The notes: generated by a model not told the origin, from the letters alone. DNA of 64,000 nt from Mumia sp. zg.B17 (GCF_019550915.1 NZ_JAHWCI010000008.1:310001-374000), one strand, 5' to 3'; shown: positions 1 through 64,000, counted from the stretch's first letter. Numbers and translations: made by a program.

Positions 1-497
1 AGGCCAGACGCGGGATGCGGCTGGCCGAGGAGCTCGGTCTCCCGCTCGTCTCGTTCATCGACACCCCAGGCGCTGACCTGTCCAAGGCCGCCGAGGAGGG
101 TGCGATCGCCGGCGAGATCGCGCGCTGCATCGCGACGATGGCGACGATGACGGTGCCCACGGTCGCCGTCCTGCTGGGCGAGGGCTGCGGGGGCGGGGCG
201 CTCGCACTCTTCCCCGCCGACGTCGTGGTCGCCACCCAGAGTGCGTGGCTCTCGCCGCTGCCACCAGAGGGCGCGTCCGCGATCGTCCACGGCGACGCCG
301 ACCACGCCGCGGAGATGGCGACGGCTCAGCGTGTGTCCGCCGCCGACCTCTTCACCGCAGGAAAGGTGCAGGTTCTCGTGCCCGAGCTCGATTCCGACAG
401 CGGGGACGCCAAGAGCCTCGCCATCGCCGTCGCCGCCGAGGCGGCCACCCAGCTCCGGGTGCTCCGTGCAGGCTCCGGCACAGGACCACGCCGATGA
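1..497 (+). CDS. Acyl-CoA carboxylase carboxyltransferase subunit, C-terminal part (5' end outside window)
   Basis: The frame is open from base 3 and ends with TGA at 495-497, so only the C-terminal ~165 residues are visible. They look like the C-terminal half of the carboxyltransferase of biotin-dependent acetyl/propionyl-CoA carboxylases (crotonase-like fold), including the Gly-rich stretch GEGCGGGALAL and the following FPADVVVATQSAWLSPLPPEG, which in this family shape the acyl-CoA and oxyanion pocket. The expected role is transfer of CO2 from carboxybiotin to an acyl-CoA for fatty acid synthesis or degradation; the substrate cannot be told from this fragment. Its stop overlaps the mshD start (ATGA), suggesting co-translation. 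Confidence 0.75.
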   Translation, partial: ARRGMRLAEELGLPLVSFIDTPGADLSKAAEEGAIAGEIARCIATMATMTVPTVAVLLGEGCGGGALALFPADVVVATQSAWLSPLPPEGASAIVHGDADHAAEMATAQRVSAADLFTAGKVQVLVPELDSDSGDAKSLAIAVAAEAATQLRVLRAGSGTGPRR

Positions 498-1339
498 CCG
501 CCGCGGTCGACCCCCGTGTCGCGCTCGCTGAGAGGGTGGCTGCCGCGGACGGCGTGTCCCCGCTCAACGAGGCGAGCCGGATAGCGATCGCCACCGGCGA
601 GCCACCGCGCGTCGACCATGCGACCCGTGACGGTGACGACCTCGTCGGTGTCGCGTACGCCGCCGGGGACGCACCCGTCGAGGTGTTCGTGGATCCCCAC
701 CACCGTCGGCACGGCGTCGGTGGCGCGCTCCTCGACCGTCTTCTGAACGAGGGCGAGAGCCGCTTCTGGGCTCACGGAGACCTCCCACCAGCGCAGGCCC
801 TCGCTCGCAGCCGCGGCCTGGGGGTCGTACGCACGCTCGTCGTCCTCGAGCGGACCACCGCCGATCCGCTGCCCGAGGAGCGCGGCATCGACGGGGTGAC
901 GATCCGGCCCTGGCGAGACGAGGACACCGCAGGACTGGTCGCCGTCAACGCTCGCGCCTTCGCGACGCACCCGGAGCAGGGTGCGATGGACGAGGCCGAC
1001 TTCCGAGCGCGGGCCACCCTGCCGTGGTTCGACCCGGCCGGGCTGTTCGTCGCCGAGCGTGGCGGACGGGTCGTCGGCTTCCACTGGACCAAGGTGGACC
1101 CGCCGGCCATCGAGGGCGGCGAGGTCGGTGAGGTGTACGTCGTCGGCGTCGACCCGTCCGAGCAGGGGCACGGGCTCGGCAAGGCACTGACGCTCCGAGG
1201 ACTCCACCACCTCACCGGGCTCGGACTGGCACGGATCGACCTCTACGTCGAGGGCGACAACACCCCTGCGCTCGCCACGTACCACGGGCTGGGCTTCACC
1301 GAGAGCGCTCGCGACGTCCTCTACGGTCGCAACCTCTGA
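494..1339 (+). CDS. mshD: Mycothiol synthase (tandem GNAT acetyltransferase)
   Basis: 281 residues from the ATG at 494, which overlaps the upstream stop. Two GNAT domains lie in tandem: an N-terminal one (about 1-130, with HHRRHGVGGAL) and a C-terminal one (about 137-281, with the acetyl-CoA loop VVGVDPSEQGHGLGKAL and the closing FTESARDVLYGRNL). This length and duplication match actinobacterial MshD, which acetylates the cysteine amine of Cys-GlcN-Ins in the last step of mycothiol synthesis, in the cytoplasm. An open frame extends upstream to 245 but runs antiparallel in sense to nothing conserved and overlaps the carboxyltransferase, so I rejected the longer start. Mycothiol genes are restricted to Actinobacteria. 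Confidence 0.85.
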   Translation: MTAAVDPRVALAERVAAADGVSPLNEASRIAIATGEPPRVDHATRDGDDLVGVAYAAGDAPVEVFVDPHHRRHGVGGALLDRLLNEGESRFWAHGDLPPAQALARSRGLGVVRTLVVLERTTADPLPEERGIDGVTIRPWRDEDTAGLVAVNARAFATHPEQGAMDEADFRARATLPWFDPAGLFVAERGGRVVGFHWTKVDPPAIEGGEVGEVYVVGVDPSEQGHGLGKALTLRGLHHLTGLGLARIDLYVEGDNTPALATYHGLGFTESARDVLYGRNL

Positions 1340-1388
1340 TCCGCGTCGTGCGGCCGCACCGCTTGGGGGCGAGTGCCAGGGTGGATGA

Positions 1389-2051
1389 ATGACCGCGTCG
1401 CTGGAGCCCAGCGCCTCCTACCTCGTCCGCCGCGCCGGGCTGGTCGACGTGACCCATGCGGCCAGGCTCCTCGAAGTCTCCGCTCCCGCGCTGGACATCG
1501 ACGGCGACGGCACCGTCGACAGGCCTCTGGATCCCCAGGTCGCGGCGGTCGTCACCCGGCTCGCCCTCAGCCATCTCGTGCTTCAGCAGGGCAAGCTGTG
1601 GGTGGCCGAGCGCGACGGCGTCCTCCAGGCCGCGACAGTCTGGATGCCGCGCCACGAGGTCCGTCTCGGAGCGGTCGGGCTCTCCGAGGGCCTTCGCGAG
1701 ACCGTTCGGCTCGAGCTCGACGCCGCCACCGTCCACGCGGCGCTCGATCCCGGAGAGGACGTCCGCGAGGCGCTGGGCGCGGCGGAGACCACCATCGCCG
1801 ACATGCTGAGCCGAGTCGCGCCGGACGTCGTGCTCACCACGCTGGCCGTCGTCCCCGACCTCGCCCCGCACGAGCGTGCCGACATCCTTCAGGCCTGCAT
1901 CACGGCCGCGTTGGAGGAGACCGACGGCGTCGCCGCCGCGATGACGCTGCTCACCGAGCACGTCGCCGTCCTCGAGGCGTCGGGGTTCGTCCGCGTCGCC
2001 GAGGTGACGGTCGGCGCCGGTCACCGGCTGTGGGTCGGCACCAGCCGCTGA
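1389..2051 (+). CDS. GNAT-like acetyltransferase family protein, unknown substrate
   Basis: 220 residues with the layout of a GNAT fold: an opening [18 protein letters not shown], a central strand pair ([18 protein letters not shown]), a region [19 protein letters not shown] where the acetyl-CoA-binding strand is expected, and a final [18 protein letters not shown] strand. The canonical (R/Q)xxGx(G/A) loop is degenerate (APHERAD), so acetyl-CoA binding is uncertain. It lies alone between mshD and ppk1, about 50 bases from each, on the same strand. Similar orphan GNAT proteins are common near mshD/ppk in this group as far as I recall, but I cannot assign a substrate. Confidence 0.6.
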
Positions 2052-2094
2052 TCCGCGTCACCCGCTCGTCGCTGGTGCGTGGCACGATGCGGGA

Positions 2095-4286
<2,192 letters not shown>

Positions 4287-4290
<4 letters not shown>

Positions 4291-5204
4291 GCCGCCCCGT
4301 GCGCATGTCCGCCGGCGCCGTCGTGTGGCGGCCGGCCGGCTCCCGTCCCAAGGACGGGCTCGAGATCCTCCTCGTCCACCGCGCGCGCCACGACGACTGG
4401 AGCATCCCCAAGGGGACCGTCGAGCGCGGCGAGCTCCGACCCACGACGGCGGTCCGCGAGGTCGAGGAGGAGACCGGCGTCCTGGCGCGGTTGGGTGTGC
4501 CGTTGATGGAGCTCGAGTACGAGTTCGCCAAGGGCCGGCTCAAGAACGTCGCCTACTGGTCGGCGACTCCGGTCAGCGGAGACGCCGACACTTACGTGCC
4601 CAACAAGGAGATCGACGGCGTCGCCTGGGTCACGCTCGACAAGGCGCCGAAGCGGCTCTCGTACGACACCGACCGGGCGGTGCTCGAGGCCTTCGGTGAG
4701 CGCGTCGGGTCCGACGCCCACCGGACGCGGACGCTGGTGGTGGTCCGCCACGCGCAGGCCCGCTCGCGCAGCCGCTGGCGCAAGGAGCCCCTCGTCCGCC
4801 CGTTGACCGCGGCAGGCAGGCGTGAGGCCGGACGGCTCCGGCCCGTCCTGTCGGCGTACGGCGTGCACCACCTGCACTCGAGCGGTGCCCTTCGCTGTGT
4901 GCAGACGCTCGAGCCCTACGCCGACGCCACTCACCGTCCCATCACCGTCGACCACCGACTCGACGAACCGCGCGACGGCGGCCCGGCGAAGCAGCGGCCG
5001 GTGACGGAAGCGATGGCCGAGGACGTCGAGCACGGGCGCCCTGTCGCGGCCTGCGGCCACCGGACGGTGATCCCGCGCATGCTCAAGGCGGTCGGGGTCG
5101 ACGCCGACGCGCTCAGCGCGGGGCCTCTGCCTCTTGCGGGGCTGGTGGTCGTCCACCATCGCCGCGGCGAGGTGCTGGCGACCGAGCGCCACGTGCTGCG
5201 CTGA
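4287..5204 (+). CDS. Nudix hydrolase fused to histidine phosphatase (MutT1-like)
   Basis: 305 residues with two domains. The N-terminal Nudix domain (about 5-140) carries the full Nudix box: [20 protein letters not shown], followed by TG. The C-terminal histidine-phosphatase domain (about 148-305) starts with [15 protein letters not shown], an RHG-type motif with Ala in place of Gly, and has the second catalytic His in [11 protein letters not shown]. This is the architecture of mycobacterial MutT1, which hydrolyses 8-oxo-dGTP/8-oxo-GTP and dinucleoside polyphosphates. GTG at 4287 overlaps the ppk1 stop; an ATG at 4305 is an alternative start. Its last 92 bases overlap the 3' end of the opposite-strand MFS gene. 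Confidence 0.85.
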
Positions 5205-6375
5205 TCACGAGGCCGGTGGCGGCGACGCCGACGGCGAGGGCCGCGACCGGGGCGAGGGCGTCGACCCCGCGGTTCTCCAGCAGCCACGCTCCGGAGGCAG
5301 CACCGGCGGCGATCCCGAGGTTGAGCGCGGTGACGACGACCGCCCCCGCGGCGCCGCGTGCCGCCGGTGAGGCGATCCGCATCACGGTCGACTGGAAGAC
5401 CGGCGGGAACAGCCCGATCATCGTTCCCCAGACCCCGACGACCACCAGGGCGACCACGGTGCTCGTGTCGAGCGCCGTGATCGCGAGCACGGTGATCGCG
5501 AAGGCGATCGCGGTCCCCGGGAGAGCCGCCGTCGGGAACCGGTCCGACAGTGGCCCGGCGATCGCGAGCCCCAGCGCCCCTGTGGCGCCGAACAGCGCGA
5601 GCACGCCGCCGAGGGCCGCGGAGTCCATGCCCGCGACGCGCGTCACGAGGGGACCGACGTAGGTGAACACCTGGAAGTGACCGACGAGCACCAGCGCGCC
5701 CAAGGTCGCGGTGACGGTCACGCGGACGAGCGAGCGGTCGCGACCTGCGGGCACGGCGCCCGCGGGCACGGGTTTCCTGCCCGGGGCGGCACCTGGAGGA
5801 AGCACCGTCACGAGTGCGAGCGAAGCGACGACGAGGAGGACACCCGCGCCCACGAGCACCGCCCGCCAGCCGACGAGCTCGGCGGCCGCCGTACCGAGCG
5901 GCACGCCGACGACGCCCGCTGCGGTCGGTCCGACGAGGACGACCGACACCGCCTTCCCGATGTGCCGCTCGTCGACGAGCGACGCGGCGTACGGCACGAG
6001 CAGAGCCCACAGCAGGCCGTGCGCACCCGCGGCCACGACCCGGGCGACGACCAGCGGCCCGTACGCGGGAGCCGTCGCCGCAAGGAGAGCCGCGCCGGCA
6101 CTGACCAGCACCGCGCCGAGCATCACCCCGCGGCGAGGGAGCCTGCGGGTGAGTCGCTCGAGGGGGAGGCTGAGGGCCGCGACGGTGAGAGCCCAGGCCG
6201 TGACGAGCAGTCCGATCCGGCCCCGCGAGACCCCGAGGTCATGAGCCATCGAGGGCAGCAGTCCGGCAGGGAGCAGCTCGATGGTGACGGTCGCAAAGCC
6301 CGCGCCGGCGAGGGTGAGCAGCGCCGCCCAGGTCTTGCGGGTCATGTCCGGAACATGTGTCGTCGTCTGTGTCAT
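5113..6375 (-). CDS. MFS drug/sugar efflux transporter, DHA1 type
   Basis: 420 residues from ATG at 6375, with about twelve hydrophobic segments and the MFS loop 2-3 region PLERLTRRLPRRGVMLG. The best family match by eye is the DHA1 group (AraJ/YdhP-like) of proton-driven exporters. The ATG at 6375 was chosen because it lies just after the palindromic operator; another ATG at 6345 also opens the frame, and the longer frame to 6435 would run through the operator. The C-terminal ~30 residues (Pro/Arg/Gly-rich) are encoded antisense to the end of the Nudix gene. It is divergent from the MerR gene, a common arrangement for a regulator and its efflux target. Confidence 0.8.
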   Translation of the reverse strand: MTQTTTHVPDMTRKTWAALLTLAGAGFATVTIELLPAGLLPSMAHDLGVSRGRIGLLVTAWALTVAALSLPLERLTRRLPRRGVMLGAVLVSAGAALLAATAPAYGPLVVARVVAAGAHGLLWALLVPYAASLVDERHIGKAVSVVLVGPTAAGVVGVPLGTAAAELVGWRAVLVGAGVLLVVASLALVTVLPPGAAPGRKPVPAGAVPAGRDRSLVRVTVTATLGALVLVGHFQVFTYVGPLVTRVAGMDSAALGGVLALFGATGALGLAIAGPLSDRFPTAALPGTAIAFAITVLAITALDTSTVVALVVVGVWGTMIGLFPPVFQSTVMRIASPAARGAAGAVVVTALNLGIAAGAASGAWLLENRGVDALAPVAALAVGVAATGLVISAARGARSPAPRRGDGGRPPAPQEAEAPR

Positions 6376-6390
6376 GCTCGGACCGTAAAC

Positions 6391-6408
6391 CTTGACATTT
6401 ATGTCAAG
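6391..6408. promoter_or_regulatory. MerR-type operator, perfect 8-bp inverted repeat
   Basis: CTTGACATTTATGTCAAG is an exact inverted repeat (8-bp arms, 2-bp centre) between the divergent MFS and MerR genes. TTGACA-like -35 hexamers are embedded in both arms, one per strand, as expected for a MerR-family site that controls both directions. The assignment to this MerR is inferred from position. Confidence 0.7.
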
Positions 6409-6436
6409 GTCAAGCCCGACGATGAAGGGGATCACG

Positions 6437-6823
6437 ATGCGCGTGGGAGAGCTCGCCGAGCTGACAGGGGTGGCCCCCCGGATGCTGCGCTACTACGAGG
6501 AGCAGGGCCTCCTCGTCCCGCCGCGCCAGGACAACGGATACCGGTCGTACGGAGAGGAGCACGTCGAACGCGTCAGGTCCATCCGCAGCCTGATCGCCTC
6601 CGGCCTCCCCACCCGGCTCGTGCGGGTCGTCCTCGACGTCGAGGCGCTCGCCGACGACGAGCTCTCGCCTTCCTGCACCCGACAGGTCGCCGAGATGCTC
6701 CATGCCGAGATGCGCTCGCTGGAGGACAAGATCGCCTGCCTGACCAAGAGCCGGGACACCGTGGAGCGCTATCTGCAGCGCACGCGGCACGGCGACCTCG
6801 CGGGCGTCGCAGAGCCCGCCTGA
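6437..6823 (+). CDS. MerR-family transcriptional regulator
   Basis: 128 residues. The N-terminal winged helix is typical MerR: MRVGELAELTGVAPRMLRYY then EEQGLLVPPRQDNGYRSYGE (about 1-45), followed by a dimerisation coiled coil (about 75-115, MLHAEMRSLEDKIACLTKSR). I chose ATG 6437 because AAGGGG sits six bases upstream; an ATG at 6422 is in frame. A single Cys at the end of the second region (PSCTRQ) and one in KIACL exist, but the arrangement does not match known metal-binding MerR sensors; it looks like a drug-sensing or short-effector type. Divergent from the MFS exporter, sharing the palindrome at 6391-6408. Confidence 0.85.
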   Translation: MRVGELAELTGVAPRMLRYYEEQGLLVPPRQDNGYRSYGEEHVERVRSIRSLIASGLPTRLVRVVLDVEALADDELSPSCTRQVAEMLHAEMRSLEDKIACLTKSRDTVERYLQRTRHGDLAGVAEPA

Positions 6824-6864
6824 CGCCGACGGCCGCCGGACGGCGCCCGAACTCGTCAGGCAGC

Positions 6865-6919
6865 GTTCACCTGCGGTTCACCTCCGTCCGCCTGCCGCTT
6901 CACCTCTGCTGCCTAACGT
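6865..6919 (+). promoter_or_regulatory. PHO box array and -10 element upstream of pstS
   Basis: Four 11-base direct-repeat units run head to tail: GTTCACCTGCG (6865-6875), GTTCACCTCCG (6876-6886), a degenerate TCCGCCTGCCG (6887-6897) and CTTCACCTCTG (6898-6908). GTTCACC at 11-base spacing is the known PhoP-binding pattern of streptomycetes and relatives. TAACGT at 6914-6919 is a plausible -10. Induction of pstSCAB under phosphate starvation by a PhoR-PhoP system (not in this window) follows from this. Confidence 0.85.
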
Positions 6920-6973
6920 CACCAGCGACACCACAAGTCTGGACATGACGTTTCCCAGAGAGGGAAGAACACC

Positions 6974-8071
6974 GTGAACCGCACCAAGCTCCGCGCCGCT
7001 GCGCCCCTGGCGCTCGCCGCGACCGTGGCCCTGGGCCTCTCCGCCTGCGGGGCGGGCAACGAGGCCGGGGCCGACGACTCCGCCACCACCAGCGAGCTCA
7101 GCGGCACGCTCAACGGTGCCGGCGCCAGCTCGCAGGAAGCGGCCGTCGCCTCGTGGAAGCAGGGCTTCCAGACCGCGAACCCCGACGTGACCGTCAACTA
7201 CGACCCCGCGGGTTCAGGGGCCGGCCGGGAGCAGTTCCTCGCCGGCGGAACCGACTTCGCCGGGTCCGACGCGTACCTCGACGACGAGGAGCTCGCGGCC
7301 GCGGAGAAGCGCTGCAGCTCCGACGTGGTCGAGGTCCCGACCTACGTCAGCCCGATCGCGGTCATCTACAACCTGCCGGGCGTCGACGGCCTCAAGCTCT
7401 CACCCGACACGCTCGGCAAGATCTTCGCGGGCACCGTCACCACGTGGGACGACGCGGCCATCAAGGCCGACAACCCCGATGCCGACCTGCCCTCGTCGAC
7501 GATCACGCCGGTCCACCGCTCCGACGACTCGGGCACCACCGAGAACTTCACCGCCTACCTGGCGGCGGCGGGCCCTCAGGGTTGGACCGCAGGCGAGGTC
7601 GAGACCTGGCCGCTCAAGGGCGGAGAGGGTGCGCAGGGCACCTCCGGAGTCGTGGCCGCCGTCCAGGGCGGCGAGGGCACGATCGGCTACGCCGACGCGA
7701 GCCAGGCCGGTGACCTCGGCGTCGCCTCGCTGAAGGTGGGCGAGGAGTACGTCGGTCCCAGCCCGGAGGCCGCCGCCAAGGTCCTGGATGCCTCGAAGCA
7801 GAAGGAGGGCCGCGGCGACACGCACATCGTGATGGACATCGACCACACCACCACCGAGTCCGGGGTCTATCCGGCGGTCCTGCTCTCGTATCAGATCGCG
7901 TGCCTCGAGTACGACGACGAGGCCAAGGCCGACCTCGTCAAGGGCTGGCTGTCGTACGTGGCGAGCTCCGACGGCCAGAAGGCCGCCGCCGAGGGCGCCG
8001 GCTCAGCGCCGCTCACGAGCGCGCTCGAGGAGCGCATGACCGGCATCGTCGACGGAATCTCGGCGAAGTGA
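6974..8071 (+). CDS. pstS: Phosphate ABC transporter, phosphate-binding lipoprotein
   Basis: 365 residues from GTG 6974, preceded by GAGGGAAG. The signal peptide ends in a lipobox LSAC with Cys25 as the lipidated residue, so the protein is anchored outside the membrane. It binds phosphate and delivers it to PstCA. Family features are NGAGASSQEAAVASW near the mature N-terminus, the phosphate-contacting YDPAGSGAGREQF and GTDFAGSDA, and VHRSDDSGTTENFTAYL. It is the first gene of pstSCAB and lies under the PHO box; the long hairpin after it probably makes it the most abundant product of the operon. Confidence 0.95.
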   Translation: MNRTKLRAAAPLALAATVALGLSACGAGNEAGADDSATTSELSGTLNGAGASSQEAAVASWKQGFQTANPDVTVNYDPAGSGAGREQFLAGGTDFAGSDAYLDDEELAAAEKRCSSDVVEVPTYVSPIAVIYNLPGVDGLKLSPDTLGKIFAGTVTTWDDAAIKADNPDADLPSSTITPVHRSDDSGTTENFTAYLAAAGPQGWTAGEVETWPLKGGEGAQGTSGVVAAVQGGEGTIGYADASQAGDLGVASLKVGEEYVGPSPEAAAKVLDASKQKEGRGDTHIVMDIDHTTTESGVYPAVLLSYQIACLEYDDEAKADLVKGWLSYVASSDGQKAAAEGAGSAPLTSALEERMTGIVDGISAK

Positions 8072-8074
8072 CTC

Positions 8075-8123
8075 TCCTGCGGGTGGCCGCCCGAGCCGGG
8101 GGGTCGGGCGGCCACCCGCAGGA
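8075..8123 (+). terminator. Intercistronic 20-bp hairpin between pstS and pstC
   Basis: A perfect 20-bp stem (8075-8094 with 8104-8123) and a 9-base loop start three bases after the pstS stop. There is no U-run, and pstC follows at 8157. I read it as a partial terminator or an mRNA 3'-end stabiliser that keeps pstS expression above the channel genes; which one cannot be told from sequence. Confidence 0.75.
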
Positions 8124-8156
8124 CGCTCGCCATCGTGACCACCAGAGGACCAGTCC

Positions 8157-9122
8157 GTGAGCGAAACCTCCACCCCGTCCCCGTCGCGGGACACCACCGA
8201 CACCGGGCCGGCTTCCGGCCGGGTCGGCGACCGCGTGTTCCTCGGGATCTCCCGTGGCGCCGCCCTGACGATCCTGGCCATCCTCGCCGGCGTCGCGATC
8301 TTCCTGACCGCCGAGGGGATCCCGGGGATCACCGCATCGCCCGACGAGGTCAAGAGTGGCGAGTCGTTCCCGTCGTTCGTGCTCCCCCTGGTCTTCGGAA
8401 CCCTGTGGAGCGCAACGCTCGCGCTGGTCATCGCAGTCCCCCTCGCCGTCGCGGTCGCGCTGTTCGTCACCTACTACGTCCCTCGCCGGCTCGGGCAGGC
8501 CCTCGGGTACGTCATCGACCTGCTCGCCGCCGTACCCTCCGTCGTCTTCGGCCTGTGGGGCATGCGGGTCCTCGCCGGACAGCTCGTCGGCCCGTACGAG
8601 TGGCTCGAGAGGACCCTGGGTTTCCTGCCCTTCTTCGCCGGGCCGGCATCGGCCACGGGGCGGACGATCCTCACCGCGGCGGTCGTCCTGGCCGTGATGA
8701 TCCTGCCGATCGTGACCGCGATCGCCCGGGAGGTCTTCCGCCAGACACCGGTCCTCCTGGAGGAGGCGGCGCTCGCGCTCGGCGCGACCCGCTGGGAGAT
8801 GATCCGTACCGTCGTCCTGCCTCACGGCCGCTCCGGCATGATCGGCGGCGCGATGCTCGGACTCGGCCGCGCTCTGGGCGAGACGATGGCGGTCGCGATG
8901 GTCCTCTCGGCCTCCGGTGTCATCACCCTCGACCTCATCAGCTCGACGAACCCGAGCACGATCCCCGCCAACATCGCGCTCCAGTTCAACGAGGCCTCCG
9001 GTCTGACGGTGAACGCGCTGATCGCCTCCGGCCTGGTGCTGTTCGTCATCACCTTCGCCGTCAACTTCGCCGCCCGCGCCGTCGTGAACCGGCGCAAGGA
9101 GTTCTCGGGAGCACACGCATGA
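8157..9122 (+). CDS. pstC: Phosphate ABC transporter permease PstC
   Basis: 321 residues from GTG 8157, with AGAGGA nine bases upstream. It has about six membrane segments and the permease EAA-type loop EEAALALGATRWEMIRTVVLPHGRSG that contacts the ATPase. Family signatures include LAAVPSVVFGLWGMRVLAG and LGRALGETMAVAMVL. It pairs with PstA to form the transmembrane phosphate channel. The first 40 residues are hydrophilic and cytoplasmic. Its stop overlaps the pstA start by ATGA. Confidence 0.93.
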   Translation: MSETSTPSPSRDTTDTGPASGRVGDRVFLGISRGAALTILAILAGVAIFLTAEGIPGITASPDEVKSGESFPSFVLPLVFGTLWSATLALVIAVPLAVAVALFVTYYVPRRLGQALGYVIDLLAAVPSVVFGLWGMRVLAGQLVGPYEWLERTLGFLPFFAGPASATGRTILTAAVVLAVMILPIVTAIAREVFRQTPVLLEEAALALGATRWEMIRTVVLPHGRSGMIGGAMLGLGRALGETMAVAMVLSASGVITLDLISSTNPSTIPANIALQFNEASGLTVNALIASGLVLFVITFAVNFAARAVVNRRKEFSGAHA

Positions 9123-10228
9123 GCACGAGGAACCGCAGCGGAGACACGCTCGCACCTCCACCCGCACCGCAGCGGGACGAGGCAGCCCTCGCGCTGCGCG
9201 GCTGGCACCAGCCACGGCTCCCGCGCGGAGCCGGCTGGTACGCCGCGGCGCTGGCGGTCGTCGTCGCCTCCGCCCTGCAGGCCGGCCTCGGCCTCCCGCT
9301 CCTCCCCTCGCTGCTGACCGGCTGGGCGGTGCTCGGGATCGGGCTGCCCTCGCTCTCTCGTGCGGTCGAGGGTCGCCGCAAGGCGGTCGACCGGCTGGTG
9401 TCCATCATGGTCTCGAGCGCCTTCGTGCTGGCCATGGTGCCCCTGGTCTCGATCCTGTGGACCGTCGTGAAGAACGGGCTGCCGGTCCTGTCCTCGGAGT
9501 TCTTCACCTACTCGATGCGCAACGTCGTCGGCGAGGGCGGCGGCATCTACCACGCGGTCTGGGGCACGGTGCTCATCACCGCCGCCGCAGCGGTGATGTC
9601 GGTCCCGCTCGGGCTGCTGACCGCGATCTTCCTCGTCGAGTACGGCGGTGACGGTCGGCTCGCGAAGGTGGTCCGCTTCCTCGTGGACGTGATGACCGGC
9701 ATCCCGTCGATCGTCGCGGGTCTGTTCGCCTACGCATTGTTCGTGGTGTTCTTCGGACCCGGTGTCCGGATGGGGATCGCCGGCGCCGTCGCGCTCACCG
9801 TGCTGATGACCCCGGTCGTCGTCAGGTCGTCGGAGGAGATGCTCCAGCTCGTCCCGCACGAGCTCCGGGAGGCGGCCTACGCGCTCGGAGTGCCGAGATG
9901 GCGCACGATCGTCAAGGTCGTCCTGCCGACCTCGATGGCCGGCCTCGTCACCGGGGTCACGCTGGCCGTCGCCCGCGTGATCGGCGAGACGGCACCGCTC
10001 CTCATCACCGTCGGCATCACCGACTCGTCGAACTTCACCCTGTTCGACGGGCGCATGGCGACGCTCCCGGTGTTCACCTACAGCTCCATCATGAGCCCCG
10101 GCGTCCCGCCGGAGCCCTCCATCGCTCGGGCCTGGGGTGCCGCACTCGTGCTGATGCTGATCGTGATGGTGCTCAACCTCGTGGCCCGACTCGTGACCTA
10201 CTTCTTCTCCCCGAAGGGCAAGCGATGA
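9119..10228 (+). CDS. pstA: Phosphate ABC transporter permease PstA
   Basis: 369 residues from ATG 9119, which overlaps the pstC stop. The protein is longer than the ~290-residue E. coli PstA because of an extra hydrophilic N-terminus of ~40 residues and an added pair of N-terminal membrane segments before the standard core. Core motifs are [20 protein letters not shown], the [18 protein letters not shown] segment and the ATPase-contacting [20 protein letters not shown]. Together with PstC it forms the channel. The stop overlaps the pstB start. Confidence 0.93.
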
Positions 10229-11091
10229 GCATGCGATCAGTACTCCGTGACTCCGTCCCGACGCCGGTTCCGACTCCGGCCGTCACCGCCGCGGGCGGTG
10301 GATCCCGTCGGCCGGCGATCGGCATCGACGTCGAGGACCTCGACATCTACTACGGCGACGTCCAGGCGGTGCGCGGGGTGACACTGGCGATCCCGGCCCA
10401 GTCGGTGACCGCCGTGATCGGCCCGTCGGGCTGCGGCAAGTCGACGTTCCTGCGGTCGTTGAACCGCATGCACGAGGTCGCACCCGGCGCCCGGGTCGAC
10501 GGCACCGTCCGGGTGGACGGGCGCGACCTGTACGCCGCCGGCGTCGACCCGGTGCTCGTGCGCCGGGAGATCGGGATGGTCTTCCAGCGACCGAACCCGT
10601 TCCCGACGATGTCGATCCGTGACAACGTGCTGGCCGGCGTACGCCTCAACGGCGGACGGCTCAAGAAGGACGCCGCCGAGGCGGTCGTCGAGCGGTCGCT
10701 GCGCGGCGCGAACCTCTGGGACGAGGTCAAGGACCGGCTCAACCGCCCCGGCGCCGGGCTCTCCGGCGGACAGCAGCAGCGGCTCTGCATCGCCCGCGCG
10801 ATCGCGGTCGAGCCGCAGGTGCTCCTCATGGACGAGCCGTGCTCCGCCCTCGACCCGATCTCCACCAGCGCCATCGAGGACCTGATCGGGCAGCTCAAGA
10901 GCGAGTACACGATCGTCATCGTCACGCACAACATGCAGCAGGCGGCGCGGGTGTCGGACGAGACCGCCTTCTTCAACCTCGCGGGGGTGGGTGAGCCGGG
11001 TCAGCTCGTCGAGTCGGGAGCGACGACGAAGATCTTCTCCAACCCCGACAACCCGTCGACCGAGGCCTACATCACGGGGCGCTTCGGCTGA
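10225..11091 (+). CDS. pstB: Phosphate ABC transporter ATP-binding protein
   Basis: 288 residues from ATG 10225. All ABC motifs are intact: Walker [10 protein letters not shown] (residues 66-74), Q-loop [17 protein letters not shown], signature [16 protein letters not shown], Walker [14 protein letters not shown] and the H-loop [13 protein letters not shown]. The Q-loop sequence with NPFP is specific to PstB. About 30 extra N-terminal residues precede the domain. It is the last gene of pstSCAB, followed by a strong terminator. No phoU lies next to it, unlike in E. coli. Confidence 0.95.
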
Positions 11092-11107
11092 CGGATGGCG
11101 TGCACGC

Positions 11108-11146
11108 GACAGCGCCCCTCCGACGTGACGTCGGAGGGGCGCTGTC
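11108..11146. terminator. Bidirectional terminator between pstB and pit
   Basis: A perfect 17-bp GC-rich stem (11108-11124 with 11130-11146) and a 5-base loop lie between the convergent pstB and pit stops. A short T-rich stretch (GTTGG) follows on the + strand. It can serve both operons. Confidence 0.85.
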
Positions 11147-11171
11147 GTTGGACGGCGGTGGTGGGAGGCCG

Positions 11172-12182
11172 CTAGGGCAGGAACAGGCTGCCGACGCCGT
11201 ACGTCGCGGCCGCGACGGCGGCGGCCGCCGGGATCGTGACGATCCAGGCCAGCACGATGCCGCGGGCGACGCCCCACCGGACGGCGCTGAACCGCTTGGT
11301 CGCGCCGGCACCCATGATCGACGACGTGATCGTGTGGGTGGTCGAGACCGGCGCGTGCAGGCCGATCGCCATCACGTAGAGCACCGCTGCGGCGGTGGCC
11401 TCCGCCGCGAAACCGCGAGCGGGGTCGAGGTGGATGATGCGGCGCCCGAGCGTACGCATGATCCGCCAGCCACCGGAGTAGGTACCGAGCGAGATCGCCG
11501 TGGCAGCCCCGACCTTGACCCACAACGGGATCCCGTCGTCGGCAGCCGCGTAGTCGCCGGCCAGCAGCGCGAGGAACATGACGCCCATCGTCTTCTGCGC
11601 GTCCTGCAGCCCGTGCCCGAGCGCCATCGCCGCCGCGGAGACGGTCTGCGCGAACCGGAAGCCCCGCATGGTGCGGTGCGGGTTGCGGTTCCGGAAGATC
11701 CACATGATCGACAGCATCAGCAGGAAGGCGCCGGTGAAGCCGACCACAGGTGAGATCACCATCGGGATCGCGACCTTGTCGACCACCGTGGCCCACTCGA
11801 CCGTGCTCGCCGAGGCGATGCCCGCTCCGACGAGACCACCGATCAGCGCGTGCGACGAGGACGACGGAAGTCCGAAGTACCAGGTGATGAGGTTCCAGAC
11901 GATAGCGCCGACGAGCGCGGACAGGACGACGGTGAGGCCGTGGTTGCCCTGCCCCTCCACGCCGTCGGCGATGATGCTGCCGACCGTGTCGGCGACCTCG
12001 GTCCCGAGGAACGCTCCGATGAAGTTCATGATGGCGGCCATCACCAGGGCGACACGCGGCGTCAGTGCCCGGGTGGAGACCGATGTCGCGATGGCGTTGG
12101 CCGCGTCGTGGAAGCCGTTGGTGTAGTCGAAGATCAGCGCGACGCTGATCACGAGGATCACCATGACCAGGGTGAGGTCCAC
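11172..12182 (-). CDS. pit: Low-affinity inorganic phosphate transporter, PiT family
   Basis: 336 residues from GTG 12182, which has AGGAG eight bases upstream and lies two bases after the stop of the DUF47 gene. About ten membrane segments. The duplicated PiT signature is clear: DYTNGFHDAANAIATSVSTR near the N-terminus and GHGLQDAQKTMGVM in the second half, where the conserved Asp residues bind phosphate and the coupling cation. It imports metal-phosphate or H+/Na+-phosphate at replete phosphate. The frame is open further upstream to 12440, but that part is antisense-like Arg-rich sequence inside DUF47 and is not real. Confidence 0.9.
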   Translation of the reverse strand: MDLTLVMVILVISVALIFDYTNGFHDAANAIATSVSTRALTPRVALVMAAIMNFIGAFLGTEVADTVGSIIADGVEGQGNHGLTVVLSALVGAIVWNLITWYFGLPSSSSHALIGGLVGAGIASASTVEWATVVDKVAIPMVISPVVGFTGAFLLMLSIMWIFRNRNPHRTMRGFRFAQTVSAAAMALGHGLQDAQKTMGVMFLALLAGDYAAADDGIPLWVKVGAATAISLGTYSGGWRIMRTLGRRIIHLDPARGFAAEATAAAVLYVMAIGLHAPVSTTHTITSSIMGAGATKRFSAVRWGVARGIVLAWIVTIPAAAAVAAATYGVGSLFLP

Positions 12183-12184
12183 CC

Positions 12185-12802
12185 TCAGGACTCCTTGACG
12201 GCGATCTGCTCGACCGTGTTGGCCACGGACTCCAGGGCGTCGACGGCGTCCTCGAGGGACTCGACCACGTCCTTGAGCTTGAGAACCTCGAGCGCCTTGT
12301 ACTCGCCGGAGAAGAGCTTGGCGAGGATGCGGCGGTAGTCGCGGTCCGCCTGGTTCTCGAGTCGGTTGATCTCGATCCAGTACTCGGACAAGTCCGTCAT
12401 GGTCCGCAGTCGCGGCATCGCCTCGGCGGTCAGCTCGCACCCGCGCTGGATGACCTCGACCATCGACGCCATCCGGGACGGAAGGGAGTCGAGCTCGTAG
12501 AGGACCACGAGGTCGCCCGCCTCTTCGATGAAGTCCATGACGTCGTCGAGGCTGCTCGCGAGCTTGTAGATGTCCTCGCGGTCGAAGGGAGTGACGAACG
12601 TCTGGTTGACGCGGTTGATGATCGCGTGGGTGGTGTCATCCGCGGCGTGCTCGACGTCGCCGAGCTGCTTGGCGACCGCATCACGGTCTGCGGTGACGTC
12701 CAACATCTGCGCCAGCAGGTTGCTGCCGTCCACGAGGTGGCCGGCAAGCTCAGTGAAGAGGTCGTAAAACGACGTTTCGGTCGGTCGGATTCGCAACCGC
12801 AC
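12185..12802 (-). CDS. DUF47 / PhoU-like Pit accessory protein
   Basis: 205 residues from GTG 12802 (GGGAG seven bases upstream). The all-helical DUF47 pattern is evident: FYDLFTELAGHLVDGSNLLA, DREDIYKLASSLDDVMDFIE and a C-terminal LKLKDVVESLEDAVDALESV. DUF47 proteins are PhoU-fold partners nearly always encoded next to pit genes and are thought to modulate transport. Here the gene precedes pit by two bases, so the two are translationally coupled. No PHO box was found upstream, so unlike pstS this pair is probably not PhoP-induced. Confidence 0.88.
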   Translation of the reverse strand: MRLRIRPTETSFYDLFTELAGHLVDGSNLLAQMLDVTADRDAVAKQLGDVEHAADDTTHAIINRVNQTFVTPFDREDIYKLASSLDDVMDFIEEAGDLVVLYELDSLPSRMASMVEVIQRGCELTAEAMPRLRTMTDLSEYWIEINRLENQADRDYRRILAKLFSGEYKALEVLKLKDVVESLEDAVDALESVANTVEQIAVKES

Positions 12803-12929
12803 GACAATGCTCCCGTCAGGGGGTGGGTGGGCCGGATCAATGGTAGAACCTTGCCCCTACTCCCGCGCACCTCGCCCCGCGTCCTCATCCATCTCCCGGT
12901 CAGCAGCAGACCCGGGCCGAGCAGGTCGA

Positions 12930-13097
12930 TCAGGCGCAGCGGCGGCGGGGCCGGACCCCGAGGATCTCGTCGACCGCCTGCTGGCTCAACGGCCCCGCGG
13001 CCTCCGACGCGGCAATCATCAGATTGCTCGTCATCTCGATCTCGTCGAGCACATCCTGGTCGCGAAGCCGGACGTCCAACGGCTCAGGTGTAGCCAC
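12930..13097 (-). CDS. Small conserved actinobacterial protein, unknown function
   Basis: A 55-codon frame from GTG 13097 to TGA 12930, preceded by a very strong ribosome site (GAGGAGG, five bases before GTG). The product is acidic and helical in its middle, with RLRDQDVLDEIEMTSNLMIA and AAGPLSQQAVDEILGV. I recognise this pattern (RDxxLLxEIEL...LIxAA...PLSQxxIDxxLG) from small hypothetical proteins common in actinobacteria; no function is known to me. Its end (RPRRRCA) is basic. The overlapping + strand frame 12807-13142 has no ribosome site and Pro/Arg/Ser-rich content, so I take the - strand gene as real. Confidence 0.6.
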   Translation of the reverse strand: MATPEPLDVRLRDQDVLDEIEMTSNLMIAASEAAGPLSQQAVDEILGVRPRRRCA

Positions 13098-13233
13098 TAC
13101 GGCCTCCTCGCAGAACTAGAACGGCAGTACGACTTAGGCTAAGGGCATCCCGACGGGTTCGTCGGATGATCGCCAAATCCACAGAAAGTCTACGGACCGG
13201 GTACGGCGAGACGTGGAATCGAAACGGTGCCGG

Positions 13234-14341
13234 TCAGGCATCGAGCACAGCGGCCACGAGGTCGACGTTCTCTGGCGCACCTCCGCCGCTGCCCGCGAGG
13301 AACCGACGGCGGGTGTAGCTGTAAGCGATACCGCGTCGGGGGTCGGCGAACGCCTGAGCGCCGACGGCCCCGCTGTGTCCGAAGCTGTCTCGCCCGAGGC
13401 GGGGGTACCGCACGGCCTGCGCTTCGAACCCGAGCAGAAAGTGGTCCTGCTCGCCGGTGACGAGATCGACGCCGGCACTGTGCGGCTTGGTGAACTCGCC
13501 CAAGGTCTCCGGCCTCAGCAGCGGCGGACGATCGTCGACCTCGCTGATGGCTGCCGCGTACATCCGGGCGAGCCCGCGGGCGTTGCCGACGCTGCCTGCT
13601 GAGGACGGGCCGAGGGCGCGCACGGCACGGGTGTTGGCGAGCTCGACGAGATCGGTGGGGGAGTTGAAAGCGATGCCGGTGAGACTGTGCGGGTCAGGCA
13701 ACGGCTGCTGCTCGATCGCCGGCAGCACCGGCAGGTGGCGCGACTCGAGCTCGAGCGGCAGGCCGAGGAAGAAGTCCAGTCCGTACGGCTCGCGGACGCG
13801 TTCCCGGTACAGCTCTTGGATCGACTGTCCAGTTGCCCGACGCACGACCTCGCCGACGAGCGCGCCGAGGACGAACGCGTGGTAGCCGTATGCCGTCCCA
13901 GGTTTCCAGTACGGCGCTTGGCCGGCCAGCCGCTCAGCGAGGAGGCGGTCGTCGGCCAGCTCCTCGCTGGTGAGTCCTCCGTCGACACCGATGAGACCAG
14001 CGCGATGGGTCAGCAGCTCGCGAAGGGTGATGTCGACCCCCAGCTCGGGCCAGTAGTCGCCCACTCGACGGTCCAGCTCGAGGACGGCGTCCTGCACGAG
14101 CATCGCGACGATGAGATGCACCGCACCCTTGCCCGAGGAGAACAAAGCCAGCAACGAGTCACCAGACAGCCCTGTCCAGATCGACGACCTGCCGCCCGTC
14201 CTTGTAGACCGCGAGCTGAGCCTCCAGGCCGGGCTCGCGGACGGCGACGATCTCGAACGCATCCCGCACTTGGCCGAAGCCCGGAGCCGCCGTCCCTTCG
14301 ATCACCGGCACGACGGTATAGTCACCGAAACGAACAGTCAC
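13234..14341 (-). pseudogene. Serine hydrolase (beta-lactamase/EstB family) interrupted by a frameshift
   Basis: Two frames together give one complete protein. Residues from GTG 14341 (MTVRFGDYTVVP, then PGFGQVRDAFE and AVYKDGRQVVDL) stop at 14159, while the next frame carries WTGLSGDSLLALFSSGKGAV and continues to 13234. In this family VVDLWxG leads straight into the S-x-x-K active site, here SSGK, with YGYH downstream as the Tyr motif and HSGAVG near the end. The join needs a one-base skip (or two missing bases) near 14178-14186. So it is a frameshifted gene or a sequence error. Such proteins are esterases or DD-peptidase-like hydrolases. Divergent from a MarR gene. Confidence 0.75.
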
Positions 14342-14353
14342 GATAGGTGACTA
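14319..14353. promoter_or_regulatory. Possible MarR operator between hydrolase and marR
   Basis: TAGTCACC (14319-14326) and GGTGACTA (14346-14353) form perfect 8-bp arms with a 19-base centre; an inner GTCAC-GATAG-GTGAC pair (14337-14351) adds a second dyad. The site covers the hydrolase start codon and lies just before the marR ribosome site, so MarR binding could repress both. Assignment by position only. Confidence 0.4.
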
Positions 14354-14369
14354 CCTGAGGTGAGGCGGC

Positions 14370-14840
14370 GTGACACGACGGAGTGAGCTCAAGGAAGCCA
14401 GCCCGGACCTGGGCATCTTGTCCAGCCGCCTGCTGTTCGCGGTCCAGGACGAGCTCTTCGAGAACCTCGCGGTTCAAGGCCACCCCGAGCTCCGCCCCCG
14501 CCACGGCGCCGTCCTCGCCTACCTCGACGAGGAAGGCAGTCGCGCGACCGAGCTGGCGCACCGTTCCGGCCAGCACAAGCAGGTCGTAGGAAAGCTCGTC
14601 GACGAGCTCGAGGCCCTCGGCTATGTCGAGCGTCGGCCAGACCCGACAGATCGTCGAGCCAAGCTCGTCGTGCCGACAGCACGGGGCCTCGACGAGATGA
14701 CCCGCTCGGACGCGATCCTCGCGTCCATCGATGCGCGGCTTGCGGCGACGGTCGGAGCCGACGCGTACGAGACGTTCAAGCACACCTTCGAGCAGGTGAC
14801 CACCGACCAACGTGCTCGATCGCGTCTTCGTGGAGAGTAG
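14370..14840 (+). CDS. MarR-family transcriptional regulator
   Basis: 156 residues from GTG 14370, with GAGGTGAGG upstream. The winged helix-turn-helix is in the middle: PRHGAVLAYLDEEGSRATEL, then AHRSGQHKQVVGKLVDELEA as helix-turn-helix, and the wing YVERRPDPTDRRAKLVVPTA with the characteristic DxRxxxL-type motif (DPTDRRAKLV). Dimerisation helices flank it. It probably represses itself and the divergent serine hydrolase through the dyad at 14319-14353; the effector is unknown. Confidence 0.85.
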   Translation: MTRRSELKEASPDLGILSSRLLFAVQDELFENLAVQGHPELRPRHGAVLAYLDEEGSRATELAHRSGQHKQVVGKLVDELEALGYVERRPDPTDRRAKLVVPTARGLDEMTRSDAILASIDARLAATVGADAYETFKHTFEQVTTDQRARSRLRGE

Positions 14841-14878
14841 GTGGAGAGACCCACTCAGCGGCGCCTACCATCCACGAC

Positions 14879-15259
14879 ATGACGTCGCACAGCTCGCCCC
14901 AGCCCGTGGATCGCGTGCTCGAGCTGGAGCGAGAGCTCCAGACGCCGGCCTGCCGAGCCGACGAGGCTCGACTCAGGGAGCTCCTTGCCGCCGACTTTCT
15001 GGAGATCGGGGCATCCGGTCGTCGTTGGGATCTCCACAGCACCCTGGCCATGCTGCGCGACGAGAGTGTCGAGGGCGATCGTGCCGACATCAGGCTCACC
15101 GGTCTCACCGCCCGGACACTGGCCCCCGGCATCATCCAGGTCTTCTGGGAGTCCGAGAGGGGCGGGCAACGCGCGCGCCGTACGTCGATCTGGTGCGAGC
15201 GTGCGGGCGGATGGCAGCAGGTCTATCACCAGGGCACCCCCGTCAGGCACCAGGTCTGA
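14879..15259 (+). CDS. DUF4440/SnoaL-like (NTF2-fold) protein
   Basis: 126 residues. The pattern is that of small NTF2-fold proteins of the DUF4440 group: an opening helix VLELERELQTPACRADEARL, then RELLAADFLEIGASGRRWDL, and alternating strands ending RRTSIWCERAGGWQQVYHQG with TP. These are often annotated as nuclear transport factor 2-like or ketosteroid-isomerase-like, but the catalytic Asp/His pairs of true isomerases are not apparent, so no reaction is assigned. The stop lies inside the stem of a terminator. Confidence 0.7.
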   Translation: MTSHSSPQPVDRVLELERELQTPACRADEARLRELLAADFLEIGASGRRWDLHSTLAMLRDESVEGDRADIRLTGLTARTLAPGIIQVFWESERGGQRARRTSIWCERAGGWQQVYHQGTPVRHQV

Positions 15260-15280
15260 TCTGCAGGGGTGCAGATCAGA
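15255..15280. terminator. Bidirectional terminator between DUF4440 gene and tRNA-Lys
   Basis: A perfect 11-bp stem (15255-15265 with 15270-15280) closed by a GGGG loop. It includes the DUF4440 stop codon and lies just beyond the tRNA 3' end, so it can stop transcription from both sides. Confidence 0.7.
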
Positions 15281-15292
15281 CCCGGTTCTGGG

Positions 15293-15365
15293 TGGGCCCC
15301 CAGGGGATCGAACCCTGAACCCGCGGATTAAAAGTCCGCTGCTCTGCCGATTGAGCTAGAGGCCC
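15293..15365 (-). tRNA. tRNA-Lys (anticodon TTT)
   Basis: A 73-base tRNA on the - strand. The acceptor stem pairs GGGCCTC with GGGGCCC (one T-G wobble); the D arm holds CTCAATCGGCAGAG; the anticodon stem is GCGGA/TCCGC with loop CTTTTAA, giving anticodon TTT; the T arm has GGTTCGATCC within CAGGG/CCCTG. The discriminator base is A. CCA is not encoded, as usual in actinobacteria. Confidence 0.95.
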
Positions 15366-15500
15366 GAAGGATCAGAAGGGCCCGCGTGCTGCCACTCGCC
15401 AGGGCTGATCCTTGGGGCAAGTATGGCCCACTCACGTTGTCCGGGCGGCCGTGGTCTGGCAGGAAGGGCGGCACCGGCTGCCCGGTGGCAGACTCGGGAC

Positions 15501-16409
15501 ATGCCCACCGTCCTCGTCTCCGGCGCCGGCGGTCCGGCAGGGTCCTCGCTCGGCCAGCAGCTCGCCGGTCGTCTCGTCCGCGGCGAGGAGACGGTCTCCG
15601 TCGGTGTCGACCTGACGGCCCTCGACGGTACGGCGTTCTCGCGTACGGCGGCCGTGGCGCGCGCCGACGATCCCGCGTACGCACCGACCATGCGCTCGAT
15701 CGTCGAGCAGGTCCGTCCCGACCTCGTGATCCCGACCGTGCAGGACGAGCTCCCGCAGGTCTCGGTGCTGCGCGACGTCCTCGCCGCCGCTGCGGCGCCC
15801 GGCGCCTCGGTGGTGGTCGCCGGAGCGCTCGCGTCCGCGCTGGCCGCGGACAAGCTCCTCACGATGTGGACCCTTGCGGCCGCCGGGGTTCCGGTCCCCG
15901 CCCACGCCGCCGCCTCGGAGCTCGACGACACCGCGGCAGCCGTCGCCTGGGCGGGCGGGCCGGTCGTGGTCAAGCCCCGCGTGTCGCGGGGCGGGCGCGG
16001 GGTCACCGTCGTCGAGAACCCGTCCGACCTGGACTGGTCCGACGCCGGCGCGGGCTGGATCGTCCAGGGCTTCGTCGACGGCCCCGAGTACGCGCCACAG
16101 GTCTACCGGTCGCCGCTGACCGGACGGTCGACCGTCGTCGTGCTCGAGAAGACCCTCCTCAAGGAAGGGCGGGTGGGCAACGCCGCCGGTGCGATCCGCG
16201 CCCCAGACGGTCAGGCGACCGAGGTCGCCGCGGTCGCCGTCGCCGCGGTCGAGGCTCTCGACCTCGTCGGGCCCGTGGACATGGACGTACGTCTCGACTC
16301 GACCGGCTCGCCGTACGTCCTCGAGGTGAACGGGAGGTTCGGGGCACTCTCCGCCCACGCACCCGAGCTGCTCGACCTCGTCCTCGACGAGTGGCTCCGT
16401 CCGCCGTGA
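15501..16409 (+). CDS. ATP-grasp enzyme (carbamoyl-phosphate-synthase-like fold)
   Basis: 302 residues from ATG 15501. An N-terminal Rossmann-like part opens with PTVLVSGAGGPAGSSLGQQL (about 2-21). The ATP-grasp core has GGPVVVKPRVSRGGRGVTVV (nucleotide-binding strand and Gly loop) and metal-ligand segments DMDVRLDSTGSPYVLEVNGR, with FG following; the closing E-x-N is the expected Mg site. Such enzymes form an acyl-phosphate and then an amide or thioester. The stop overlaps the downstream glycosyltransferase start (GTGA), so it is the first gene of a three-gene cassette that I think makes a modified surface polysaccharide. Substrate unknown. Confidence 0.8.
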   Translation: MPTVLVSGAGGPAGSSLGQQLAGRLVRGEETVSVGVDLTALDGTAFSRTAAVARADDPAYAPTMRSIVEQVRPDLVIPTVQDELPQVSVLRDVLAAAAAPGASVVVAGALASALAADKLLTMWTLAAAGVPVPAHAAASELDDTAAAVAWAGGPVVVKPRVSRGGRGVTVVENPSDLDWSDAGAGWIVQGFVDGPEYAPQVYRSPLTGRSTVVVLEKTLLKEGRVGNAAGAIRAPDGQATEVAAVAVAAVEALDLVGPVDMDVRLDSTGSPYVLEVNGRFGALSAHAPELLDLVLDEWLRPP

Positions 16410-17686
16410 CCGCCGTTCTCGAGGGGATCGCCGTTGTCGTGGCCCTGACGGTCCTCGCAACCGGGGCCGTCCGCCTCGCCCTCGTCCCCTTCGCCGTGGT
16501 GTTCGAGCTGCGCCGCCCCGGACACGACGACACCGTGCCGCTCGTGGGGACGACGATCTTCGAGGAGCCGCCGTTCGTCAGCGTGATCGTGCCGGCCTAC
16601 AACGAGGGGGTCGTCCTCGACAACTGCCTGCGCTCGATCGCACGCAGCACCTACGACCGCTACGAGATCATCTGCGTCGACGACGGGTCGACCGACGACA
16701 CGTTCACGAGGGCCACGGCCGTCGCGGCCGACGTCCCGCAGCTGACCGCGCTGACCCAGGCCAACCGGGGCAAAGGGGCCGCCCTCAACACCGGGATCGC
16801 GCACTCGAAGGGATCCGTGCTCCTTCTGGTGGACGCCGACGGCCTCTTCCAGCCGCACACCATCGACCGGATGCTCAAGGGATTCCGAGACGACCGCGTC
16901 GGCGCCGTCTGCGGCAACGACCGGCCCGTGAACCTCGACCGGGTTCAGACCAGGTTCCTCGCGCTCATCAGCCACCTCGGGACGGGCCTCATGCGTCGCA
17001 GTCTCGACGAGCTGCACTGCCTCCCGATCGTCTCGGGCAACATCGGGGCGTACCGACGAGAGGTGCTCGACAAGGTCGGGGCCGTCCGTGAGGACACCGT
17101 CGGCGAGGACCTCGAGTTGACGTGGCGGGTGTACGGCGCCGGCTACCGCGTCGCATTCGCCCCCCACGCCCTCCTCTACGCAGAGTCGCCGTCGACACCC
17201 CGCGCCCTGTGGCGACAACGGGTCCGGTGGGCGCGCGGCCTCCTGCAGGTCACTCGACTGCACTGGCGCATGATCGCCAACCTTCGATTCGGGGCGTTCG
17301 GGGCCTACCTGCTGTTCAACACCGTCACGCAGATCGTCGTGCCGTTCCTGCAGGTCCTCGGTGTTCTCGTCATCGCTGCACCGGCGCTGACCGGCGAGAT
17401 CGCCACCCCGCCGACGGAGCTGTGGGACCTGTTGATCCTCGTCGGCCTGCCCGGCTCCGTCGCGCTGCTGATCCTCGCTGTCGCTCTCGACCGCACACCG
17501 CGTGATCTCGAGTACGGGTGGACACTCCTGGCCTGGCCTCTCTACTCCAGCGTGATGACGCTGGTGATGATCCGCGCTGTCTGGCTCGAGCTGAAGGGGG
17601 CCGAGAACCGATGGAACAAGCTCGAACGCACGGGGACGGTGTCGGTGGCCGGCCTCGTCGACGACCCTCCTTGGACCTCCTCCTGA
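16406..17686 (+). CDS. Processive family 2 glycosyltransferase (poly-GlcNAc/hyaluronan-synthase-like)
   Basis: 426 residues from GTG 16406. An N-terminal membrane segment precedes the GT2 domain: VIVPAYNEGVVLDNCLRSI, ICVDDGSTDDT, a DAD metal motif in LLLVDADGLFQ, the acceptor-site GEDLELTWR and the Q-x-x-R-W-type motif RQRVRWARGLLQ that marks processive synthases. Three or four further membrane segments follow (about 300-410), as in PgaC, NodC and cellulose-synthase relatives that extrude the polymer. Activated sugar is probably UDP-GlcNAc, by family analogy only. It sits between an ATP-grasp enzyme and a membrane-anchored hydrolase-like protein. Confidence 0.88.
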   Translation: MTAVLEGIAVVVALTVLATGAVRLALVPFAVVFELRRPGHDDTVPLVGTTIFEEPPFVSVIVPAYNEGVVLDNCLRSIARSTYDRYEIICVDDGSTDDTFTRATAVAADVPQLTALTQANRGKGAALNTGIAHSKGSVLLLVDADGLFQPHTIDRMLKGFRDDRVGAVCGNDRPVNLDRVQTRFLALISHLGTGLMRRSLDELHCLPIVSGNIGAYRREVLDKVGAVREDTVGEDLELTWRVYGAGYRVAFAPHALLYAESPSTPRALWRQRVRWARGLLQVTRLHWRMIANLRFGAFGAYLLFNTVTQIVVPFLQVLGVLVIAAPALTGEIATPPTELWDLLILVGLPGSVALLILAVALDRTPRDLEYGWTLLAWPLYSSVMTLVMIRAVWLELKGAENRWNKLERTGTVSVAGLVDDPPWTSS

Positions 17687-18834
17687 CCAGCCTCGTCGTG
17701 ATCGGCACAGTGGTCGCGCTGTTCGTCACACGCCCCTGGTCCGATGACGACTCCTCACCCCGGTCGCCGCTGCGGGCGGCCAGCGCCCCTGAGGAGACCC
17801 GCTCGATCAGCATCGACTTCGGCATCGTCACTGATCCGGACACCGACTGGGACGAGGTCTCGGAGCGGCTGGCCTCGGTCGACGCGACGACGGTGGAGGT
17901 CAACGCCGGTCGGGTCGAGTTCACGGCGTTCGACTGGGCTGCTCACCCGGAGGCAGCGGCCGAAGCGGGGACCGACCACGTCGCCGTCGCCGCGCGCGGA
18001 CTGCGCGAGTCCCCCGAAGGAGGAACGCGTCAGCTGAACCTCATCGTCGACGCGTTCGTCCCGAAGTGGATCCAGGAGGACCCCTCGATCGCGGGAGTCG
18101 GTGCGGACGGGAAGCGGTCACGCTATGCGGCCTCGGCCTGGCAGCTGGCCAGGGGTGAGGTCGGCGACCGCCTGGTGGACTACGTCGAGGCGCTCGCCGA
18201 GCGGTACGACCCGCCGTTGATCGAGATCACGGAGCTGCTGATCTTCGACACGTTCGGCGCCGACGATCTCGCGCTCTACCGTGAGATGACCGGCCAGGCG
18301 GACTGGCCCCGTACGTCGACCGGTGCCCTCGACACCTCGGCGCCCGAGCTGGGGCGCTGGCGGTCCCAGGTCCTTGCCGGCCTGTTGAGCCGGATGCGAA
18401 CGGCGCTCGACCGCGTCCAGGAGGACGGCGCTCCCATCGAGCTCGGCCTGGACGTACGGGTCAACTGGGACGACCCCGCTGCCGGCCGGCCCGACAGCGG
18501 ACAGGACTACGAGATCCTGATCGCCGAGGTGCCTGAGCTGCGCCTCCAGCTGTGGACCTACATCGGCAGGCCCGCGCGGCCCGCCGGCGACATCGAGACC
18601 CTGACCGCGGCGTTGCGGGCAGCGGGCTACGGCATGTCGCGGCTCATGCCCTCCATCGGGTTGTGGACCGCGGGGCCGCAGGTGCCCCTTCCCCAGACCA
18701 TCAGCGCCGACAGGCTCGGTGAGGCGGTGCGGTCGGCCGTGACCAACGGGATCACGGCGGTGAACGTCACTCCCTACTCTCTGATCACTCCTGAGCAGTG
18801 GGAGGCCCTGGCGCAGGCGTGGGCGGGGGGCTGA
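17611..18834 (+). CDS. Membrane-anchored glycoside-hydrolase-like protein of the polysaccharide cassette
   Basis: 407 residues from ATG 17611, which lies inside the end of the glycosyltransferase gene. A basic N-terminus and one membrane helix (LDLLLTSLVVIGTVVALFVT, about 29-48) put the rest outside. The outer domain looks like a TIM barrel of the PgaB/GHL hydrolase kind: SIDFGIVTDPDTDWDEVSER, then NLIVDAFVPKWIQEDPSIAG, PLIEITELLIFDTFGADDLA and YGMSRLMPSIGLW. In PgaB a similar domain works on poly-GlcNAc. The assignment is by pattern and context, not by a proven catalytic pair. Its last 50 bases overlap the opposite-strand kinase gene. Confidence 0.6.
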   Translation: MEQARTHGDGVGGRPRRRPSLDLLLTSLVVIGTVVALFVTRPWSDDDSSPRSPLRAASAPEETRSISIDFGIVTDPDTDWDEVSERLASVDATTVEVNAGRVEFTAFDWAAHPEAAAEAGTDHVAVAARGLRESPEGGTRQLNLIVDAFVPKWIQEDPSIAGVGADGKRSRYAASAWQLARGEVGDRLVDYVEALAERYDPPLIEITELLIFDTFGADDLALYREMTGQADWPRTSTGALDTSAPELGRWRSQVLAGLLSRMRTALDRVQEDGAPIELGLDVRVNWDDPAAGRPDSGQDYEILIAEVPELRLQLWTYIGRPARPAGDIETLTAALRAAGYGMSRLMPSIGLWTAGPQVPLPQTISADRLGEAVRSAVTNGITAVNVTPYSLITPEQWEALAQAWAGG

Positions 18835-20572
18835 CGTCCGGCAGGTCGACCGTGATCGACGTCCCCACGCCCGGTGCACTCTCGATCGACATCGTCCCGC
18901 CGTGGGCGTCGACGATCGCCTTCACGATCGACAGGCCGAGGCCGAGACCGCGGACACGCAGACGTCGTGCGGTGTCGGCGCGGTAGAAGCGCTCCGTCAC
19001 GTGAGCGACGTCGCCAGCGCTCATGCCCGGGCCGTCGTCGGCAACCGTGAGCCGCACCCCCGTCTCACCGGAGCCCGTCCTGAGCGGGCGGAGCGTCACC
19101 CGGACCGTCGCGCCGCGCTCGGAGGCCTTGACGGCGTTGCTGACGAGGTTCTCGACGACCTGGCCGAGCCGCTCGGCATCGGACAGGAGGGGGACTGCGG
19201 CCGGTGCGTCGACCGTGAGGACGATACCTGCCGCGTCCGCGGCAGGAAGGAGGTTCGCGACCGAGCGCTGAACGACCTGTACGGCATCTGTCGGCCCGGC
19301 GTCGAGCGCGAAGGTCCCGGCGACCATGCGCACGCTGACCAGCAGGTCCTCGACGAGCCGCAGGAGGCGCTGCGCGTTCCGCTCGATCACGGCGACGGAT
19401 CGGCTCTGGTCGGGCGTGAGCTCGCCTTCGTCGGACCGCAGGATCTCGACGTAGCCCATGATCGACGCGAGCGGGGTGCGGAGCTCGTGGCTGACCAGCC
19501 CGATGAACTCGTCCTGAAGCCGCTCGGCCTCCCGGCGCTGGGTGAGATCCGTCGCGATGATCAGGTAGCCGTACGGTCGACCGTCGTCGGAATGCGGGCG
19601 TCGCGTCACCGTGACGTCTGCTGGCACGGTCGTGCCGTCGGGGCGGGCCAGGACCCAGTCACGGTGCTCCGGGCGTCCTTCTGCCGCCTCTCCGAGGACC
19701 ACATGCAGCAGGTCGGCAGAGGTCGTACCGTACCCGCGCTCGACCGCCGCGGAGCGCAGCTCGTCGGCCTGGAAGATCTCCGTCACCGGGGCCCCGAGGA
19801 GAGTGGCCTCAGCGCTGCCGAACAGGCGTCGCGCTCCCGGGTTGGCGAAGACGATCGTGCCGTGCTCGTCCAGGGCGATGATCGCCTGCTCCGTGGCGGC
19901 CTCGATCACGCTCGCGAGGAGCGCACGGGACTCCTCGAGTCGCTGGGTGAGGGCCTCGAGACGGTCGCGGTTCGCCTCGAGGCGACTCAACGTCACGTCC
20001 TGCTCGCGTCGCAGCGCTTCCAGGGCGGCGGTCCGCTCTCGGAGCTGCCGTGTGGTGGACGACAACCAGGCGGCCACCACGAACGTGCACCCTGTCACGA
20101 CGAGGACATGGAGCCCCGGCGAAGCCCCGCGATAGGCCACGAGGCCGGTGAACGCCCCGAACGCCGTCAGTCCCATGGCAGCCACGATGGCGATGACGAC
20201 TCCGCGCGACCCAGGCTGGATCGCCAGGTTGGCGACCGGCACGAAGTAGAGCACGACCGTGACCAGCTCAAGACTCTGAGTCACCCCGTACTGGAACAGG
20301 GTCAACGAGACGAGCTGCACGAGGGGGAAGACGTAGTTCCACGGGCTCGGCCAGTGGTGCCGCCGACCGTAACCCGCGACGAGCTGCGTCGACAGGACCA
20401 GCGTCGCCGAAATGACGACGAGGAGGGGGGCGTCGAACGGGCGACGCTGCAGCGCGGCGTCCAGCAGCACGGCAAGGTAGAGCAGGGTGAACGGCAGCTC
20501 GCGGGATGCGACCGTCACCGGCTCGAGCCCGAGGCGCCCGAACCACTTCCGGCTGCTCGCGGACGGGCTCAC
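18785..20572 (-). CDS. Membrane PAS histidine kinase
   Basis: 595 residues from GTG 20572, overlapping the regulator stop (GTGA). The N-terminus has about six membrane segments (about 27-170) and no large external domain, so it probably senses something in or at the membrane. A coiled coil follows (about 172-225), then a PAS domain (about 225-345), then HisKA with phospho-acceptor His362 in FIGLVSHELRTPLASIMGY, and an HATPase with N box (VENLVSNAVKASERG), G1 (DDGPGM) and G2 (LGLGLSIVKAIVDAHGG). It is co-transcribed with, and most likely phosphorylates, the receiver-deacetylase fusion just upstream. Confidence 0.92.
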   Translation of the reverse strand: MSPSASSRKWFGRLGLEPVTVASRELPFTLLYLAVLLDAALQRRPFDAPLLVVISATLVLSTQLVAGYGRRHHWPSPWNYVFPLVQLVSLTLFQYGVTQSLELVTVVLYFVPVANLAIQPGSRGVVIAIVAAMGLTAFGAFTGLVAYRGASPGLHVLVVTGCTFVVAAWLSSTTRQLRERTAALEALRREQDVTLSRLEANRDRLEALTQRLEESRALLASVIEAATEQAIIALDEHGTIVFANPGARRLFGSAEATLLGAPVTEIFQADELRSAAVERGYGTTSADLLHVVLGEAAEGRPEHRDWVLARPDGTTVPADVTVTRRPHSDDGRPYGYLIIATDLTQRREAERLQDEFIGLVSHELRTPLASIMGYVEILRSDEGELTPDQSRSVAVIERNAQRLLRLVEDLLVSVRMVAGTFALDAGPTDAVQVVQRSVANLLPAADAAGIVLTVDAPAAVPLLSDAERLGQVVENLVSNAVKASERGATVRVTLRPLRTGSGETGVRLTVADDGPGMSAGDVAHVTERFYRADTARRLRVRGLGLGLSIVKAIVDAHGGTMSIESAPGVGTSITVDLPDVSPPPTPAPGPPTAQE

Positions 20573-21600
20573 CCGTGCTCCTGACCGTGTTCGGAGGTGA
20601 CGAACTCGGCGGCACGCACGGTCTCCAGCGGCTCCACCTCACGGGCAGGGCTGAAGCGCGACCAGTAACGAGCGGTCGCACGCACGAGGTCCGGCGCCAT
20701 GTAGTCGCGGTGGCTCTGCGACGCGTACGCCGCCAGCATGCGCAGCTTGGTCTCGACGAAGCCCTCGACGTCGATGAAGCGATTCGGTCTGAAGTCGACG
20801 GTGCTCGACGGGCTCTCGAAGCACCAGAGGCCGGGCACCGACCGCGCCGCCACCTCGACGGCCTGGAACACCGCGCGGTGGTCGAGATGCCGGTCGTGGG
20901 GGCCGTGGGTGTAGACACGCTGCGGCTCCACGTCCGCCACGACCTCCTCGATCGCGGCGGTCACCCCGCTGGCCGGCTCGATGCGGGTGTCCGCGAACGG
21001 GAGGTGGACGAGGCGCGCACCGATCACGGCGGCGGCGTCGGCGGCCTCCCTGCGACGGACGGCGGTGTCCCCTCCCACCCCACCGCGAGACAACGTGAGG
21101 ATGACGACCTGGTCCCCGGCGGCCGCGTGTGCGGCGAGCGTGGCCCCGACCCCGATCTCGACGTCGTCGGGATGGGCGCCGACGGCGAGCACGGTGATGT
21201 GTGACCGAGTGCGGGCCTCTCTGCTCTCGGAGGCGAGCTCCTGGGCTCGTGAGGCGAGGTCCGCGGGCGCGATCGGCTTGACCAGGAACTCGTCCGCGTC
21301 GTTGCGCAGCGCCTCGACGGCGTAGGAGACGACGCCGTGCGCGGTGAGGATGATGACGGGGACGCCAGGGGCGAGCTCACGCACCATGGGCAGGATGTCG
21401 AGACCCGAGCGACCGGGGAGCTCGATGTCGCTCACCACCACGTCGAACGATCCCACCTGGAGCGCGGCGAGCGCCTCGTCCGCGTCGCCCGCGACCACCA
21501 CCTCCATCTCGGCGAACCGCTGAAGCGCGATGCGAGCAAACTCGGCCGCATCGGGCTCGTCCTCGATCACCAGTGCGCGCAGCGGGTTGTCGACGTCCAC
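20569..21600 (-). CDS. Response regulator with PIG-L-type deacetylase output (receiver-deacetylase fusion)
   Basis: 343 residues from GTG 21600, chosen for GAGGGGG just upstream (a TTG at 21633 would add 11 residues). Residues 1-125 are a receiver: acidic pocket EDE, phospho-acceptor Asp58 in VSDIELPGRSG, switch Thr in ILTAHG and Lys108 in VKPI. Residues ~138-343 are a PIG-L/LmbE deacetylase: zinc motif AHPDD (His143, Asp145, Asp146) and a second His cluster HGPHDRHLDH (235-241). There is no DNA-binding domain, so phosphorylation should act on the enzyme. PIG-L enzymes remove N-acetyl groups from GlcNAc conjugates. It faces the polysaccharide cassette. Confidence 0.88.
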   Translation of the reverse strand: MDVDNPLRALVIEDEPDAAEFARIALQRFAEMEVVVAGDADEALAALQVGSFDVVVSDIELPGRSGLDILPMVRELAPGVPVIILTAHGVVSYAVEALRNDADEFLVKPIAPADLASRAQELASESREARTRSHITVLAVGAHPDDVEIGVGATLAAHAAAGDQVVILTLSRGGVGGDTAVRRREAADAAAVIGARLVHLPFADTRIEPASGVTAAIEEVVADVEPQRVYTHGPHDRHLDHRAVFQAVEVAARSVPGLWCFESPSSTVDFRPNRFIDVEGFVETKLRMLAAYASQSHRDYMAPDLVRATARYWSRFSPAREVEPLETVRAAEFVTSEHGQEHG

Positions 21601-21723
21601 GAGGCCCCCTCGATGGTCCCGGTCTGTCAGCAAACCTAGACCGAGGGCAACGCCTGCGCGAGCGGCGGCGAGGCCCCTGAGCGCCTAGGCTGCCTCCGTT
21701 GTCCGGCAGAGGGAGACCACGTC

Positions 21724-22956
21724 ATGTCCATGCTCCGCAGAGCCGTCGTCGTACCGCTCGCCGCGGCCCTCTCCGTCGCCGGCCTGGCTTCGGTCGGGTC
21801 GCCGGCCGAGGCCGCTGACCCTGCCCCCACCTACTACGTCTCGCTCGGTGACTCGCTGGCCACCGGATACCAGCCCGACACCGGGACGGACGAGCCGGCG
21901 GTCGCGTACACGAGCCGCCTCTACGAGGTCCTCGCAGCTCGCGAGCCCGGTCTCGTGCACATCAGACTCGGATGCAGCGGCGAGACGACGAAGTCGTTCG
22001 TCGACGGCCTCCCCGACCTGCGCAGCACACCCTGCGACTACTCCGGGTACGACGCCACCAGCCAGCTCGAGGCGGCGACGAGCTTCCTCGCCGCGCACCG
22101 CGGGAAGGTGACGTACGTGTCGCTCGGGATCGGAGCCAACGACATCCATCCGTGCGTGCCCTCCAGCGGCGCGATCGACGCCGGCGCCCTCGAGTGCCTC
22201 ACCACGGGGATCACGCGGGTCGGGACGAACGTCGCGCTCATCGATGCCGCGCTCCGCGAGGCCGGGGGCAGCACGCCGCGCTACGTCGGCATGACCTACT
22301 ACAACCCGTTCCTCGCGGCCTACGTCAACGGCAACAAGCCCCTCGCGACGATCTCCGTGCCCGTCGCGAGCCAGCTCAACGCGGCGATCAGCGGCGCCAA
22401 CGCCGCCCACGGGTTCGTGACCGCCGACGTCGCGGGGGCTTTCTCCTCCGCCGAGGGCAGGACGATCACGTTGCCGCCGCCCTTCGGAGACGTGCCACTC
22501 AACGTCGCCCGTGTCTGCCAGTGGACCTGGATGTGCACCCCGTACACCGACATCCACGCCAACGACACCGGTCACCAGGTGATCGCCCGGGCCTTCGTCG
22601 CGGCGCTGGCTCCCTCGACCGCTCCGCCGCGGCCGCCCGTCGTCCGGCCGCCGGCGAAGGTCACCACCCGCACGCAGGCGCGGGTGATCGGCAAGCACCG
22701 CATCTCTCGCACCAAGCGCGCCCGGATCCGGGTCCGCGTGGTGGCTGCTGACGGCCGCAGGCTGGGCGGCCGACTCGTCGTACGAGACGGGAAGCGCAGG
22801 CTCAAGGTCGTCAGGATCGGTGCGAGCGGCCGGCGCGTCGTCCGCCTTCCTCGGCTGAGGAGGGCCGGCAAGCACCGCATCACCGTCACCTACAAGGGCT
22901 CGTCGACGACGCGGGCCAGCCGCTCGAAGCCGGTACGGATCACCGTACGGCGCTGA
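21724..22956 (+). CDS. Secreted SGNH/GDSL hydrolase with C-terminal Ig-like domain
   Basis: 410 residues from ATG 21724 (AGAGGGAG upstream). A signal peptide (about 1-30, ending SPAEA-AD) leads to an SGNH hydrolase: block I YVSLGDSLATGYQPD with the nucleophile Ser, a GCSGETT oxyanion segment, block III GIGANDIHPC and the catalytic pair in TDIHANDTGHQVIA. Cys pairs suggest extracellular disulfides. After ~300 residues a Pro-rich linker leads to a basic, strand-rich C-terminal domain (KRARIRVRVVAADGRRLGGR onward) resembling Ig-like surface-binding modules. Likely an esterase or lipase acting on lipids or acetylated polysaccharide; substrate unknown. Confidence 0.88.
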   Translation: MSMLRRAVVVPLAAALSVAGLASVGSPAEAADPAPTYYVSLGDSLATGYQPDTGTDEPAVAYTSRLYEVLAAREPGLVHIRLGCSGETTKSFVDGLPDLRSTPCDYSGYDATSQLEAATSFLAAHRGKVTYVSLGIGANDIHPCVPSSGAIDAGALECLTTGITRVGTNVALIDAALREAGGSTPRYVGMTYYNPFLAAYVNGNKPLATISVPVASQLNAAISGANAAHGFVTADVAGAFSSAEGRTITLPPPFGDVPLNVARVCQWTWMCTPYTDIHANDTGHQVIARAFVAALAPSTAPPRPPVVRPPAKVTTRTQARVIGKHRISRTKRARIRVRVVAADGRRLGGRLVVRDGKRRLKVVRIGASGRRVVRLPRLRRAGKHRITVTYKGSSTTRASRSKPVRITVRR

Positions 22957-22980
22957 CCCGGCGCCGACGTGCGGACGACA

Positions 22981-23009
22981 CCGCGTTCAGTCCCGAGTGC
23001 TGAACGCGG
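22981..23009. terminator. Terminator between SGNH hydrolase and isomerase
   Basis: A perfect 10-bp stem (22981-22990 with 23000-23009) and 9-base loop, between convergent genes. It includes the last codons and stop of the isomerase gene. Confidence 0.65.
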
Positions 23010-23994
23010 CGTCGAACGCGGCCTCGGGGGCGTCGAAGAGGTTGCGCTTGACGAACGCGAGGGCCTCCGGAGCCCCGAGGAGCCGATCCATGCCCGCGTC
23101 CTCCCACTCGATCGAGACCGGGCCGTCGTAGCCGATCGTGTTGAGCATCCGGAAGCACGCCTCCCACGGGACGTCGCCGCGACCGGTCGACACGAAGTCC
23201 CAGCCGCGCCGCGGATCGGCCCACGGGAGGTGCGATCCGAGACGGCCGTTGCGTCCGTTGCCGACCTGCTTCTTCGCGTCCTTGCAGTCGACGTGATAGA
23301 TCCGGTCCTTGAAGTCCCACAGGAACCCGAGCGGGTCGAGGTCCTGCCAGACGAAGTGCGACGGGTCCCAGTTGAGTCCGAACGCCTCGCGGTGTCCGAT
23401 CGCCTCGAGCGTGCGGACGGTGGTCCAGTAGTCGTACGCGATCTCGCTCGGGTGCACCTCGTGGGCGAAGCGGACACCCTCGGCGTCGAACACGTCGAGG
23501 ATCGGGGTCCACCGGTTCGCGAAGTCGTCGTACCCGGCGTCGACGAGCGCCGCCGAGGCAGGCGGGAACATCGCGACGTACTTCCAGATCGACGACCCGG
23601 TGAACCCGACGACCGTGTCGACACCGAGCATCCGCGCAGCGCGAGCGGTGTTCTTCATCTCCTCGGCCGCACGCTGACGGACCCCTTCGGCATCGCCGTC
23701 GCCCCAGATCCGGTCGGGCAGCATGTCCCGGTGCCGCTGGTCGATCGGGTCGTCGCAGACCGCCTGGCCCTTGAGGTGGTTGGAGATCGCGTAGACCTTC
23801 AGCCCGTACTTGTCGAGGAGGTCGAGCTTGGCCTGGACGTAGCCGTCCTCCTCCACCGCCGCCCACGGGTCGAAGTGATCGCCCCAGCAGGCGATCTCGA
23901 GGCCGTCGTAGCCCCACCCCGACGCCAGCCTGGCGACCTCCTCGAACGGCAGGTCGGCCCACTGGCCGGTGAAGAGCGTGATCGGTCGCGTCAT
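22987..23994 (-). CDS. Sugar phosphate isomerase/epimerase (xylose-isomerase-like TIM barrel)
   Basis: 335 residues, AP-endonuclease-2/xylose-isomerase-like TIM barrel. Recognisable pieces are [14 protein letters not shown], metal-ligand strands [15 protein letters not shown] and [13 protein letters not shown], then [14 protein letters not shown] and VSIEWEDAG, which give the Glu/Asp/His/Glu divalent-metal site of IolE/IolH-type enzymes. Its start overlaps the oxidoreductase stop (ATGA). As the last gene of the ABC-oxidoreductase operon it probably isomerises or epimerises a keto-sugar or inositol-like intermediate; the exact substrate is not evident. Confidence 0.85.
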
Positions 23995-25190
23995 GGTGCC
24001 TCTCCTTCGTGCGGAACCTTCTGCTGACGAGAGTCGTCCTCGGAGCTGGCCTCCACGGCAGCCAGCACACGCTGCACCGCGAGCCCGTCGGCGAACGAGG
24101 GCTGCGGCTGCTCACCGGCGGCGATGGCCTTGACGAGGTCGACGACCTGATGGGTGAAGCCGTGCTCGTAGCCGAGCCCGTGACCTGCCGGCCACCAGGC
24201 GGCGACGTACGGGTGGGTGGGTTCGGTGACGACGATCCTCCGGAAGCCGGCTGTCTCGGCGGAGTCGGAGGCGTCGTACAGGTGGAGGACGTTCATCTCC
24301 TCGAAGTCGAACGCGAGCGCTCCACCGGACCCGCTGACCTCGATCCGGAACGCGTTCTTGCGGCCGGTGGCGAAGCGGGTCGCCTCGAAGACGCCGAGCG
24401 CACCGTTGTCGAAGCGGGCGGTGAACGCGGTCGCGTCGTCGACGGTGACGGGGCCGCGTTCGGCCGCGGCGCTCCCGGTGCCTCCCAGCGTGCCGTGGTC
24501 ACCCGCGACCGGACGCGTGTCCACGAAGGTCTGAAGGACCCCGCTGACGGCGCTGATCCGTGCCCCGGTCACGAACTGGGCCGCGTCGACGATGTGCGCA
24601 CCGATGTCGCCGAGCGCGCCCGAGCCGGCGAGCGACTTGTCGAGCCGCCAGGTGAGCGGGCTGTCGGGGTCGACCAGCCAGTCCTGGAGGTACTGCGCGC
24701 GGATGTGGCGGATGGTGCCCAGGCGCCCCTCCTCGACGAGCCGCCGGGCGAGCGACAACGCCGGCGTACGGCGATAGGTGAAGCCGACCATCGCGAACAC
24801 CCCGTCCTGCGCGGCCTCCGCGGCGACGCCCGCCATCAGCTCGGCCTCGTCGACGGTGTTGGCCAGCGGCTTCTCGCACAGCACGTGCTTGCCGGCGCGG
24901 AGCGCCGCGACGGCAATCTCGGCGTGCGTGCTGCCGGGTGTGCAGACGTCGACGACGTCGATGTCGTCGCGCTCGACCAGCGCGTGCCAGTCGGTCTCGA
25001 CCGACTCCCATCCGAAGCGGTCGGCGACCGCCCGGGCGGCTGCCGCGTCACGCCCGCACAGGGCGCGCAGACGCGGCGTGAGCGGGAGGTCGAAGAAGGC
25101 CGGAGCGGTGCGCCAGGCCTGCGAGTGCGCGGCGCCCATGAAGGCGTAGCCGACCTGGCCGACGCGAAGCTCACGGGGCGTTTCTGTCAT
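23991..25190 (-). CDS. Gfo/Idh/MocA family NAD(P)-dependent sugar/polyol oxidoreductase
   Basis: 399 residues from ATG 25190; the frame is open to 25259, but that stretch is Pro/Arg-rich and holds a hairpin. The N-terminal Rossmann fold shows [38 protein letters not shown] and the family EKP motif in [16 protein letters not shown]. The C-terminal domain includes [20 protein letters not shown], with the Asp and His expected at the catalytic centre. It oxidises a hydroxyl of a sugar or polyol such as inositol. It sits between the solute-binding protein and the isomerase in one operon. Confidence 0.88.
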
Positions 25191-25225
25191 GGGGTTCCTT
25201 CGTCCGAGGGGTGGTGCGAGGAGCC

Positions 25226-25259
25226 GTGGTGCGCCCGGCGAGGGCGCAGGGCGCACCAC
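25226..25259 (-). terminator. Hairpin after the solute-binding-protein gene
   Basis: An 11-bp perfect stem (25226-25236 with 25249-25259) and 12-base loop in the 75-base gap between the binding-protein stop and the oxidoreductase start. No T-run. As after pstS, it may boost binding-protein mRNA relative to downstream genes. Confidence 0.55.
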
Positions 25260-25265
25260 CGTCGG

Positions 25266-26312
25266 TCAGGACTCGAACGCCGAGTCCATGTAGTCGTCGA
25301 CGTTGTCCTTCGTCACGATCGGGGCCGCCAGCTGGATGACGCGCGGCACCTCCACCTCGGCGAGGTCCGACATCGAGCGGCCCTGCGCGATGAGTCGTGC
25401 CAGCTTGATGCCGTCGGCACCCTGGGTCGACGGATAGATGACGGTCGCCCTGAGGACCGTATCGTCAGCCTCGATCGACCGCATCACGTTCGCCGAGCCG
25501 GCCCCGCCGACCATGACGAACTCGTCCCGCCCGGCGTTGTCGATCGCCGCCAGCACGCCGACGCCCTGGTCGTCGTCGTGGTTCCACAGGAAGTCGATCT
25601 TGGGTGCGGCCTGGAGCAGGTTCGCGGCGGCGCGCTCACCGGACTCGACGGTGAACTCCGCCGCGACCCGGTTGGAGACCTTCAGACCGCAGTCCTTCAA
25701 CGCGTCAGCGAACCCGCGCGAACGGTCCTGGGTCAACGGCAGGGAGTCGATGCCGGCGATCTCTGCGACCACCGCGTCCTTCTTGCCGCCGGCCTCCTCG
25801 CAGATGTAGCGACCAGCCGAGACCCCCATGCCGTAGTTGTCGCCGAGAACGGTCGAACGCGCTGCGTTCGGCGAGTCGAACTCGCGGTCGACGTTGACCA
25901 CCGGGATCCCCGCCTCCATCGCCCGCGTGGCAACGTCGGTCATCGCCGCACCGTCGAACGGGAGGAGGACGATCGCGTCGACCTTGTCGTTGATGAAGGT
26001 CTCGACCTGGGAGATCTGCAGGTTGACGTCGTTGGTGCCCTCGGCGTTGATCAGCTCGACGTCGTCGAACGCCTCCGCCTGCTTCACGGCTGCGGAGGTG
26101 ATCGCCCCCATCCAACCGTGGTCGGCCGCGGGGGCCGAGAAACCGATGCGCACGGTGTCGCCGGTCTCGGCGTTGTCGCCGGCTCCGGCGTTGGCGACGC
26201 TCTCGGTGTCGTCGTCGCCGGAGCTGTTGGTGCAGGCGGTCAAGGTCAGCGACGTTGCGGCGAACACGCCGGCGATCGCCAGCAGCCGTCGGCGCGGGGT
26301 GGTGGTGGACAT
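25266..26312 (-). CDS. Sugar ABC transporter substrate-binding lipoprotein (ribose/inositol type)
   Basis: 348 residues from ATG 26312, with GAGGAG five bases upstream. A lipoprotein signal peptide ends in LTAC with Cys27 lipidated, followed by a Ser/Asp/Glu-rich linker. The mature part is a periplasmic-binding-protein type 1 fold of the RbsB group: TVRIGFSAPAADHGWMGAIT, the DAIVLLPFDGAAMTDVATRA segment, GIPVVNVDREF and DFLWNHDDDQGVGVLAAI. It captures a monosaccharide or cyclitol for the permease and ATPase encoded upstream. The ligand is not readable by eye. Confidence 0.9.
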   Translation of the reverse strand: MSTTTPRRRLLAIAGVFAATSLTLTACTNSSGDDDTESVANAGAGDNAETGDTVRIGFSAPAADHGWMGAITSAAVKQAEAFDDVELINAEGTNDVNLQISQVETFINDKVDAIVLLPFDGAAMTDVATRAMEAGIPVVNVDREFDSPNAARSTVLGDNYGMGVSAGRYICEEAGGKKDAVVAEIAGIDSLPLTQDRSRGFADALKDCGLKVSNRVAAEFTVESGERAAANLLQAAPKIDFLWNHDDDQGVGVLAAIDNAGRDEFVMVGGAGSANVMRSIEADDTVLRATVIYPSTQGADGIKLARLIAQGRSMSDLAEVEVPRVIQLAAPIVTKDNVDDYMDSAFES

Positions 26313-26330
26313 GCCGTCTCCTCGGTGGGG

Positions 26331-27341
26331 TTAGGTGCTGCGGTTCGCCAGCCGCTGCTGGAGCAGCACAGCGACGACGATGATCACGCCCTTGGCGACG
26401 GCCTGGACGGACGTCGACAGGTTGTTGAGCGTGAAGACGTTGGTGAGCGTGGTGAAGATGAGGACGCCGAGCAGCGTGCCGACCACCGTGCCGCGGCCGC
26501 CGCTGAGGAGCGTCCCTCCGATGACGACCGCCGCGATGGCGTCGAGCTCCCACATGAGTCCGTGGGTGGAGGACCCGGTCTGCGTCCGTGACATGAGCAT
26601 CACGGCGGACACGCCACAGGTGGCGCCGAGCAGGGCGTAGAGGTAGACGGTGTGCCTCTGGACCTTGATACCGGCCAGGCGTGCGGCCTCGACGTTGCCG
26701 CCCACGGCGAACGTGCGGCGCCCGAACGTCGTGCGGTTGAGGAGGAACCAGCCGAGCACCACGATCACCGCGAAGACGTAGACGATCACCGGCACACCCA
26801 GCGGCCGGGCTCCGAGCGCGTCGCGGAACGCCTCGTCGCGGACGATCTGGGTCTTGCGGTCGGCGATGATCTCGGCGAGCCCTCGAGCGCTCGCCAGCAT
26901 CGCGAGGGTGGCGATGAATGGCACGATCTTGCCGTAGGCGATGAGCACTCCGTTGATGACGCCGCACGCGATGCCCACGCCGACCGCCGTCGTGACGATG
27001 ACGATCCAGCCGACGTCCTCGGCCATCGCCTGGGTGCCGGTGGTCGACGCCCACACCGAGGCCAGGGCGACGATCGCACCCACGGAGAGGTCGATGCCTC
27101 CGCCGGTGATGACGAAGGTCATCCCGATCGCGACCACGCCGATCGCGGAGGCGAGGCTGAGGACGGTGATGATGTTGTTGGTGCTCGCGAAGCGGTCGCC
27201 CGCCGTGACGAGGCCGACGACGCAGAGCGCGACCAGGGCGACCACGAGGCCGAGGTTGCGGGCGATCCCGAGGGACCGTGTCCGCGTCTCGGGAGCAGCC
27301 GCGGTCTCCTGCGTGCTCCCGGTCACCGATGAGGTACTCAC
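26331..27341 (-). CDS. Sugar ABC transporter permease (RbsC type)
   Basis: 336 residues from GTG 27341, overlapping the ATPase stop (GTGA). Eight to ten membrane segments in the BPD_transp_2 (RbsC/XylH) pattern, with FVITGGGIDLSVGAIVALAS, AVGVGIACGVINGVLIAYGK and, near the end, GLMWELDAIAAVVIGGTLLSGGRGTVVGT, which contacts the ATPase. The homodimer forms the sugar channel. Eighteen bases separate it from the binding-protein gene. Confidence 0.9.
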   Translation of the reverse strand: MSTSSVTGSTQETAAAPETRTRSLGIARNLGLVVALVALCVVGLVTAGDRFASTNNIITVLSLASAIGVVAIGMTFVITGGGIDLSVGAIVALASVWASTTGTQAMAEDVGWIVIVTTAVGVGIACGVINGVLIAYGKIVPFIATLAMLASARGLAEIIADRKTQIVRDEAFRDALGARPLGVPVIVYVFAVIVVLGWFLLNRTTFGRRTFAVGGNVEAARLAGIKVQRHTVYLYALLGATCGVSAVMLMSRTQTGSSTHGLMWELDAIAAVVIGGTLLSGGRGTVVGTLLGVLIFTTLTNVFTLNNLSTSVQAVAKGVIIVVAVLLQQRLANRST

Positions 27342-28888
27342 GCGGCGTCACCTTTCGATTCGTTGCCGGTCGGTTCGTTGCCGGTCGGTTCGTTGCCGGA
27401 GAGGATGCGGTCGAGCACGGCGTGGGCGTCGAGATCGTCCGCCGGACCGGCGTGCACGATGCGGCCGTCGGCCACGACCATGACCCTGTCCGAGAGCCCG
27501 AGGACCTCGTCGATGTCGCTGGAGACGACGATCACGGCGACCCCGTCGTCGGCGAGCCGGCGGATCAAGCCGTAGATCTCGCTGCGTGCGCCGACGTCCA
27601 CACCCCTGGTCGGCTCGTCCAGCAGGAGGACGCGGCACGATCGCAGCAGCCACCGGGCGAGGACGACCTTCTGCTGGTTGCCGCCCGAGAGTGTCCTGGT
27701 GACGCGGTCCGGGTCGTCGGGGCGCAGGTCGACCGAACGCGCGGCAGCGTGCGCCGCCGTACGCTCCGCGGACTCACGCGTGACCCCCAGCCGGGAGAAG
27801 CGCGGGAGGGTGCCGAGGGAGATGTTGCGGTAGACCGCCTCGTCGAGCACCAGCCCCTGCGACTTGCGCTCCTCGGGACAGAGCCCGAGGCCCGCACCGA
27901 CCGCGACATCGACCGACCCGGGACGCAGGCGCCGTCCGTCGACGGTGACCGAGCCACGCTGAGCTCGCCGTGCGCCGTACACGGTCTCGACGATCTCGCT
28001 GCGTCCCGCACCGACGAGCCCGGCGAAGCCGAGGATCTCGCCGGGCCGGACCTCGAACGAGACGTCCTCGAACTCACCCTCGCGACCGAGCCCTTCGACG
28101 ACGAGCAGCGGGTCGGCGTCGGGCAACGGCGTCGTACGGCGGGGGAACTCGGCCGAGACGTCGCGGCCGGTCATCAGGGTGATCAGCTCGGCGGTCGGGG
28201 TCTCGCCTGCCGGCAGGTCGGAGGCGACCGTACGTCCGTCCTTCAGCACGGTGAGCCGGTCGCCGATGCGGCGGATCTCCTCGAGGCGGTGGGAGATGTA
28301 GATGATGGCCTGGCCGGACGCACGGAGCTCCTCGATGACCCGGAACAGCCCGTCGACCTCGTCGGGGTCGAGGACAGCGGACGGCTCGTCCATGACGATC
28401 ACGCGCGCCTGACGTGAGAGCGCGCGTGCCATCGACACGATCTGCTTGCCTGCTGCCGACAGGCTGCCTGTCTCGCGGGACGGCCGGATCTCGGGGTGAC
28501 CGAGTGAGGTCAGCAGGTCGCGTGCGGCCCGGTGCGAGTCACCGACGCGGGAGAAGCCGAGACGCGTCTTCTCGTGGCCGAGGAAGATGTTGTCGGCCAC
28601 GCTCAGGCCGTCGACGAGGTCGAGCTCCTGATAGATCGTCGCGATGCCGGCCGCGAGCGCGGCTTGCGGGTCCCCGAAGGTGACGGCGTCCCCGTCCATC
28701 ACGATCTCGCCCTCGTCGGGCGTGTAAGCACCCGCCAGGACCTTGATCAGCGTGGACTTGCCCGCGCCGTTCTGCCCGAGGAGGCAGTGGACCTCTCCCG
28801 CACGCACCACCAGGTCGACGCCGTCCAACGCGCGAACGCCAGGGAACTCCTTGACGATCCCGGTCAGCTGGAGCAGAGGCTGCGACAT
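27338..28888 (-). CDS. Sugar ABC transporter ATPase with two nucleotide-binding domains
   Basis: 516 residues from ATG 28888, which lies seven bases after a -10 element, so the mRNA is probably leaderless (an in-frame GTG at 28906 overlaps the -10). It is an RbsA/MglA-type tandem ATPase. Domain 1 has Walker A GQNGAGKST, signature LSAAGKQ and Walker B VIVMDEPSAVLDP; the second half has a degenerate Walker A (GLVGAGRSE), signature LSGGNQQKVVLARWL and Walker B VLLLDEPTRGVD. The C-terminal tail is a short repeat (TGNEP units) from a 15-bp tandem repeat. First gene of the operon. Confidence 0.92.
   Translation of the reverse strand: MSQPLLQLTGIVKEFPGVRALDGVDLVVRAGEVHCLLGQNGAGKSTLIKVLAGAYTPDEGEIVMDGDAVTFGDPQAALAAGIATIYQELDLVDGLSVADNIFLGHEKTRLGFSRVGDSHRAARDLLTSLGHPEIRPSRETGSLSAAGKQIVSMARALSRQARVIVMDEPSAVLDPDEVDGLFRVIEELRASGQAIIYISHRLEEIRRIGDRLTVLKDGRTVASDLPAGETPTAELITLMTGRDVSAEFPRRTTPLPDADPLLVVEGLGREGEFEDVSFEVRPGEILGFAGLVGAGRSEIVETVYGARRAQRGSVTVDGRRLRPGSVDVAVGAGLGLCPEERKSQGLVLDEAVYRNISLGTLPRFSRLGVTRESAERTAAHAAARSVDLRPDDPDRVTRTLSGGNQQKVVLARWLLRSCRVLLLDEPTRGVDVGARSEIYGLIRRLADDGVAVIVVSSDIDEVLGLSDRVMVVADGRIVHAGPADDLDAHAVLDRILSGNEPTGNEPTGNESKGDAA
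27359..27403. repeat. Three 15-bp tandem repeats in the ABC ATPase tail
   Basis: Units at 27359-27373, 27374-27388 (identical, TTCGTTGCCGGTCGG) and 27389-27403 (last four to five bases differ). They encode a GNEPT repeat at the protein's C-terminus, beyond the conserved domain, and look like recent slippage growth. Confidence 0.85.
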
Positions 28889-28895
28889 GCGCGTG

Positions 28896-28925
28896 ATGCT
28901 AGTCACACCTAATGACGGCCGTCAA
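28896..28925 (-). promoter_or_regulatory. Promoter of the ABC sugar operon with palindromic operator
   Basis: On the - strand, -35 TTGACG (28920-28925) and -10 TAGCAT (28896-28901) are 18 bases apart. The perfect 12-bp palindrome TGACGGCCGTCA (28913-28924) overlaps the -35, a good place for a repressor, likely the divergent ROK protein. Confidence 0.65.
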
Positions 28926-28943
28926 CCAAAAGTCAGGGTTTTG

Positions 28944-28978
28944 CCGACAGGCTTCTGTCGGGCTTGACTACATAAGTC
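28944..28978 (+). promoter_or_regulatory. Second dyads upstream of the ROK gene
   Basis: CCGACAG-GCTT-CTGTCGG (28944-28961) is a perfect 7-bp inverted repeat, and TTGACT (28964-28969) lies in a looser dyad GACT-ACATA-AGTC (28966-28978). TTGACT could be the -35 of the ROK gene, with GACTAC near 28988 as a weak -10. Possible autoregulatory sites. Confidence 0.45.
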
Positions 28979-28998
28979 GACGTGGGAGACTACGGCCC

Positions 28999-30204
28999 AT
29001 GGATTCGTTCGCGCCTCAGACGGGCTCGGCGTCTGCCGCCAGCGCGGTCTTCCAGCTCATGCGCGACGGGCAGGCACGGACGAAGGCCGAGATCGCGGAG
29101 GCCACCTCGTTGGCGCGCTCCACCGTCTCGGCGCGGCTCGACCTCCTCCTCGCGGCTGGGCTCCTGATGCCCGTCGGGGAGGCAGCCTCCACCGGAGGGC
29201 GTCCGCCGGCGCGCTTCGCCATGAACACCGACTCGTACGCCGTGCTGGCGGTCGATCTCGGCGCCAGCCACGCGACGGTCGCGCTGTCCGACCTCGCGGG
29301 CACGGTGCTGGGTGAGGCCACCGTCACCAGCGACATCACCGAAGGCCCCACGGTCGTGCTCGACAGGGTCGTCGAGCTCGCGAACGAGCTGCTCTCGACG
29401 CTCGGCATGAGGTCGTCCGCCCTCGCGGGCATCGGGGTCGGCGTCCCCGGCCCCGTCGAGCACTCGACCGGCCGACCCGCGAACCCGCCGATCATGCCGG
29501 GCTGGCACGGCTTCGACATCCCCGGCTACCTGGCCGCGGCCTTCCCCGTCCGTGTCCGGGTGGACAACGACGTCAACGTGATGGCGCTCGGCGAGCACAC
29601 CGCTCACTGGCCGGAGACCGACGACCTCCTCTACGTCAAGGTCGCCACCGGCATCGGATCGGGCATCATCTCCAACCGTCGACTCGTCCGCGGCGCCCTG
29701 GGCACCGCGGGCGACCTGGGGCACGTCCAGGTCAGCGGCAGGGGTGAGGACGTCAGCTGCCGCTGCGGCAACCTCGGATGTCTCGAGGCAGTCGCCGCCG
29801 GCCCTGCGATCGCCAAGCAGCTCGCCGAGCTCGACATCGGGGTCGAGACCCCGCGTGACGTGGTCGCGGCCGTCGAGCGCGGCGAGATGGAGGCGGTGCG
29901 GGCCGTCCGCGAGGCCGGGCGCGCGATCGGCAGCGTCCTCGCCACCTGCGTGAGCCTGCTCAATCCCGCCGTGGTCGTGGTGGGCGGTTCCCTGTCGGCG
30001 ACCGGGGAGTATCTCCTCGCCGGGATCCGCGAGGTCGTCTACCAGCGCTCCCTGCCGCTGGCCACGCACCAGCTGCGCATCGTCAGCTCGTCGCTGCACG
30101 GGCGGGAGGCCGTGCTGGGCGCAGCCGCCATGGTGCTCGAGGACGTGCTGTCACCGCAGTCGGTCGACGGGCTGGTCGAGCAGCGCAGCCGAGCCAGCGC
30201 CTGA
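28999..30204 (+). CDS. ROK-family transcriptional regulator of the sugar ABC operon
   Basis: 401 residues from ATG 28999 (GGGAG ten bases upstream). The N-terminal winged helix covers about 15-75 (QARTKAEIAEATSLARSTVS). The ROK sugar-kinase-like domain follows: VLAVDLGASHATVALSDLAG phosphate loop, GVGVPGPVEHSTG, DNDVNVMALGEH and the zinc signature CRCGNLGCLEA. Such proteins are sugar-responsive repressors (NagC/XylR type). Divergent from the ABC operon with palindromes between, so it most likely represses that operon until the sugar is present. Confidence 0.9.
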   Translation: MDSFAPQTGSASAASAVFQLMRDGQARTKAEIAEATSLARSTVSARLDLLLAAGLLMPVGEAASTGGRPPARFAMNTDSYAVLAVDLGASHATVALSDLAGTVLGEATVTSDITEGPTVVLDRVVELANELLSTLGMRSSALAGIGVGVPGPVEHSTGRPANPPIMPGWHGFDIPGYLAAAFPVRVRVDNDVNVMALGEHTAHWPETDDLLYVKVATGIGSGIISNRRLVRGALGTAGDLGHVQVSGRGEDVSCRCGNLGCLEAVAAGPAIAKQLAELDIGVETPRDVVAAVERGEMEAVRAVREAGRAIGSVLATCVSLLNPAVVVVGGSLSATGEYLLAGIREVVYQRSLPLATHQLRIVSSSLHGREAVLGAAAMVLEDVLSPQSVDGLVEQRSRASA

Positions 30205-30230
30205 CCCGGCACCCGCCCGCGGGTGCTGGG
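30205..30230. terminator. Terminator between the two convergent ROK genes
   Basis: A 12-bp GC-rich inverted repeat (30205-30216 with 30219-30230) with one G-T wobble, tightly closed; the innermost pairs probably open into the loop. It fills the 27-base gap between the two convergent stops and can serve both. Confidence 0.65.
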
Positions 30231-30231
30231 G

Positions 30232-31389
30232 TCAGAGCGCGGTCGCGCCGCTGAAGACACCGGTGAGCGCATCCTCCGCGGCACCGGTCGCGGCGGCACG
30301 CAGCCCCAACGCGCTCAGCAGAAGGTCGAGAGACGCGTACGGCGCTGCCGTCACGCGCTCCTCGACCTCGCGCACCGCAGCAGGGAGCAGGTACGGCGCG
30401 AGCGGGACGAAGTAGCCACCGAGCACCACAGCATCGGGGTCGAGGATGTTCGCCACGGCGGCCACGCCCCTGCCGAGGACCGCACCCACGCCTTCGAGCG
30501 CCGCGGCCGTCGTCACGTCCGACTCGGCACGCCGCGAGATCAGCTCCGCCACCTGGAGCGGTGTCCCCTCGAAGGCGAGGCCGGTGGCCGACAGCACGGC
30601 GCGCAGCCCGACCGAGGCCTCCCAGCACCCCCGACGGCCACAGCCACAGCGTGCCGTCGGGTCGCCGAGCGGGATGTGGCCGACCTCGCCCGCGAACCCC
30701 GACGTCCCCCGTACGATCGCGCCGTCCCTGATCACGCCCGCGCCGATGCCGACGGTGCCGGTGACGTACACCGACTGCCCCAGCCCGACCGTCGCCCCGC
30801 GTCGCGCCTCGGCGAGGGCCGCACAGTTCGCGTCGTTCTCGACCACCACGGGAAGCCCGGTCACCGCCGCCATGTCGGCCGCGACCGAGCGGCCGCGCCA
30901 CCCGAGGTTCGGCGCCATCGCGACGACGCCGGCGCGCCGGTCGACCAGACCGGGCACGGCGACCGTCGCGCCGACGACCCGAGCTCCAGAGCCGCCGAGC
31001 TCCGACGCTGCCTCGCGGGCGAGCGCGACAACGACGTCGTAGGGGTCGCTCGTGCCGACGGGGACGGTGCGCTCGAGACGGACGGCGCCGCCGAGGTCGA
31101 TGGCGACGGCGGACACGTAGTCGACGTTCGCCTCGAGGCCGAGCCCGACGATCGTGGAACCGGTCAGCGCGACCGGTCGACCGGGTCTCCCTCGGGAGAC
31201 CGAGACGGCCTCGGACTCGCTGACGTAGCCGCCGTCGACGAGCCCGCCCACGATCGCCCCGACCGTCGCCTTGGCCAACCCGGTCCTGCGCGCCAGCTCG
31301 GTCCGCGTCGCGACACCGTCGTGCCGCAGCGAGCGGAGCACGGCCGCGGTGTTCTGCCTCCGCAGATCCTCGGTCGCGACGAGGGTCAC
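30232..31389 (-). CDS. xylR: ROK-family transcriptional regulator of the xylose operon
   Basis: 385 residues from GTG 31389, overlapping the xylA stop (GTGA). Winged helix at about 8-65 ([20 protein letters not shown]), then a ROK domain with [50 protein letters not shown] and the zinc motif [15 protein letters not shown]. XylR proteins of this family bind TTAGT...ACTAA operators and release them with xylose. Such a site lies in front of xylB (33974-33994), so this is the likely repressor of xylBA and of itself. Confidence 0.85.
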
Positions 31390-32549
31390 CCGCGGATCCC
31401 GTAGAGGTGCTCGAGGGCGAGCTGGTCGAGGTGCTCGAACGCTGCTCCACGCACGGCGAGCGCGTCCGGGTCGGCCAGCTCGGCCTGCTCGAGCTCGCGC
31501 CAGCCCTCGCCCTCCTCCAAGGTCGGGACCGCCAGCTCGGGCAGCCGCGCGGCTGCCAGGGCCTCGTGCACGTCGGGGTCGGCGCGGAAGGCGCGGACCT
31601 TGTCACGCAGCACGAGGTAGTTCGTCATGCATGCGGCCGCAGCGACCCAGACTCCGTCCTCGTCCTCGGTCCGTGGCGTCTTGAAGTCGAAGTGCACCGG
31701 CCCGTCGTACCCGCCGGTCTCCAGCGCGTCGACGACCCAGAACGCCCCGCGGGCGTTCCCCGCGCCGAAACGCAGGTCCTGGTCGTAGCGCGGCCCGTGC
31801 TGACCGTTGAGGTCGATGTGAAAGAGCTTGCCGTGCCACATCGCCTGGGCGTAGCCGTGGGCGGCGTTCATGCCCGCCATCTCCTCGTGGCCCACCTCCG
31901 GGTTCACACCGACGTTCTCGGACCGGTCGAGCGTCTCGATGAACGCGAGCGCGTGCCCGATGGTCGGGAGGAGGATGTCGCCGCGCGGCTCGTTCGGCTT
32001 GGGCTCGATCGCGAAGCGCAGGTCGTACCCGCGGTCGTGCACGAACTCGCCGAGCAGGTTGAACGCCTCGCGATAACGATCGAGCGCTGCGGCGACGTCC
32101 TTGGAGGCGCCCGACTCGGCACCCTCGCGGCCGCCCCAGCAGACGTAGACCTCGGCTCCGAGCTCGGCCGCGAGATCGATGTTGCGCATCACCTTGCGGA
32201 TCGCGAAGCGACGGACGTCGCGGTCGTTGGAGGTGAAGGCGCCGTCCTTGAAGACCGGGTGGGAGAAGAGGTTGGTGGTGGCGGTGGTGACGGCCAGCCC
32301 TGTGTCGGCCAGGCCCTTCTTCCAGCGCTCGACGATGCGTGACCGGGTGTCGTCGTCGGACCCGAACGGGATCAGGTCGTCGTCGTGGAAGTTCACGCCG
32401 TACGCACCGAGTCCGGCCAGCTTCTCGAGGGCGTGCACCGGGTCCATCTCGGCTCGGGTGGGATCGCCGAACGGGTCGCGGCCCGGATAGGCGACGGTCC
32501 ACAGGCCGAAGGAGAACTTGTCCGCTGGGGTGGGTGTCGGGATCGTCAT
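31386..32549 (-). CDS. xylA: Xylose isomerase
   Basis: 387 residues, the length of actinobacterial class I xylose isomerases, from ATG 32549 with GAGAGG upstream (the frame is open to 33089 inside xylB, not real). It converts D-xylose to D-xylulose. Seen in the sequence: [12 protein letters not shown] with the ring-opening His55, [12 protein letters not shown], the metal-ligand [48 protein letters not shown] with FG, and [11 protein letters not shown]. All metal ligands appear intact. Twenty-eight bases downstream of xylB and overlapping the ROK regulator. Confidence 0.95.
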
Positions 32550-32577
32550 GATGGCCTCTCGGGTCGGTCGGGATCGG

Positions 32578-33963
32578 TCAGGTCCACGCGGCCGTTCGGT
32601 CGCGCAGGAGGGCATACGTCTCGCGGACATGGGGGGTCGGGTCTGCTTCGAGCACGGCGGTCGTCCCGGGCTTCCAGTCCGGCGGCTGCGCGGCACCGCT
32701 GAGGGCCCAGGCCGCCTGTCGTGCGGCTCCGAGGGCGACGTACTCCGCGGGAGCGAGGACGTGCACCGGCCTGCCGAGGATCGCGGGGGCGAGCGCCTGG
32801 ACCGCGGGGTTGCGCGCCGCGCCTCCGACGAGCAGGAGCCGACCGTCACCGCCACCCACGCGGGCGCAGAGGAGGTCGACGGCGTCGGCGAGCGAGCACA
32901 GCAGCGCCTCGACCGCCGCGCGTGCCAGGTCCTCGCGGGTCGTGTCCGGGCGCAGCCCGGCCCAGAGCCCTGTCGCGCGCGGGCGGTCGGGCGTGCGTTC
33001 TCCGCCGTAGTACGGCGAGAGCGTGACGCCGTGCGCGCCGGACGGCGCAGCGAGCGCGAGCCGGGCGAGCTCGGCGTGGTCGACGGCAAGGAGCCGCGTC
33101 TGAAGGTCGAGGATCCCGGCCGCGTTCATCGTGGTCGCCATCGGGAGGTAGCGGCCCGTCGCGTCCGCGAACCCGGTCACCGCACCGGTGCCGTCACCGA
33201 CCGGAGTCTCGGTGACCGCCGACGCCACGCCGGACGTGCCGATCGAGACGACGACGTCTCCGGGCAGGAGACCGAGACCGAGCGCGGCACCCATGTTGTC
33301 GCCCGTCCCCCCGGCCACCACGGTCCCGTCCTCGTACGCCGCCGTTCCGTCGGGGACGACTGTCGGCAGGGCCACGTCGTGCCCGAGCGCCGCCGCCGCG
33401 AGGTCATGACGCCACCTGCTCGTCCGCGCGTCGAAGTAGCCCGTGCCCGAGGCGTCACCGCGGTCGGTGAAAGGTTCCGTACGCCGCCCGGTGAGGTGCC
33501 AGGAGACGTAGTCGTGCGGCAGCAGCACCGACTCGACCCGCGCAGCGTCGTCCGGCCGCTCGTCACGGAGCCAGCGCAGCTTGGTGGCGGTGAACGACGC
33601 GACGAGCACGCTGCCGACGGCGTCCGCGCACGCCTGCGCGCCGCCCATCTCCGCCACGAGCTCCGTCGCAGCGTCGGCGGACCGGGTGTCGTTCCACAGG
33701 AGGGCGTCATGGACGGGTGCACCCTCGGCGTCGAGCGCGACCATGCCGTGCTGCTGGCCGGCGACCGCCACCGCGGCAGCCGTTCCGAGCCAATCCCCGA
33801 CCGCGTCGTCGCACGCCTCAAGCCAGAGGCGCGGGTCGACGGCGGTCCCGGCCGGGTGCGGCACGGAACGTTCCGCGAGGACCGCGCCGTCGTGGGCGTC
33901 GACGAGGACGGCCTTGGTGGACTGGGTCGAGGAGTCGACGCCGACGACGGTGCTGTGAGCCAC
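32578..33963 (-). CDS. xylB: Xylulokinase
   Basis: 461 residues from GTG 33963. FGGY-family kinase that phosphorylates D-xylulose with ATP. Visible features: N-terminal ATPase phosphate loop [20 protein letters not shown], the [20 protein letters not shown] substrate segment, the [16 protein letters not shown] and [15 protein letters not shown]-site loops, and the [19 protein letters not shown] adenine region. The start lies seven bases after a -10, so translation is probably leaderless. First gene of xylB-xylA-xylR. Confidence 0.93.
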
Positions 33964-33970
33964 GTCACCC

Positions 33971-34000
33971 TGTTTAGTATGAGTCGTGAACTAATGTCAA
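33971..34000 (-). promoter_or_regulatory. xylB promoter with XylR-type operator
   Basis: On the - strand TTGACA (33995-34000) and TAAACA (33971-33976) are separated by 18 bases. The operator TTAGT-11-ACTAA (33974-33994) fills the spacer and touches the -10, and matches the known XylR pattern of inverted TTAGT half sites. It should block polymerase when XylR is bound. Confidence 0.75.
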
Positions 34001-34068
34001 GGATCGCGTCCCCGGCTCCTTGTCGCGGGCGGAGACCAGGCCGGTCGGGCGTCGGTGAGAATGGAGCC

Positions 34069-34905
34069 ATGACTGACTCGACCCCCACCGTCTGGAACAC
34101 AGCCGGCGACTACACCGACATCCGGTACGAGACCACCGACGACGGCATCGCCAAGATCACGATCAACCGGCCCGAGGTCCACAACGCCTTCCGGCCGCAG
34201 ACGATCATCGAGATCTCGGACGCCCTGACGGTGGCCCGGGAGGACGAGTCGGTCGGCGTCATCATCCTCACCGGCGCGGGCGACAAGGCGTTCTGCTCCG
34301 GAGGTGACCAGCGCGTCCGCGGCGACTCCGGCTACAAGTCCGACGCCGGCGCGACCGGCCGCTTCCACGTCACCGACCTGCACGTGCAGATGCGCCGGTG
34401 CCCCAAGCCGATCGTCGCGATGGTGGCCGGGTGGGCCATCGGTGGCGGACACGTGCTCCACGTCGTCGCCGACCTCACCATCGCCGCCGACAACGCCCGC
34501 TTCGGCCAGGTCGGCCCGAAGGTCGGCTCGTTCGACGGCGGCTTCGGCGCGAGCTCGCTCTCGCAGCTGGTCGGCATGAAGAAGGCCAAGGAGATCTGGT
34601 TCCTGTGCCGCCAGTACGACGCCCAGCAGGCCCTCGAGATGGGCATGATCAACACGGTCGTGCCGCTCGCCGACCTCGAGGCCGAGACCGTCCGCTGGTG
34701 CCGCGAGATGCTCGCACTCTCGCCGTACGCGCTGCGGCTGATGAAGGCCAGCTTCCACGCGGCCGAGGACGGCTACGCCGGCATCCAGCAGCTCGCCCAC
34801 GACACCAACCTGCTCTTCTACGGCAACGACGAGGCCAAGGAGGGCCGCGAGGCGTACAAGGAGAAGCGCACGCCCGACTTCACCCAGTTCCCTCGCCGCG
34901 CATGA
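34069..34905 (+). CDS. menB: 1,4-dihydroxy-2-naphthoyl-CoA synthase
   Basis: 278 residues from ATG 34069 (GGAG four bases upstream). Crotonase-fold enzyme of menaquinone synthesis that closes the second ring of o-succinylbenzoyl-CoA. MenB-specific segments are present: [74 protein letters not shown] with the catalytic Asp/Gly loop, and the C-terminal [20 protein letters not shown]. The long C-terminus and GGDQ motif distinguish it from ordinary enoyl-CoA hydratases. The stop overlaps a thioesterase start (ATGA). Confidence 0.95.
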
Positions 34906-35396
34906 GCCCCTCAGTGCGCGTCGAGGACATGGCCGGTATCGAGCCCGCCGTCGCCCTCACCGTCCCGCCGGAGTTCGAGGACGAGAACGGTCACGTCAAC
35001 ATCCGCCACTACTTCGACCTGCACGTACGGGCTGCCGATCGCACGTTCGCGGCGTTCGGTGTCGACGACGGCTATCGGGCCGCGCGCGGCATGAGCGTGT
35101 TCAGCATCGACCACCGCGTCCGCTACCTGGACGAGGTGCTCGTGGGTCAGGACGTCGCGGTGTACGTCCTGTTCCTCGCACGCGCAGCCAAGACCGTGCA
35201 CGGGGTCCAGGCCCTCTTCAACGCCAGCACGGGCGCGCTGGCCAACACCTTCGAGTTCGTGGAGGGCCATGTCGACCTCGCGCACCGCCGTACGGCGCCG
35301 TGGCCCGCCGACGTGGCCGCGCGCATCGACGCCGCGATCGCCGACGGCAAGGCGTGGCCGGCGCTCCCACACGAGCCGGGGCTCGGTCTGCGCTGA
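34902..35396 (+). CDS. Hotdog-fold acyl-CoA thioesterase, possible DHNA-CoA thioesterase
   Basis: 164 residues from ATG 34902, coupled to menB. The pattern is that of 4-hydroxybenzoyl-CoA-thioesterase-like hotdog proteins: [20 protein letters not shown] (with Asn-Gly-His-Val-Asn around the usual active-site Asp/His position), then [20 protein letters not shown] as the central strands and [20 protein letters not shown]. The coupling to menB suggests hydrolysis of 1,4-dihydroxy-2-naphthoyl-CoA, the next step of menaquinone synthesis; that is inference from position, and a general acyl-CoA thioesterase is the alternative. Confidence 0.75.
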
Positions 35397-35413
35397 GGTC
35401 GGCGCGGAACCGC

Positions 35414-36808
35414 TCAGTCCGCGGTCTGCACAGCCGCCACGCGCACAGCCTCGGCGACCCGGGTGTGGACCTCGGGATGGAACACGCTCGGGATGATGTA
35501 GTTGGCGTTGAGCTCGTCGTCGGAGACGGTCGCGGCGATCGCCTCCGAGGCCGCGAGCAGCACGTCGGTGCCGATGCCATGGCTCTGCGCGTCGAGGAGC
35601 CCGCGGAACACCCCGGGGAACGCCAGCACGTTGTTGATCTGGTTGGGGTAGTCGGACCGACCGGTGGCGACGACCGTCGCGTGCGCCCGCGCGAGGGCCG
35701 GGTCGATCTCCGGCCTCGGGTTGGCCAGCGCGAACACGATCGCGCCGTCGGCCATCGACTCGACGTCGTGCACGGAGAGGACGTCGGCCGCCGAGACACC
35801 GATGAAGACGTCGGCGCCGCCGACGACGTCGCAGAGGGAGCCCGTCACCCCGCGAGGGTTCGTGTGAGAGCTGATCCAGCCCAGCTGTCCCACGAGCCCG
35901 GGGCGCCCGCGGTGCACGACGCCGTCGATGTCGCACACCACCACGTCCTCGGCACCGGCCTCCAGGACGAGCTTGAGGATCGCCGTCCCTGCGGCACCCG
36001 CCCCCGACATGACGATGCGGACCTGCGAGAGGTCCTTGTCGACCACGCGCAGCGCGTTGCGCAGCGCCGCCAGCACGACGATCGCCGTCCCGTGCTGGTC
36101 GTCGTGGAAGACGGGGATGTCGAGCCGCGCCCGCAGACGGTTCTCGATCTCGAAGCACTTCGGCGCGGCGATGTCCTCGAGATTGATTCCCGCGAACCCG
36201 GGGGCGATCGCGGCGACAGTCTCGACGATGGAGTCCACGTCGTGGGTGTCGAGGCACAACGGCCAGGCGTCGATGTCGGCGAACGTCTTGAAGAGCGCCG
36301 CCTTGCCCTCCATCACGGGCAGCGCGGCGTACGGGCCGATGTTGCCGAGGCCGAGCACCGCGGACCCGTCGGTCACGACCGCGACCGCGTTGCGCTTGAC
36401 CGTGAGCCGCCGTGCGTCCTCCTTGTCGCGGGCGATCGCCTCGCTGATCCGCGCGACGCCGGGCGTGTAGATCATCGAGAGGTCGTCGCGGGTCCGCAGC
36501 GGGTGCTTCGTGGCGACCTCGATGACTCCGCCGAGGTGCATCAGGAACGTGCGGTCGGAGACCTTCTTGACATCGGCGTCACCGATCGACTCGAGGGCGG
36601 CGACGACCCGGTCGGCATGGTCGGTGTCCGACGTCGCGATCGTGAGATCGATGCGGAGGACCTCGGTATGGGAGCCCGTGACGTCCAGTGCTGTGACGAC
36701 GCCGCCCGCCTTCTCGACGACGGTGGTGAGGTCACTGACCGCGGATCCCCCGGCCGGGACCTCGAGACGGACGGTGATCGAGTAGGAGACGCTCGGTGTG
36801 GATGCCAC
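35414..36808 (-). CDS. NAD(P)-dependent malic enzyme with N-terminal ACT-like domain
   Basis: 464 residues from GTG 36808. Residues ~8-85 form an ACT-like regulatory domain (SITVRLEVPAGGSAVSDLTT, then VVAALESIGDADVKKVSD). The catalytic part follows: YTPGVARISEAIARD, LGLGNIGPYAALPVMEGKAA with the catalytic Lys region, the metal-binding FAGINLEDIAAPKCFEIE and FHDDQHGTAIVVLAALRNAL, then the NAD loop VMSGAGAAGTAILKLV. It decarboxylates malate to pyruvate, linking the TCA cycle to gluconeogenesis or NAD(P)H supply. The ACT domain suggests control by an amino acid or other small ligand. Convergent with the menB pair. Confidence 0.93.
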   Translation of the reverse strand: MASTPSVSYSITVRLEVPAGGSAVSDLTTVVEKAGGVVTALDVTGSHTEVLRIDLTIATSDTDHADRVVAALESIGDADVKKVSDRTFLMHLGGVIEVATKHPLRTRDDLSMIYTPGVARISEAIARDKEDARRLTVKRNAVAVVTDGSAVLGLGNIGPYAALPVMEGKAALFKTFADIDAWPLCLDTHDVDSIVETVAAIAPGFAGINLEDIAAPKCFEIENRLRARLDIPVFHDDQHGTAIVVLAALRNALRVVDKDLSQVRIVMSGAGAAGTAILKLVLEAGAEDVVVCDIDGVVHRGRPGLVGQLGWISSHTNPRGVTGSLCDVVGGADVFIGVSAADVLSVHDVESMADGAIVFALANPRPEIDPALARAHATVVATGRSDYPNQINNVLAFPGVFRGLLDAQSHGIGTDVLLAASEAIAATVSDDELNANYIIPSVFHPEVHTRVAEAVRVAAVQTAD

Positions 36809-36877
36809 AGATCAAGATTCGCACACCGCCTCAGGAACCTGAGGAGCACCTCATGTTCGAGGCGGCTCGCCCGACGC

Positions 36878-37270
36878 TCAACCCACGCGACGACCCGTCA
36901 TCTCCTCGATCGCCAGCCCTAACAGCACCGACTGGTGGATGCCGACCCACGGGTCCAGCTCCATCTCCGGCGGCATCGAGGCCTCGTCGACGCGCCACAG
37001 CGGCCCCCGCACCTTCACGCTCCAGCCCGTCTGCGACAGGCGGTCGAGGTACGTCACGAGGAACGCGACTCCCTGCGACCCGACCCCTCCCTCGGCCAGC
37101 GTGCCCTCCTCGCCCGTGCGGATGAAGATGGTGTCGCCGAGCAGCCGGTAGTTCACGGGAGTCATGTCGAGGCTGCCACGCGAGTGGTACGCGATGTGGC
37201 CAACCCGTGCCGTCCCGAGCAGCTCCCGCGTCTCTTCGGCGCCGAGCGTCGTGAGCGGTCCGTTGGTCAT
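36878..37270 (-). CDS. Pyridoxamine 5'-phosphate oxidase-fold protein
   Basis: 130 residues from ATG 37270, which has a near-perfect AGGAGGTG ribosome site; the frame continues to 37465 without support. The split-barrel flavin fold is recognisable: EETRELLGTARVGHIAYHSR, then SLDMTPVNYRLLGDTIFIRT, VAFLVTYLDRLSQTGWSVKV and RGPLWRVDEA. Members bind FMN, F420 or haem and often reduce small molecules; nitroimidazole-reductase-like (Pyridox_ox_2) proteins have this length. The cofactor cannot be chosen from sequence alone. A ~100-base gap separates it from the malic enzyme. Confidence 0.82.
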   Translation of the reverse strand: MTNGPLTTLGAEETRELLGTARVGHIAYHSRGSLDMTPVNYRLLGDTIFIRTGEEGTLAEGGVGSQGVAFLVTYLDRLSQTGWSVKVRGPLWRVDEASMPPEMELDPWVGIHQSVLLGLAIEEMTGRRVG

Positions 37271-37463
37271 CAGGCCACCTCCTGGGAGTTGCCTCAGTCT
37301 ACATCCGCGGGCGCGTCCAGAGGCCGGGCCGTACGCCGACCACCGACGCGACGGAAGGGGTCGGTCAGGCCGGAGTCGTGCGCATCGACATGGCGTCCAG
37401 CAGCGGCGCGGAGGCGTAGCCGTCACCTTCCACCACCGGCGCCGCGTCGGTAGTGTGCGAGAC

Positions 37464-38309
37464 ATGAGCGACCTGTGGGCAGAGCGGCGTCCGGTCGAGG
37501 TCGGCGGACTGACCTTCGACGTCGCGTTGACAGGCCCCGAAGACGGTGTGCCGGTGGTGCTCCTCCACGGCTTCCCGCAGACGGCCGACTCGTGGCGCTC
37601 GGTCGCTCCACGGCTCGCCCGGGCCGGCCTGCGCCTGATCGCCCCCGACCAGCGGGGATACTCCCCTGGCGCGAGACCCTCAGAGGTCGCGGCGTACGCC
37701 GTCCCTCACCTCGTCGACGACGTCATCGGCCTGATGGGCGAGCTTGGGTACGACTCCGCGCACGTGGTCGGCCACGACTGGGGAGCAGCGGTGGCGTGGT
37801 CGCTCACCGCGCACCATCCGGAGCGGGTGCGGAGCCTCGTCGCCCTGTCGGTCCCTCACCTCGCCGCCTACGGGTGGGCGCTGGTGAACGACGACGACCA
37901 GCGGGAGCGCGCGTCCTACATCGGGCTCTTCCGGCAGCCCGGCAAGGCCGAGGACCTGCTGCTGGAAGACGACGGGCGACGGTTGCGTGCGATGTTCGGC
38001 GACGCCATGCCGGAGGAGCACATCGCGACGTACGTCGGCGTGCTGAGCGAGCCGGCGGCCCTCACGGCCGCGCTCTCGTGGTACCGCGCGATGGGGCGCG
38101 ATCTCGGCGCGACGCCTCCGGTCACGGTGCCCACCACCTACGTGTGGGGCGACGACGACTGGGCCCTCGGAGCGGCAGGGGCCCGGCGGTGCGGGGAGCA
38201 CATCCACGCAGAGTACCGCTTCGTCCCGGTCGCGGGCGGCTCGCACTGGCTGCCCGAGGAGCAGCCCGAGCTGGTCGCCGACGAGATCGTGGCGCGCGTG
38301 CGGGCCTGA
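37464..38309 (+). CDS. Alpha/beta hydrolase (epoxide-hydrolase-like)
   Basis: 281 residues from ATG 37464. Typical epoxide hydrolase/haloalkane dehalogenase layout: oxyanion HGFPQTADSWR (about 33-43), APDQRGYSPGARP, nucleophile elbow VGHDWGAAVAW with Asp as nucleophile, a helical cap (about 145-215), and catalytic His in VAGGSHWLPEEQPE. An Asp nucleophile plus cap Tyr residues favours an epoxide hydrolase, though substrate cannot be told. Transcribed divergently from the PNPOx-like gene. Confidence 0.85.
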   Translation: MSDLWAERRPVEVGGLTFDVALTGPEDGVPVVLLHGFPQTADSWRSVAPRLARAGLRLIAPDQRGYSPGARPSEVAAYAVPHLVDDVIGLMGELGYDSAHVVGHDWGAAVAWSLTAHHPERVRSLVALSVPHLAAYGWALVNDDDQRERASYIGLFRQPGKAEDLLLEDDGRRLRAMFGDAMPEEHIATYVGVLSEPAALTAALSWYRAMGRDLGATPPVTVPTTYVWGDDDWALGAAGARRCGEHIHAEYRFVPVAGGSHWLPEEQPELVADEIVARVRA

Positions 38310-38318
38310 CGCTCCGGA

Positions 38319-38936
38319 TCAGGTCCGCTCGTCGCGGGCACGCTCGGCCGCGTCACGGTGGTCGATCTCGGACTTGAGGTCGCGGACGCGCCGGCCGCGC
38401 GTTCGGTTCTCGCGCGTCAACCAGGCCAGGCCGACGAACACGAGTGCGGCGATGATGGCGCCCCACAACGACGCCGCGCGGAACCCGGGACCGTCCACGT
38501 CCAGGATGCGTTCGCCGGCGTGGGCGCCGCTGCTGGTGCCCAGCACGATCGAGAGCGTCATGAGGTTGGGAAGCGCGAGCACGAGGGCGACCGCGATCAC
38601 GACGGCCTTCCAGTAGCCCTTGATCCACCTCCGCGTGATCGCCTGCCAGGCGACGAGCAGGGGCACCAACGTGAACACGATCCCGAGGAAGAGGCCCCAG
38701 ACCGTGCCGGCGGTCAGGCTGCCGTCGACCCGCCGTCCGATCCACTGCGCCCACCACCGCGGCACGAAGGCCGCGAGACCGTAGCCGACCGCGACCGCCA
38801 GCACCGCGACCGCAAGCACCAGGAGGACGTTGCGCAGGGTCTGCTGGCCGTATGACTTCCAGCCGTCGGTGCCCGTGCCTCGGCGGTCGGCCGATGCCTG
38901 AGTCGCCGAGGTCTCTCCGTCTCGCGAGGTCGCCAC
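38319..38936 (-). CDS. Three-helix membrane protein, unknown function
   Basis: 205 residues if read from GTG 38936 (GGAG just upstream, with tight spacing); ATG 38999 would add 21 residues but abuts the 39001 palindrome and lacks a ribosome site. After a hydrophilic Ser/Thr-rich N-terminus come four hydrophobic segments: VLLVLAVAVLAVAVGYGLAA, AGTVWGLFLGIVFTLVPLLV, AVVIAVALVLALPNLMTLSI and LWGAIIAALVFVGLAWLTRE, then a charged Arg/Asp tail. I do not recognise the family. It may be a small integral membrane protein of the type often co-located with hydrolases. Confidence 0.6.
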   Translation of the reverse strand: MATSRDGETSATQASADRRGTGTDGWKSYGQQTLRNVLLVLAVAVLAVAVGYGLAAFVPRWWAQWIGRRVDGSLTAGTVWGLFLGIVFTLVPLLVAWQAITRRWIKGYWKAVVIAVALVLALPNLMTLSIVLGTSSGAHAGERILDVDGPGFRAASLWGAIIAALVFVGLAWLTRENRTRGRRVRDLKSEIDHRDAAERARDERT

Positions 38937-39000
38937 GTCTCCAGGATGGCACCGATCGACCCGGTCGGCCGGACGCTCGAACCAACCCGCGAGTAACATG

Positions 39001-39018
39001 ACGTCACACGTGTGACGT
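39001..39018. promoter_or_regulatory. 18-bp perfect palindrome, candidate operator
   Basis: ACGTCACACGTGTGACGT is an exact palindrome between the divergent membrane-protein gene and the hydrolase gene at 39061, about 43 bases before the latter. The TCACACGTGTGA core resembles TetR/GntR-family half sites. No regulator gene is adjacent. Confidence 0.5.
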
Positions 39019-39060
39019 ACGGCACATCCTCGGGCGAGGTGCGTCACCGGGAAGGACACG

Positions 39061-40164
39061 ATGAGCGCGCACGACACCGTCCCGGCCGCCCAGGTGGTCC
39101 CGCTGGGACGGGACGGCCTCACGGTGGTCGAGAAGCCCCGCCGCAGCAAGCGCGCACTCTTGCTCTCGAGTGCCCTGCGGGTCACCGTCAAGCCGGCGCT
39201 CTCGGTGTGGGCCCACGCGCCGGGTGCGCCGTGGCCGACGGGCCTTCTCGAGAGAGCCGCAGCGCTCCTGCCGAGCCCGCGGCACACGACTGTGGAGGAG
39301 GTACGGCTGCCGCGGTGCGACGCGGAGCTGATCCGGGCGGACGGCGCCGAGGACGACGAGCACGCGATCCTCTACCTCCACGGCGGCGCCTTCCTGGTGG
39401 GCGGACTCAACACCCACCGCGGACTGGCGGCCCGCCTCGCCGCCACGAGCGGCGGCGCCGTGCTCAACGTGGGCTACCGGATGATGCCGAAGCACCCAGT
39501 CAGCCACGCCGTGGAGGACGGGCTCGCCGGCTACACCTGGCTGCTCGACCAGGGCTACGCGCCCGAGCGGATCGTGATCGCCGGGGACTCGGCCGGCGGA
39601 TACCTCGCCTTCGCCGTGGCGCTGGCCATCCTCGAGTCGGGCCTGGAGTCCCCCGCCGGCCTGGTCGCGATGTCACCCGTGACCGATCTCGACCCCGAAC
39701 GCACGCTCGACCAGCCCGGCCGCCCGTCGTGCGCGCTGTTCTCGCAGTCGACGTGGCGGGGGTTCCTCCGGCTGGTCGACATGGTCGAGAACGCGCTGGT
39801 GTCGGACCTGCTGAAGCCGGCATCCTCCTTGGTCGACGCCGACCTGCGTGGACTCCCGTGCACTCTCATCCAGGTCGGGTCGGACGAGCTCGTGCTCCCC
39901 GACGCCCAGCTGATGGCGATCCGGCTCGCCGACTCCGACGTGGAGGTGGAGCTGCAGCTGTGGGAGGAGCAGGTCCACGTCTTCCAGGTCGCCGTGGGGC
40001 TGGTGCCTGAGGCCCGCGACGCCACCCGCGAGGTCGGTCGGTTCGTGCGGTCGGCCTGTCGGCAGGCTGAGGCCGCCACCACACCGGGGCGGCCGTCCGC
40101 ACGGCGAAGCGGCGGCACCGCCGCAGGGCGGGCCGCCGCTGAACGCCAGCCGTCAGGCGCCTGA
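39061..40164 (+). CDS. Alpha/beta hydrolase, hormone-sensitive-lipase family
   Basis: 367 residues from ATG 39061 (GGAAGGA upstream). HSL-family esterase/lipase: oxyanion motif LYLHGGAFLVGGLNTHRGLA, nucleophile IAGDSAGGYLAFAVAL with Ser in GDSAG, the acid in IQVGSDELVLPDAQL and His in LWEEQVHVFQ. The N-terminal ~80 residues form the cap region. It probably hydrolyses medium-chain or aromatic esters. Its last 12 bases overlap the opposite-strand small protein gene. The palindrome upstream suggests ligand-controlled expression. Confidence 0.88.
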   Translation: MSAHDTVPAAQVVPLGRDGLTVVEKPRRSKRALLLSSALRVTVKPALSVWAHAPGAPWPTGLLERAAALLPSPRHTTVEEVRLPRCDAELIRADGAEDDEHAILYLHGGAFLVGGLNTHRGLAARLAATSGGAVLNVGYRMMPKHPVSHAVEDGLAGYTWLLDQGYAPERIVIAGDSAGGYLAFAVALAILESGLESPAGLVAMSPVTDLDPERTLDQPGRPSCALFSQSTWRGFLRLVDMVENALVSDLLKPASSLVDADLRGLPCTLIQVGSDELVLPDAQLMAIRLADSDVEVELQLWEEQVHVFQVAVGLVPEARDATREVGRFVRSACRQAEAATTPGRPSARRSGGTAAGRAAAERQPSGA

Positions 40165-40686
40165 GTCGGCCGGCCCCGGAGTGGCGTCGTCGCCACCAGG
40201 AGCGGTCGGGCCACCCTCCGGAGCAGTGCCGCGGGGCGCGCCCCGGTCACCACGGGAGCCGCCGCCGTCGCGGTCCCCGTCGATGCAGCCTCCCTTCCCC
40301 GGGCCGTCCTCTCCATCAGGACGGGCTCCGTCAGGAGCGGTGCCGTCAGGAGCCGTGCCGTCAGGGCGGGCTCCGTCAGGAGCGGTGCCGGCCTGACCGT
40401 GGCCCTGGGGGCCGCCGTCACCGCGGAAGTCACCACGGTCCTGGTGCATCCCGTAGCCGTTGGCGACGCCCGGGTCGGCCTGGCCACCGTCGTCGGCGGA
40501 CGCGCTCCCGATGGCCATCCCGCCGAGGAATCCGAAGCCGCACAGCGCAACCCCGGCGATCACCGCACCGATGCGCGTGCGGTTGTCCAGCTTCTTCCAC
40601 CCGGTGGGCTTCGAGGTCGGGGTCGCGGCGGCCGTGGATCCCTCCTGGGGCTCCTCGGGGCCGAGTCGACGCGTGTCGTCGTTCAT
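40153..40686 (-). CDS. Single-pass membrane protein with Gly/Asp/Pro-rich repeat tail
   Basis: 177 residues from ATG 40686, with GAAGGAGAG upstream. The first ~38 residues are hydrophilic and cytoplasmic, one membrane helix follows (IGAVIAGVALCGFGFLGGMA), and the rest is low-complexity and probably outside: Asp/Gly-rich with five-residue repeats of the TAPDGARPDG type, from 15-bp tandem repeats. A Cys (GGCIDGDRD) is present in the tail. I do not recognise a domain. Downstream of it lies the ArnT-like glycosyltransferase, also with a Gly/Pro-rich outer segment. Confidence 0.65.
   Translation of the reverse strand: MNDDTRRLGPEEPQEGSTAAATPTSKPTGWKKLDNRTRIGAVIAGVALCGFGFLGGMAIGSASADDGGQADPGVANGYGMHQDRGDFRGDGGPQGHGQAGTAPDGARPDGTAPDGTAPDGARPDGEDGPGKGGCIDGDRDGGGSRGDRGAPRGTAPEGGPTAPGGDDATPGPADSGA
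40315..40389. repeat. Five 15-bp tandem repeats in the membrane-protein gene
   Basis: Units start at 40315 (degenerate), 40330, 40345, 40360 and 40375; GTCAGGAGCGGTGCC is the commonest form. They encode TAPDG/ARPDG on the - strand and probably vary in number between strains. Confidence 0.85.
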
Positions 40687-40730
40687 CGTTCTTCTCTCCT
40701 TCGTTCTCTATGAGGCCTGGACCGACTCGT

Positions 40731-42617
40731 TCAGTCCTGGCCGGTGGTGAGGTCGTAGACGGTCGTCCCGTCCACGCTCTGGGCGGCGAAGTTCTCGCTC
40801 ACCCACGTCTCGATCTCCGTGTTCGCGCCACCGCCGTGGCCGGTGCCTGCGACGTAGTAGTGGATCTGTCCGTCGGCGACCCACTCCTGGAACTGGGCGA
40901 GCGTCGGGAAGCCGTCGGTCCCGTTGAACCCGCCGATCGCGAGCACCGGTTCGCCGGAGGCGAGCTGGAGCGGCGCGGCGCCGTTGGCGGTCTGCGCCGC
41001 GGCGGCCCACCGGTAGTCGCCGTCCTGCAGGAGCTCGACCAGCTCGTCGCTGACACCGGAGGTGCCCCCGCCACCCAGGAAGCTCGCGCCGCCCCCGCCG
41101 GGTCCACCGGGTGCACCGCCCGGTGGTGCACCGCCCGGCGCACCACCAGGCCCGCCACCAGGCCCGCCACCAGGTCCTCCGACGGTCGACGGCCCCGCTG
41201 CCACGATCGAGCCGGTGTGCGCGCTGCCGATGGTGGCGGCAGCCGACGCGGCGGGTGCCGCGAGAGAGGCCACCGCGACGAGGACCGCCGTGGTGAGGGC
41301 AAGCCGCCGCGCGGCGTCACTGGTGAGTGTGAGCTCGTACCCGACGAGGAGCAGCGTCGCGCCGAGCACCGCGGCTCCGACGACGACCCACCGCAGCCAC
41401 GGCAGGAACGTCGGGGTGTCGACGAGCAGACGCCACTGCCAGAGACCGGTGAGGAGGACAGTCCCGGCGAGAACCGTGCGCGGCAGCAGCTCGGTACGGC
41501 GCCGCCACAGCAGGACGGTCCCGGCACCGACCAGCGCGGCGACGGCGGGCGCGAGCGCCACGGTGTAGTAGCTGTGGATGATGCCCTGCATGAGGCTGAA
41601 CGTCAGCCCCGTGACGAGGAGCCAGCCGCCCCACACGGTGGCGAAGGCGCGGGTCCGATCGGTCCGGGCCGCCCGCCACGACACCGCCAGCAGGACGACC
41701 AGCGCCACGAGCGCAGCCGGAAGCAGCCAGCTCGCCTGGGTCTGCATCTCGGGGCTGAACAGCCGCCCGAGGCCAGGCGTGCCCCACATGGAGCCGACCG
41801 AGCCGGCTTCGTCACCGCTGAGCCGGCCGAGGCCGTTGTAGCCCAGCGTCAGCTCGAGGATGCTGTTGGTGGTCGACCCGCCGATGTACGGGCGTGCGGC
41901 CGCGGGCCAGAGCTCGACGGCGAGCACCCACCACCCGGCACCCACGACGACCGAGCCTGCTGCGGCGACGAGGTGGAGCAGCCGGGTGCGCAGCTGCGCC
42001 GACCCCGCGACGCCGTACGCGAGCGCGAGCCCCGGCAGGACGAGGAACGCCTGCAGCATCTTGGTCAAGAAGGCGAAGCCGATCAGCAGACCGGCGAGCA
42101 CCAGCCAGCGCAGCGCCTTGTCGGCGTCGATCGCCCGCGTCACCGCCCAGGCGGCGGCGACCATCAGGAAGACGAGCAGGGCGTCGGGGTTGTTGAACCG
42201 GAACATCAGCGCCGCCACCGGCGTCGTCGCCAGCACGGCACCGGCGAGCAGGGCCGCCGAGGCACCGAACCAGCGCTTCACCGACGCGTACAGGACGGCG
42301 ACGCTCGCAACGCCCAGCAGCGCCTGCGGGAGCAGCATGCTGAACGAGCTGAACCCGAGGAGGCGCACCGAGAGCCCCATCAACCACAGCGAGGCCGGCG
42401 TCTTGTCGACGGTGATGCCACCGGCGGCGTCGAGCGCGCCGAAGAACCACGCCTTCCAGCTCTCGGAGGCCGCCTGCACCGCCATCGAGTAGTACTCGTT
42501 GGCGTAGCCGTTGACCGAGAGGTTCCAGCAGTACGCCACCGCGGTCGCGACGAGCAGCAGGACCAGCAGCGCTCGGTCGCGGGTCCACCAGCGGCCCGGT
42601 CGGACGACCGTGCTCAT
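40731..42617 (-). CDS. ArnT/PMT-like membrane glycosyltransferase (GT39/GT83 type)
   Basis: 628 residues from ATG 42617, overlapping the GT2-GtrA stop. About eleven membrane segments; the first outer loop has the family's YANEYYSMAVQAASESWKAW and TVDKTPASLWLMGLSVRLLG with the acidic and Lys residues of lipid-sugar transferases. Near the C-terminus is a Gly/Pro-rich outer linker (about residues 510-550) and a final soluble domain with LLQDGDYRWAAAAQTANGAA. It should move a sugar from a polyprenyl carrier to a surface target. The partner GT2 gene probably makes the lipid-linked sugar. The much longer frame upstream is not coding. Confidence 0.85.
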   Translation of the reverse strand: MSTVVRPGRWWTRDRALLVLLLVATAVAYCWNLSVNGYANEYYSMAVQAASESWKAWFFGALDAAGGITVDKTPASLWLMGLSVRLLGFSSFSMLLPQALLGVASVAVLYASVKRWFGASAALLAGAVLATTPVAALMFRFNNPDALLVFLMVAAAWAVTRAIDADKALRWLVLAGLLIGFAFLTKMLQAFLVLPGLALAYGVAGSAQLRTRLLHLVAAAGSVVVGAGWWVLAVELWPAAARPYIGGSTTNSILELTLGYNGLGRLSGDEAGSVGSMWGTPGLGRLFSPEMQTQASWLLPAALVALVVLLAVSWRAARTDRTRAFATVWGGWLLVTGLTFSLMQGIIHSYYTVALAPAVAALVGAGTVLLWRRRTELLPRTVLAGTVLLTGLWQWRLLVDTPTFLPWLRWVVVGAAVLGATLLLVGYELTLTSDAARRLALTTAVLVAVASLAAPAASAAATIGSAHTGSIVAAGPSTVGGPGGGPGGGPGGAPGGAPPGGAPGGPGGGGASFLGGGGTSGVSDELVELLQDGDYRWAAAAQTANGAAPLQLASGEPVLAIGGFNGTDGFPTLAQFQEWVADGQIHYYVAGTGHGGGANTEIETWVSENFAAQSVDGTTVYDLTTGQD

Positions 42618-43873
42618 GCGACGCTCCTCTCGTTCGTGAGGACGGCGCTCCCCGGACGCACCGGGGTGGGAGCCGTGTCGGGGTGAAGGTCGGACAGGTG
42701 CGTCGCCTCGGCCCGGCGACCGGTGCCGAAGACCCAGCGGTCCAGGAGGACGAAGCGCAGCACGGTCGCGCAGACGTTCGCGAGCGTGAGCACGCAGACC
42801 TCCATCAGCGGGGTGTGTGCCAGCCCTGCGGTCAGCGCGAGGGCCGACGCCGTGAGCGCCCATCCGCACGCGAAGGCGACCAGACCTTGGAGGTGGTGGC
42901 GAGCGAGCCCCACCGCGCCGACCACCTCGTACGTGAAGCGACGGTTGAGCGCCGTGTTGCCGATCGCCGTGGTGACGAGGGCGACGAGGTTCGCGACCTG
43001 CGCGGTGGTGATCTCGCGTGCCAGCAGGAAGAGGACCGCGTAGGCGATCGTGCTGATCACGCCCACGATGCCGAACCGGATCATGCGGATCCCGACCGGC
43101 GTGCCGACAGGCGGACGGGCGAAGCGGCGGCGGACCGGTTCGAGATCGAGCGCACCGGTCGTCAGGCCGCGGACCATGCGTCCGACGCCGAGGAGGTCGT
43201 CGCGGACGGTGGAACCGATCGCGACCCTGCTGTCGGAGTCGTCGACCCAGTCGACCGGCACCTCGGCGATCCGGAGACCGGCGCGCTCGGCGAGGACCAG
43301 CAGCTCGGTGTCGAAGAACCAGCCGGTGTCCTCGACGTACGGGAGCAGCGCCTGCGCCACGTCGGTGCGCACGGCCTTGAAGCCGCACTGCGCGTCGCTG
43401 AAACGGGCGCCCAGAACCGTCCGGAGGATCACGTTGTAGCCGCGCGAGAGCACCTCGCGCTTGACTCCGCGGACGACCCTCGCGCCGCGCCTGAGCCTCG
43501 TCCCGATGGCCACGTCGGAGTGGCCGGACAGCAGCGGCGCGACCAGCGGCATGAGCGCACCGAGATCGGTTGACAGGTCCACGTCCATGTACGCGACCAC
43601 CGTCGCGCGACTCTGCGACCAGACCGTGGCCAGTGCCCGTCCACGACCCCGCTCGGGGATCCGGACGAGGTCGACGTCGTGGACCGTCGCCGCGAGGCGC
43701 TCGGCAACCTCCGCCGTACCGTCGGTGCTGCCGTTGTCGGCGATCACGACCCGGCTGGCGTACGGCACCTCCGCGTCGAGGTAGGTGCGCAGCCTGCGGA
43801 CGCTCCGCTCGAGGACGTGGGCCTCGTTCAGCACCGGGACGACGATGTCGATCACGGGAGAGGTCTCGTTCAT
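42614..43873 (-). CDS. Family 2 glycosyltransferase fused to a GtrA-like membrane domain
   Basis: 419 residues from ATG 43873. The N-terminal GT2 domain (about 8-240) resembles dolichyl/polyprenyl-phosphate sugar synthases: DIVVPVLNEAHVLERSV, IADNGSTDGTAEV, AYMDVDLSTDLGALMPL and FSDAQCGFKAVRTDVA. The C-terminal part has four membrane helices of the GtrA type (MIRFGIVGVISTIAYAVLFL, then FTYEVVGAVG and AFACGWALTASALALTAG). This pairing (lipid-phospho-sugar synthase plus flippase-like domain) fits supply of a polyprenyl-phosphate sugar to the ArnT-like enzyme encoded next. Confidence 0.9.
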   Translation of the reverse strand: MNETSPVIDIVVPVLNEAHVLERSVRRLRTYLDAEVPYASRVVIADNGSTDGTAEVAERLAATVHDVDLVRIPERGRGRALATVWSQSRATVVAYMDVDLSTDLGALMPLVAPLLSGHSDVAIGTRLRRGARVVRGVKREVLSRGYNVILRTVLGARFSDAQCGFKAVRTDVAQALLPYVEDTGWFFDTELLVLAERAGLRIAEVPVDWVDDSDSRVAIGSTVRDDLLGVGRMVRGLTTGALDLEPVRRRFARPPVGTPVGIRMIRFGIVGVISTIAYAVLFLLAREITTAQVANLVALVTTAIGNTALNRRFTYEVVGAVGLARHHLQGLVAFACGWALTASALALTAGLAHTPLMEVCVLTLANVCATVLRFVLLDRWVFGTGRRAEATHLSDLHPDTAPTPVRPGSAVLTNERSVA

Positions 43874-43959
43874 GTCTTCGACGATCGCGCCGCGACCTCA
43901 CGATCGGCTGCGACCAGCCTGGGAGGTTCCTGTGAGACGAACGCTGAGCGGACGAGCGC

Positions 43960-45417
43960 TCAGCCAGCGAGCGGGATGCGGACGGTGAACGTCGCGCCCT
44001 CGCCCGGCGCGGTGTCGAGGCTGACCGTTCCGCCGTGCCCCGCGACCAGGGCGGAGACGATGGCGAGGCCGAGCCCTGAGCCGCCGGCTGCGCGACTGCG
44101 CGTCTCGTCGGCACGGTAGAAGCGGTCGAAGACGTGCGCCGCCTGGTCGGCGGTCAGTCCGGGCCCGTCGTCGGACACCGTGACGACGCCGTCGTCACCG
44201 TCCACCGCCGCGCCCAGGCGGAGGCCGGCCTCGGGAGGCGTGTGGACGAGCACGTTGCTGACGAGGTTGCCGACGACCTGACGGAGCCTGGCCTCGTCGC
44301 CCTCGACCACCACCGGCGGGCCGGGAGCGGGACCGGCGACGGCCCGGTCGGGCTGCACGGCCCGGGCGTCGACGGCCGCGTCGCGCACCAGCTCGCGCAG
44401 GTCGACCGGGTCGTGCCGCAACGGCCGTTCCTGGTCGAGCCTCGCCAGCAGCAGCAGGTCCTCGACGAGCACGCCCATCCGGTCCGCCTCCTGACGGATC
44501 CGGCTCATGAACCGGTCGGTCGTGGCCTGGTCGGCCGCCGCGCCCTGGCCGTACAGCTCGGCGAACCCGCGGATCGAGGTGAGCGGCGTCCGCAGCTCGT
44601 GGCTCGCGTCGGCGACGAAGCGTCGCATGCGTCGCTCGGACTCCTCGGCCCGCCGTGCCTCCTCCTCGCGGCTGCGTACGGCTGCCTCGATGTGGCCCAG
44701 CATGGTGTCCAGCGACGCCGAAAGAGCGCCCACCTCGGTGCGTGGGTCGAGTCCCGTGTCGACCCGGGCGGCCAGGTCTCCCGCGGCGATGGCCTGCGCG
44801 GTCGCCTCGACCTCGGCGAGCGGCCTCAGGCTGCGGCGTACGACCCACGAGCTGACGACGGCGAGCGCGAGGAGCACGACCCCTGCGATCGCGGCCTCGA
44901 TCCAGCGCAGCTCCCTCAACGTCGCCGTCACCTCGTCCAGCCCCATAGCCACGGCCACGTAGCCGCCGTCGTCGGTGTCCTCGTACAGCACCCGCCACCG
45001 GTCCTTGCTCCCCCGCGACCCGACCGTCGTGGGCTCACCGGTCGTCACGTCACCGGGATCGGCGAGGTCCGGATAGTCGTCGGTGTCGAGACGCGGGTCG
45101 GCCAGGACCGTCACCGTTCCGTCGGCGTCCCACCGAGCCACGAAGAACTGCGACGGGAGGTTCCGTTCGACGCCGCCCTGAGGTGGCCGTCCGCCGGGGT
45201 CGCGGACATCGCTCATCCGCCGCGCCTCGCTCGTCAGCTGTTGGTCGACGCGGTCGGTGAGGGAGCGCTCGAGCACCAGGTTCGTCGCGAGCGCGCTGAG
45301 CGCCAGTGCCAGCAGCACCATCACGACCACCACGGCGACGAGCTGGACGCGCAGAGGCTGGTCGCGCCAGCGCAACGGGTTGCGCGCGCGGCGCTCGCGA
45401 GCCGAGACGGCCGTCAT
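43960..45417 (-). CDS. Sensor histidine kinase (HAMP, OmpR-partner type)
   Basis: 485 residues from ATG 45417, overlapping the regulator stop (ATGA). Two membrane helices (about 22-44 and 163-185) bracket an extracellular sensor with DGTVTVLADPRLDTDDYPDL. Then HAMP (about 186-240), HisKA with VADASHELRTPLTSIRGFAE as phospho-acceptor, and HATPase with VGNLVSNVLVHTPPEA, DDGPGL and GSGLGLAIVSALVAGHGG. It phosphorylates the OmpR-type regulator encoded just before it. Together with the glycosyltransferases downstream it may monitor the cell envelope; the signal is unknown. Confidence 0.92.
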   Translation of the reverse strand: MTAVSARERRARNPLRWRDQPLRVQLVAVVVVMVLLALALSALATNLVLERSLTDRVDQQLTSEARRMSDVRDPGGRPPQGGVERNLPSQFFVARWDADGTVTVLADPRLDTDDYPDLADPGDVTTGEPTTVGSRGSKDRWRVLYEDTDDGGYVAVAMGLDEVTATLRELRWIEAAIAGVVLLALAVVSSWVVRRSLRPLAEVEATAQAIAAGDLAARVDTGLDPRTEVGALSASLDTMLGHIEAAVRSREEEARRAEESERRMRRFVADASHELRTPLTSIRGFAELYGQGAAADQATTDRFMSRIRQEADRMGVLVEDLLLLARLDQERPLRHDPVDLRELVRDAAVDARAVQPDRAVAGPAPGPPVVVEGDEARLRQVVGNLVSNVLVHTPPEAGLRLGAAVDGDDGVVTVSDDGPGLTADQAAHVFDRFYRADETRSRAAGGSGLGLAIVSALVAGHGGTVSLDTAPGEGATFTVRIPLAG

Positions 45418-46115
45418 CTCGGGCGCCGCAGGACGTACCCCACCCCGCGGACCGTGTGGATCAGATGGGGCTCGGTGGTGTCGAGCTTGCGTCGCAGGTA
45501 CGAGATGTAGGTCTCGACCACGTTGCCGTCACCACCGAAGTCGTAGTTCCAGACGTGGTCGAGGATCTGCTGCTTGCTGAGCACACGCCCCGGGTTCATG
45601 AGCAGGTAGCGCAGCAGCTTGAACTCGGTCGGGGACAGCTCGACGAGCTCCCCACCCTTGCGGACCTCGTGGCTGTCGGTGTCCATCTCGAGGTCGGCCA
45701 TCCGGAGCAGCGAGTCCGGCGTCTGCCGACGGCGCGTACGGCGCAGCACCGCGCGGACCCGCGCCACGAGCTCGTCGAGGCTGAACGGCTTGGCGAGGTA
45801 GTCGTCGCCGCCTGCGGTCAGGCCGTTGACGCGGTCAGCGGGCGTGTCCCGTGCGGTGAGGAAGATCACCGGGACCTCGCGCCGGTCGGCCCGCAGCCGC
45901 CTGATGACCTCGAAACCGTCGACGTGCGGCATCATCACGTCGAGCACCACGAGGTCGATCGTCGGGTCGGCGGCCACCATCTCGAGCGCCTTCTGGCCGT
46001 CGGTCGCGGTGTCCACCGTGAAGCCCGCGAACCGCAGGCTGGAGGCGAGCAGGTCCAGGATGCTCTCGTCGTCATCGACGACGAGGAGCCGCGCCGGGGT
46101 CTCGTCTGGGGTCAT
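45414..46115 (-). CDS. OmpR-family response regulator
   Basis: 233 residues. Receiver (about 1-125): acidic LLVVDDDES, phospho-acceptor Asp in DLVVLDVMMPHVDGF, Thr in FLTARD and Lys in YLAKPF. The C-terminal winged helix (about 140-233) has the family signatures EVRKGGELVELSPTEFKLLR, then YLLMNPGRVLSKQQILDHVW and VETYISYLRRKLD. It resembles the TrcR/PrrA-like group of actinobacteria. A phased direct repeat (46162-46179) lies in the divergent intergenic region and is its likely binding site. Confidence 0.92.
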   Translation of the reverse strand: MTPDETPARLLVVDDDESILDLLASSLRFAGFTVDTATDGQKALEMVAADPTIDLVVLDVMMPHVDGFEVIRRLRADRREVPVIFLTARDTPADRVNGLTAGGDDYLAKPFSLDELVARVRAVLRRTRRRQTPDSLLRMADLEMDTDSHEVRKGGELVELSPTEFKLLRYLLMNPGRVLSKQQILDHVWNYDFGGDGNVVETYISYLRRKLDTTEPHLIHTVRGVGYVLRRPR

Positions 46116-46161
46116 CCCTCCCGAGTGTGACCCGACTCTCTTGGGCGTGCCTGGTGAGCCG

Positions 46162-46218
46162 CTGTGAGATCTCTGTGAGCGGCGCGCCGAGCCGGGACCT
46201 GGGACCGACCCTTAGAAT
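46162..46218 (+). promoter_or_regulatory. Phased direct repeat and -10 upstream of the glsB-mrp genes
   Basis: CTGTGAG occurs at 46162-46168 and again at 46173-46179, eleven bases (one helical turn) apart, with a weaker CTGGTGAG before them. This is the usual layout of OmpR-family binding sites. A good -10, TAGAAT, lies at 46213-46218 with no -35 match, as expected for an activated promoter. The - strand response-regulator gene starts at 46115. Confidence 0.55.
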
Positions 46219-46247
46219 TGGCCCCGAGGCGAAAGGAGGCGGGTCGG

Positions 46248-46526
46248 ATGGGATTCATCGTGAGCATCATCGGGTTCTTGGTGATCGGCCTGGTCGCAGG
46301 CTTCCTGGCCCGGGCCATCGTCCCCGGCAAAGACTCCATGTCTCTCCTCCAGACGCTCCTGCTCGGCGTGGTCGGTTCCGTCGTGTTCGGCGTCATCCTC
46401 GGGCTCATCCCTCTCTGGGACCGCGACAAGGGCTTCGGCCCCGCCGGGTGGATCGGGTCGATCATCGGCGCCGTCCTGACGCTCATGGTCTACAACCGCG
46501 TCGTCAAGAAGAACGCGGCGAGCTGA
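46248..46526 (+). CDS. GlsB/YeaQ/YmgE-type small membrane protein
   Basis: 92 residues from ATG 46248, with AAAGGAGGC upstream. Three hydrophobic segments in the transglycosylase-associated (GlsB/YeaQ) pattern: IIGFLVIGLVAGFLARAIVP, LLQTLLLGVVGSVVFGVILG and GWIGSIIGAVLTLMVYNRVV. Members are stress-linked inner-membrane proteins; E. coli and Enterococcus relatives respond to acid and bile, and the biochemical role is unknown. Only ten bases separate it from mrpA, so it is probably the first gene of the same transcript. Confidence 0.85.
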   Translation: MGFIVSIIGFLVIGLVAGFLARAIVPGKDSMSLLQTLLLGVVGSVVFGVILGLIPLWDRDKGFGPAGWIGSIIGAVLTLMVYNRVVKKNAAS

Positions 46527-46536
46527 TCTCGTCCTG

Positions 46537-49434
46537 ATGCTCGTCGTTCTCCTGGTCCACCTGGTCGCCGCGGCGTTGGCGCCTGCCCTCGTCCAGAGGA
46601 CGGACCGCTACGCCTTCCCGGTTCTCGCCCTCGCGCCCGGGGGGACGTTCGTCTGGCTCCTCTTCCAGGCCCCCGAGGTCACCGGACCCGACCCGACGAC
46701 GCTCACCGAGACCTACGAGTGGGTTCCGACGATGGGGCTCGAGATCGCCCTGCGCCTCGACACCCTCAGCTGGACCCTCGCCCTGCTGGTCACCGGCATC
46801 GGCGCGCTCGTCCTCGTCTACTGCACGTGGTACTTCAAGGCGTACGACCCGGCGCTGTGGCGGTTCTCCGGCGCGTTCACCGCCTTCGCCGGCTCGATGC
46901 TCGGCCTGGTGCTCTCCCGGGACGTCCTGCTCCTCTACGTGTTCTGGGAGCTCACGACCGTCTTCTCCTACATCCTCATCGGGCACAACCCCGAGCGCGT
47001 GGCCAACCGGCGTGCCGCGATGACCGCGTTGCTGGTCACGACCTTCGGCGGCCTGGCGATGCTCGTCGGCTTCATCATGCTCGGCCAGAGCGCCGACTCC
47101 TACCGCATCGACGAGATCATGACGCTCGCTCCCTCGGGAGCAGCCACGACGACTGCAATCGGGCTCGTTCTCGCCGGCGCCCTCAGCAAGTCCGCGCTCA
47201 TCCCGTTCCACTTCTGGCTCCCCGGCGCGATGGCGGCCCCCACCCCGGTGAGCGCCTATCTGCACGCGGCCGCGATGGTCAAGGCCGGCGTCTTCCTGGT
47301 GGCCGTGATGGCACCGACCTTCGCCGACACGTCGTTGTGGCGGCCGACCCTTCTCGCCCTCGGCGTGCTGACGATGATCGTCGGCGGTGTCCGGGCGCTC
47401 GGGCAGCACGACGTCAAGCTGCTCCTCGCCTACGGCACCGTCAGTCAGCTGGGCTTCCTGGTCGCCGTCGTCGGACTCGGCACCCGCGCCGCGGCGCTCG
47501 CCGGAATCGCGATGGTCGTCGCCCACGCCCTCTTCAAGGCAGCGTTGTTCATGGTCGTCGGCATCGTCGACCACTCCGCGCACACCCGCGACCTGCGCAA
47601 GCTCTCTCAGCTGCGCTCGGCGATGCCGTGGCTCTTCGGCTTCACCGTGATCGCTGCGGCATCGATGGCGGGCATTCCGCCCATGCTCGGCTTCGTCGCC
47701 AAGGAGTCGATCTACGCGGCGTTCGTCGACGTGGTCGCGACCGGGGACGGCACCGGCATCGGGCCGTTCGCCGGCTCGGTCGTGCTCGCCGGACTCGTCG
47801 GCGGCTCCCTCCTGACGATGGCCTACTCCCTGCGGTTCGTCTGGGGTGTCTTCGGCGACAAGCCGGGCGTGGACCGGCCGGCCGACCTCGTACGCGTCCC
47901 AGTGGGCTTCGCGGCGCCGACCGCCCTGCTGGCCGTCGCCTCCGTCGTCCTCGCGTTCTTCGGACACCGCCTCACCGAGCTCTGGTCGGGCTACGACCAC
48001 CTCTTTCCCGCCGGCGAGCACCACGCCGAGCTCGCACTGTGGCACGGCCTCAACCCCGCGCTCGGGCTCTCGGCAGTCGCCGTGCTCGGAGGTATCGCGC
48101 TCTTCGTGTGGCAGCAGCGCACCAGCGTCGTCCCCCGCGCGGCCTGGATGCCGTCGGCCGAACGCGCGTACGAGGCCGTCATGCGCGGCACCGACCGGCT
48201 GGCGGTCGAGGTCACGGGCCGTACGCAGCGAGGCTCGCTGCCGTTCTACCTGGGCTCCATCCTGGTGATCGTGCTTCTCGTGCCTGGGAGCCAGCTCCTC
48301 CTCAACCGCACCTGGACCGACGATCTCGTCTGGTTCGACTCCGCGGCCCAGGCGGTCGCCGCGGTCCTGATGGCCACGGCAGCGGTGCTCACGGTCCGGT
48401 CTCGCCGTCGGCTCAAGGCGGTCCTCCTCGCCGGGGTCTCCGGCTACTGCACGGCGATGCTCTTCCTTCTGCACGGAGCCCCGGACCTCGCTCTGACGCA
48501 GGTGCTCGTCGAGACGGTCACGCTCGTGGTGTTCGTCCTGGTGCTGCGGCGGATGGCGCCGTACTTCTCCGACCGTCCCTTCACGCGCGCGCGCTGGCTG
48601 CGTGTCAGCATCGGCGCTCTCTCGGGGATCTTCGCCTCCGCGATCGCACTCGCGGCAGCGGGAGTGCGGGTCGGCGCACCGGTCTCGGTGACGTTCCCGG
48701 AGGAGGCGGTGACCTACGGAGGCGGCAAGAACATCGTCAACGTCACCCTCGTCGACATCCGCGCCTGGGACACGATGGGCGAGCTGTCGGTCCTCGTGGT
48801 CGCCGCGACCGGCGTAGCGTCGCTGATCTTCCTCATCACCGGTCGCGGTGGCGCACAGAGCCCCGCCAACCCGCTGCCGTCGGACGAGTCCACCGGACGG
48901 TGGCTGCGCGCCGGCAAGACCCTGTCGGACGAGCGCCGCTCGGTCATCTTCGAGATCGTCACCCGGCTGGTGTTCCACACGATCATCCTGTTCTCGATCT
49001 GGCTCGTGTTCGCCGGCCACAACGGCCCTGGTGGTGGGTTCGCCGGTGGACTCATGGCCGGGCTGGCGCTGATGGTCCGCTACCTCGCCGGCGGCCGCTT
49101 CGAGCTGGACGAGGCGGCGCCCGTCGACGCCGGACGCGTCCTCGGGCTCGGACTCTCGACCGCGACCGCCGCCGCGCTCGCTCCCCTCCTCTTCGGTGGC
49201 CAGGTGCTCCAGAGCGCGATCGTCAAGTTCCACGTCTTCGCGATCGGCGACATCAAGCTGGTGACGTCCCTCTTCTTCGACATCGGCGTCTACCTCGTCG
49301 TGTTCGGTCTGATGCTCGACATCCTGCGCAGCCTCGGCGGCGGCGTCGACGCGGACGCGGAGGACGACCTCCCCGAGCTGCCCGGTTCGTACGCCGACAA
49401 CGAGACCGCTCCGATGACGGGAGGTGTCCGATGA
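46537..49434 (+). CDS. mrpA: Mrp Na+/H+ antiporter subunit A (A and B fused)
   Basis: 965 residues: a long MrpA, homologous to NADH-dehydrogenase subunit L (NuoL/ND5), joined to an MrpB-like domain. N-terminal part: VLLVHLVAAALAPALVQRTD, then ELTTVFSYILIGHNPERVAN, KSALIPFHFWLPGAMAAPTP with the key Lys, LGQHDVKLLLAYGTVSQLGF and GIPPMLGFVAKESIYAAF. The C-terminal half (about 790-940) is the MrpB domain: LFHTIILFSIWLVFAGHNGP-type segments and GPGGGFAGGLMAGLALM. No separate mrpB follows, so the fusion supplies it. The complex exports Na+ (or K+) for H+ and supports alkali and salt tolerance. Confidence 0.94.
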   Translation: MLVVLLVHLVAAALAPALVQRTDRYAFPVLALAPGGTFVWLLFQAPEVTGPDPTTLTETYEWVPTMGLEIALRLDTLSWTLALLVTGIGALVLVYCTWYFKAYDPALWRFSGAFTAFAGSMLGLVLSRDVLLLYVFWELTTVFSYILIGHNPERVANRRAAMTALLVTTFGGLAMLVGFIMLGQSADSYRIDEIMTLAPSGAATTTAIGLVLAGALSKSALIPFHFWLPGAMAAPTPVSAYLHAAAMVKAGVFLVAVMAPTFADTSLWRPTLLALGVLTMIVGGVRALGQHDVKLLLAYGTVSQLGFLVAVVGLGTRAAALAGIAMVVAHALFKAALFMVVGIVDHSAHTRDLRKLSQLRSAMPWLFGFTVIAAASMAGIPPMLGFVAKESIYAAFVDVVATGDGTGIGPFAGSVVLAGLVGGSLLTMAYSLRFVWGVFGDKPGVDRPADLVRVPVGFAAPTALLAVASVVLAFFGHRLTELWSGYDHLFPAGEHHAELALWHGLNPALGLSAVAVLGGIALFVWQQRTSVVPRAAWMPSAERAYEAVMRGTDRLAVEVTGRTQRGSLPFYLGSILVIVLLVPGSQLLLNRTWTDDLVWFDSAAQAVAAVLMATAAVLTVRSRRRLKAVLLAGVSGYCTAMLFLLHGAPDLALTQVLVETVTLVVFVLVLRRMAPYFSDRPFTRARWLRVSIGALSGIFASAIALAAAGVRVGAPVSVTFPEEAVTYGGGKNIVNVTLVDIRAWDTMGELSVLVVAATGVASLIFLITGRGGAQSPANPLPSDESTGRWLRAGKTLSDERRSVIFEIVTRLVFHTIILFSIWLVFAGHNGPGGGFAGGLMAGLALMVRYLAGGRFELDEAAPVDAGRVLGLGLSTATAAALAPLLFGGQVLQSAIVKFHVFAIGDIKLVTSLFFDIGVYLVVFGLMLDILRSLGGGVDADAEDDLPELPGSYADNETAPMTGGVR

Positions 49435-49871
49435 CCGTCAACATCGTCCTCATCGTGGTCATCGGAGTGACCTTCGCGTGCGGTGTCACCCTGCTCCTCG
49501 AGCGGAGCCTCACCCGGATCGTCGTCGGCACGCTGCTCGTCGGCAACGCCGTCAACCTGATCTTCATCGTCGCCTCCGGGGCGCCCGGGCGGGCCCCGAT
49601 CGTCGACGAGAGCGACCCCTCTCCGATGAGCGACCCGCTCCCGCAGGCCATGGTGCTGACGGCGATCGTGATCACGCTCGGGGTGGCGGCATTCCTGCTC
49701 GCGATGGCCTACAGGTCGTGGCAGCTCGAGGGCCACGACGAGGTGCAGGACGACGTGGAGGACCGCCTCATCATGCGGTTGGCCGACCTCGACGAGGCGT
49801 CGCAGTCGTACGAGGAAGGCACCGGCGACCCGGACGAGGAAGGCGCCGACACCGAGGGGGCGCAGCGATGA
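49431..49871 (+). CDS. mrpC: Mrp Na+/H+ antiporter subunit C
   Basis: 146 residues from ATG 49431 (GGGAGGTG upstream). NuoK-like subunit with three membrane segments; FACGVTLLLERSLTRIVVGT and LLVGNAVNLIFIVASGAPGR, then the conserved PLPQAMVLTAIVITLGVAAF. Beyond residue ~105 is an unusually acidic tail (DEVQDDVEDRL and many Asp/Glu to the end) not found in the short Bacillus subunit, probably cytoplasmic. Its stop overlaps mrpD by ATGA. Confidence 0.92.
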   Translation: MTVNIVLIVVIGVTFACGVTLLLERSLTRIVVGTLLVGNAVNLIFIVASGAPGRAPIVDESDPSPMSDPLPQAMVLTAIVITLGVAAFLLAMAYRSWQLEGHDEVQDDVEDRLIMRLADLDEASQSYEEGTGDPDEEGADTEGAQR

Positions 49872-51487
49872 CCGCCGACTCCGCGATGTCCTTCCTCATC
49901 CCGCTGCCCGTCGTGCTGGCGCTCTTCGGCGCCGGCCTCTGCCTCGCCCTCGGCCAGAACGCCCGCGCGCAGCGGGTGATCAGCTTCGTCGTCCTCTCGG
50001 CGATCGTCGTGATCGCCGGGACGCTGCTGTGGGCGGCCGACCGTGACGGCCCGCAGGTCGTGTACGTCGGGGGTTGGCCGGCACGGATGGGCATCGTCCT
50101 CGTCGCGGACCGGTTGTCGGCGCTGCTCCTGCTCGTCTCGGCGATCGTGACGCTGTCGGTCCTCGCGTACTCCGTCGGTCAGGGCATCATCGAGTTCGGG
50201 CGCGAGACTCCGCTCTCCGTCTTCTACCCCACCTACCTGGTCCTCGTCGCAGGCGTCTCCAACGCGTTCCTCTCCGGCGACCTCTTCAACCTCTACGTCG
50301 GCTTCGAGGTGCTGCTGGCGGCCAGCTACGTGCTCATCACGCTCGGGGGCACGGGTCCACGAGTGCGCGCCGGGACCACGTACGTCGTCGTGTCCGTGCT
50401 GTCGTCGATGCTCTTCCTCATCGCCATCGCCGGGGTCTACGCGGCGACGGGCACCGTCAACATGGCCGACCTCGCCGTCAAGCTCCAGCAGGTCCCGGAG
50501 GGTGTGCGGATCGTGCTGCAGCTGATGCTGCTCACGGCGTTCGCGATCAAGGCGGCGGTCTTCCCGCTGTCGGCGTGGCTTCCCGACTCCTACCCGACCG
50601 CTCCCGCTCCCGTCACGGCGGTGTTCGCCGGCCTGCTGACCAAGGTGGGCGTCTACGCGATCATGCGCGTGCAGACGCTGCTCTTCCCTGACAGCCCGCT
50701 GTCGGACCTGCTGCTGTGGGCGGCCCTGCTCACGATGCTGATCGGCATCCTCGGCGCGATCGCCCAGTCCGACATCAAACGTATGCTCTCGTTCACCTTG
50801 GTCAGCCACATCGGCTACATGGTGTTCGGTGTCGCGATCGCCTCCGACCTCGGGCTCGCCGGCGCGATCTTCTACATCGTCCACCACATCACCATCCAGA
50901 CGACGCTCTTCCTCGTCACCGGTCTCATCGAGATCCGCGGAGGCTCGACGTCCCTCGAGCATCTCGGCGGGCTGGCCAAGGCGGCGCCGGTGCTCGCGCT
51001 GATGTTCTTCCTGCCCGCGATGAACCTCTCGGGGATACCTCCGTTCTCCGGGTTCCTCGGCAAGGTCGCACTCGTGCAGGCAGGCGTCGACCGCGCCGGC
51101 TGGCTGGCCTACCTGGTGGTCGCCGCGTCCATCGTGACGAGCCTGCTCACGCTGTACGCGATCGCCAAGACCTGGAACCGCGCCTTCTGGCGACCCCGCG
51201 CCGAGGAGCCCGACGACGTCGGCGAGTGGGTTCCCAGCACGGGCACGAAGTCGGGCGAGCCGTGGGGTGACACCGTCACCGTCACCTCCGTACGCTCCCT
51301 CCCGCGCGCCATGGTCGCGCCCACCCTGACGCTCGTCGCGCTCGGGACGGCGCTGACGCTGGTCGCCGGACCACTCTTCGGGATCACCGAGCGCGCGGCC
51401 TCCGAGCTGCGGGACCGGACGCCGTACATCCAGACGGTCCTCGACGACGGCAGCACCCCCGACGACGCGGCGGCGGTGACGCCGTGA
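49868..51487 (+). CDS. mrpD: Mrp Na+/H+ antiporter subunit D
   Basis: 539 residues from ATG 49868. NuoM/NuoN-like proton-translocating subunit with about 14 membrane segments: LFNLYVGFEVLLAASYVLIT, the KAAVFPLSAWLPDSYPTAPA motif containing the conserved Lys and Pro residues, GLLTKVGVYAIMRVQTLLFP, IKRMLSFTLVSHIGYMVFGV and IPPFSGFLGKVALVQAGV. A charged cytoplasmic loop and Asp/Pro-rich end complete it. Stop overlaps mrpE (GTGA). Confidence 0.94.
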   Translation: MTADSAMSFLIPLPVVLALFGAGLCLALGQNARAQRVISFVVLSAIVVIAGTLLWAADRDGPQVVYVGGWPARMGIVLVADRLSALLLLVSAIVTLSVLAYSVGQGIIEFGRETPLSVFYPTYLVLVAGVSNAFLSGDLFNLYVGFEVLLAASYVLITLGGTGPRVRAGTTYVVVSVLSSMLFLIAIAGVYAATGTVNMADLAVKLQQVPEGVRIVLQLMLLTAFAIKAAVFPLSAWLPDSYPTAPAPVTAVFAGLLTKVGVYAIMRVQTLLFPDSPLSDLLLWAALLTMLIGILGAIAQSDIKRMLSFTLVSHIGYMVFGVAIASDLGLAGAIFYIVHHITIQTTLFLVTGLIEIRGGSTSLEHLGGLAKAAPVLALMFFLPAMNLSGIPPFSGFLGKVALVQAGVDRAGWLAYLVVAASIVTSLLTLYAIAKTWNRAFWRPRAEEPDDVGEWVPSTGTKSGEPWGDTVTVTSVRSLPRAMVAPTLTLVALGTALTLVAGPLFGITERAASELRDRTPYIQTVLDDGSTPDDAAAVTP

Positions 51488-52092
51488 GTCCTGACACCTC
51501 CCGTCGTCGGCAGGCCCGGATGGCGCTCGAGTGGCCGGTCATCTCGTGGTTGACCCTCGTCTGGGTCCTGCTGTGGGGCGAGTTCAGCGTCGGCAACATC
51601 CTCGCCGGGCTCGCGATCTCCGTGGCGATCATCCGGGTGTTCCCGCTGCCGCCCATCGACTTCGCCGGCCGGGTGCATCCCTGGCGTCTCGCCGTGCTGA
51701 TCTATGCGTTCTTCCGAGATCTCGTGCTGTCGAGCATCCAGGTCGCGAGGGTCGTGCTGCGGTTCGGCCACCAACCGGTCAACTCCGTCCTCGTCGTGCC
51801 GATGCGTACCCGCAGCGAGCTCGCGCTCATGCTCACGTCCGAGATCGTGTCGCTGGTCCCCGGAAGCCTTCTCATCGAGATCGCCCGCGAGGACTGGACG
51901 ATCCAGATCCACGTCCTCGAGACCCTGAGCCTCGACGACGTCGAGGCCGCACGCCAGCGGGTGTGGGCCGAGGAGGAGCGTGTCGTCCGGGCGCTGGGCA
52001 GCGCCGAGGACATCGCCCGCATCGAGCAGCCGCCGCCGGCTCTGCCCGCCCACATTCGCCGTGCCACGACTAACGGAGCTGAGCCGACATGA
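51484..52092 (+). CDS. mrpE: Mrp Na+/H+ antiporter subunit E
   Basis: 202 residues from GTG 51484. Two N-terminal membrane segments (VISWLTLVWVLLWGEFSVGN) and a cytoplasmic C-terminal domain: RLAVLIYAFFRDLVLSSIQV, NSVLVVPMRTRSELALMLTS and EIVSLVPGSLLIEIAREDWT, which is the family pattern of MrpE. The C-terminal 40 residues are charged and longer than in Bacillus. Stop overlaps mrpF (ATGA). Confidence 0.9.
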   Translation: MSPDTSRRRQARMALEWPVISWLTLVWVLLWGEFSVGNILAGLAISVAIIRVFPLPPIDFAGRVHPWRLAVLIYAFFRDLVLSSIQVARVVLRFGHQPVNSVLVVPMRTRSELALMLTSEIVSLVPGSLLIEIAREDWTIQIHVLETLSLDDVEAARQRVWAEEERVVRALGSAEDIARIEQPPPALPAHIRRATTNGAEPT

Positions 52093-52442
52093 CGTGGATG
52101 ACCGTGGTCGCCTGGATCGCCGGCGGCATGCTCGGGCTCGCCGCGCTGCTCTGCGTCGTCCGCGCCGCACTCGGGCCGTCGATGCCCAACCGTGCGGTCG
52201 CGATCGACGTGCTCGTGGCCGTCCTCGTCGGAGGGCTCGGCGTGGAGGCTGCCTACAACCGTCACACCGACACGCTGCCGATCCTGGTCGTTCTCTCGCT
52301 CGTCGGCATGGTCGGCTCCGTGAGCATCGCGCGATTCGCCACCGGCGACGAGCCCGACGAATCTGACGACTCCGAGCGTTCGGACGGCACCGGCGGCGGA
52401 AGCGGCGGCGGTTTCGCCGGAGGGATGCCGGTGTCGCGATGA
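52089..52442 (+). CDS. mrpF: Mrp Na+/H+ antiporter subunit F
   Basis: 117 residues, with three membrane helices: MTWMTVVAWIAGGMLGLAAL, VAIDVLVAVLVGGLGVEAAY and TLPILVVLSLVGMVGSVSIA. The family motif RAALGPSMPNRAVAIDVL and the FATG end are present. The last ~30 residues are a Glu/Asp/Ser then Gly-rich tail (GGGSGGGFAGGM) beyond the usual ~90-residue length. Overlaps mrpE and mrpG by ATGA. Confidence 0.9.
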   Translation: MTWMTVVAWIAGGMLGLAALLCVVRAALGPSMPNRAVAIDVLVAVLVGGLGVEAAYNRHTDTLPILVVLSLVGMVGSVSIARFATGDEPDESDDSERSDGTGGGSGGGFAGGMPVSR

Positions 52443-52777
52443 ACCTCGATCTGATCCGCGACATTGCCTCGGCGTTCTGCCTGCTCGTCGGCGCCTTCAT
52501 GGCACTCATCGCCGCGATCGGCATCATCCGCTTCAACAACCTGTTCAGCCGGATGCACGCCGCCACCAAGCCGCAGGTGCTCGGCCTGCTCCTCATCCTG
52601 ATCGGCATCGCGCTGCGGATGGAGCACTGGAGCGACCTCGGCCTGCTCGTCCTCGTCGCGGCCTTCCAGCTGCTCACCGCCCCCGTCGCCGCGCACATGC
52701 TCGGCCGAGCCGTGTATCGCACCGGTGACAAGGAGCCCGACGAGCGGCTCGTCGACGAGCGCCTCTCCGAGGACTAG
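52439..52777 (+). CDS. mrpG: Mrp Na+/H+ antiporter subunit G
   Basis: 112 residues with three membrane helices and the MrpG motif AIGIIRFNNLFSRMHAATKP followed by QVLGLLLILIGIALRM, then VAAFQLLTAPVAAHMLGRAV. It completes the seven-function Mrp operon (A/B fused, C, D, E, F, G). The C-terminus (DKEPDERLVDERLSED) is acidic. It is the last gene; 27 bases later the opposite-strand VOC gene ends, with only a short 5-bp stem between them. Confidence 0.92.
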   Translation: MNLDLIRDIASAFCLLVGAFMALIAAIGIIRFNNLFSRMHAATKPQVLGLLLILIGIALRMEHWSDLGLLVLVAAFQLLTAPVAAHMLGRAVYRTGDKEPDERLVDERLSED

Positions 52778-52804
52778 CCCGCGGCCAAGGGCTGAGGCGA
52801 GTCG

Positions 52805-53158
52805 TCAGCCCTCCGAGCGCGCGACGTCGAAGTAGTTGCCGTCCGGATCGGCCATCGTCACCCAGCCGAAGTCACCCATCGTGTGGGTGTCGACCTTCTC
52901 CGCACCGGCGGCCTCCAGTCGCGCCACCTCGGCGTCGACATCGTCGGCGACCAGGTCGAGGTGAAGCTTGTTCTGGCCGGGTGTCGGGCGCTCGACCTTC
53001 TGGAAGCCGAGCCGGGAGGGGTTGCCGGGCGCCGCCACGACCACGAACGAGCCGTCGTTGTCGGCTTCGATCTCTCCCCCGAGCTGCTCTGCCCACCAGC
53101 CTCCGAGGGCGAGGGCATCGGTCGTGTCGACGGTGATCATGGCCAGGTTCAGTGTCAT
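52805..53158 (-). CDS. VOC-superfamily (glyoxalase-like) protein
   Basis: 117 residues forming one glyoxalase/bleomycin-resistance-type unit: LNLAMITVDTTDALALGGWW, the RLGFQKVERPTPGQNKLHLD strand with His as metal ligand, and DVDAEVARLEAAGAEKVDTH with MADPDGNYFDVARSE. The His/Glu/Asp pattern is compatible with divalent-metal binding in a dimer. The substrate is unknown; these proteins are very common single-copy accessory genes. Confidence 0.85.
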   Translation of the reverse strand: MTLNLAMITVDTTDALALGGWWAEQLGGEIEADNDGSFVVVAAPGNPSRLGFQKVERPTPGQNKLHLDLVADDVDAEVARLEAAGAEKVDTHTMGDFGWVTMADPDGNYFDVARSEG

Positions 53159-53197
53159 GCACCCACGCTAGTGGGCGGCAGGGACATCGGCCGACGG

Positions 53198-55483
53198 TCA
53201 GGACGCGCGGACGCAGCGAGCGACGTACCGTCCGTCGACGATCTCGATCCCGTGGGTCTCGTGCTCGAACCCGGGGAATCGGCGGTCGAACTCCTCCAGC
53301 GCGCGCAGGTACGCGAGGAACGGACTGTCGTCGTGGCCTGCGGACTCACCCGGCATCACCAACGGGATCCCGGGCGGGTACGGGACGAGCCCGATGGCCA
53401 GCGTCCGTCCGGCCAACTGGTCGAGCGGGACGGCGTCCACCGTCCCGCGGACCACGTGGGCGTACGCCTGCGCGGGCGTCATCACCGGATCCGGGTGGGT
53501 GCCGAAGGCCTCGGACTGCACCGACAGCATCCCCGTCTGGACGATCGTGGCGTGCTGCTCCCTGGCCAGGTCGCTCAATCCCATGCCGGCGTAGCGGCGC
53601 GGGTCCTGGGCGTACGTCGCGGGCAGCACCTGCTCCAGCGGCCGGTTCGCGTCGAGATCCCGTTTGAAGGACATCAGCGTCGTGACGAGGGAGCCCCACT
53701 TGCCGCGCGTCACTCCGATCGAGAACAGCAGGAGGATCGAGTAGGACTGGGTCTTCTCGACCACGATCGACGCCTGCTGCTCGAGGTAGGCCGCCAGGAT
53801 CGGCGCCGGGACCCCGAAGTCCGCCATGGTCCCGTCGGGCCGGACACCGGGCGTCACCACGGTGACCTTGATCGGGTCGAGCATCGCGTAGCGGTCGGGG
53901 AGGTCGAAGCCGTGCCAGTCCTCGCCCGCACGCAGCAGCCACGGCTCCGCCGATCCGCACAGCCACTCCTCGTCGGCGTCCTCGAAGCGGGCCTTCGACC
54001 CGTCCGACAACGTCACCGTCTCGGGCTGCCACGGCACCAGCGCCCAGTCGTCCTCCGGCGTCTCGGCGGCGACGCGCGCGAGCGTACGCCGGAACGAGAC
54101 CGCCTCCTGGATCGAGATCCCGGTCAGCAACGGGCCGCCACGACCCGACATCATCGCTGCGGACACGTCGTTCGACGCGATGATCGCGTACAGCGGCGAC
54201 GTGGAGGCGTGCATCATGTAGGCCTCGTTGAAGAGGTCGTGGTCCACCGGGTTGCGGCCGTTGCGGACGTGCAGGTACGACGCCTGCGACAGTGCGGCCA
54301 GGAGCTTGTGCGTGGACTGCGTCGCGAAGGTCGTCGGCGCGTCCGCGGCGCGCTCCCCGGTGTGCATCGCGAAGCGCTCGGCATAGATCGGGTGGAACGC
54401 CGCGTAGCCGTACCACGCCTCGTCGAAGTGGAGCCGGTCGATGTGCTCGCCGAGCGTCTGCTCGACGGTCGGCACGTGGTAGAGCAGGCCGTCGTACGTC
54501 GAGTTGGTGATCATCGCGATCGCCGGCCGCACCGACGCGTCCGCGACCAAGGGCGACTCCGCCAGCTTGGCGGCGACCGCCTCGCGGGTGAGCTCGCTCG
54601 GCGGAACGGGCCCGATGATGCCGAGGTGGTTGCGGGTGGTCGTGAGATAGACCGGCACGCCGTGGGTGAGCGTCGCGGCCTGCTCGATCGACTTGTGCGC
54701 GTTGCGGTCGAGGACCATCACGTCGCCAGCCACGACCGACGCCTGGTGCAGGACCCGGTTGGAGGTGGAGGTGCCGTTGGTGACGAAGTAGGTCATGTCC
54801 GCGCCGAAGATCGTGGCGGCCCGGCGCTCGGCCTCGCCGATCGGACCGGTGTGGTGGAGCAGCGACCCCAGCTCGTGGACGGACACCGAGAGGTCGGAAC
54901 GGAACGTCTGCTCGCCGAAGAACTCCCAGAACGCCCGGCCCGCGGGCGAGCGGAGGAACGCGGCGCCGCCCTCGTGCCCCGGGGTGTGCCAGGAGTACTC
55001 GTGCTTGCGCGAGAACGCGACGAGCGCACCGAACATCGGAGGAAGGACGTCCTGCCGGTAGCGCTCGGCGGCGTTGCGGATGCGCCCGGCGATCCACGAG
55101 GGGGTGTCGTCGAGGAGATAGATCAGCTGGTCGACCTCGCGCAGGACGGCGGTGTCGAGCGAGTCGGCGCCGCGGGTCCCTGTCATCACGAACACGGGAA
55201 GGTCGCTGTTGCGTGCCCGGACCCCGGCCAGGAACGAGGTCAGGTGGTCGGGGTCGACGTGGGCCTCGTGCTGGTCGGAGTCACCGCCGGCGTCGGCGAT
55301 CACGGCGCAGAGCGAGGCATCGGAGGCGATGCGGAGGACGGCGTCGTCGGGGCTCGGCGCGAACTCGGTCCGTACGTCGATCCGCTCGAGCTCCTGCACC
55401 ACGCGGCGGAGCATCTCCTCGTGGGCGGTGGAGGTCTGGGGGCGTTCGTCCACGATGAGGACCTTCAGGGTCCGCGCGGTCAT
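53198..55483 (-). CDS. Orn/Lys/Arg decarboxylase, class I (PLP)
   Basis: 761 residues from ATG 55483 (GAGGGG upstream); a GTG at 55507 would add eight residues. An N-terminal wing domain of ~130 residues (LKVLIVDERPQTSTAHEEML, then LCAVIADAGGDSDQHEAHVD) resembles a receiver, as in inducible bacterial lysine and arginine decarboxylases. The PLP domain has HTPGHEGGAAFLRSPAGRAF, VTNGTSTSNRVLHQASV, DRNAHKSIEQAATLTH, LHFDEAWYGYAAFHPIYAER and the Schiff-base Lys in ATQSTHKLLAALSQASYLHV. It decarboxylates a basic amino acid to a polyamine or agmatine. Substrate not determinable by eye. It lies beside the Mrp operon, both relevant to pH. Confidence 0.9.
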   Translation of the reverse strand: MTARTLKVLIVDERPQTSTAHEEMLRRVVQELERIDVRTEFAPSPDDAVLRIASDASLCAVIADAGGDSDQHEAHVDPDHLTSFLAGVRARNSDLPVFVMTGTRGADSLDTAVLREVDQLIYLLDDTPSWIAGRIRNAAERYRQDVLPPMFGALVAFSRKHEYSWHTPGHEGGAAFLRSPAGRAFWEFFGEQTFRSDLSVSVHELGSLLHHTGPIGEAERRAATIFGADMTYFVTNGTSTSNRVLHQASVVAGDVMVLDRNAHKSIEQAATLTHGVPVYLTTTRNHLGIIGPVPPSELTREAVAAKLAESPLVADASVRPAIAMITNSTYDGLLYHVPTVEQTLGEHIDRLHFDEAWYGYAAFHPIYAERFAMHTGERAADAPTTFATQSTHKLLAALSQASYLHVRNGRNPVDHDLFNEAYMMHASTSPLYAIIASNDVSAAMMSGRGGPLLTGISIQEAVSFRRTLARVAAETPEDDWALVPWQPETVTLSDGSKARFEDADEEWLCGSAEPWLLRAGEDWHGFDLPDRYAMLDPIKVTVVTPGVRPDGTMADFGVPAPILAAYLEQQASIVVEKTQSYSILLLFSIGVTRGKWGSLVTTLMSFKRDLDANRPLEQVLPATYAQDPRRYAGMGLSDLAREQHATIVQTGMLSVQSEAFGTHPDPVMTPAQAYAHVVRGTVDAVPLDQLAGRTLAIGLVPYPPGIPLVMPGESAGHDDSPFLAYLRALEEFDRRFPGFEHETHGIEIVDGRYVARCVRAS

Positions 55484-55652
55484 CGACCCCTCAGCCAGTT
55501 CCCTCACCGAAAATCCTCCCGCTCTGTGCCGTACCTCCGCAAAATACTACGTTCCGACCACGACAAATCGAACGACAGGGTCTCATATCCGTACGCGTCC
55601 AGACCGGGGCTCCGGCGTCGGCCTGTCCTCGCCGCCGGGTACGGTCGTCCTC

Positions 55653-56441
55653 ATGCGGATCGCCACGTGGAACGTCAACTCCATCCGTTCGCGCATCGAC
55701 CGCGTCACTGCGTGGCTCGAGCGCAGCGACGTGGACGTGCTGGCGATCCAGGAGACCAAGTGCCGTGACGACCAGTTCCCCGAGCTGCCGCTGCTGGCGG
55801 CCGGCTACGAGGTCGCGCACCACGGCCTGTCGCAGTGGAACGGCGTCGCGATCATCTCGCGCGTCGGCCTCGAGGACGTGCAGACCGGCTTCGCCGACAT
55901 GCCGACGTGGGGTGACCCCGCTGCCGCCGAGGCGCGCGCGATCTCCGCGGTCTGCGGCGGCGTACGCGTGTGGTCGCTCTATGTGCCCAACGGTCGCAAG
56001 CTCGATGATCCCCACTACGTCTACAAGCTCGAGTGGCTCCGCCAGCTCCGCGACGACGCCGCCGGCTGGCTCGCGGACGATCCGCAGGCGCAGATCGCCC
56101 TGACCGGCGACTGGAACATCGCCCCCCACGACGACGACGTGTGGGACATGGCCAAGTTCGAGGGCAGCACGCACGTCTCCAAGCTCGAGCGAGAGGCGTT
56201 CGCCGCGATCGAGGACGCGGGCTACTCCGACGTCGTCCGCCCGCACACGCCCGGGCCTGGCGTCTACACCTACTGGGACTACACCCAGCTGCGCTTCCCC
56301 CGACGCGAAGGCATGCGGATCGACTTCGCCCTGTGCTCCCCGGCGCTCGCGGCTCGGGTCACCGGCGCGTCGATCGATCGGCAGGAGCGCAAGGGCAAGG
56401 GCGCGTCCGACCACGCCCCCGTGGTCGTCGACCTCGCCTGA
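55653..56441 (+). CDS. xthA: Exodeoxyribonuclease III
   Basis: 262 residues from ATG 55653; the frame runs open to 55152 but the upstream part is antisense to the decarboxylase. AP endonuclease/3'-5' exonuclease of the ExoIII family: MRIATWNVNSIRSRIDRVTA, VLAIQETKCRDDQFPELPLL with the metal-binding Glu, VWSLYVPNGRKLDD with the catalytic Tyr, ALTGDWNIAPHDDDVWDM and the closing GKGASDHAPVVVDLA with the Asp/His dyad. It removes blocked 3' ends and cleaves AP sites in base excision repair. Confidence 0.93.
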   Translation: MRIATWNVNSIRSRIDRVTAWLERSDVDVLAIQETKCRDDQFPELPLLAAGYEVAHHGLSQWNGVAIISRVGLEDVQTGFADMPTWGDPAAAEARAISAVCGGVRVWSLYVPNGRKLDDPHYVYKLEWLRQLRDDAAGWLADDPQAQIALTGDWNIAPHDDDVWDMAKFEGSTHVSKLEREAFAAIEDAGYSDVVRPHTPGPGVYTYWDYTQLRFPRREGMRIDFALCSPALAARVTGASIDRQERKGKGASDHAPVVVDLA

Positions 56442-56450
56442 CCCGCCCAC

Positions 56451-56541
56451 GGGTCACTCTCTTGCGCTCGCGGGTCACCCTCTGGGGCTCGCGGGTCACT
56501 ATCTTGCGCCCGCGGGTCACTATCTTGCGCCCGCGGGTCAG
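56451..56541. repeat. Array of 21-bp tandem repeats, first copy
   Basis: GGGTCAC recurs at exactly 21-base spacing: 56451, 56472, 56493, 56514 and 56535. Read on the - strand the unit is GTGACCCGCGGGCGCAAGATA with small variations. The last unit contains the stop codon of the neighbouring - strand gene. The same unit appears in opposite orientation at 56868. Confidence 0.9.
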
Positions 56542-56858
56542 TGTCCAAGCAGGTCGGGCCGCGCACCTTCGTACGGAGCACGCCAGACATCCTTGCCACC
56601 CAGGGTCCCGACCTCCTCCCAGCCAGCCGCACGGAGCAGGTCGTCTTCGACCACGTCGGGGAAGCGACGGGGGTCGATGACATAGCGGTAGCGCGGCGGA
56701 TCCACGCGATGGTGCAGCACCAGGCGTACGGCGCTCAAGAATCCGAGGTGCTCGGCGACCCAACCGCGACTGGCCTGGTCCTCGAACCAGACCTCCAGCC
56801 GCTCAGTCCCGCGTACACGGAGGGGGACGAGCCACCATGCTCGCGTGTCACCAGTCAT
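56538..56858 (-). CDS. Small DUF2812-like protein between inverted repeat arrays
   Basis: 106 residues from ATG 56858 to a TGA formed by the last repeat unit. The pattern W-x-E-D-x-A-S-x-G-W, then VLHHRVDPPRYRYVIDPRRF and LLRAAGWEEVGTLGGKDVWR resembles the DUF2812 domain, whose typical form is an amphipathic ~100-residue unit beginning with a Trp-rich E-W-L-E-x-x-A-x-x-G-W motif. No signal peptide or membrane helix is evident. Function unknown. Unusually, the gene is bracketed by two arrays of the same 21-bp repeat in opposite orientation. Confidence 0.65.
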   Translation of the reverse strand: MTGDTRAWWLVPLRVRGTERLEVWFEDQASRGWVAEHLGFLSAVRLVLHHRVDPPRYRYVIDPRRFPDVVEDDLLRAAGWEEVGTLGGKDVWRAPYEGARPDLLGH

Positions 56859-56867
56859 GGCTCCATG

Positions 56868-56951
56868 GTGACTCGCGAGCGCCAGACAGTGACCCGCGAG
56901 CGCCAGACAGTGACCCGCGAGCGCCAGGGAGTGACCCGCGGCCGCCCGAGG
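56868..56951. repeat. Array of 21-bp tandem repeats, second copy (inverted)
   Basis: Units start at 56868, 56889, 56910 and 56931; the clearest is GTGACCCGCGAGCGCCAGACA. They are the same family as the array at 56451-56541, but read on the + strand. The array ends 7 bases before the LuxR regulator's stop. Each unit is 7 codons long and in frame would give VTRERQT; the open frames over it are artefacts. Confidence 0.9.
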
Positions 56952-56957
56952 GGTCTG

Positions 56958-57602
56958 TCAGTCCTGCAGGTAGGCGAGGACGGCGAGGATGCGGCGGTTG
57001 TCGTCGGCGGAGACCGGGAGGTCGAGCTTGGCAAAAATGCTGTTGGTGTGCTTCGCGATCGCCTTCTCGGTCACGAACAGGCGCGCCGCGATCGCCGCGT
57101 TGGAGCGGCCCTCCGCCATCAGGCCCAGCACCTCGCGCTCCCGGTCGGTCAGACGGTCCACCGGCCGGTTGGCGGCGGCCTTGGACAGCAGGGTCGACAC
57201 GACCTCCGGGTCGAGCACCGTGCCGCCGCCGGCCACCTGACGGACGGCGTCGACGAACCGATCGACATCGGCGATCCGGTCCTTCAGCAGATAACCCACG
57301 GCCCCCTCGCCCGACGACAGGAGCTCACGCGCGTACAGCTGCTCGACGTACTGCGACAGCACGAGCACCGGCAGCCCCGGCCGCGCCGCGCGCGCCTCGA
57401 TCGCCGTCCGCAGCCCCTCGTCGGTGAACGTCGGAGGCATCCGTACGTCCACGACCGCGACGTCCACGTCGACCTCGCGCAGCGCCTTCGCCAGCGACGG
57501 GGCGTTGTCGACCGCGGCGACGACCGTGAAGTCGTTGGCCTCGAGCAGGCGCGTCAGGCCGTCCCTGAGGAGGGCGAGGTCTTCGGCGATGACAACGCGC
57601 AC
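56958..57602 (-). CDS. NarL/LuxR-type response regulator
   Basis: 214 residues from GTG 57602. Receiver (about 1-120) with VVIAEDLALLRDGL acidic pocket, phospho-acceptor Asp in VAVVDVRMPPTFTDEG, Ser in VLSQYVE and Lys in YLLKDRI. The C-terminal LuxR helix-turn-helix reads DRLTDREREVLGLMAEGRSN followed by AAIAARLFVTEKAIAKHTNS. The kinase gene upstream overlaps it by 49 bases, so the two are coupled. The pair is divergent from the MMPL exporter, the probable target. Confidence 0.92.
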   Translation of the reverse strand: MRVVIAEDLALLRDGLTRLLEANDFTVVAAVDNAPSLAKALREVDVDVAVVDVRMPPTFTDEGLRTAIEARAARPGLPVLVLSQYVEQLYARELLSSGEGAVGYLLKDRIADVDRFVDAVRQVAGGGTVLDPEVVSTLLSKAAANRPVDRLTDREREVLGLMAEGRSNAAIAARLFVTEKAIAKHTNSIFAKLDLPVSADDNRRILAVLAYLQD

Positions 57603-58888
57603 GGCAGCTCCATGGTGACGACGGTGGGTCCCCCGGCGGGGCTCTCGACCACCATGGTGCCGTCGAAGGCGGCCAAACGGCGAGCGATTCCGTCAAGCCC
57701 CGTGCCGCCGGCCGGGTCAGCACCGCCTCGGCCGTTGTCGGCCACGACCGTCCGCAGCCGCTCGCCGTCGTGCGCCAGGTCCACCGAAGCCGCGGTGGCA
57801 CCGGAGTGCTTGACGACGTTGGCGAGCGCCTCGGCGATCGCGAAGTACATCGCCGACTCCACCGGCTCGGGCGCCCTTCCGGGCACCACCGCGGAGAACG
57901 ACGTCGGGACCGCCAGATCGAGCATCAGCGCCTGCGCCGCTCCGACGAGCCCGCGGTCGGCCAGCACCGGCGGGTGGATCCCGCGGACGACCGAGCGCAG
58001 GTCACCGAGAGCCGACGTCGTGGTCAGCCGCGCCTCCTCGATCAGCCGGGAAGCCGCCTCCGGGTCGGTACGCATCAGCTGCTCGGCCAGCCCCAGGCTC
58101 ATCCCGAGCGACACCAGCCGCGCCTGTGCACCGTCGTGCAGGTCGCGCTCGATGCGCCGCAGCTCGGCAGCGGAGTGGTCGATCGTCTCCGTACGAGACG
58201 CCGACACCTCGGCCAGCCTCTTCTCGAGCTCGGCGCGCGTCGGCGACAGCAGCGCGAGGTCCATCCGCACACGCAGGCGGCTCACCGGCGGCGTGACGAA
58301 CCACCAGGCCAGGACGCACAGCGCAGCGGGCACCCACATCGCGAAGGACGACGCCACGTCGTGGACCTGCACGAGACGCCAGTCCATGTCGAAGACGCCA
58401 GCGGGAGTCACCGCGTAGATGAAGGGGAAGATCAGGAACCACACCACACCCAGCAGCAGCAGCACCGGGACCCACGAGAGGACCCATCCCACCGTCACCG
58501 AGGCGTACGACCAGCCGAGGTCACGCCATCGCGCGGGGTCTCGCGCCCAGTCCTTCACGACGACGTTGACGCCGTGCGACTCGCGCTGGTGGTACGGGCT
58601 GAGCACCGAGGTCCGGAGGACCTGGGTCGCGAAGTAGCGGTGCACGTTGGCGAGCTGTCGCAGGAACGGCACGAACGCGGCGAGGGCCGCGAGCCCGATG
58701 CCCAGGACGCCGAGCGGGATCGCGACGGTGATCACGATCAGCGTGATCAGCGTCGGGATCCCGAGCACCAGGTAGACGAGGGCGAGCCCGGTCAGCGCGA
58801 ACCGTGACGTGCGCCGCGATCCGGCGTCCGACTCGGGTGCACCCGTGGGCAAGCTCATCATGACTCCTGGGTCCGCTGTCGTGGCCAT
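57554..58888 (-). CDS. Histidine kinase with integral membrane sensor (NarX/LiaS type)
   Basis: 444 residues from ATG 58888. N-terminal sensor with about four to five membrane segments (LVYLVLGIPTLITLIVITVA, then VTVGWVLSWVPVLLLLGVVW and AALCVLAWWFVTPPVS), typical of the 'sensor domain' kinases of actinobacteria that watch the membrane. HisKA_3: RRIERDLHDGAQARLVSLGM with the phospho-acceptor His. The HATPase follows with IAEALANVVKHSGAT and DNGRGGADPAGGTGLDGIAR. It partners the LuxR-type regulator encoded next, with overlapping reading frames. Confidence 0.9.
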   Translation of the reverse strand: MATTADPGVMMSLPTGAPESDAGSRRTSRFALTGLALVYLVLGIPTLITLIVITVAIPLGVLGIGLAALAAFVPFLRQLANVHRYFATQVLRTSVLSPYHQRESHGVNVVVKDWARDPARWRDLGWSYASVTVGWVLSWVPVLLLLGVVWFLIFPFIYAVTPAGVFDMDWRLVQVHDVASSFAMWVPAALCVLAWWFVTPPVSRLRVRMDLALLSPTRAELEKRLAEVSASRTETIDHSAAELRRIERDLHDGAQARLVSLGMSLGLAEQLMRTDPEAASRLIEEARLTTTSALGDLRSVVRGIHPPVLADRGLVGAAQALMLDLAVPTSFSAVVPGRAPEPVESAMYFAIAEALANVVKHSGATAASVDLAHDGERLRTVVADNGRGGADPAGGTGLDGIARRLAAFDGTMVVESPAGGPTVVTMELPCALSSPKTSPSSGTA

Positions 58889-59025
58889 GCTCCCACTGTC
58901 GGTCAGAGGGGCGCCGCAGACAGTGGACCTAGCACCACCATGGTCCGGGGTCTCGCACCCGTGATCGGGAGCACGCGAGGCGGAATCGTCGTCGACGAAC
59001 GATCCGGACGATCCGAGAGGCCATC

Positions 59026-61212
59026 ATGACGACCACCGCACCTCTTCCGCACAGGCGAGCAAGCAGCCCCACACGCCGCTCGCCGGTCGTGCGGGTCGCC
59101 CGTTGGAGCGCGACCCACCCGTGGCGCGCGCTCACCCTCTGGTTGACGCTGGTCGTCGGCGCGATGGCGCTGATGGCCGTCGTGCCGACGCAGAGCATGT
59201 CCGACGACGACTACGGCGTCGGGGAGTCGGGGCGTGCGGCGGAGATGATCCGCGACGCGAACCTGGAGAGCGCCCCGGGCGAGGTTGTCCTGATCACTGC
59301 CGAGAGCGGGGTGCTGGAGCGTACGGCCGCCGATCAGGCGTACGAGTCGCTGCGCGCCGGTGCCGAGGGCATCGCGCACGTCGACGCCGTCGGGCCACCG
59401 ACGTGGTCCGAGGACCGCTCCGCGATGCTCGTGCCGCTGACGTTGGAGAAGGGTGTCGACGACCTCGACGCGACGGTGGAGGCGTTGCAGGCCTCCACCG
59501 CCGAGGTCGCGGAAGGCAACCCCGGGGTCGACATCGCCCAGACCGGTGGGGAGTCGATCGGCACCCAGATCGACGAGCGCGTCGGCGAGGATCTCGGGTC
59601 GGGCGAGGCACGCAGCCTCCCGATCACGCTGCTGATCATGATCGTGGCCTTCGGCGCCCTGACCGCTGCCCTGATCCCCGTGGCACTCGCGTTCTCGTGC
59701 GTGCTGACCGCGATGGGCCTGTACGCCGTAGCCTCCGCCCTGATCCCCGACTCAGGGACCGTCGCCAGCGTGATCCTCATGATCGGGATGGCGGTCGGCG
59801 TGGACTACTCGTTGTTCTACCTCAAGCGCGAGCGTGAGGAGCGTCGCAAGGGTGCGAGCACGATCGACGCGATCGAGATCGCTGCTGCGACCTCGGGGCG
59901 TGCCGTCGTGGTCGCCGGAGTCGCGGTGATCGTCGCGATGTCGGGTCTCTTCCTGACCCGTGACACCGTCTTCGCTGGACTCGCGGTCGGGGCCATCCTC
60001 GTGGTGGCTGTCGCGATGGTCGGCTCGGTGACGGTCCTGCCGGCGCTGCTGGCCAAGCTCGGCCGGTGGGTCGACCGACCACGGATCCCCCTGCTGTGGC
60101 GGCTGAACCGCCGTATCGGCGAAGGCGGGATCAGCAAGCGCCTCATCCGTCCCGTCCTCGCCCGCCCCAAGACCTCCCTGCTGGTCTCGGTCGGTCTTCT
60201 GCTCGCACTCTCCGCACCGGCGCTGGGGATGAAGCTGCACGAGGGGACGATCGACACCCTGCCTCAGGAGCTCCCTGCCGTGGCCACCTATCACGACGTG
60301 CAGCGCCACTTCCCTGCGGAACGGCCGACGATCGAGGTGGTGGCGCGGGCCGACGGGAACGCCACGGAGGTCGGCCGGGCACTCGACGATCTCGCGACTC
60401 GCGCCCAGGCGGAGGGGCTCGCCTCGGACGCCGAGCCGGTGGCGGTGGCCGCGGACGGACGGACCTCGGTCCTCCGACTGACCGCCGCCGGGGCCGACGG
60501 AGAGCAGGCGAACGAGGACGCGGTCTCTGAGCTCCGCGACACGGCCGGTCCCGCAGCCTTCGACGACCTCGGCCGGGTGGAGTGGGCGCTCGGGGGTGAC
60601 GTGGCCGCCACGATGGACAGCCAGGACAACCAGCGTGGCGCCTTGCCGCTCGTGGTCGGGTTCGTGCTCCTGCTGACGCTGGTGATGATGGCTGTCGTGT
60701 TCCGCAGCGGGGCGGTCGCACTGCTCACGACGGGGCTCAACCTGTTGTCGGTGGGCGCTGCCTTCGGCGTGATGACGCTCGTCTTCCAGAACACGTGGGC
60801 CGAGGGCCTGCTCGACTTCACGTCACCGGGCTTCGTGGTGGACTGGGTGCCGCTCTTCTGCTTCGTGGTCCTGATCGGACTCTCGATGGACTACCACGTG
60901 TTCGTGATGAGCCGGGTCCGTGAAGGGATGCGGCGGGGACTGTCGACACGGCTCGCCGTCGAGTACGGCGTGCGCGAGACCGCGAGCGTCGTCACGAGTG
61001 CGGCGGCCGTGATGGTGTCGGTCTTCGCGGTGTTCGCGACGCTGTCGATGCTGGAGATGAAGCAGATGGGCGTCGGGCTCTCGGTGGCGATCCTGGTCGA
61101 CGCCACGATCGTCCGGCTGGTCCTGCTCCCTGCGGCGCTCGTGCTGCTGGACAAGCACCTGGGCTCGCTGCGCCGCCCTGAGCGGACGCGGGAGGTGGTG
61201 CCCGCTGCATGA
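59026..61212 (+). CDS. MMPL/RND-family membrane exporter
   Basis: 728 residues from ATG 59026. Two repeats of six membrane helices separated by large outer loops (about 40-200 and 400-560). The proton-relay motifs are present: GVDYSLFYLKREREERRKGA in the first half and GLSMDYHVFVMSRVREGMRR in the second, with the Asp-Tyr pair that carries protons in MmpL3-like proteins. Members export lipids, siderophores or drugs. It is divergent from the kinase/regulator pair at 56958-58888; the gap has a 10-bp palindrome, TCGTCGACGA, at 58989-58998. Confidence 0.9.
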   Translation: MTTTAPLPHRRASSPTRRSPVVRVARWSATHPWRALTLWLTLVVGAMALMAVVPTQSMSDDDYGVGESGRAAEMIRDANLESAPGEVVLITAESGVLERTAADQAYESLRAGAEGIAHVDAVGPPTWSEDRSAMLVPLTLEKGVDDLDATVEALQASTAEVAEGNPGVDIAQTGGESIGTQIDERVGEDLGSGEARSLPITLLIMIVAFGALTAALIPVALAFSCVLTAMGLYAVASALIPDSGTVASVILMIGMAVGVDYSLFYLKREREERRKGASTIDAIEIAAATSGRAVVVAGVAVIVAMSGLFLTRDTVFAGLAVGAILVVAVAMVGSVTVLPALLAKLGRWVDRPRIPLLWRLNRRIGEGGISKRLIRPVLARPKTSLLVSVGLLLALSAPALGMKLHEGTIDTLPQELPAVATYHDVQRHFPAERPTIEVVARADGNATEVGRALDDLATRAQAEGLASDAEPVAVAADGRTSVLRLTAAGADGEQANEDAVSELRDTAGPAAFDDLGRVEWALGGDVAATMDSQDNQRGALPLVVGFVLLLTLVMMAVVFRSGAVALLTTGLNLLSVGAAFGVMTLVFQNTWAEGLLDFTSPGFVVDWVPLFCFVVLIGLSMDYHVFVMSRVREGMRRGLSTRLAVEYGVRETASVVTSAAAVMVSVFAVFATLSMLEMKQMGVGLSVAILVDATIVRLVLLPAALVLLDKHLGSLRRPERTREVVPAA

Positions 61213-61232
61213 CCCGATCGGCTGACACGCAT

Positions 61233-61264
61233 CGACATCGCGACCATCGGGGGTCGCGATGTCG
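61233..61264. terminator. Bidirectional terminator between MMPL exporter and tmsB
   Basis: A perfect 13-bp stem (61233-61245 with 61252-61264) with a 6-base loop in the 74-base gap between convergent stops. A T follows on the + strand side. It can act in both directions. Confidence 0.8.
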
Positions 61265-61286
61265 TTGCGTACGGCGTGGGTGCCGG

Positions 61287-62579
61287 TCAGCTCCCCCAGG
61301 TCGGCCGGAGCGGGAAGTCGATCTGCCCGGTCGGGGAGGTCTTGGTCGCGAGCACGTGGTGCAGCTGGATCGAGTTGCGGTCGAACCCGAGCCGGGATCC
61401 GGCCATGTAGAGACCCCACACCTTGGCGGTCGCGACACCGACCTCGGCGACCGCCTCGTCCCAGTTGTCGCGGAGGTTGTGGTTCCACTCACGCAGGGTC
61501 ATCGCGTAGTGCAGCCGGAGGTTCTCCTCGTGCTGGACCTCGAGCCCGGCATCTTGCACCTCGGTGATGATGCGGCCGGACCCCGTCAGCTCGCCGTCGG
61601 GGAAGACGTAGCGGTCGATGAACTGCCCCGCCGTCGCTCGTGTGCGGTTGTCCGGTCGCGTGATGCAGTGGTTGAGCATCCGCCCGCCGACCTTGAGGTG
61701 GTCGCGGATGAAGCCGAAGTAGGAGGCGTAGTTGTGGACGCCGATGTGCTCGGTGAGACCGATCGAGCTGATCGCGTCGAAGCCGCCCTCGGGCACGTCG
61801 CGATAGTCGGAGAACCGCACCTCCGCGAGGTCGGAGAGGCCTTCACGGGCGATGGCCTGCTGCGCCCAGATCGCCTGCTGCTCCGACAGGGTCGCGCCGA
61901 TGACCTTCACGCCGTAGTGCTTCGCCGCATGGCGCACCATGCCGCCCCACCCGCAGCCGATGTCGAGCAGACGCTGGCCCGGCCGGAGGTCGAGCTTGCG
62001 GCAGACCAGGTCGTACTTCTCGAACTGAGCCTCCTCGAGCGTCGAGTCGGGCTTGGGGAACACCGCGCACGTGTAGGTCATCGACGGGCCGAGCACCAGC
62101 TCGTAGAACCGGTTGGACACGTCGTAGTGGTGGTGGATCGCCGCCGCGTCGCGGCTCTTGGTGTGCCGCAGGCCCTCGACCGCTCGGCGCCACCGGGGCA
62201 GGTGCTCCTGGGGCGGCGCCGGCGGCGGGACCAGGTGCGAGAGGCCGAGCGCCTTGACGACGCGGAACGTCTCCGCGGCCGACGGTGCCCGCAGGCGCGT
62301 CTTGTTCTGCAGGTGGACCAGGGCGTCGTACGGGTCACCCGGGTGCACACCGTCGAGCTCGAGGTCACCGCTGACGTAGGCGCGCGCGAAGCCGAGGTCG
62401 CCGGGCGCGCTCATGATGTAGGACAGGCCCCGCTCGTTGACGATGCGGACGGTGATCGGCGCGTCTGCCGGGCCCGCGCTGCTGTCGTCGTAGCCTTCGA
62501 ACCGGAACGAGAGCTCGCCGGGCACGAGGCGCTCCACGGCCTCGCCCAGTGTGATCGAGGACTTGGCAAGAGTGGTCAT
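61287..62579 (-). CDS. tmsB: Fatty acid C10 methyltransferase (cyclopropane-synthase family)
   Basis: 430 residues from ATG 62579, overlapping the tmsA stop (ATGA). SAM-dependent methyltransferase of the CFA-synthase/UfaA1 group: LLDIGCGWGGMVRHAAKHYG is the SAM motif, DVSNRFYELVLGPSMTYTCA and EEAQFEKYDLVCRKL the phospholipid-binding part, and GLTEHIGVHNYASYFG and NHCITRPDN follow. In Corynebacterium and mycobacteria an adjacent gene pair makes 10-methyl-branched (tuberculostearic) fatty acids: this enzyme adds the methylene group to oleoyl chains. Called TmsB because of the coupled TmsA-like reductase. Confidence 0.85.
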   Translation of the reverse strand: MTTLAKSSITLGEAVERLVPGELSFRFEGYDDSSAGPADAPITVRIVNERGLSYIMSAPGDLGFARAYVSGDLELDGVHPGDPYDALVHLQNKTRLRAPSAAETFRVVKALGLSHLVPPPAPPQEHLPRWRRAVEGLRHTKSRDAAAIHHHYDVSNRFYELVLGPSMTYTCAVFPKPDSTLEEAQFEKYDLVCRKLDLRPGQRLLDIGCGWGGMVRHAAKHYGVKVIGATLSEQQAIWAQQAIAREGLSDLAEVRFSDYRDVPEGGFDAISSIGLTEHIGVHNYASYFGFIRDHLKVGGRMLNHCITRPDNRTRATAGQFIDRYVFPDGELTGSGRIITEVQDAGLEVQHEENLRLHYAMTLREWNHNLRDNWDEAVAEVGVATAKVWGLYMAGSRLGFDRNSIQLHHVLATKTSPTGQIDFPLRPTWGS

Positions 62580-64000
62580 CGACGTTTCACCGCTTTCTCG
62601 TACAGGCCGGTCAACCGGTCCTTGGGGTCGTACACCGCCTTCACCTCGGTGAGATGGGGCACGTTGTAGAGGTCTGCGAAGGTCTCGGCGTCGTAGAACG
62701 CCTCCGAGTAGAGCGACTTGTGACCGCCGAGCGCGTGGACCTTCTCCTCGACGCGACGGTTGACCATGCCCGCCGGCGCGTCCGCGGGCACGGCGACGGT
62801 GCCCCAGAACCCGACGTTGACGTAGGTCGTGCCGGGCTCGAGCGGATAGAGCGGCCAGCGGGTCGCGCTGCCCGGGCCGTCTGGCTCACGGAGCCGCAGC
62901 GGGCACAACCAGACCGGGCGCATCCCCACCTCGGCGTCGAACCACGCGAGGAACTCCGCCAGCCGGTCCACGGGGACCTCGATGTCCTGGATGACCCGCT
63001 CTCGCTTCTCGACGCCGTTGCGCTTGAGACGGTCGAGCCGGTGCGCGAGGCCGTAGCGCGTGTCGAGCCCGACCATCTTCTGGTAGACGTCACTGCGCCG
63101 GCGATTGCGGGGCCACAGGCGCCGCAGCGTCGGGTTCTGGGCACCGAACGCGCCGCTGCACCAGAACCAGTCGGTGTCCCACCGCCACAGGTAGTCGTGG
63201 GCCGTGAGCGCGTCGCTGCTGCGCTCACGCACCGAGCGGTAGTAGATCTGCTGCCCGGTGTAGTCGCTGACCGCCTGCGGCTCGTCGGTCATCTCGGCCA
63301 GCGTCAGATAGATCTCGCCAGGGCTGAACGCGGTGCCGTCTATCGCGTCGACACGCACGCCGTCGTGGCTGCGCTCGCCGACGATGCGGCTGATCGCGGC
63401 CGCGGCCGACGTCGGGTCGTCGAAGCGGAGGTGCCGGAGCCGGACCCAGCCCGGGGCCTTCTCCAGCGGGATGCGGATGCGGGTGGCGTAGCCGAGCGTG
63501 CCGTAGGAGTTGGGGAAGGCGAGGAACAGGTCGCTGTGCTCCTCGCGGCTGCACGTGACGACCTCCCCCGCCCCGGTGAAGACGTCCATCTCCAGCACGG
63601 ACTCGTGCGGGAGTCCGTGGCGGAACGACGTCGCCTCGATCCCGAGTCCGGTGACGGCACCGCCGAGGGTGATCGTGCGCAGCTGCGGCACGACGTACGG
63701 CATGAAGCCGCGCGCGAGCGTCACCGCGACGAGGTCCTCGTAGGTGCACATGCCCTGTACGTCGGCGGTTGCGACTCCCGTGGCGGCGTCGATGTCGACG
63801 CTGATCACCCCGCCGAGCCCGCTGACGTCGAGCCCGGGTGCGTCGGAGGCGTCACGAGGTCGGAAGAGGTTGGTCGTGCGCTTGGCCAGCCGGACGGGCG
63901 AACCGTCGGGGATGGAGCCGTATGAGGCCCTGAGCCTGCGCACCGCGTCGTCGTGGGCATGTTGTCCGACCAGATCGCTCACGGTGATCACCCTAGGCAC
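62576..64000 (-). CDS. tmsA: FAD-dependent 10-methylene fatty acid reductase (start at window edge)
   Basis: 474 residues to the window edge; the frame is open to base 64000. GTG at 63982 (AGGGTG upstream) is a plausible start, but GTG codons at 63991 and 64000 are also possible and the true start may lie outside. The FAD-binding (PCMH-type) domain shows LAKRTTNLFRPRD, GLGGVISVDIDAATGVATAD, QGMCTYEDLVAVTLARGFMP and PQLRTITLGGAVTGLGIEAT. Its stop overlaps tmsB. In the 10-methyl-fatty-acid pathway the FAD enzyme reduces the methylene intermediate made by TmsB to a methyl branch. Confidence 0.82.
   Translation of the reverse strand: MPRVITVSDLVGQHAHDDAVRRLRASYGSIPDGSPVRLAKRTTNLFRPRDASDAPGLDVSGLGGVISVDIDAATGVATADVQGMCTYEDLVAVTLARGFMPYVVPQLRTITLGGAVTGLGIEATSFRHGLPHESVLEMDVFTGAGEVVTCSREEHSDLFLAFPNSYGTLGYATRIRIPLEKAPGWVRLRHLRFDDPTSAAAAISRIVGERSHDGVRVDAIDGTAFSPGEIYLTLAEMTDEPQAVSDYTGQQIYYRSVRERSSDALTAHDYLWRWDTDWFWCSGAFGAQNPTLRRLWPRNRRRSDVYQKMVGLDTRYGLAHRLDRLKRNGVEKRERVIQDIEVPVDRLAEFLAWFDAEVGMRPVWLCPLRLREPDGPGSATRWPLYPLEPGTTYVNVGFWGTVAVPADAPAGMVNRRVEEKVHALGGHKSLYSEAFYDAETFADLYNVPHLTEVKAVYDPKDRLTGLYEKAVKRR

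Follow-up and report, generated by a model that had tools for sequence, protein, structure and literature searches.

The window, a 64,000-nucleotide stretch of DNA from Mumia sp. zg.B17, encodes a response regulator whose output is predicted, from knowledge of the enzyme family, to be a catalytically intact PIG-L-type de-N-acetylase. With moderate confidence, this protein is proposed to be a phospho-regulated cytosolic de-N-acetylase that is paired with a membrane kinase of its own and devoted to a synthase-dependent pathway for an amino-sugar exopolysaccharide; we infer the phosphate gating, the direction in which it acts, the precise substrate and the identity of the polymer.

The receiver-PIG-L fusion

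The fusion gene occupies positions 20569 to 21600 and encodes 343 residues. A preliminary description of this DNA had given these coordinates correctly; the strand, which it had left unstated, is minus. The open reading frame (20569-21633) would encode 354 residues if begun at a TTG at 21633. The GTG at 21600 is the likelier start, since a Shine-Dalgarno-like GAGGGGG precedes it. Scans for sigma-70 promoters and terminators returned no signal above chance.

The preliminary description had also placed receiver residues and the motifs AHPDD and HGPHDRHLDH in one frame and had reported no DNA-binding domain, and both observations were borne out. In a Pfam search, the fusion matched two families only, each at an E value of about 1e-25, and no further domain, DNA-binding or other, was found. 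The receiver domain spans residues 10-119 (positions 21244 to 21573, minus strand) and matches PF00072 (E 4.5e-25) with 88.4 bits, above the family cut-off of 30.2. Its acidic pocket (E13-D14-E15), D58, T86 and K108 are all there, and the codon of Asp58, assigned as phospho-acceptor from residue conservation, lies at 21427-21429 (minus strand). The PIG-L/LmbE de-N-acetylase domain was matched over residues 138-251 (positions 20848 to 21189, minus strand; PF02585, E 2.7e-25, 89.8 bits with a cut-off of 28.2), and its fold goes on past this match to about residue 330. By homology, the HPDD motif at residues 143-146 (positions 21163 to 21174, minus strand), read here as A-H143-P-D145-D146, would supply His/Asp metal ligands and the Asp general base. 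The HxDH portion of the second motif (residues 232-241, positions 20878 to 20907, minus strand; H232-G-P-H-D236-R-H238-L-D240-H241) would likewise supply the third metal ligand and the catalytic His. Residue 239, a position that is not a metal ligand, is Leu in the window protein (HLDH) and Gln (HQDH) in 98 of 101 homologous loci.

An AlphaFold2 model of the fusion (mean pLDDT 94.2, pTM 0.83) shows the last receiver helix prolonged into the enzyme as a long helix, residues 112-133. When this model was searched with Foldseek, the best match was BshB/BC1534 (E 1.1e-13), and the nearest solved structures were GlcNAc de-N-acetylases, namely BshB and N,N'-diacetylchitobiose deacetylase; receiver structures were matched as well. 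Receivers are cytosolic and no signal peptide was seen in the fusion, and the enzyme is therefore placed in the cytosol.

The neighbouring kinase and the convergent operon

Domain matches and transmembrane prediction identify the adjoining gene (positions 18785 to 20572, minus strand) as a membrane PAS-HisKA-HATPase_c sensor histidine kinase of 595 residues, with the HisKA motif SHELRTP and at least four predicted transmembrane segments. Its GTG start overlaps the TGA stop of the fusion as GTGA (positions 20569 to 20572, minus strand). This overlap had been described before as translational coupling of the two genes; the overlap is present, and coupling is possible. The suggestion that this kinase is the phosphodonor gained support from linkage, which makes it the probable one. 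In 12 of 12 genomes tested, the best genome-wide match to the window kinase was the kinase of the receiver-PIG-L locus, and this holds even where four genes lie between fusion and kinase (layout II, below). A kinase was found within 6 kb at 75 of 93 loci with an intact receiver, at one of six with a degenerate receiver and at none of seven without a receiver. The resulting comparison, 75/93 against 1/13, gives a Fisher p of 4e-7 when shared ancestry and locus selection are ignored. The 18 intact-receiver loci that had no kinase inside 6 kb weigh against the proposal, although some are on incomplete contigs.

Downstream of the fusion-kinase pair and convergent to it is an operon of three overlapping genes (15501-18834, plus strand). 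The preliminary description mentioned neither this operon nor the wide spread of the fusion and its degenerate-receiver subfamily. The first gene (positions 15501 to 16409, plus strand) encodes an ATP-grasp ligase of the PRK12767 or carbamoyl-phosphate-synthase-like type (Pfam ATP-grasp_3, E 2.6e-14). Its likely start is the ATG at 15501, with an open reading frame that reaches back to 15423, and its best NCBIfam model is NF009402 (88 bits, under the cut-off of 218). The second gene (positions 16406 to 17686, plus strand; PF13641, E 4.7e-34) begins at a GTG that overlaps the ATP-grasp stop, again as GTGA, and encodes a PgaC/IcaA-like GT2 membrane synthase. The motifs DAD, ED and QRVRW and multiple transmembrane segments mark it as processive-type (QxxRW). 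Its best NCBIfam model is TIGR03937 PgaC_IcaA (167.9 bits, below the cut-off of 422.3), followed by models for an XrtG-associated glycosyltransferase and NodC. PgaC_IcaA is also the top model for a distant GT2 counterpart and for the GT2 that a Salmonella plasmid carries next to a stand-alone PIG-L. As the PgaC_IcaA and ATP-grasp scores fall short of their equivalog cut-offs, the polymer is given no name here, PNAG included.

The third gene (positions 17611 to 18834, plus strand) encodes a TIM-barrel protein that is secreted or membrane-anchored by one transmembrane segment, as judged from alignment, AlphaFold2 and Foldseek. Its conserved ATG is at 17611 in an open reading frame extending to 17518, and at their 3' ends this gene and the kinase gene share 50 nt. 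Although profile searches against PDB sequences returned nothing, Pfam nothing reliable and PgaB no sequence match, the top solved Foldseek match to its model (pLDDT 74.5) was 4p7n, the GH153 hydrolase domain at the C-terminus of E. coli PgaB (E 6e-11). The model and this domain compare with a VIA Z of 25.9 and an rmsd of 3.3 over 319 residues, and GH42 comes next (Z 24.3). The PgaB hydrolase domain cuts deacetylated PNAG, with Asp474 as a catalytic residue (PMC5933820). The window genes that were scanned in the region from 11 to 30 kb gave no match to a CE4 polysaccharide deacetylase. On account of this operon of ATP-grasp ligase, PgaC-like GT2 and PgaB-hydrolase-like protein, the enzyme likely belongs to a pathway of the exopolysaccharide type.

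Spread, conservation and locus layouts

The fusion was found with its neighbours in other actinomycetes, where the preliminary description had proposed to look for it, and it spreads well beyond them. Relatives at E <= 1e-22 are present in 22 of the 342 genomes searched from the family, Nocardioidaceae. An even sample of 396 genomes from the phylum held three full-length fusions, which points to a patchy distribution. When 84,980 species genomes were scanned, at least 80 relative loci emerged, of which the best 80 were taken. These include loci from Cellulomonas, Microbacterium, Leifsonia, Blastococcus, Nakamurella and others, and loci from Gamma- and Alphaproteobacteria, Burkholderiales, Myxococcota, Gemmatimonadota, Rhodothermales/Bacteroidetes and Thermoleophilia. 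All plasmid and viral relatives found are PIG-Ls without a receiver.

Both domains are present in all 62 aligned homologues, which come from many phyla, and D58, H143, D145, D146, H232, H238, D240 and H241 are invariant in these 62. In the larger set of 101 loci, the HPDD motif and the HxDH motif with H232, H238, D240 and H241 are invariant (101/101), D58 is kept in 98, and Lys108 is kept in 90 and replaced by Arg in four. Conservation of Asp58 and the zinc residues, on which the preliminary description had let its reading depend, is thus confirmed. Six distinct Nocardioides-type loci have a pseudo-receiver, without the acidic pocket or Lys108, and have kept the enzyme. In a tree of the PIG-L domain, all forms with a receiver or pseudo-receiver are separated from the stand-alone PIG-Ls, at a local support of 0.895 and with weak rooting, which is consistent with receiver and PIG-L having been joined by one fusion event.

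The set of genes around the fusion is conserved in composition and in co-inheritance. In the neighbourhoods of 101 relatives, tblastn detected the ATP-grasp gene in 77, GT2 in 73, the kinase in 73, a PHP gene in 52 and the hydrolase-like gene in 16. There are three main layouts. Layout I is that of the window, with the fusion-kinase pair convergent to ATP-grasp-GT2-hydrolase-like. Layout II, found in Microbacteriaceae and Cellulomonas, has the order fusion-ATP-grasp-PHP-GT2-(receiver)-kinase. Layout III, found in Gammaproteobacteria, is fusion-ATP-grasp-GT2-TPR protein, and in several such loci a divergent set of H-NOX, hybrid-kinase and regulator genes adjoins the fusion. The TPR protein of the Gram-negative relatives has weak similarity to PgaA (E 2.8e-6). 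Within the family, 12 of the 342 genomes encode the hydrolase-like protein, and these are the same 12 in which a layout I fusion is present. At a few loci (L101, L102, L122 and L126), which weigh against the proposal, the fusion and a kinase are alone in the stretch covered.

Relatives without a receiver share parts of this set. A plasmid of Arthrobacter sp. StoSoilB13 (L150) carries the operon PIG-L, ATP-grasp, GT2 and hydrolase-like protein, and its PIG-L has three transmembrane helices and no receiver. This operon indicates that PIG-L belongs to the pathway and that the receiver is an added part. Two further loci of the actinobacterial phylum (L152 and L153) have a stand-alone PIG-L with GT2 and ATP-grasp, and E. 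coli and Salmonella have the order PIG-L-GT2-acetyltransferase-YaiO. No kinase was detected near any of these receiver-less loci in the 6 kb or less that was covered.

Proposed working, alternatives and relation to known systems

In the proposed working, the PAS membrane kinase would autophosphorylate on a cue and pass the phosphate to Asp58. The phosphorylated receiver would then alter the activity of the deacetylase through the long helix 112-133, more probably raising than lowering it. The enzyme would deacetylate a GlcNAc-type building block in the cytosol, or a lipid- or nucleotide-linked intermediate, and so expose its amine. Ligases of this ATP-grasp type couple carboxylates to amines, and the pairing with PIG-L can therefore be read as removal of an acetyl group and addition of another. 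The ligase would re-acylate the freed amine with an amino-acyl or similar group, a role that the acetyltransferase may take in the E. coli version. The PgaC-like GT2 would polymerise and extrude the chain, and the secreted PgaB-hydrolase-like protein would trim it outside the cell. De-N-acetylation, N-ligation and polymer synthesis are predicted here from what is known of the respective families. Most simply, the product would be an amino-sugar exopolysaccharide with N-modification, and the D58 phosphate would gate this modification and perhaps also the supply of the polymer. A more specific version is put forward tentatively: a two-component system would set surface-polymer chemistry through a phospho-switched cytosolic de-N-acetylase, with ATP-grasp re-ligation before or during PgaC-like synthesis. 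N-substitution would then be decided inside the cell within seconds, in contrast to constitutive external CE4 enzymes. Known PNAG deacetylases act outside the cell and after synthesis, which counts against a cytosolic enzyme in a PNAG-like role (PMC6307706).

Several other readings were weighed. The receiver may be non-gating: it could help the protein dimerise, or dock it to a membrane complex of kinase or synthase, with the enzyme active whenever it is made. The StoSoilB13 enzyme, from the same type of operon, has its three transmembrane helices where the receiver would be, so that membrane location may be the shared need, and in the Nocardioides-type subfamily the enzyme persists beside a receiver in which both the acidic pocket and Lys108 are gone. 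Elsewhere, however, Asp58 and Lys108 are strongly kept and kinase linkage drops once the receiver degenerates; together these point to phosphorylation being used and leave a non-gating receiver unlikely. A reading in which the fused receiver, once phosphorylated, mainly binds and controls GT2, with phosphorylation acting negatively or through protein contacts and deacetylation being secondary, draws on Myxococcus, where phosphorylated EpsW contacts EpsZ, the initiating sugar transferase, directly and so activates it post-translationally (PMC12802240). Layout II operons also have an extra stand-alone receiver just before the kinase. The catalytic residues of the fusion are all invariant, however, which indicates that catalysis is under selection, and this reading is very improbable. 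That the fusion is an assembly artefact or non-functional is scarcely credible, since dozens of independent assemblies, drawn from many phyla, contain the same fusion. The chimeric assembly that the preliminary description had considered is ruled out by recurrence across Actinomycetota, Proteobacteria, Myxococcota, Bacteroidota and Gemmatimonadota.

The substrate could instead be a small GlcNAc conjugate, such as a thiol cofactor, a glycolipid or a secreted metabolite, built by GT2 and the ATP-grasp ligase. PIG-L enzymes act mostly on small GlcNAc conjugates (PMC4101496), the best equivalog model for the fusion is BshB1 (TIGR04001, 87.4 bits), its best fold match is BshB, and a set of glycosyltransferase, PIG-L and ligase resembles mycothiol/bacillithiol synthesis. 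This alternative is nonetheless judged unlikely. The BshB1 score lies well under its cut-off of 182.5, the multi-transmembrane GT2 with QxxRW has polymer synthases (PgaC, NodC) as its best models, and the locus type includes a secreted hydrolase-like protein and, in Gram-negative bacteria, TPR proteins with weak PgaA similarity. An ordinary mycothiol/bacillithiol deacetylase was rejected on the same cut-off and because in Proteobacteria the relatives have GT2 and ATP-grasp genes, not thiol genes, as neighbours.

The proposed phospho-regulated de-N-acetylase can be compared with several known systems. Receivers on metabolic enzymes have been described, including one on a BcsA-like glycosyltransferase (PF13641) in Methanobacteriaceae, MTH_548 (PMC5847659). 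Like the window protein, regulators with enzymatic output (MTH_548; PorX, with a PglZ output) combine a receiver and an enzyme and have no DNA-binding domain, and the MTH_548-type fusion even involves the same GT2 family as the window synthase (PMC5847659). The archaeal receiver-enzyme fusions are confined to a family or genus, whereas the receiver-PIG-L fusion spans several phyla and has PIG-L as its output. EpsW-EpsZ is likewise a case of a phosphorylated receiver controlling polysaccharide synthesis post-translationally (PMC12802240), but EpsW is a single-domain protein that contacts a separate transferase, while the window receiver is covalently part of the deacetylase. The locus resembles pgaABCD/icaADBC in its PgaC/IcaA-like GT2, its PgaB-hydrolase-like protein, its deacetylase and the weakly PgaA-like TPR protein of Gram-negative relatives. 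It differs in that no CE4 enzyme (PgaB/IcaB) was identified in the window locus, the receiver-PIG-L is cytosolic, an ATP-grasp ligase is added and scores are below equivalog cut-offs. BshB, MshB and N,N'-diacetylchitobiose deacetylases share the fold and the metal-site motifs with the fusion; they are unfused, and their equivalog cut-offs are not reached by it. In E. coli yaiS-yaiP-(acetyltransferase)-yaiO, a stand-alone PIG-L that is about 38-40% identical to the window domain lies beside a PgaC-like GT2. This operon is without receiver, kinase and ATP-grasp; in their place are an outer-membrane barrel and an acetyltransferase. The open-access papers searched contained neither a functional study of this operon nor a description of a receiver-PIG-L fusion or its locus; the word "receiver" is absent from a review of the LmbE superfamily (PMC4101496).

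The locus offers a hypothesis for the function of the little-studied E. coli yaiS-yaiP-yaiO. The series of intact-receiver, degenerate-receiver and receiver-less forms is a natural experiment on how receivers gain control of metabolic enzymes. Deacetylation of hexosamine polymers governs biofilm adhesion, charge and antimicrobial tolerance, and the deacetylases reviewed are extracellular and act after synthesis (PMC6307706). If the proposal is true, a receiver-bearing deacetylase would let a sensor kinase act on polymer chemistry directly, rapidly and reversibly, without the switching of genes.

Motif variant and flanks of the window locus

The receiver/PIG-L fusion of the window carries HLDH, within the motif at 20878-20907, whereas 98 of 101 relatives have HQDH. 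A tRNA-Lys(TTT) gene (15291-15365) directly adjoins the locus. This gene, at the locus edge, is a possible integration point, and integration here could account for the patchy distribution of the locus. A sugar/polyol-type catabolic cluster that looks ordinary lies at 22987-30204; it comprises a ROK regulator, an ABC transporter (binding protein, permease and ATPase), a Gfo/Idh/MocA oxidoreductase and a xylose-isomerase-like TIM barrel protein.

Additional genes in related operons

In layout II operons, a PHP-domain protein is placed between the ATP-grasp and GT2 genes and a stand-alone receiver immediately precedes the kinase (L137, 7979-8695 and 10319-10666). At four gammaproteobacterial loci (L123, L129, L133 and L142; Kangiella, Marinicella and others), the fusion operon is divergent from a gene set that encodes the haem-NO-binding protein H-NOX together with a regulator and a hybrid histidine kinase. 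This arrangement suggests that the polymer locus is under nitric-oxide control in some Gammaproteobacteria.

Subfamily with degenerate receivers

Loci L063-L068, from Nocardioides-type genomes (L148 is N. szechwanensis), form one subfamily in which the PIG-L domain is intact and the receiver is degenerate: the acidic pocket and Lys108 are absent, and Asp58 is retained in most. Most have no kinase nearby, and several loci have different neighbours (GT4 and a methyltransferase). This subfamily is a natural series for the loss of phospho-control.
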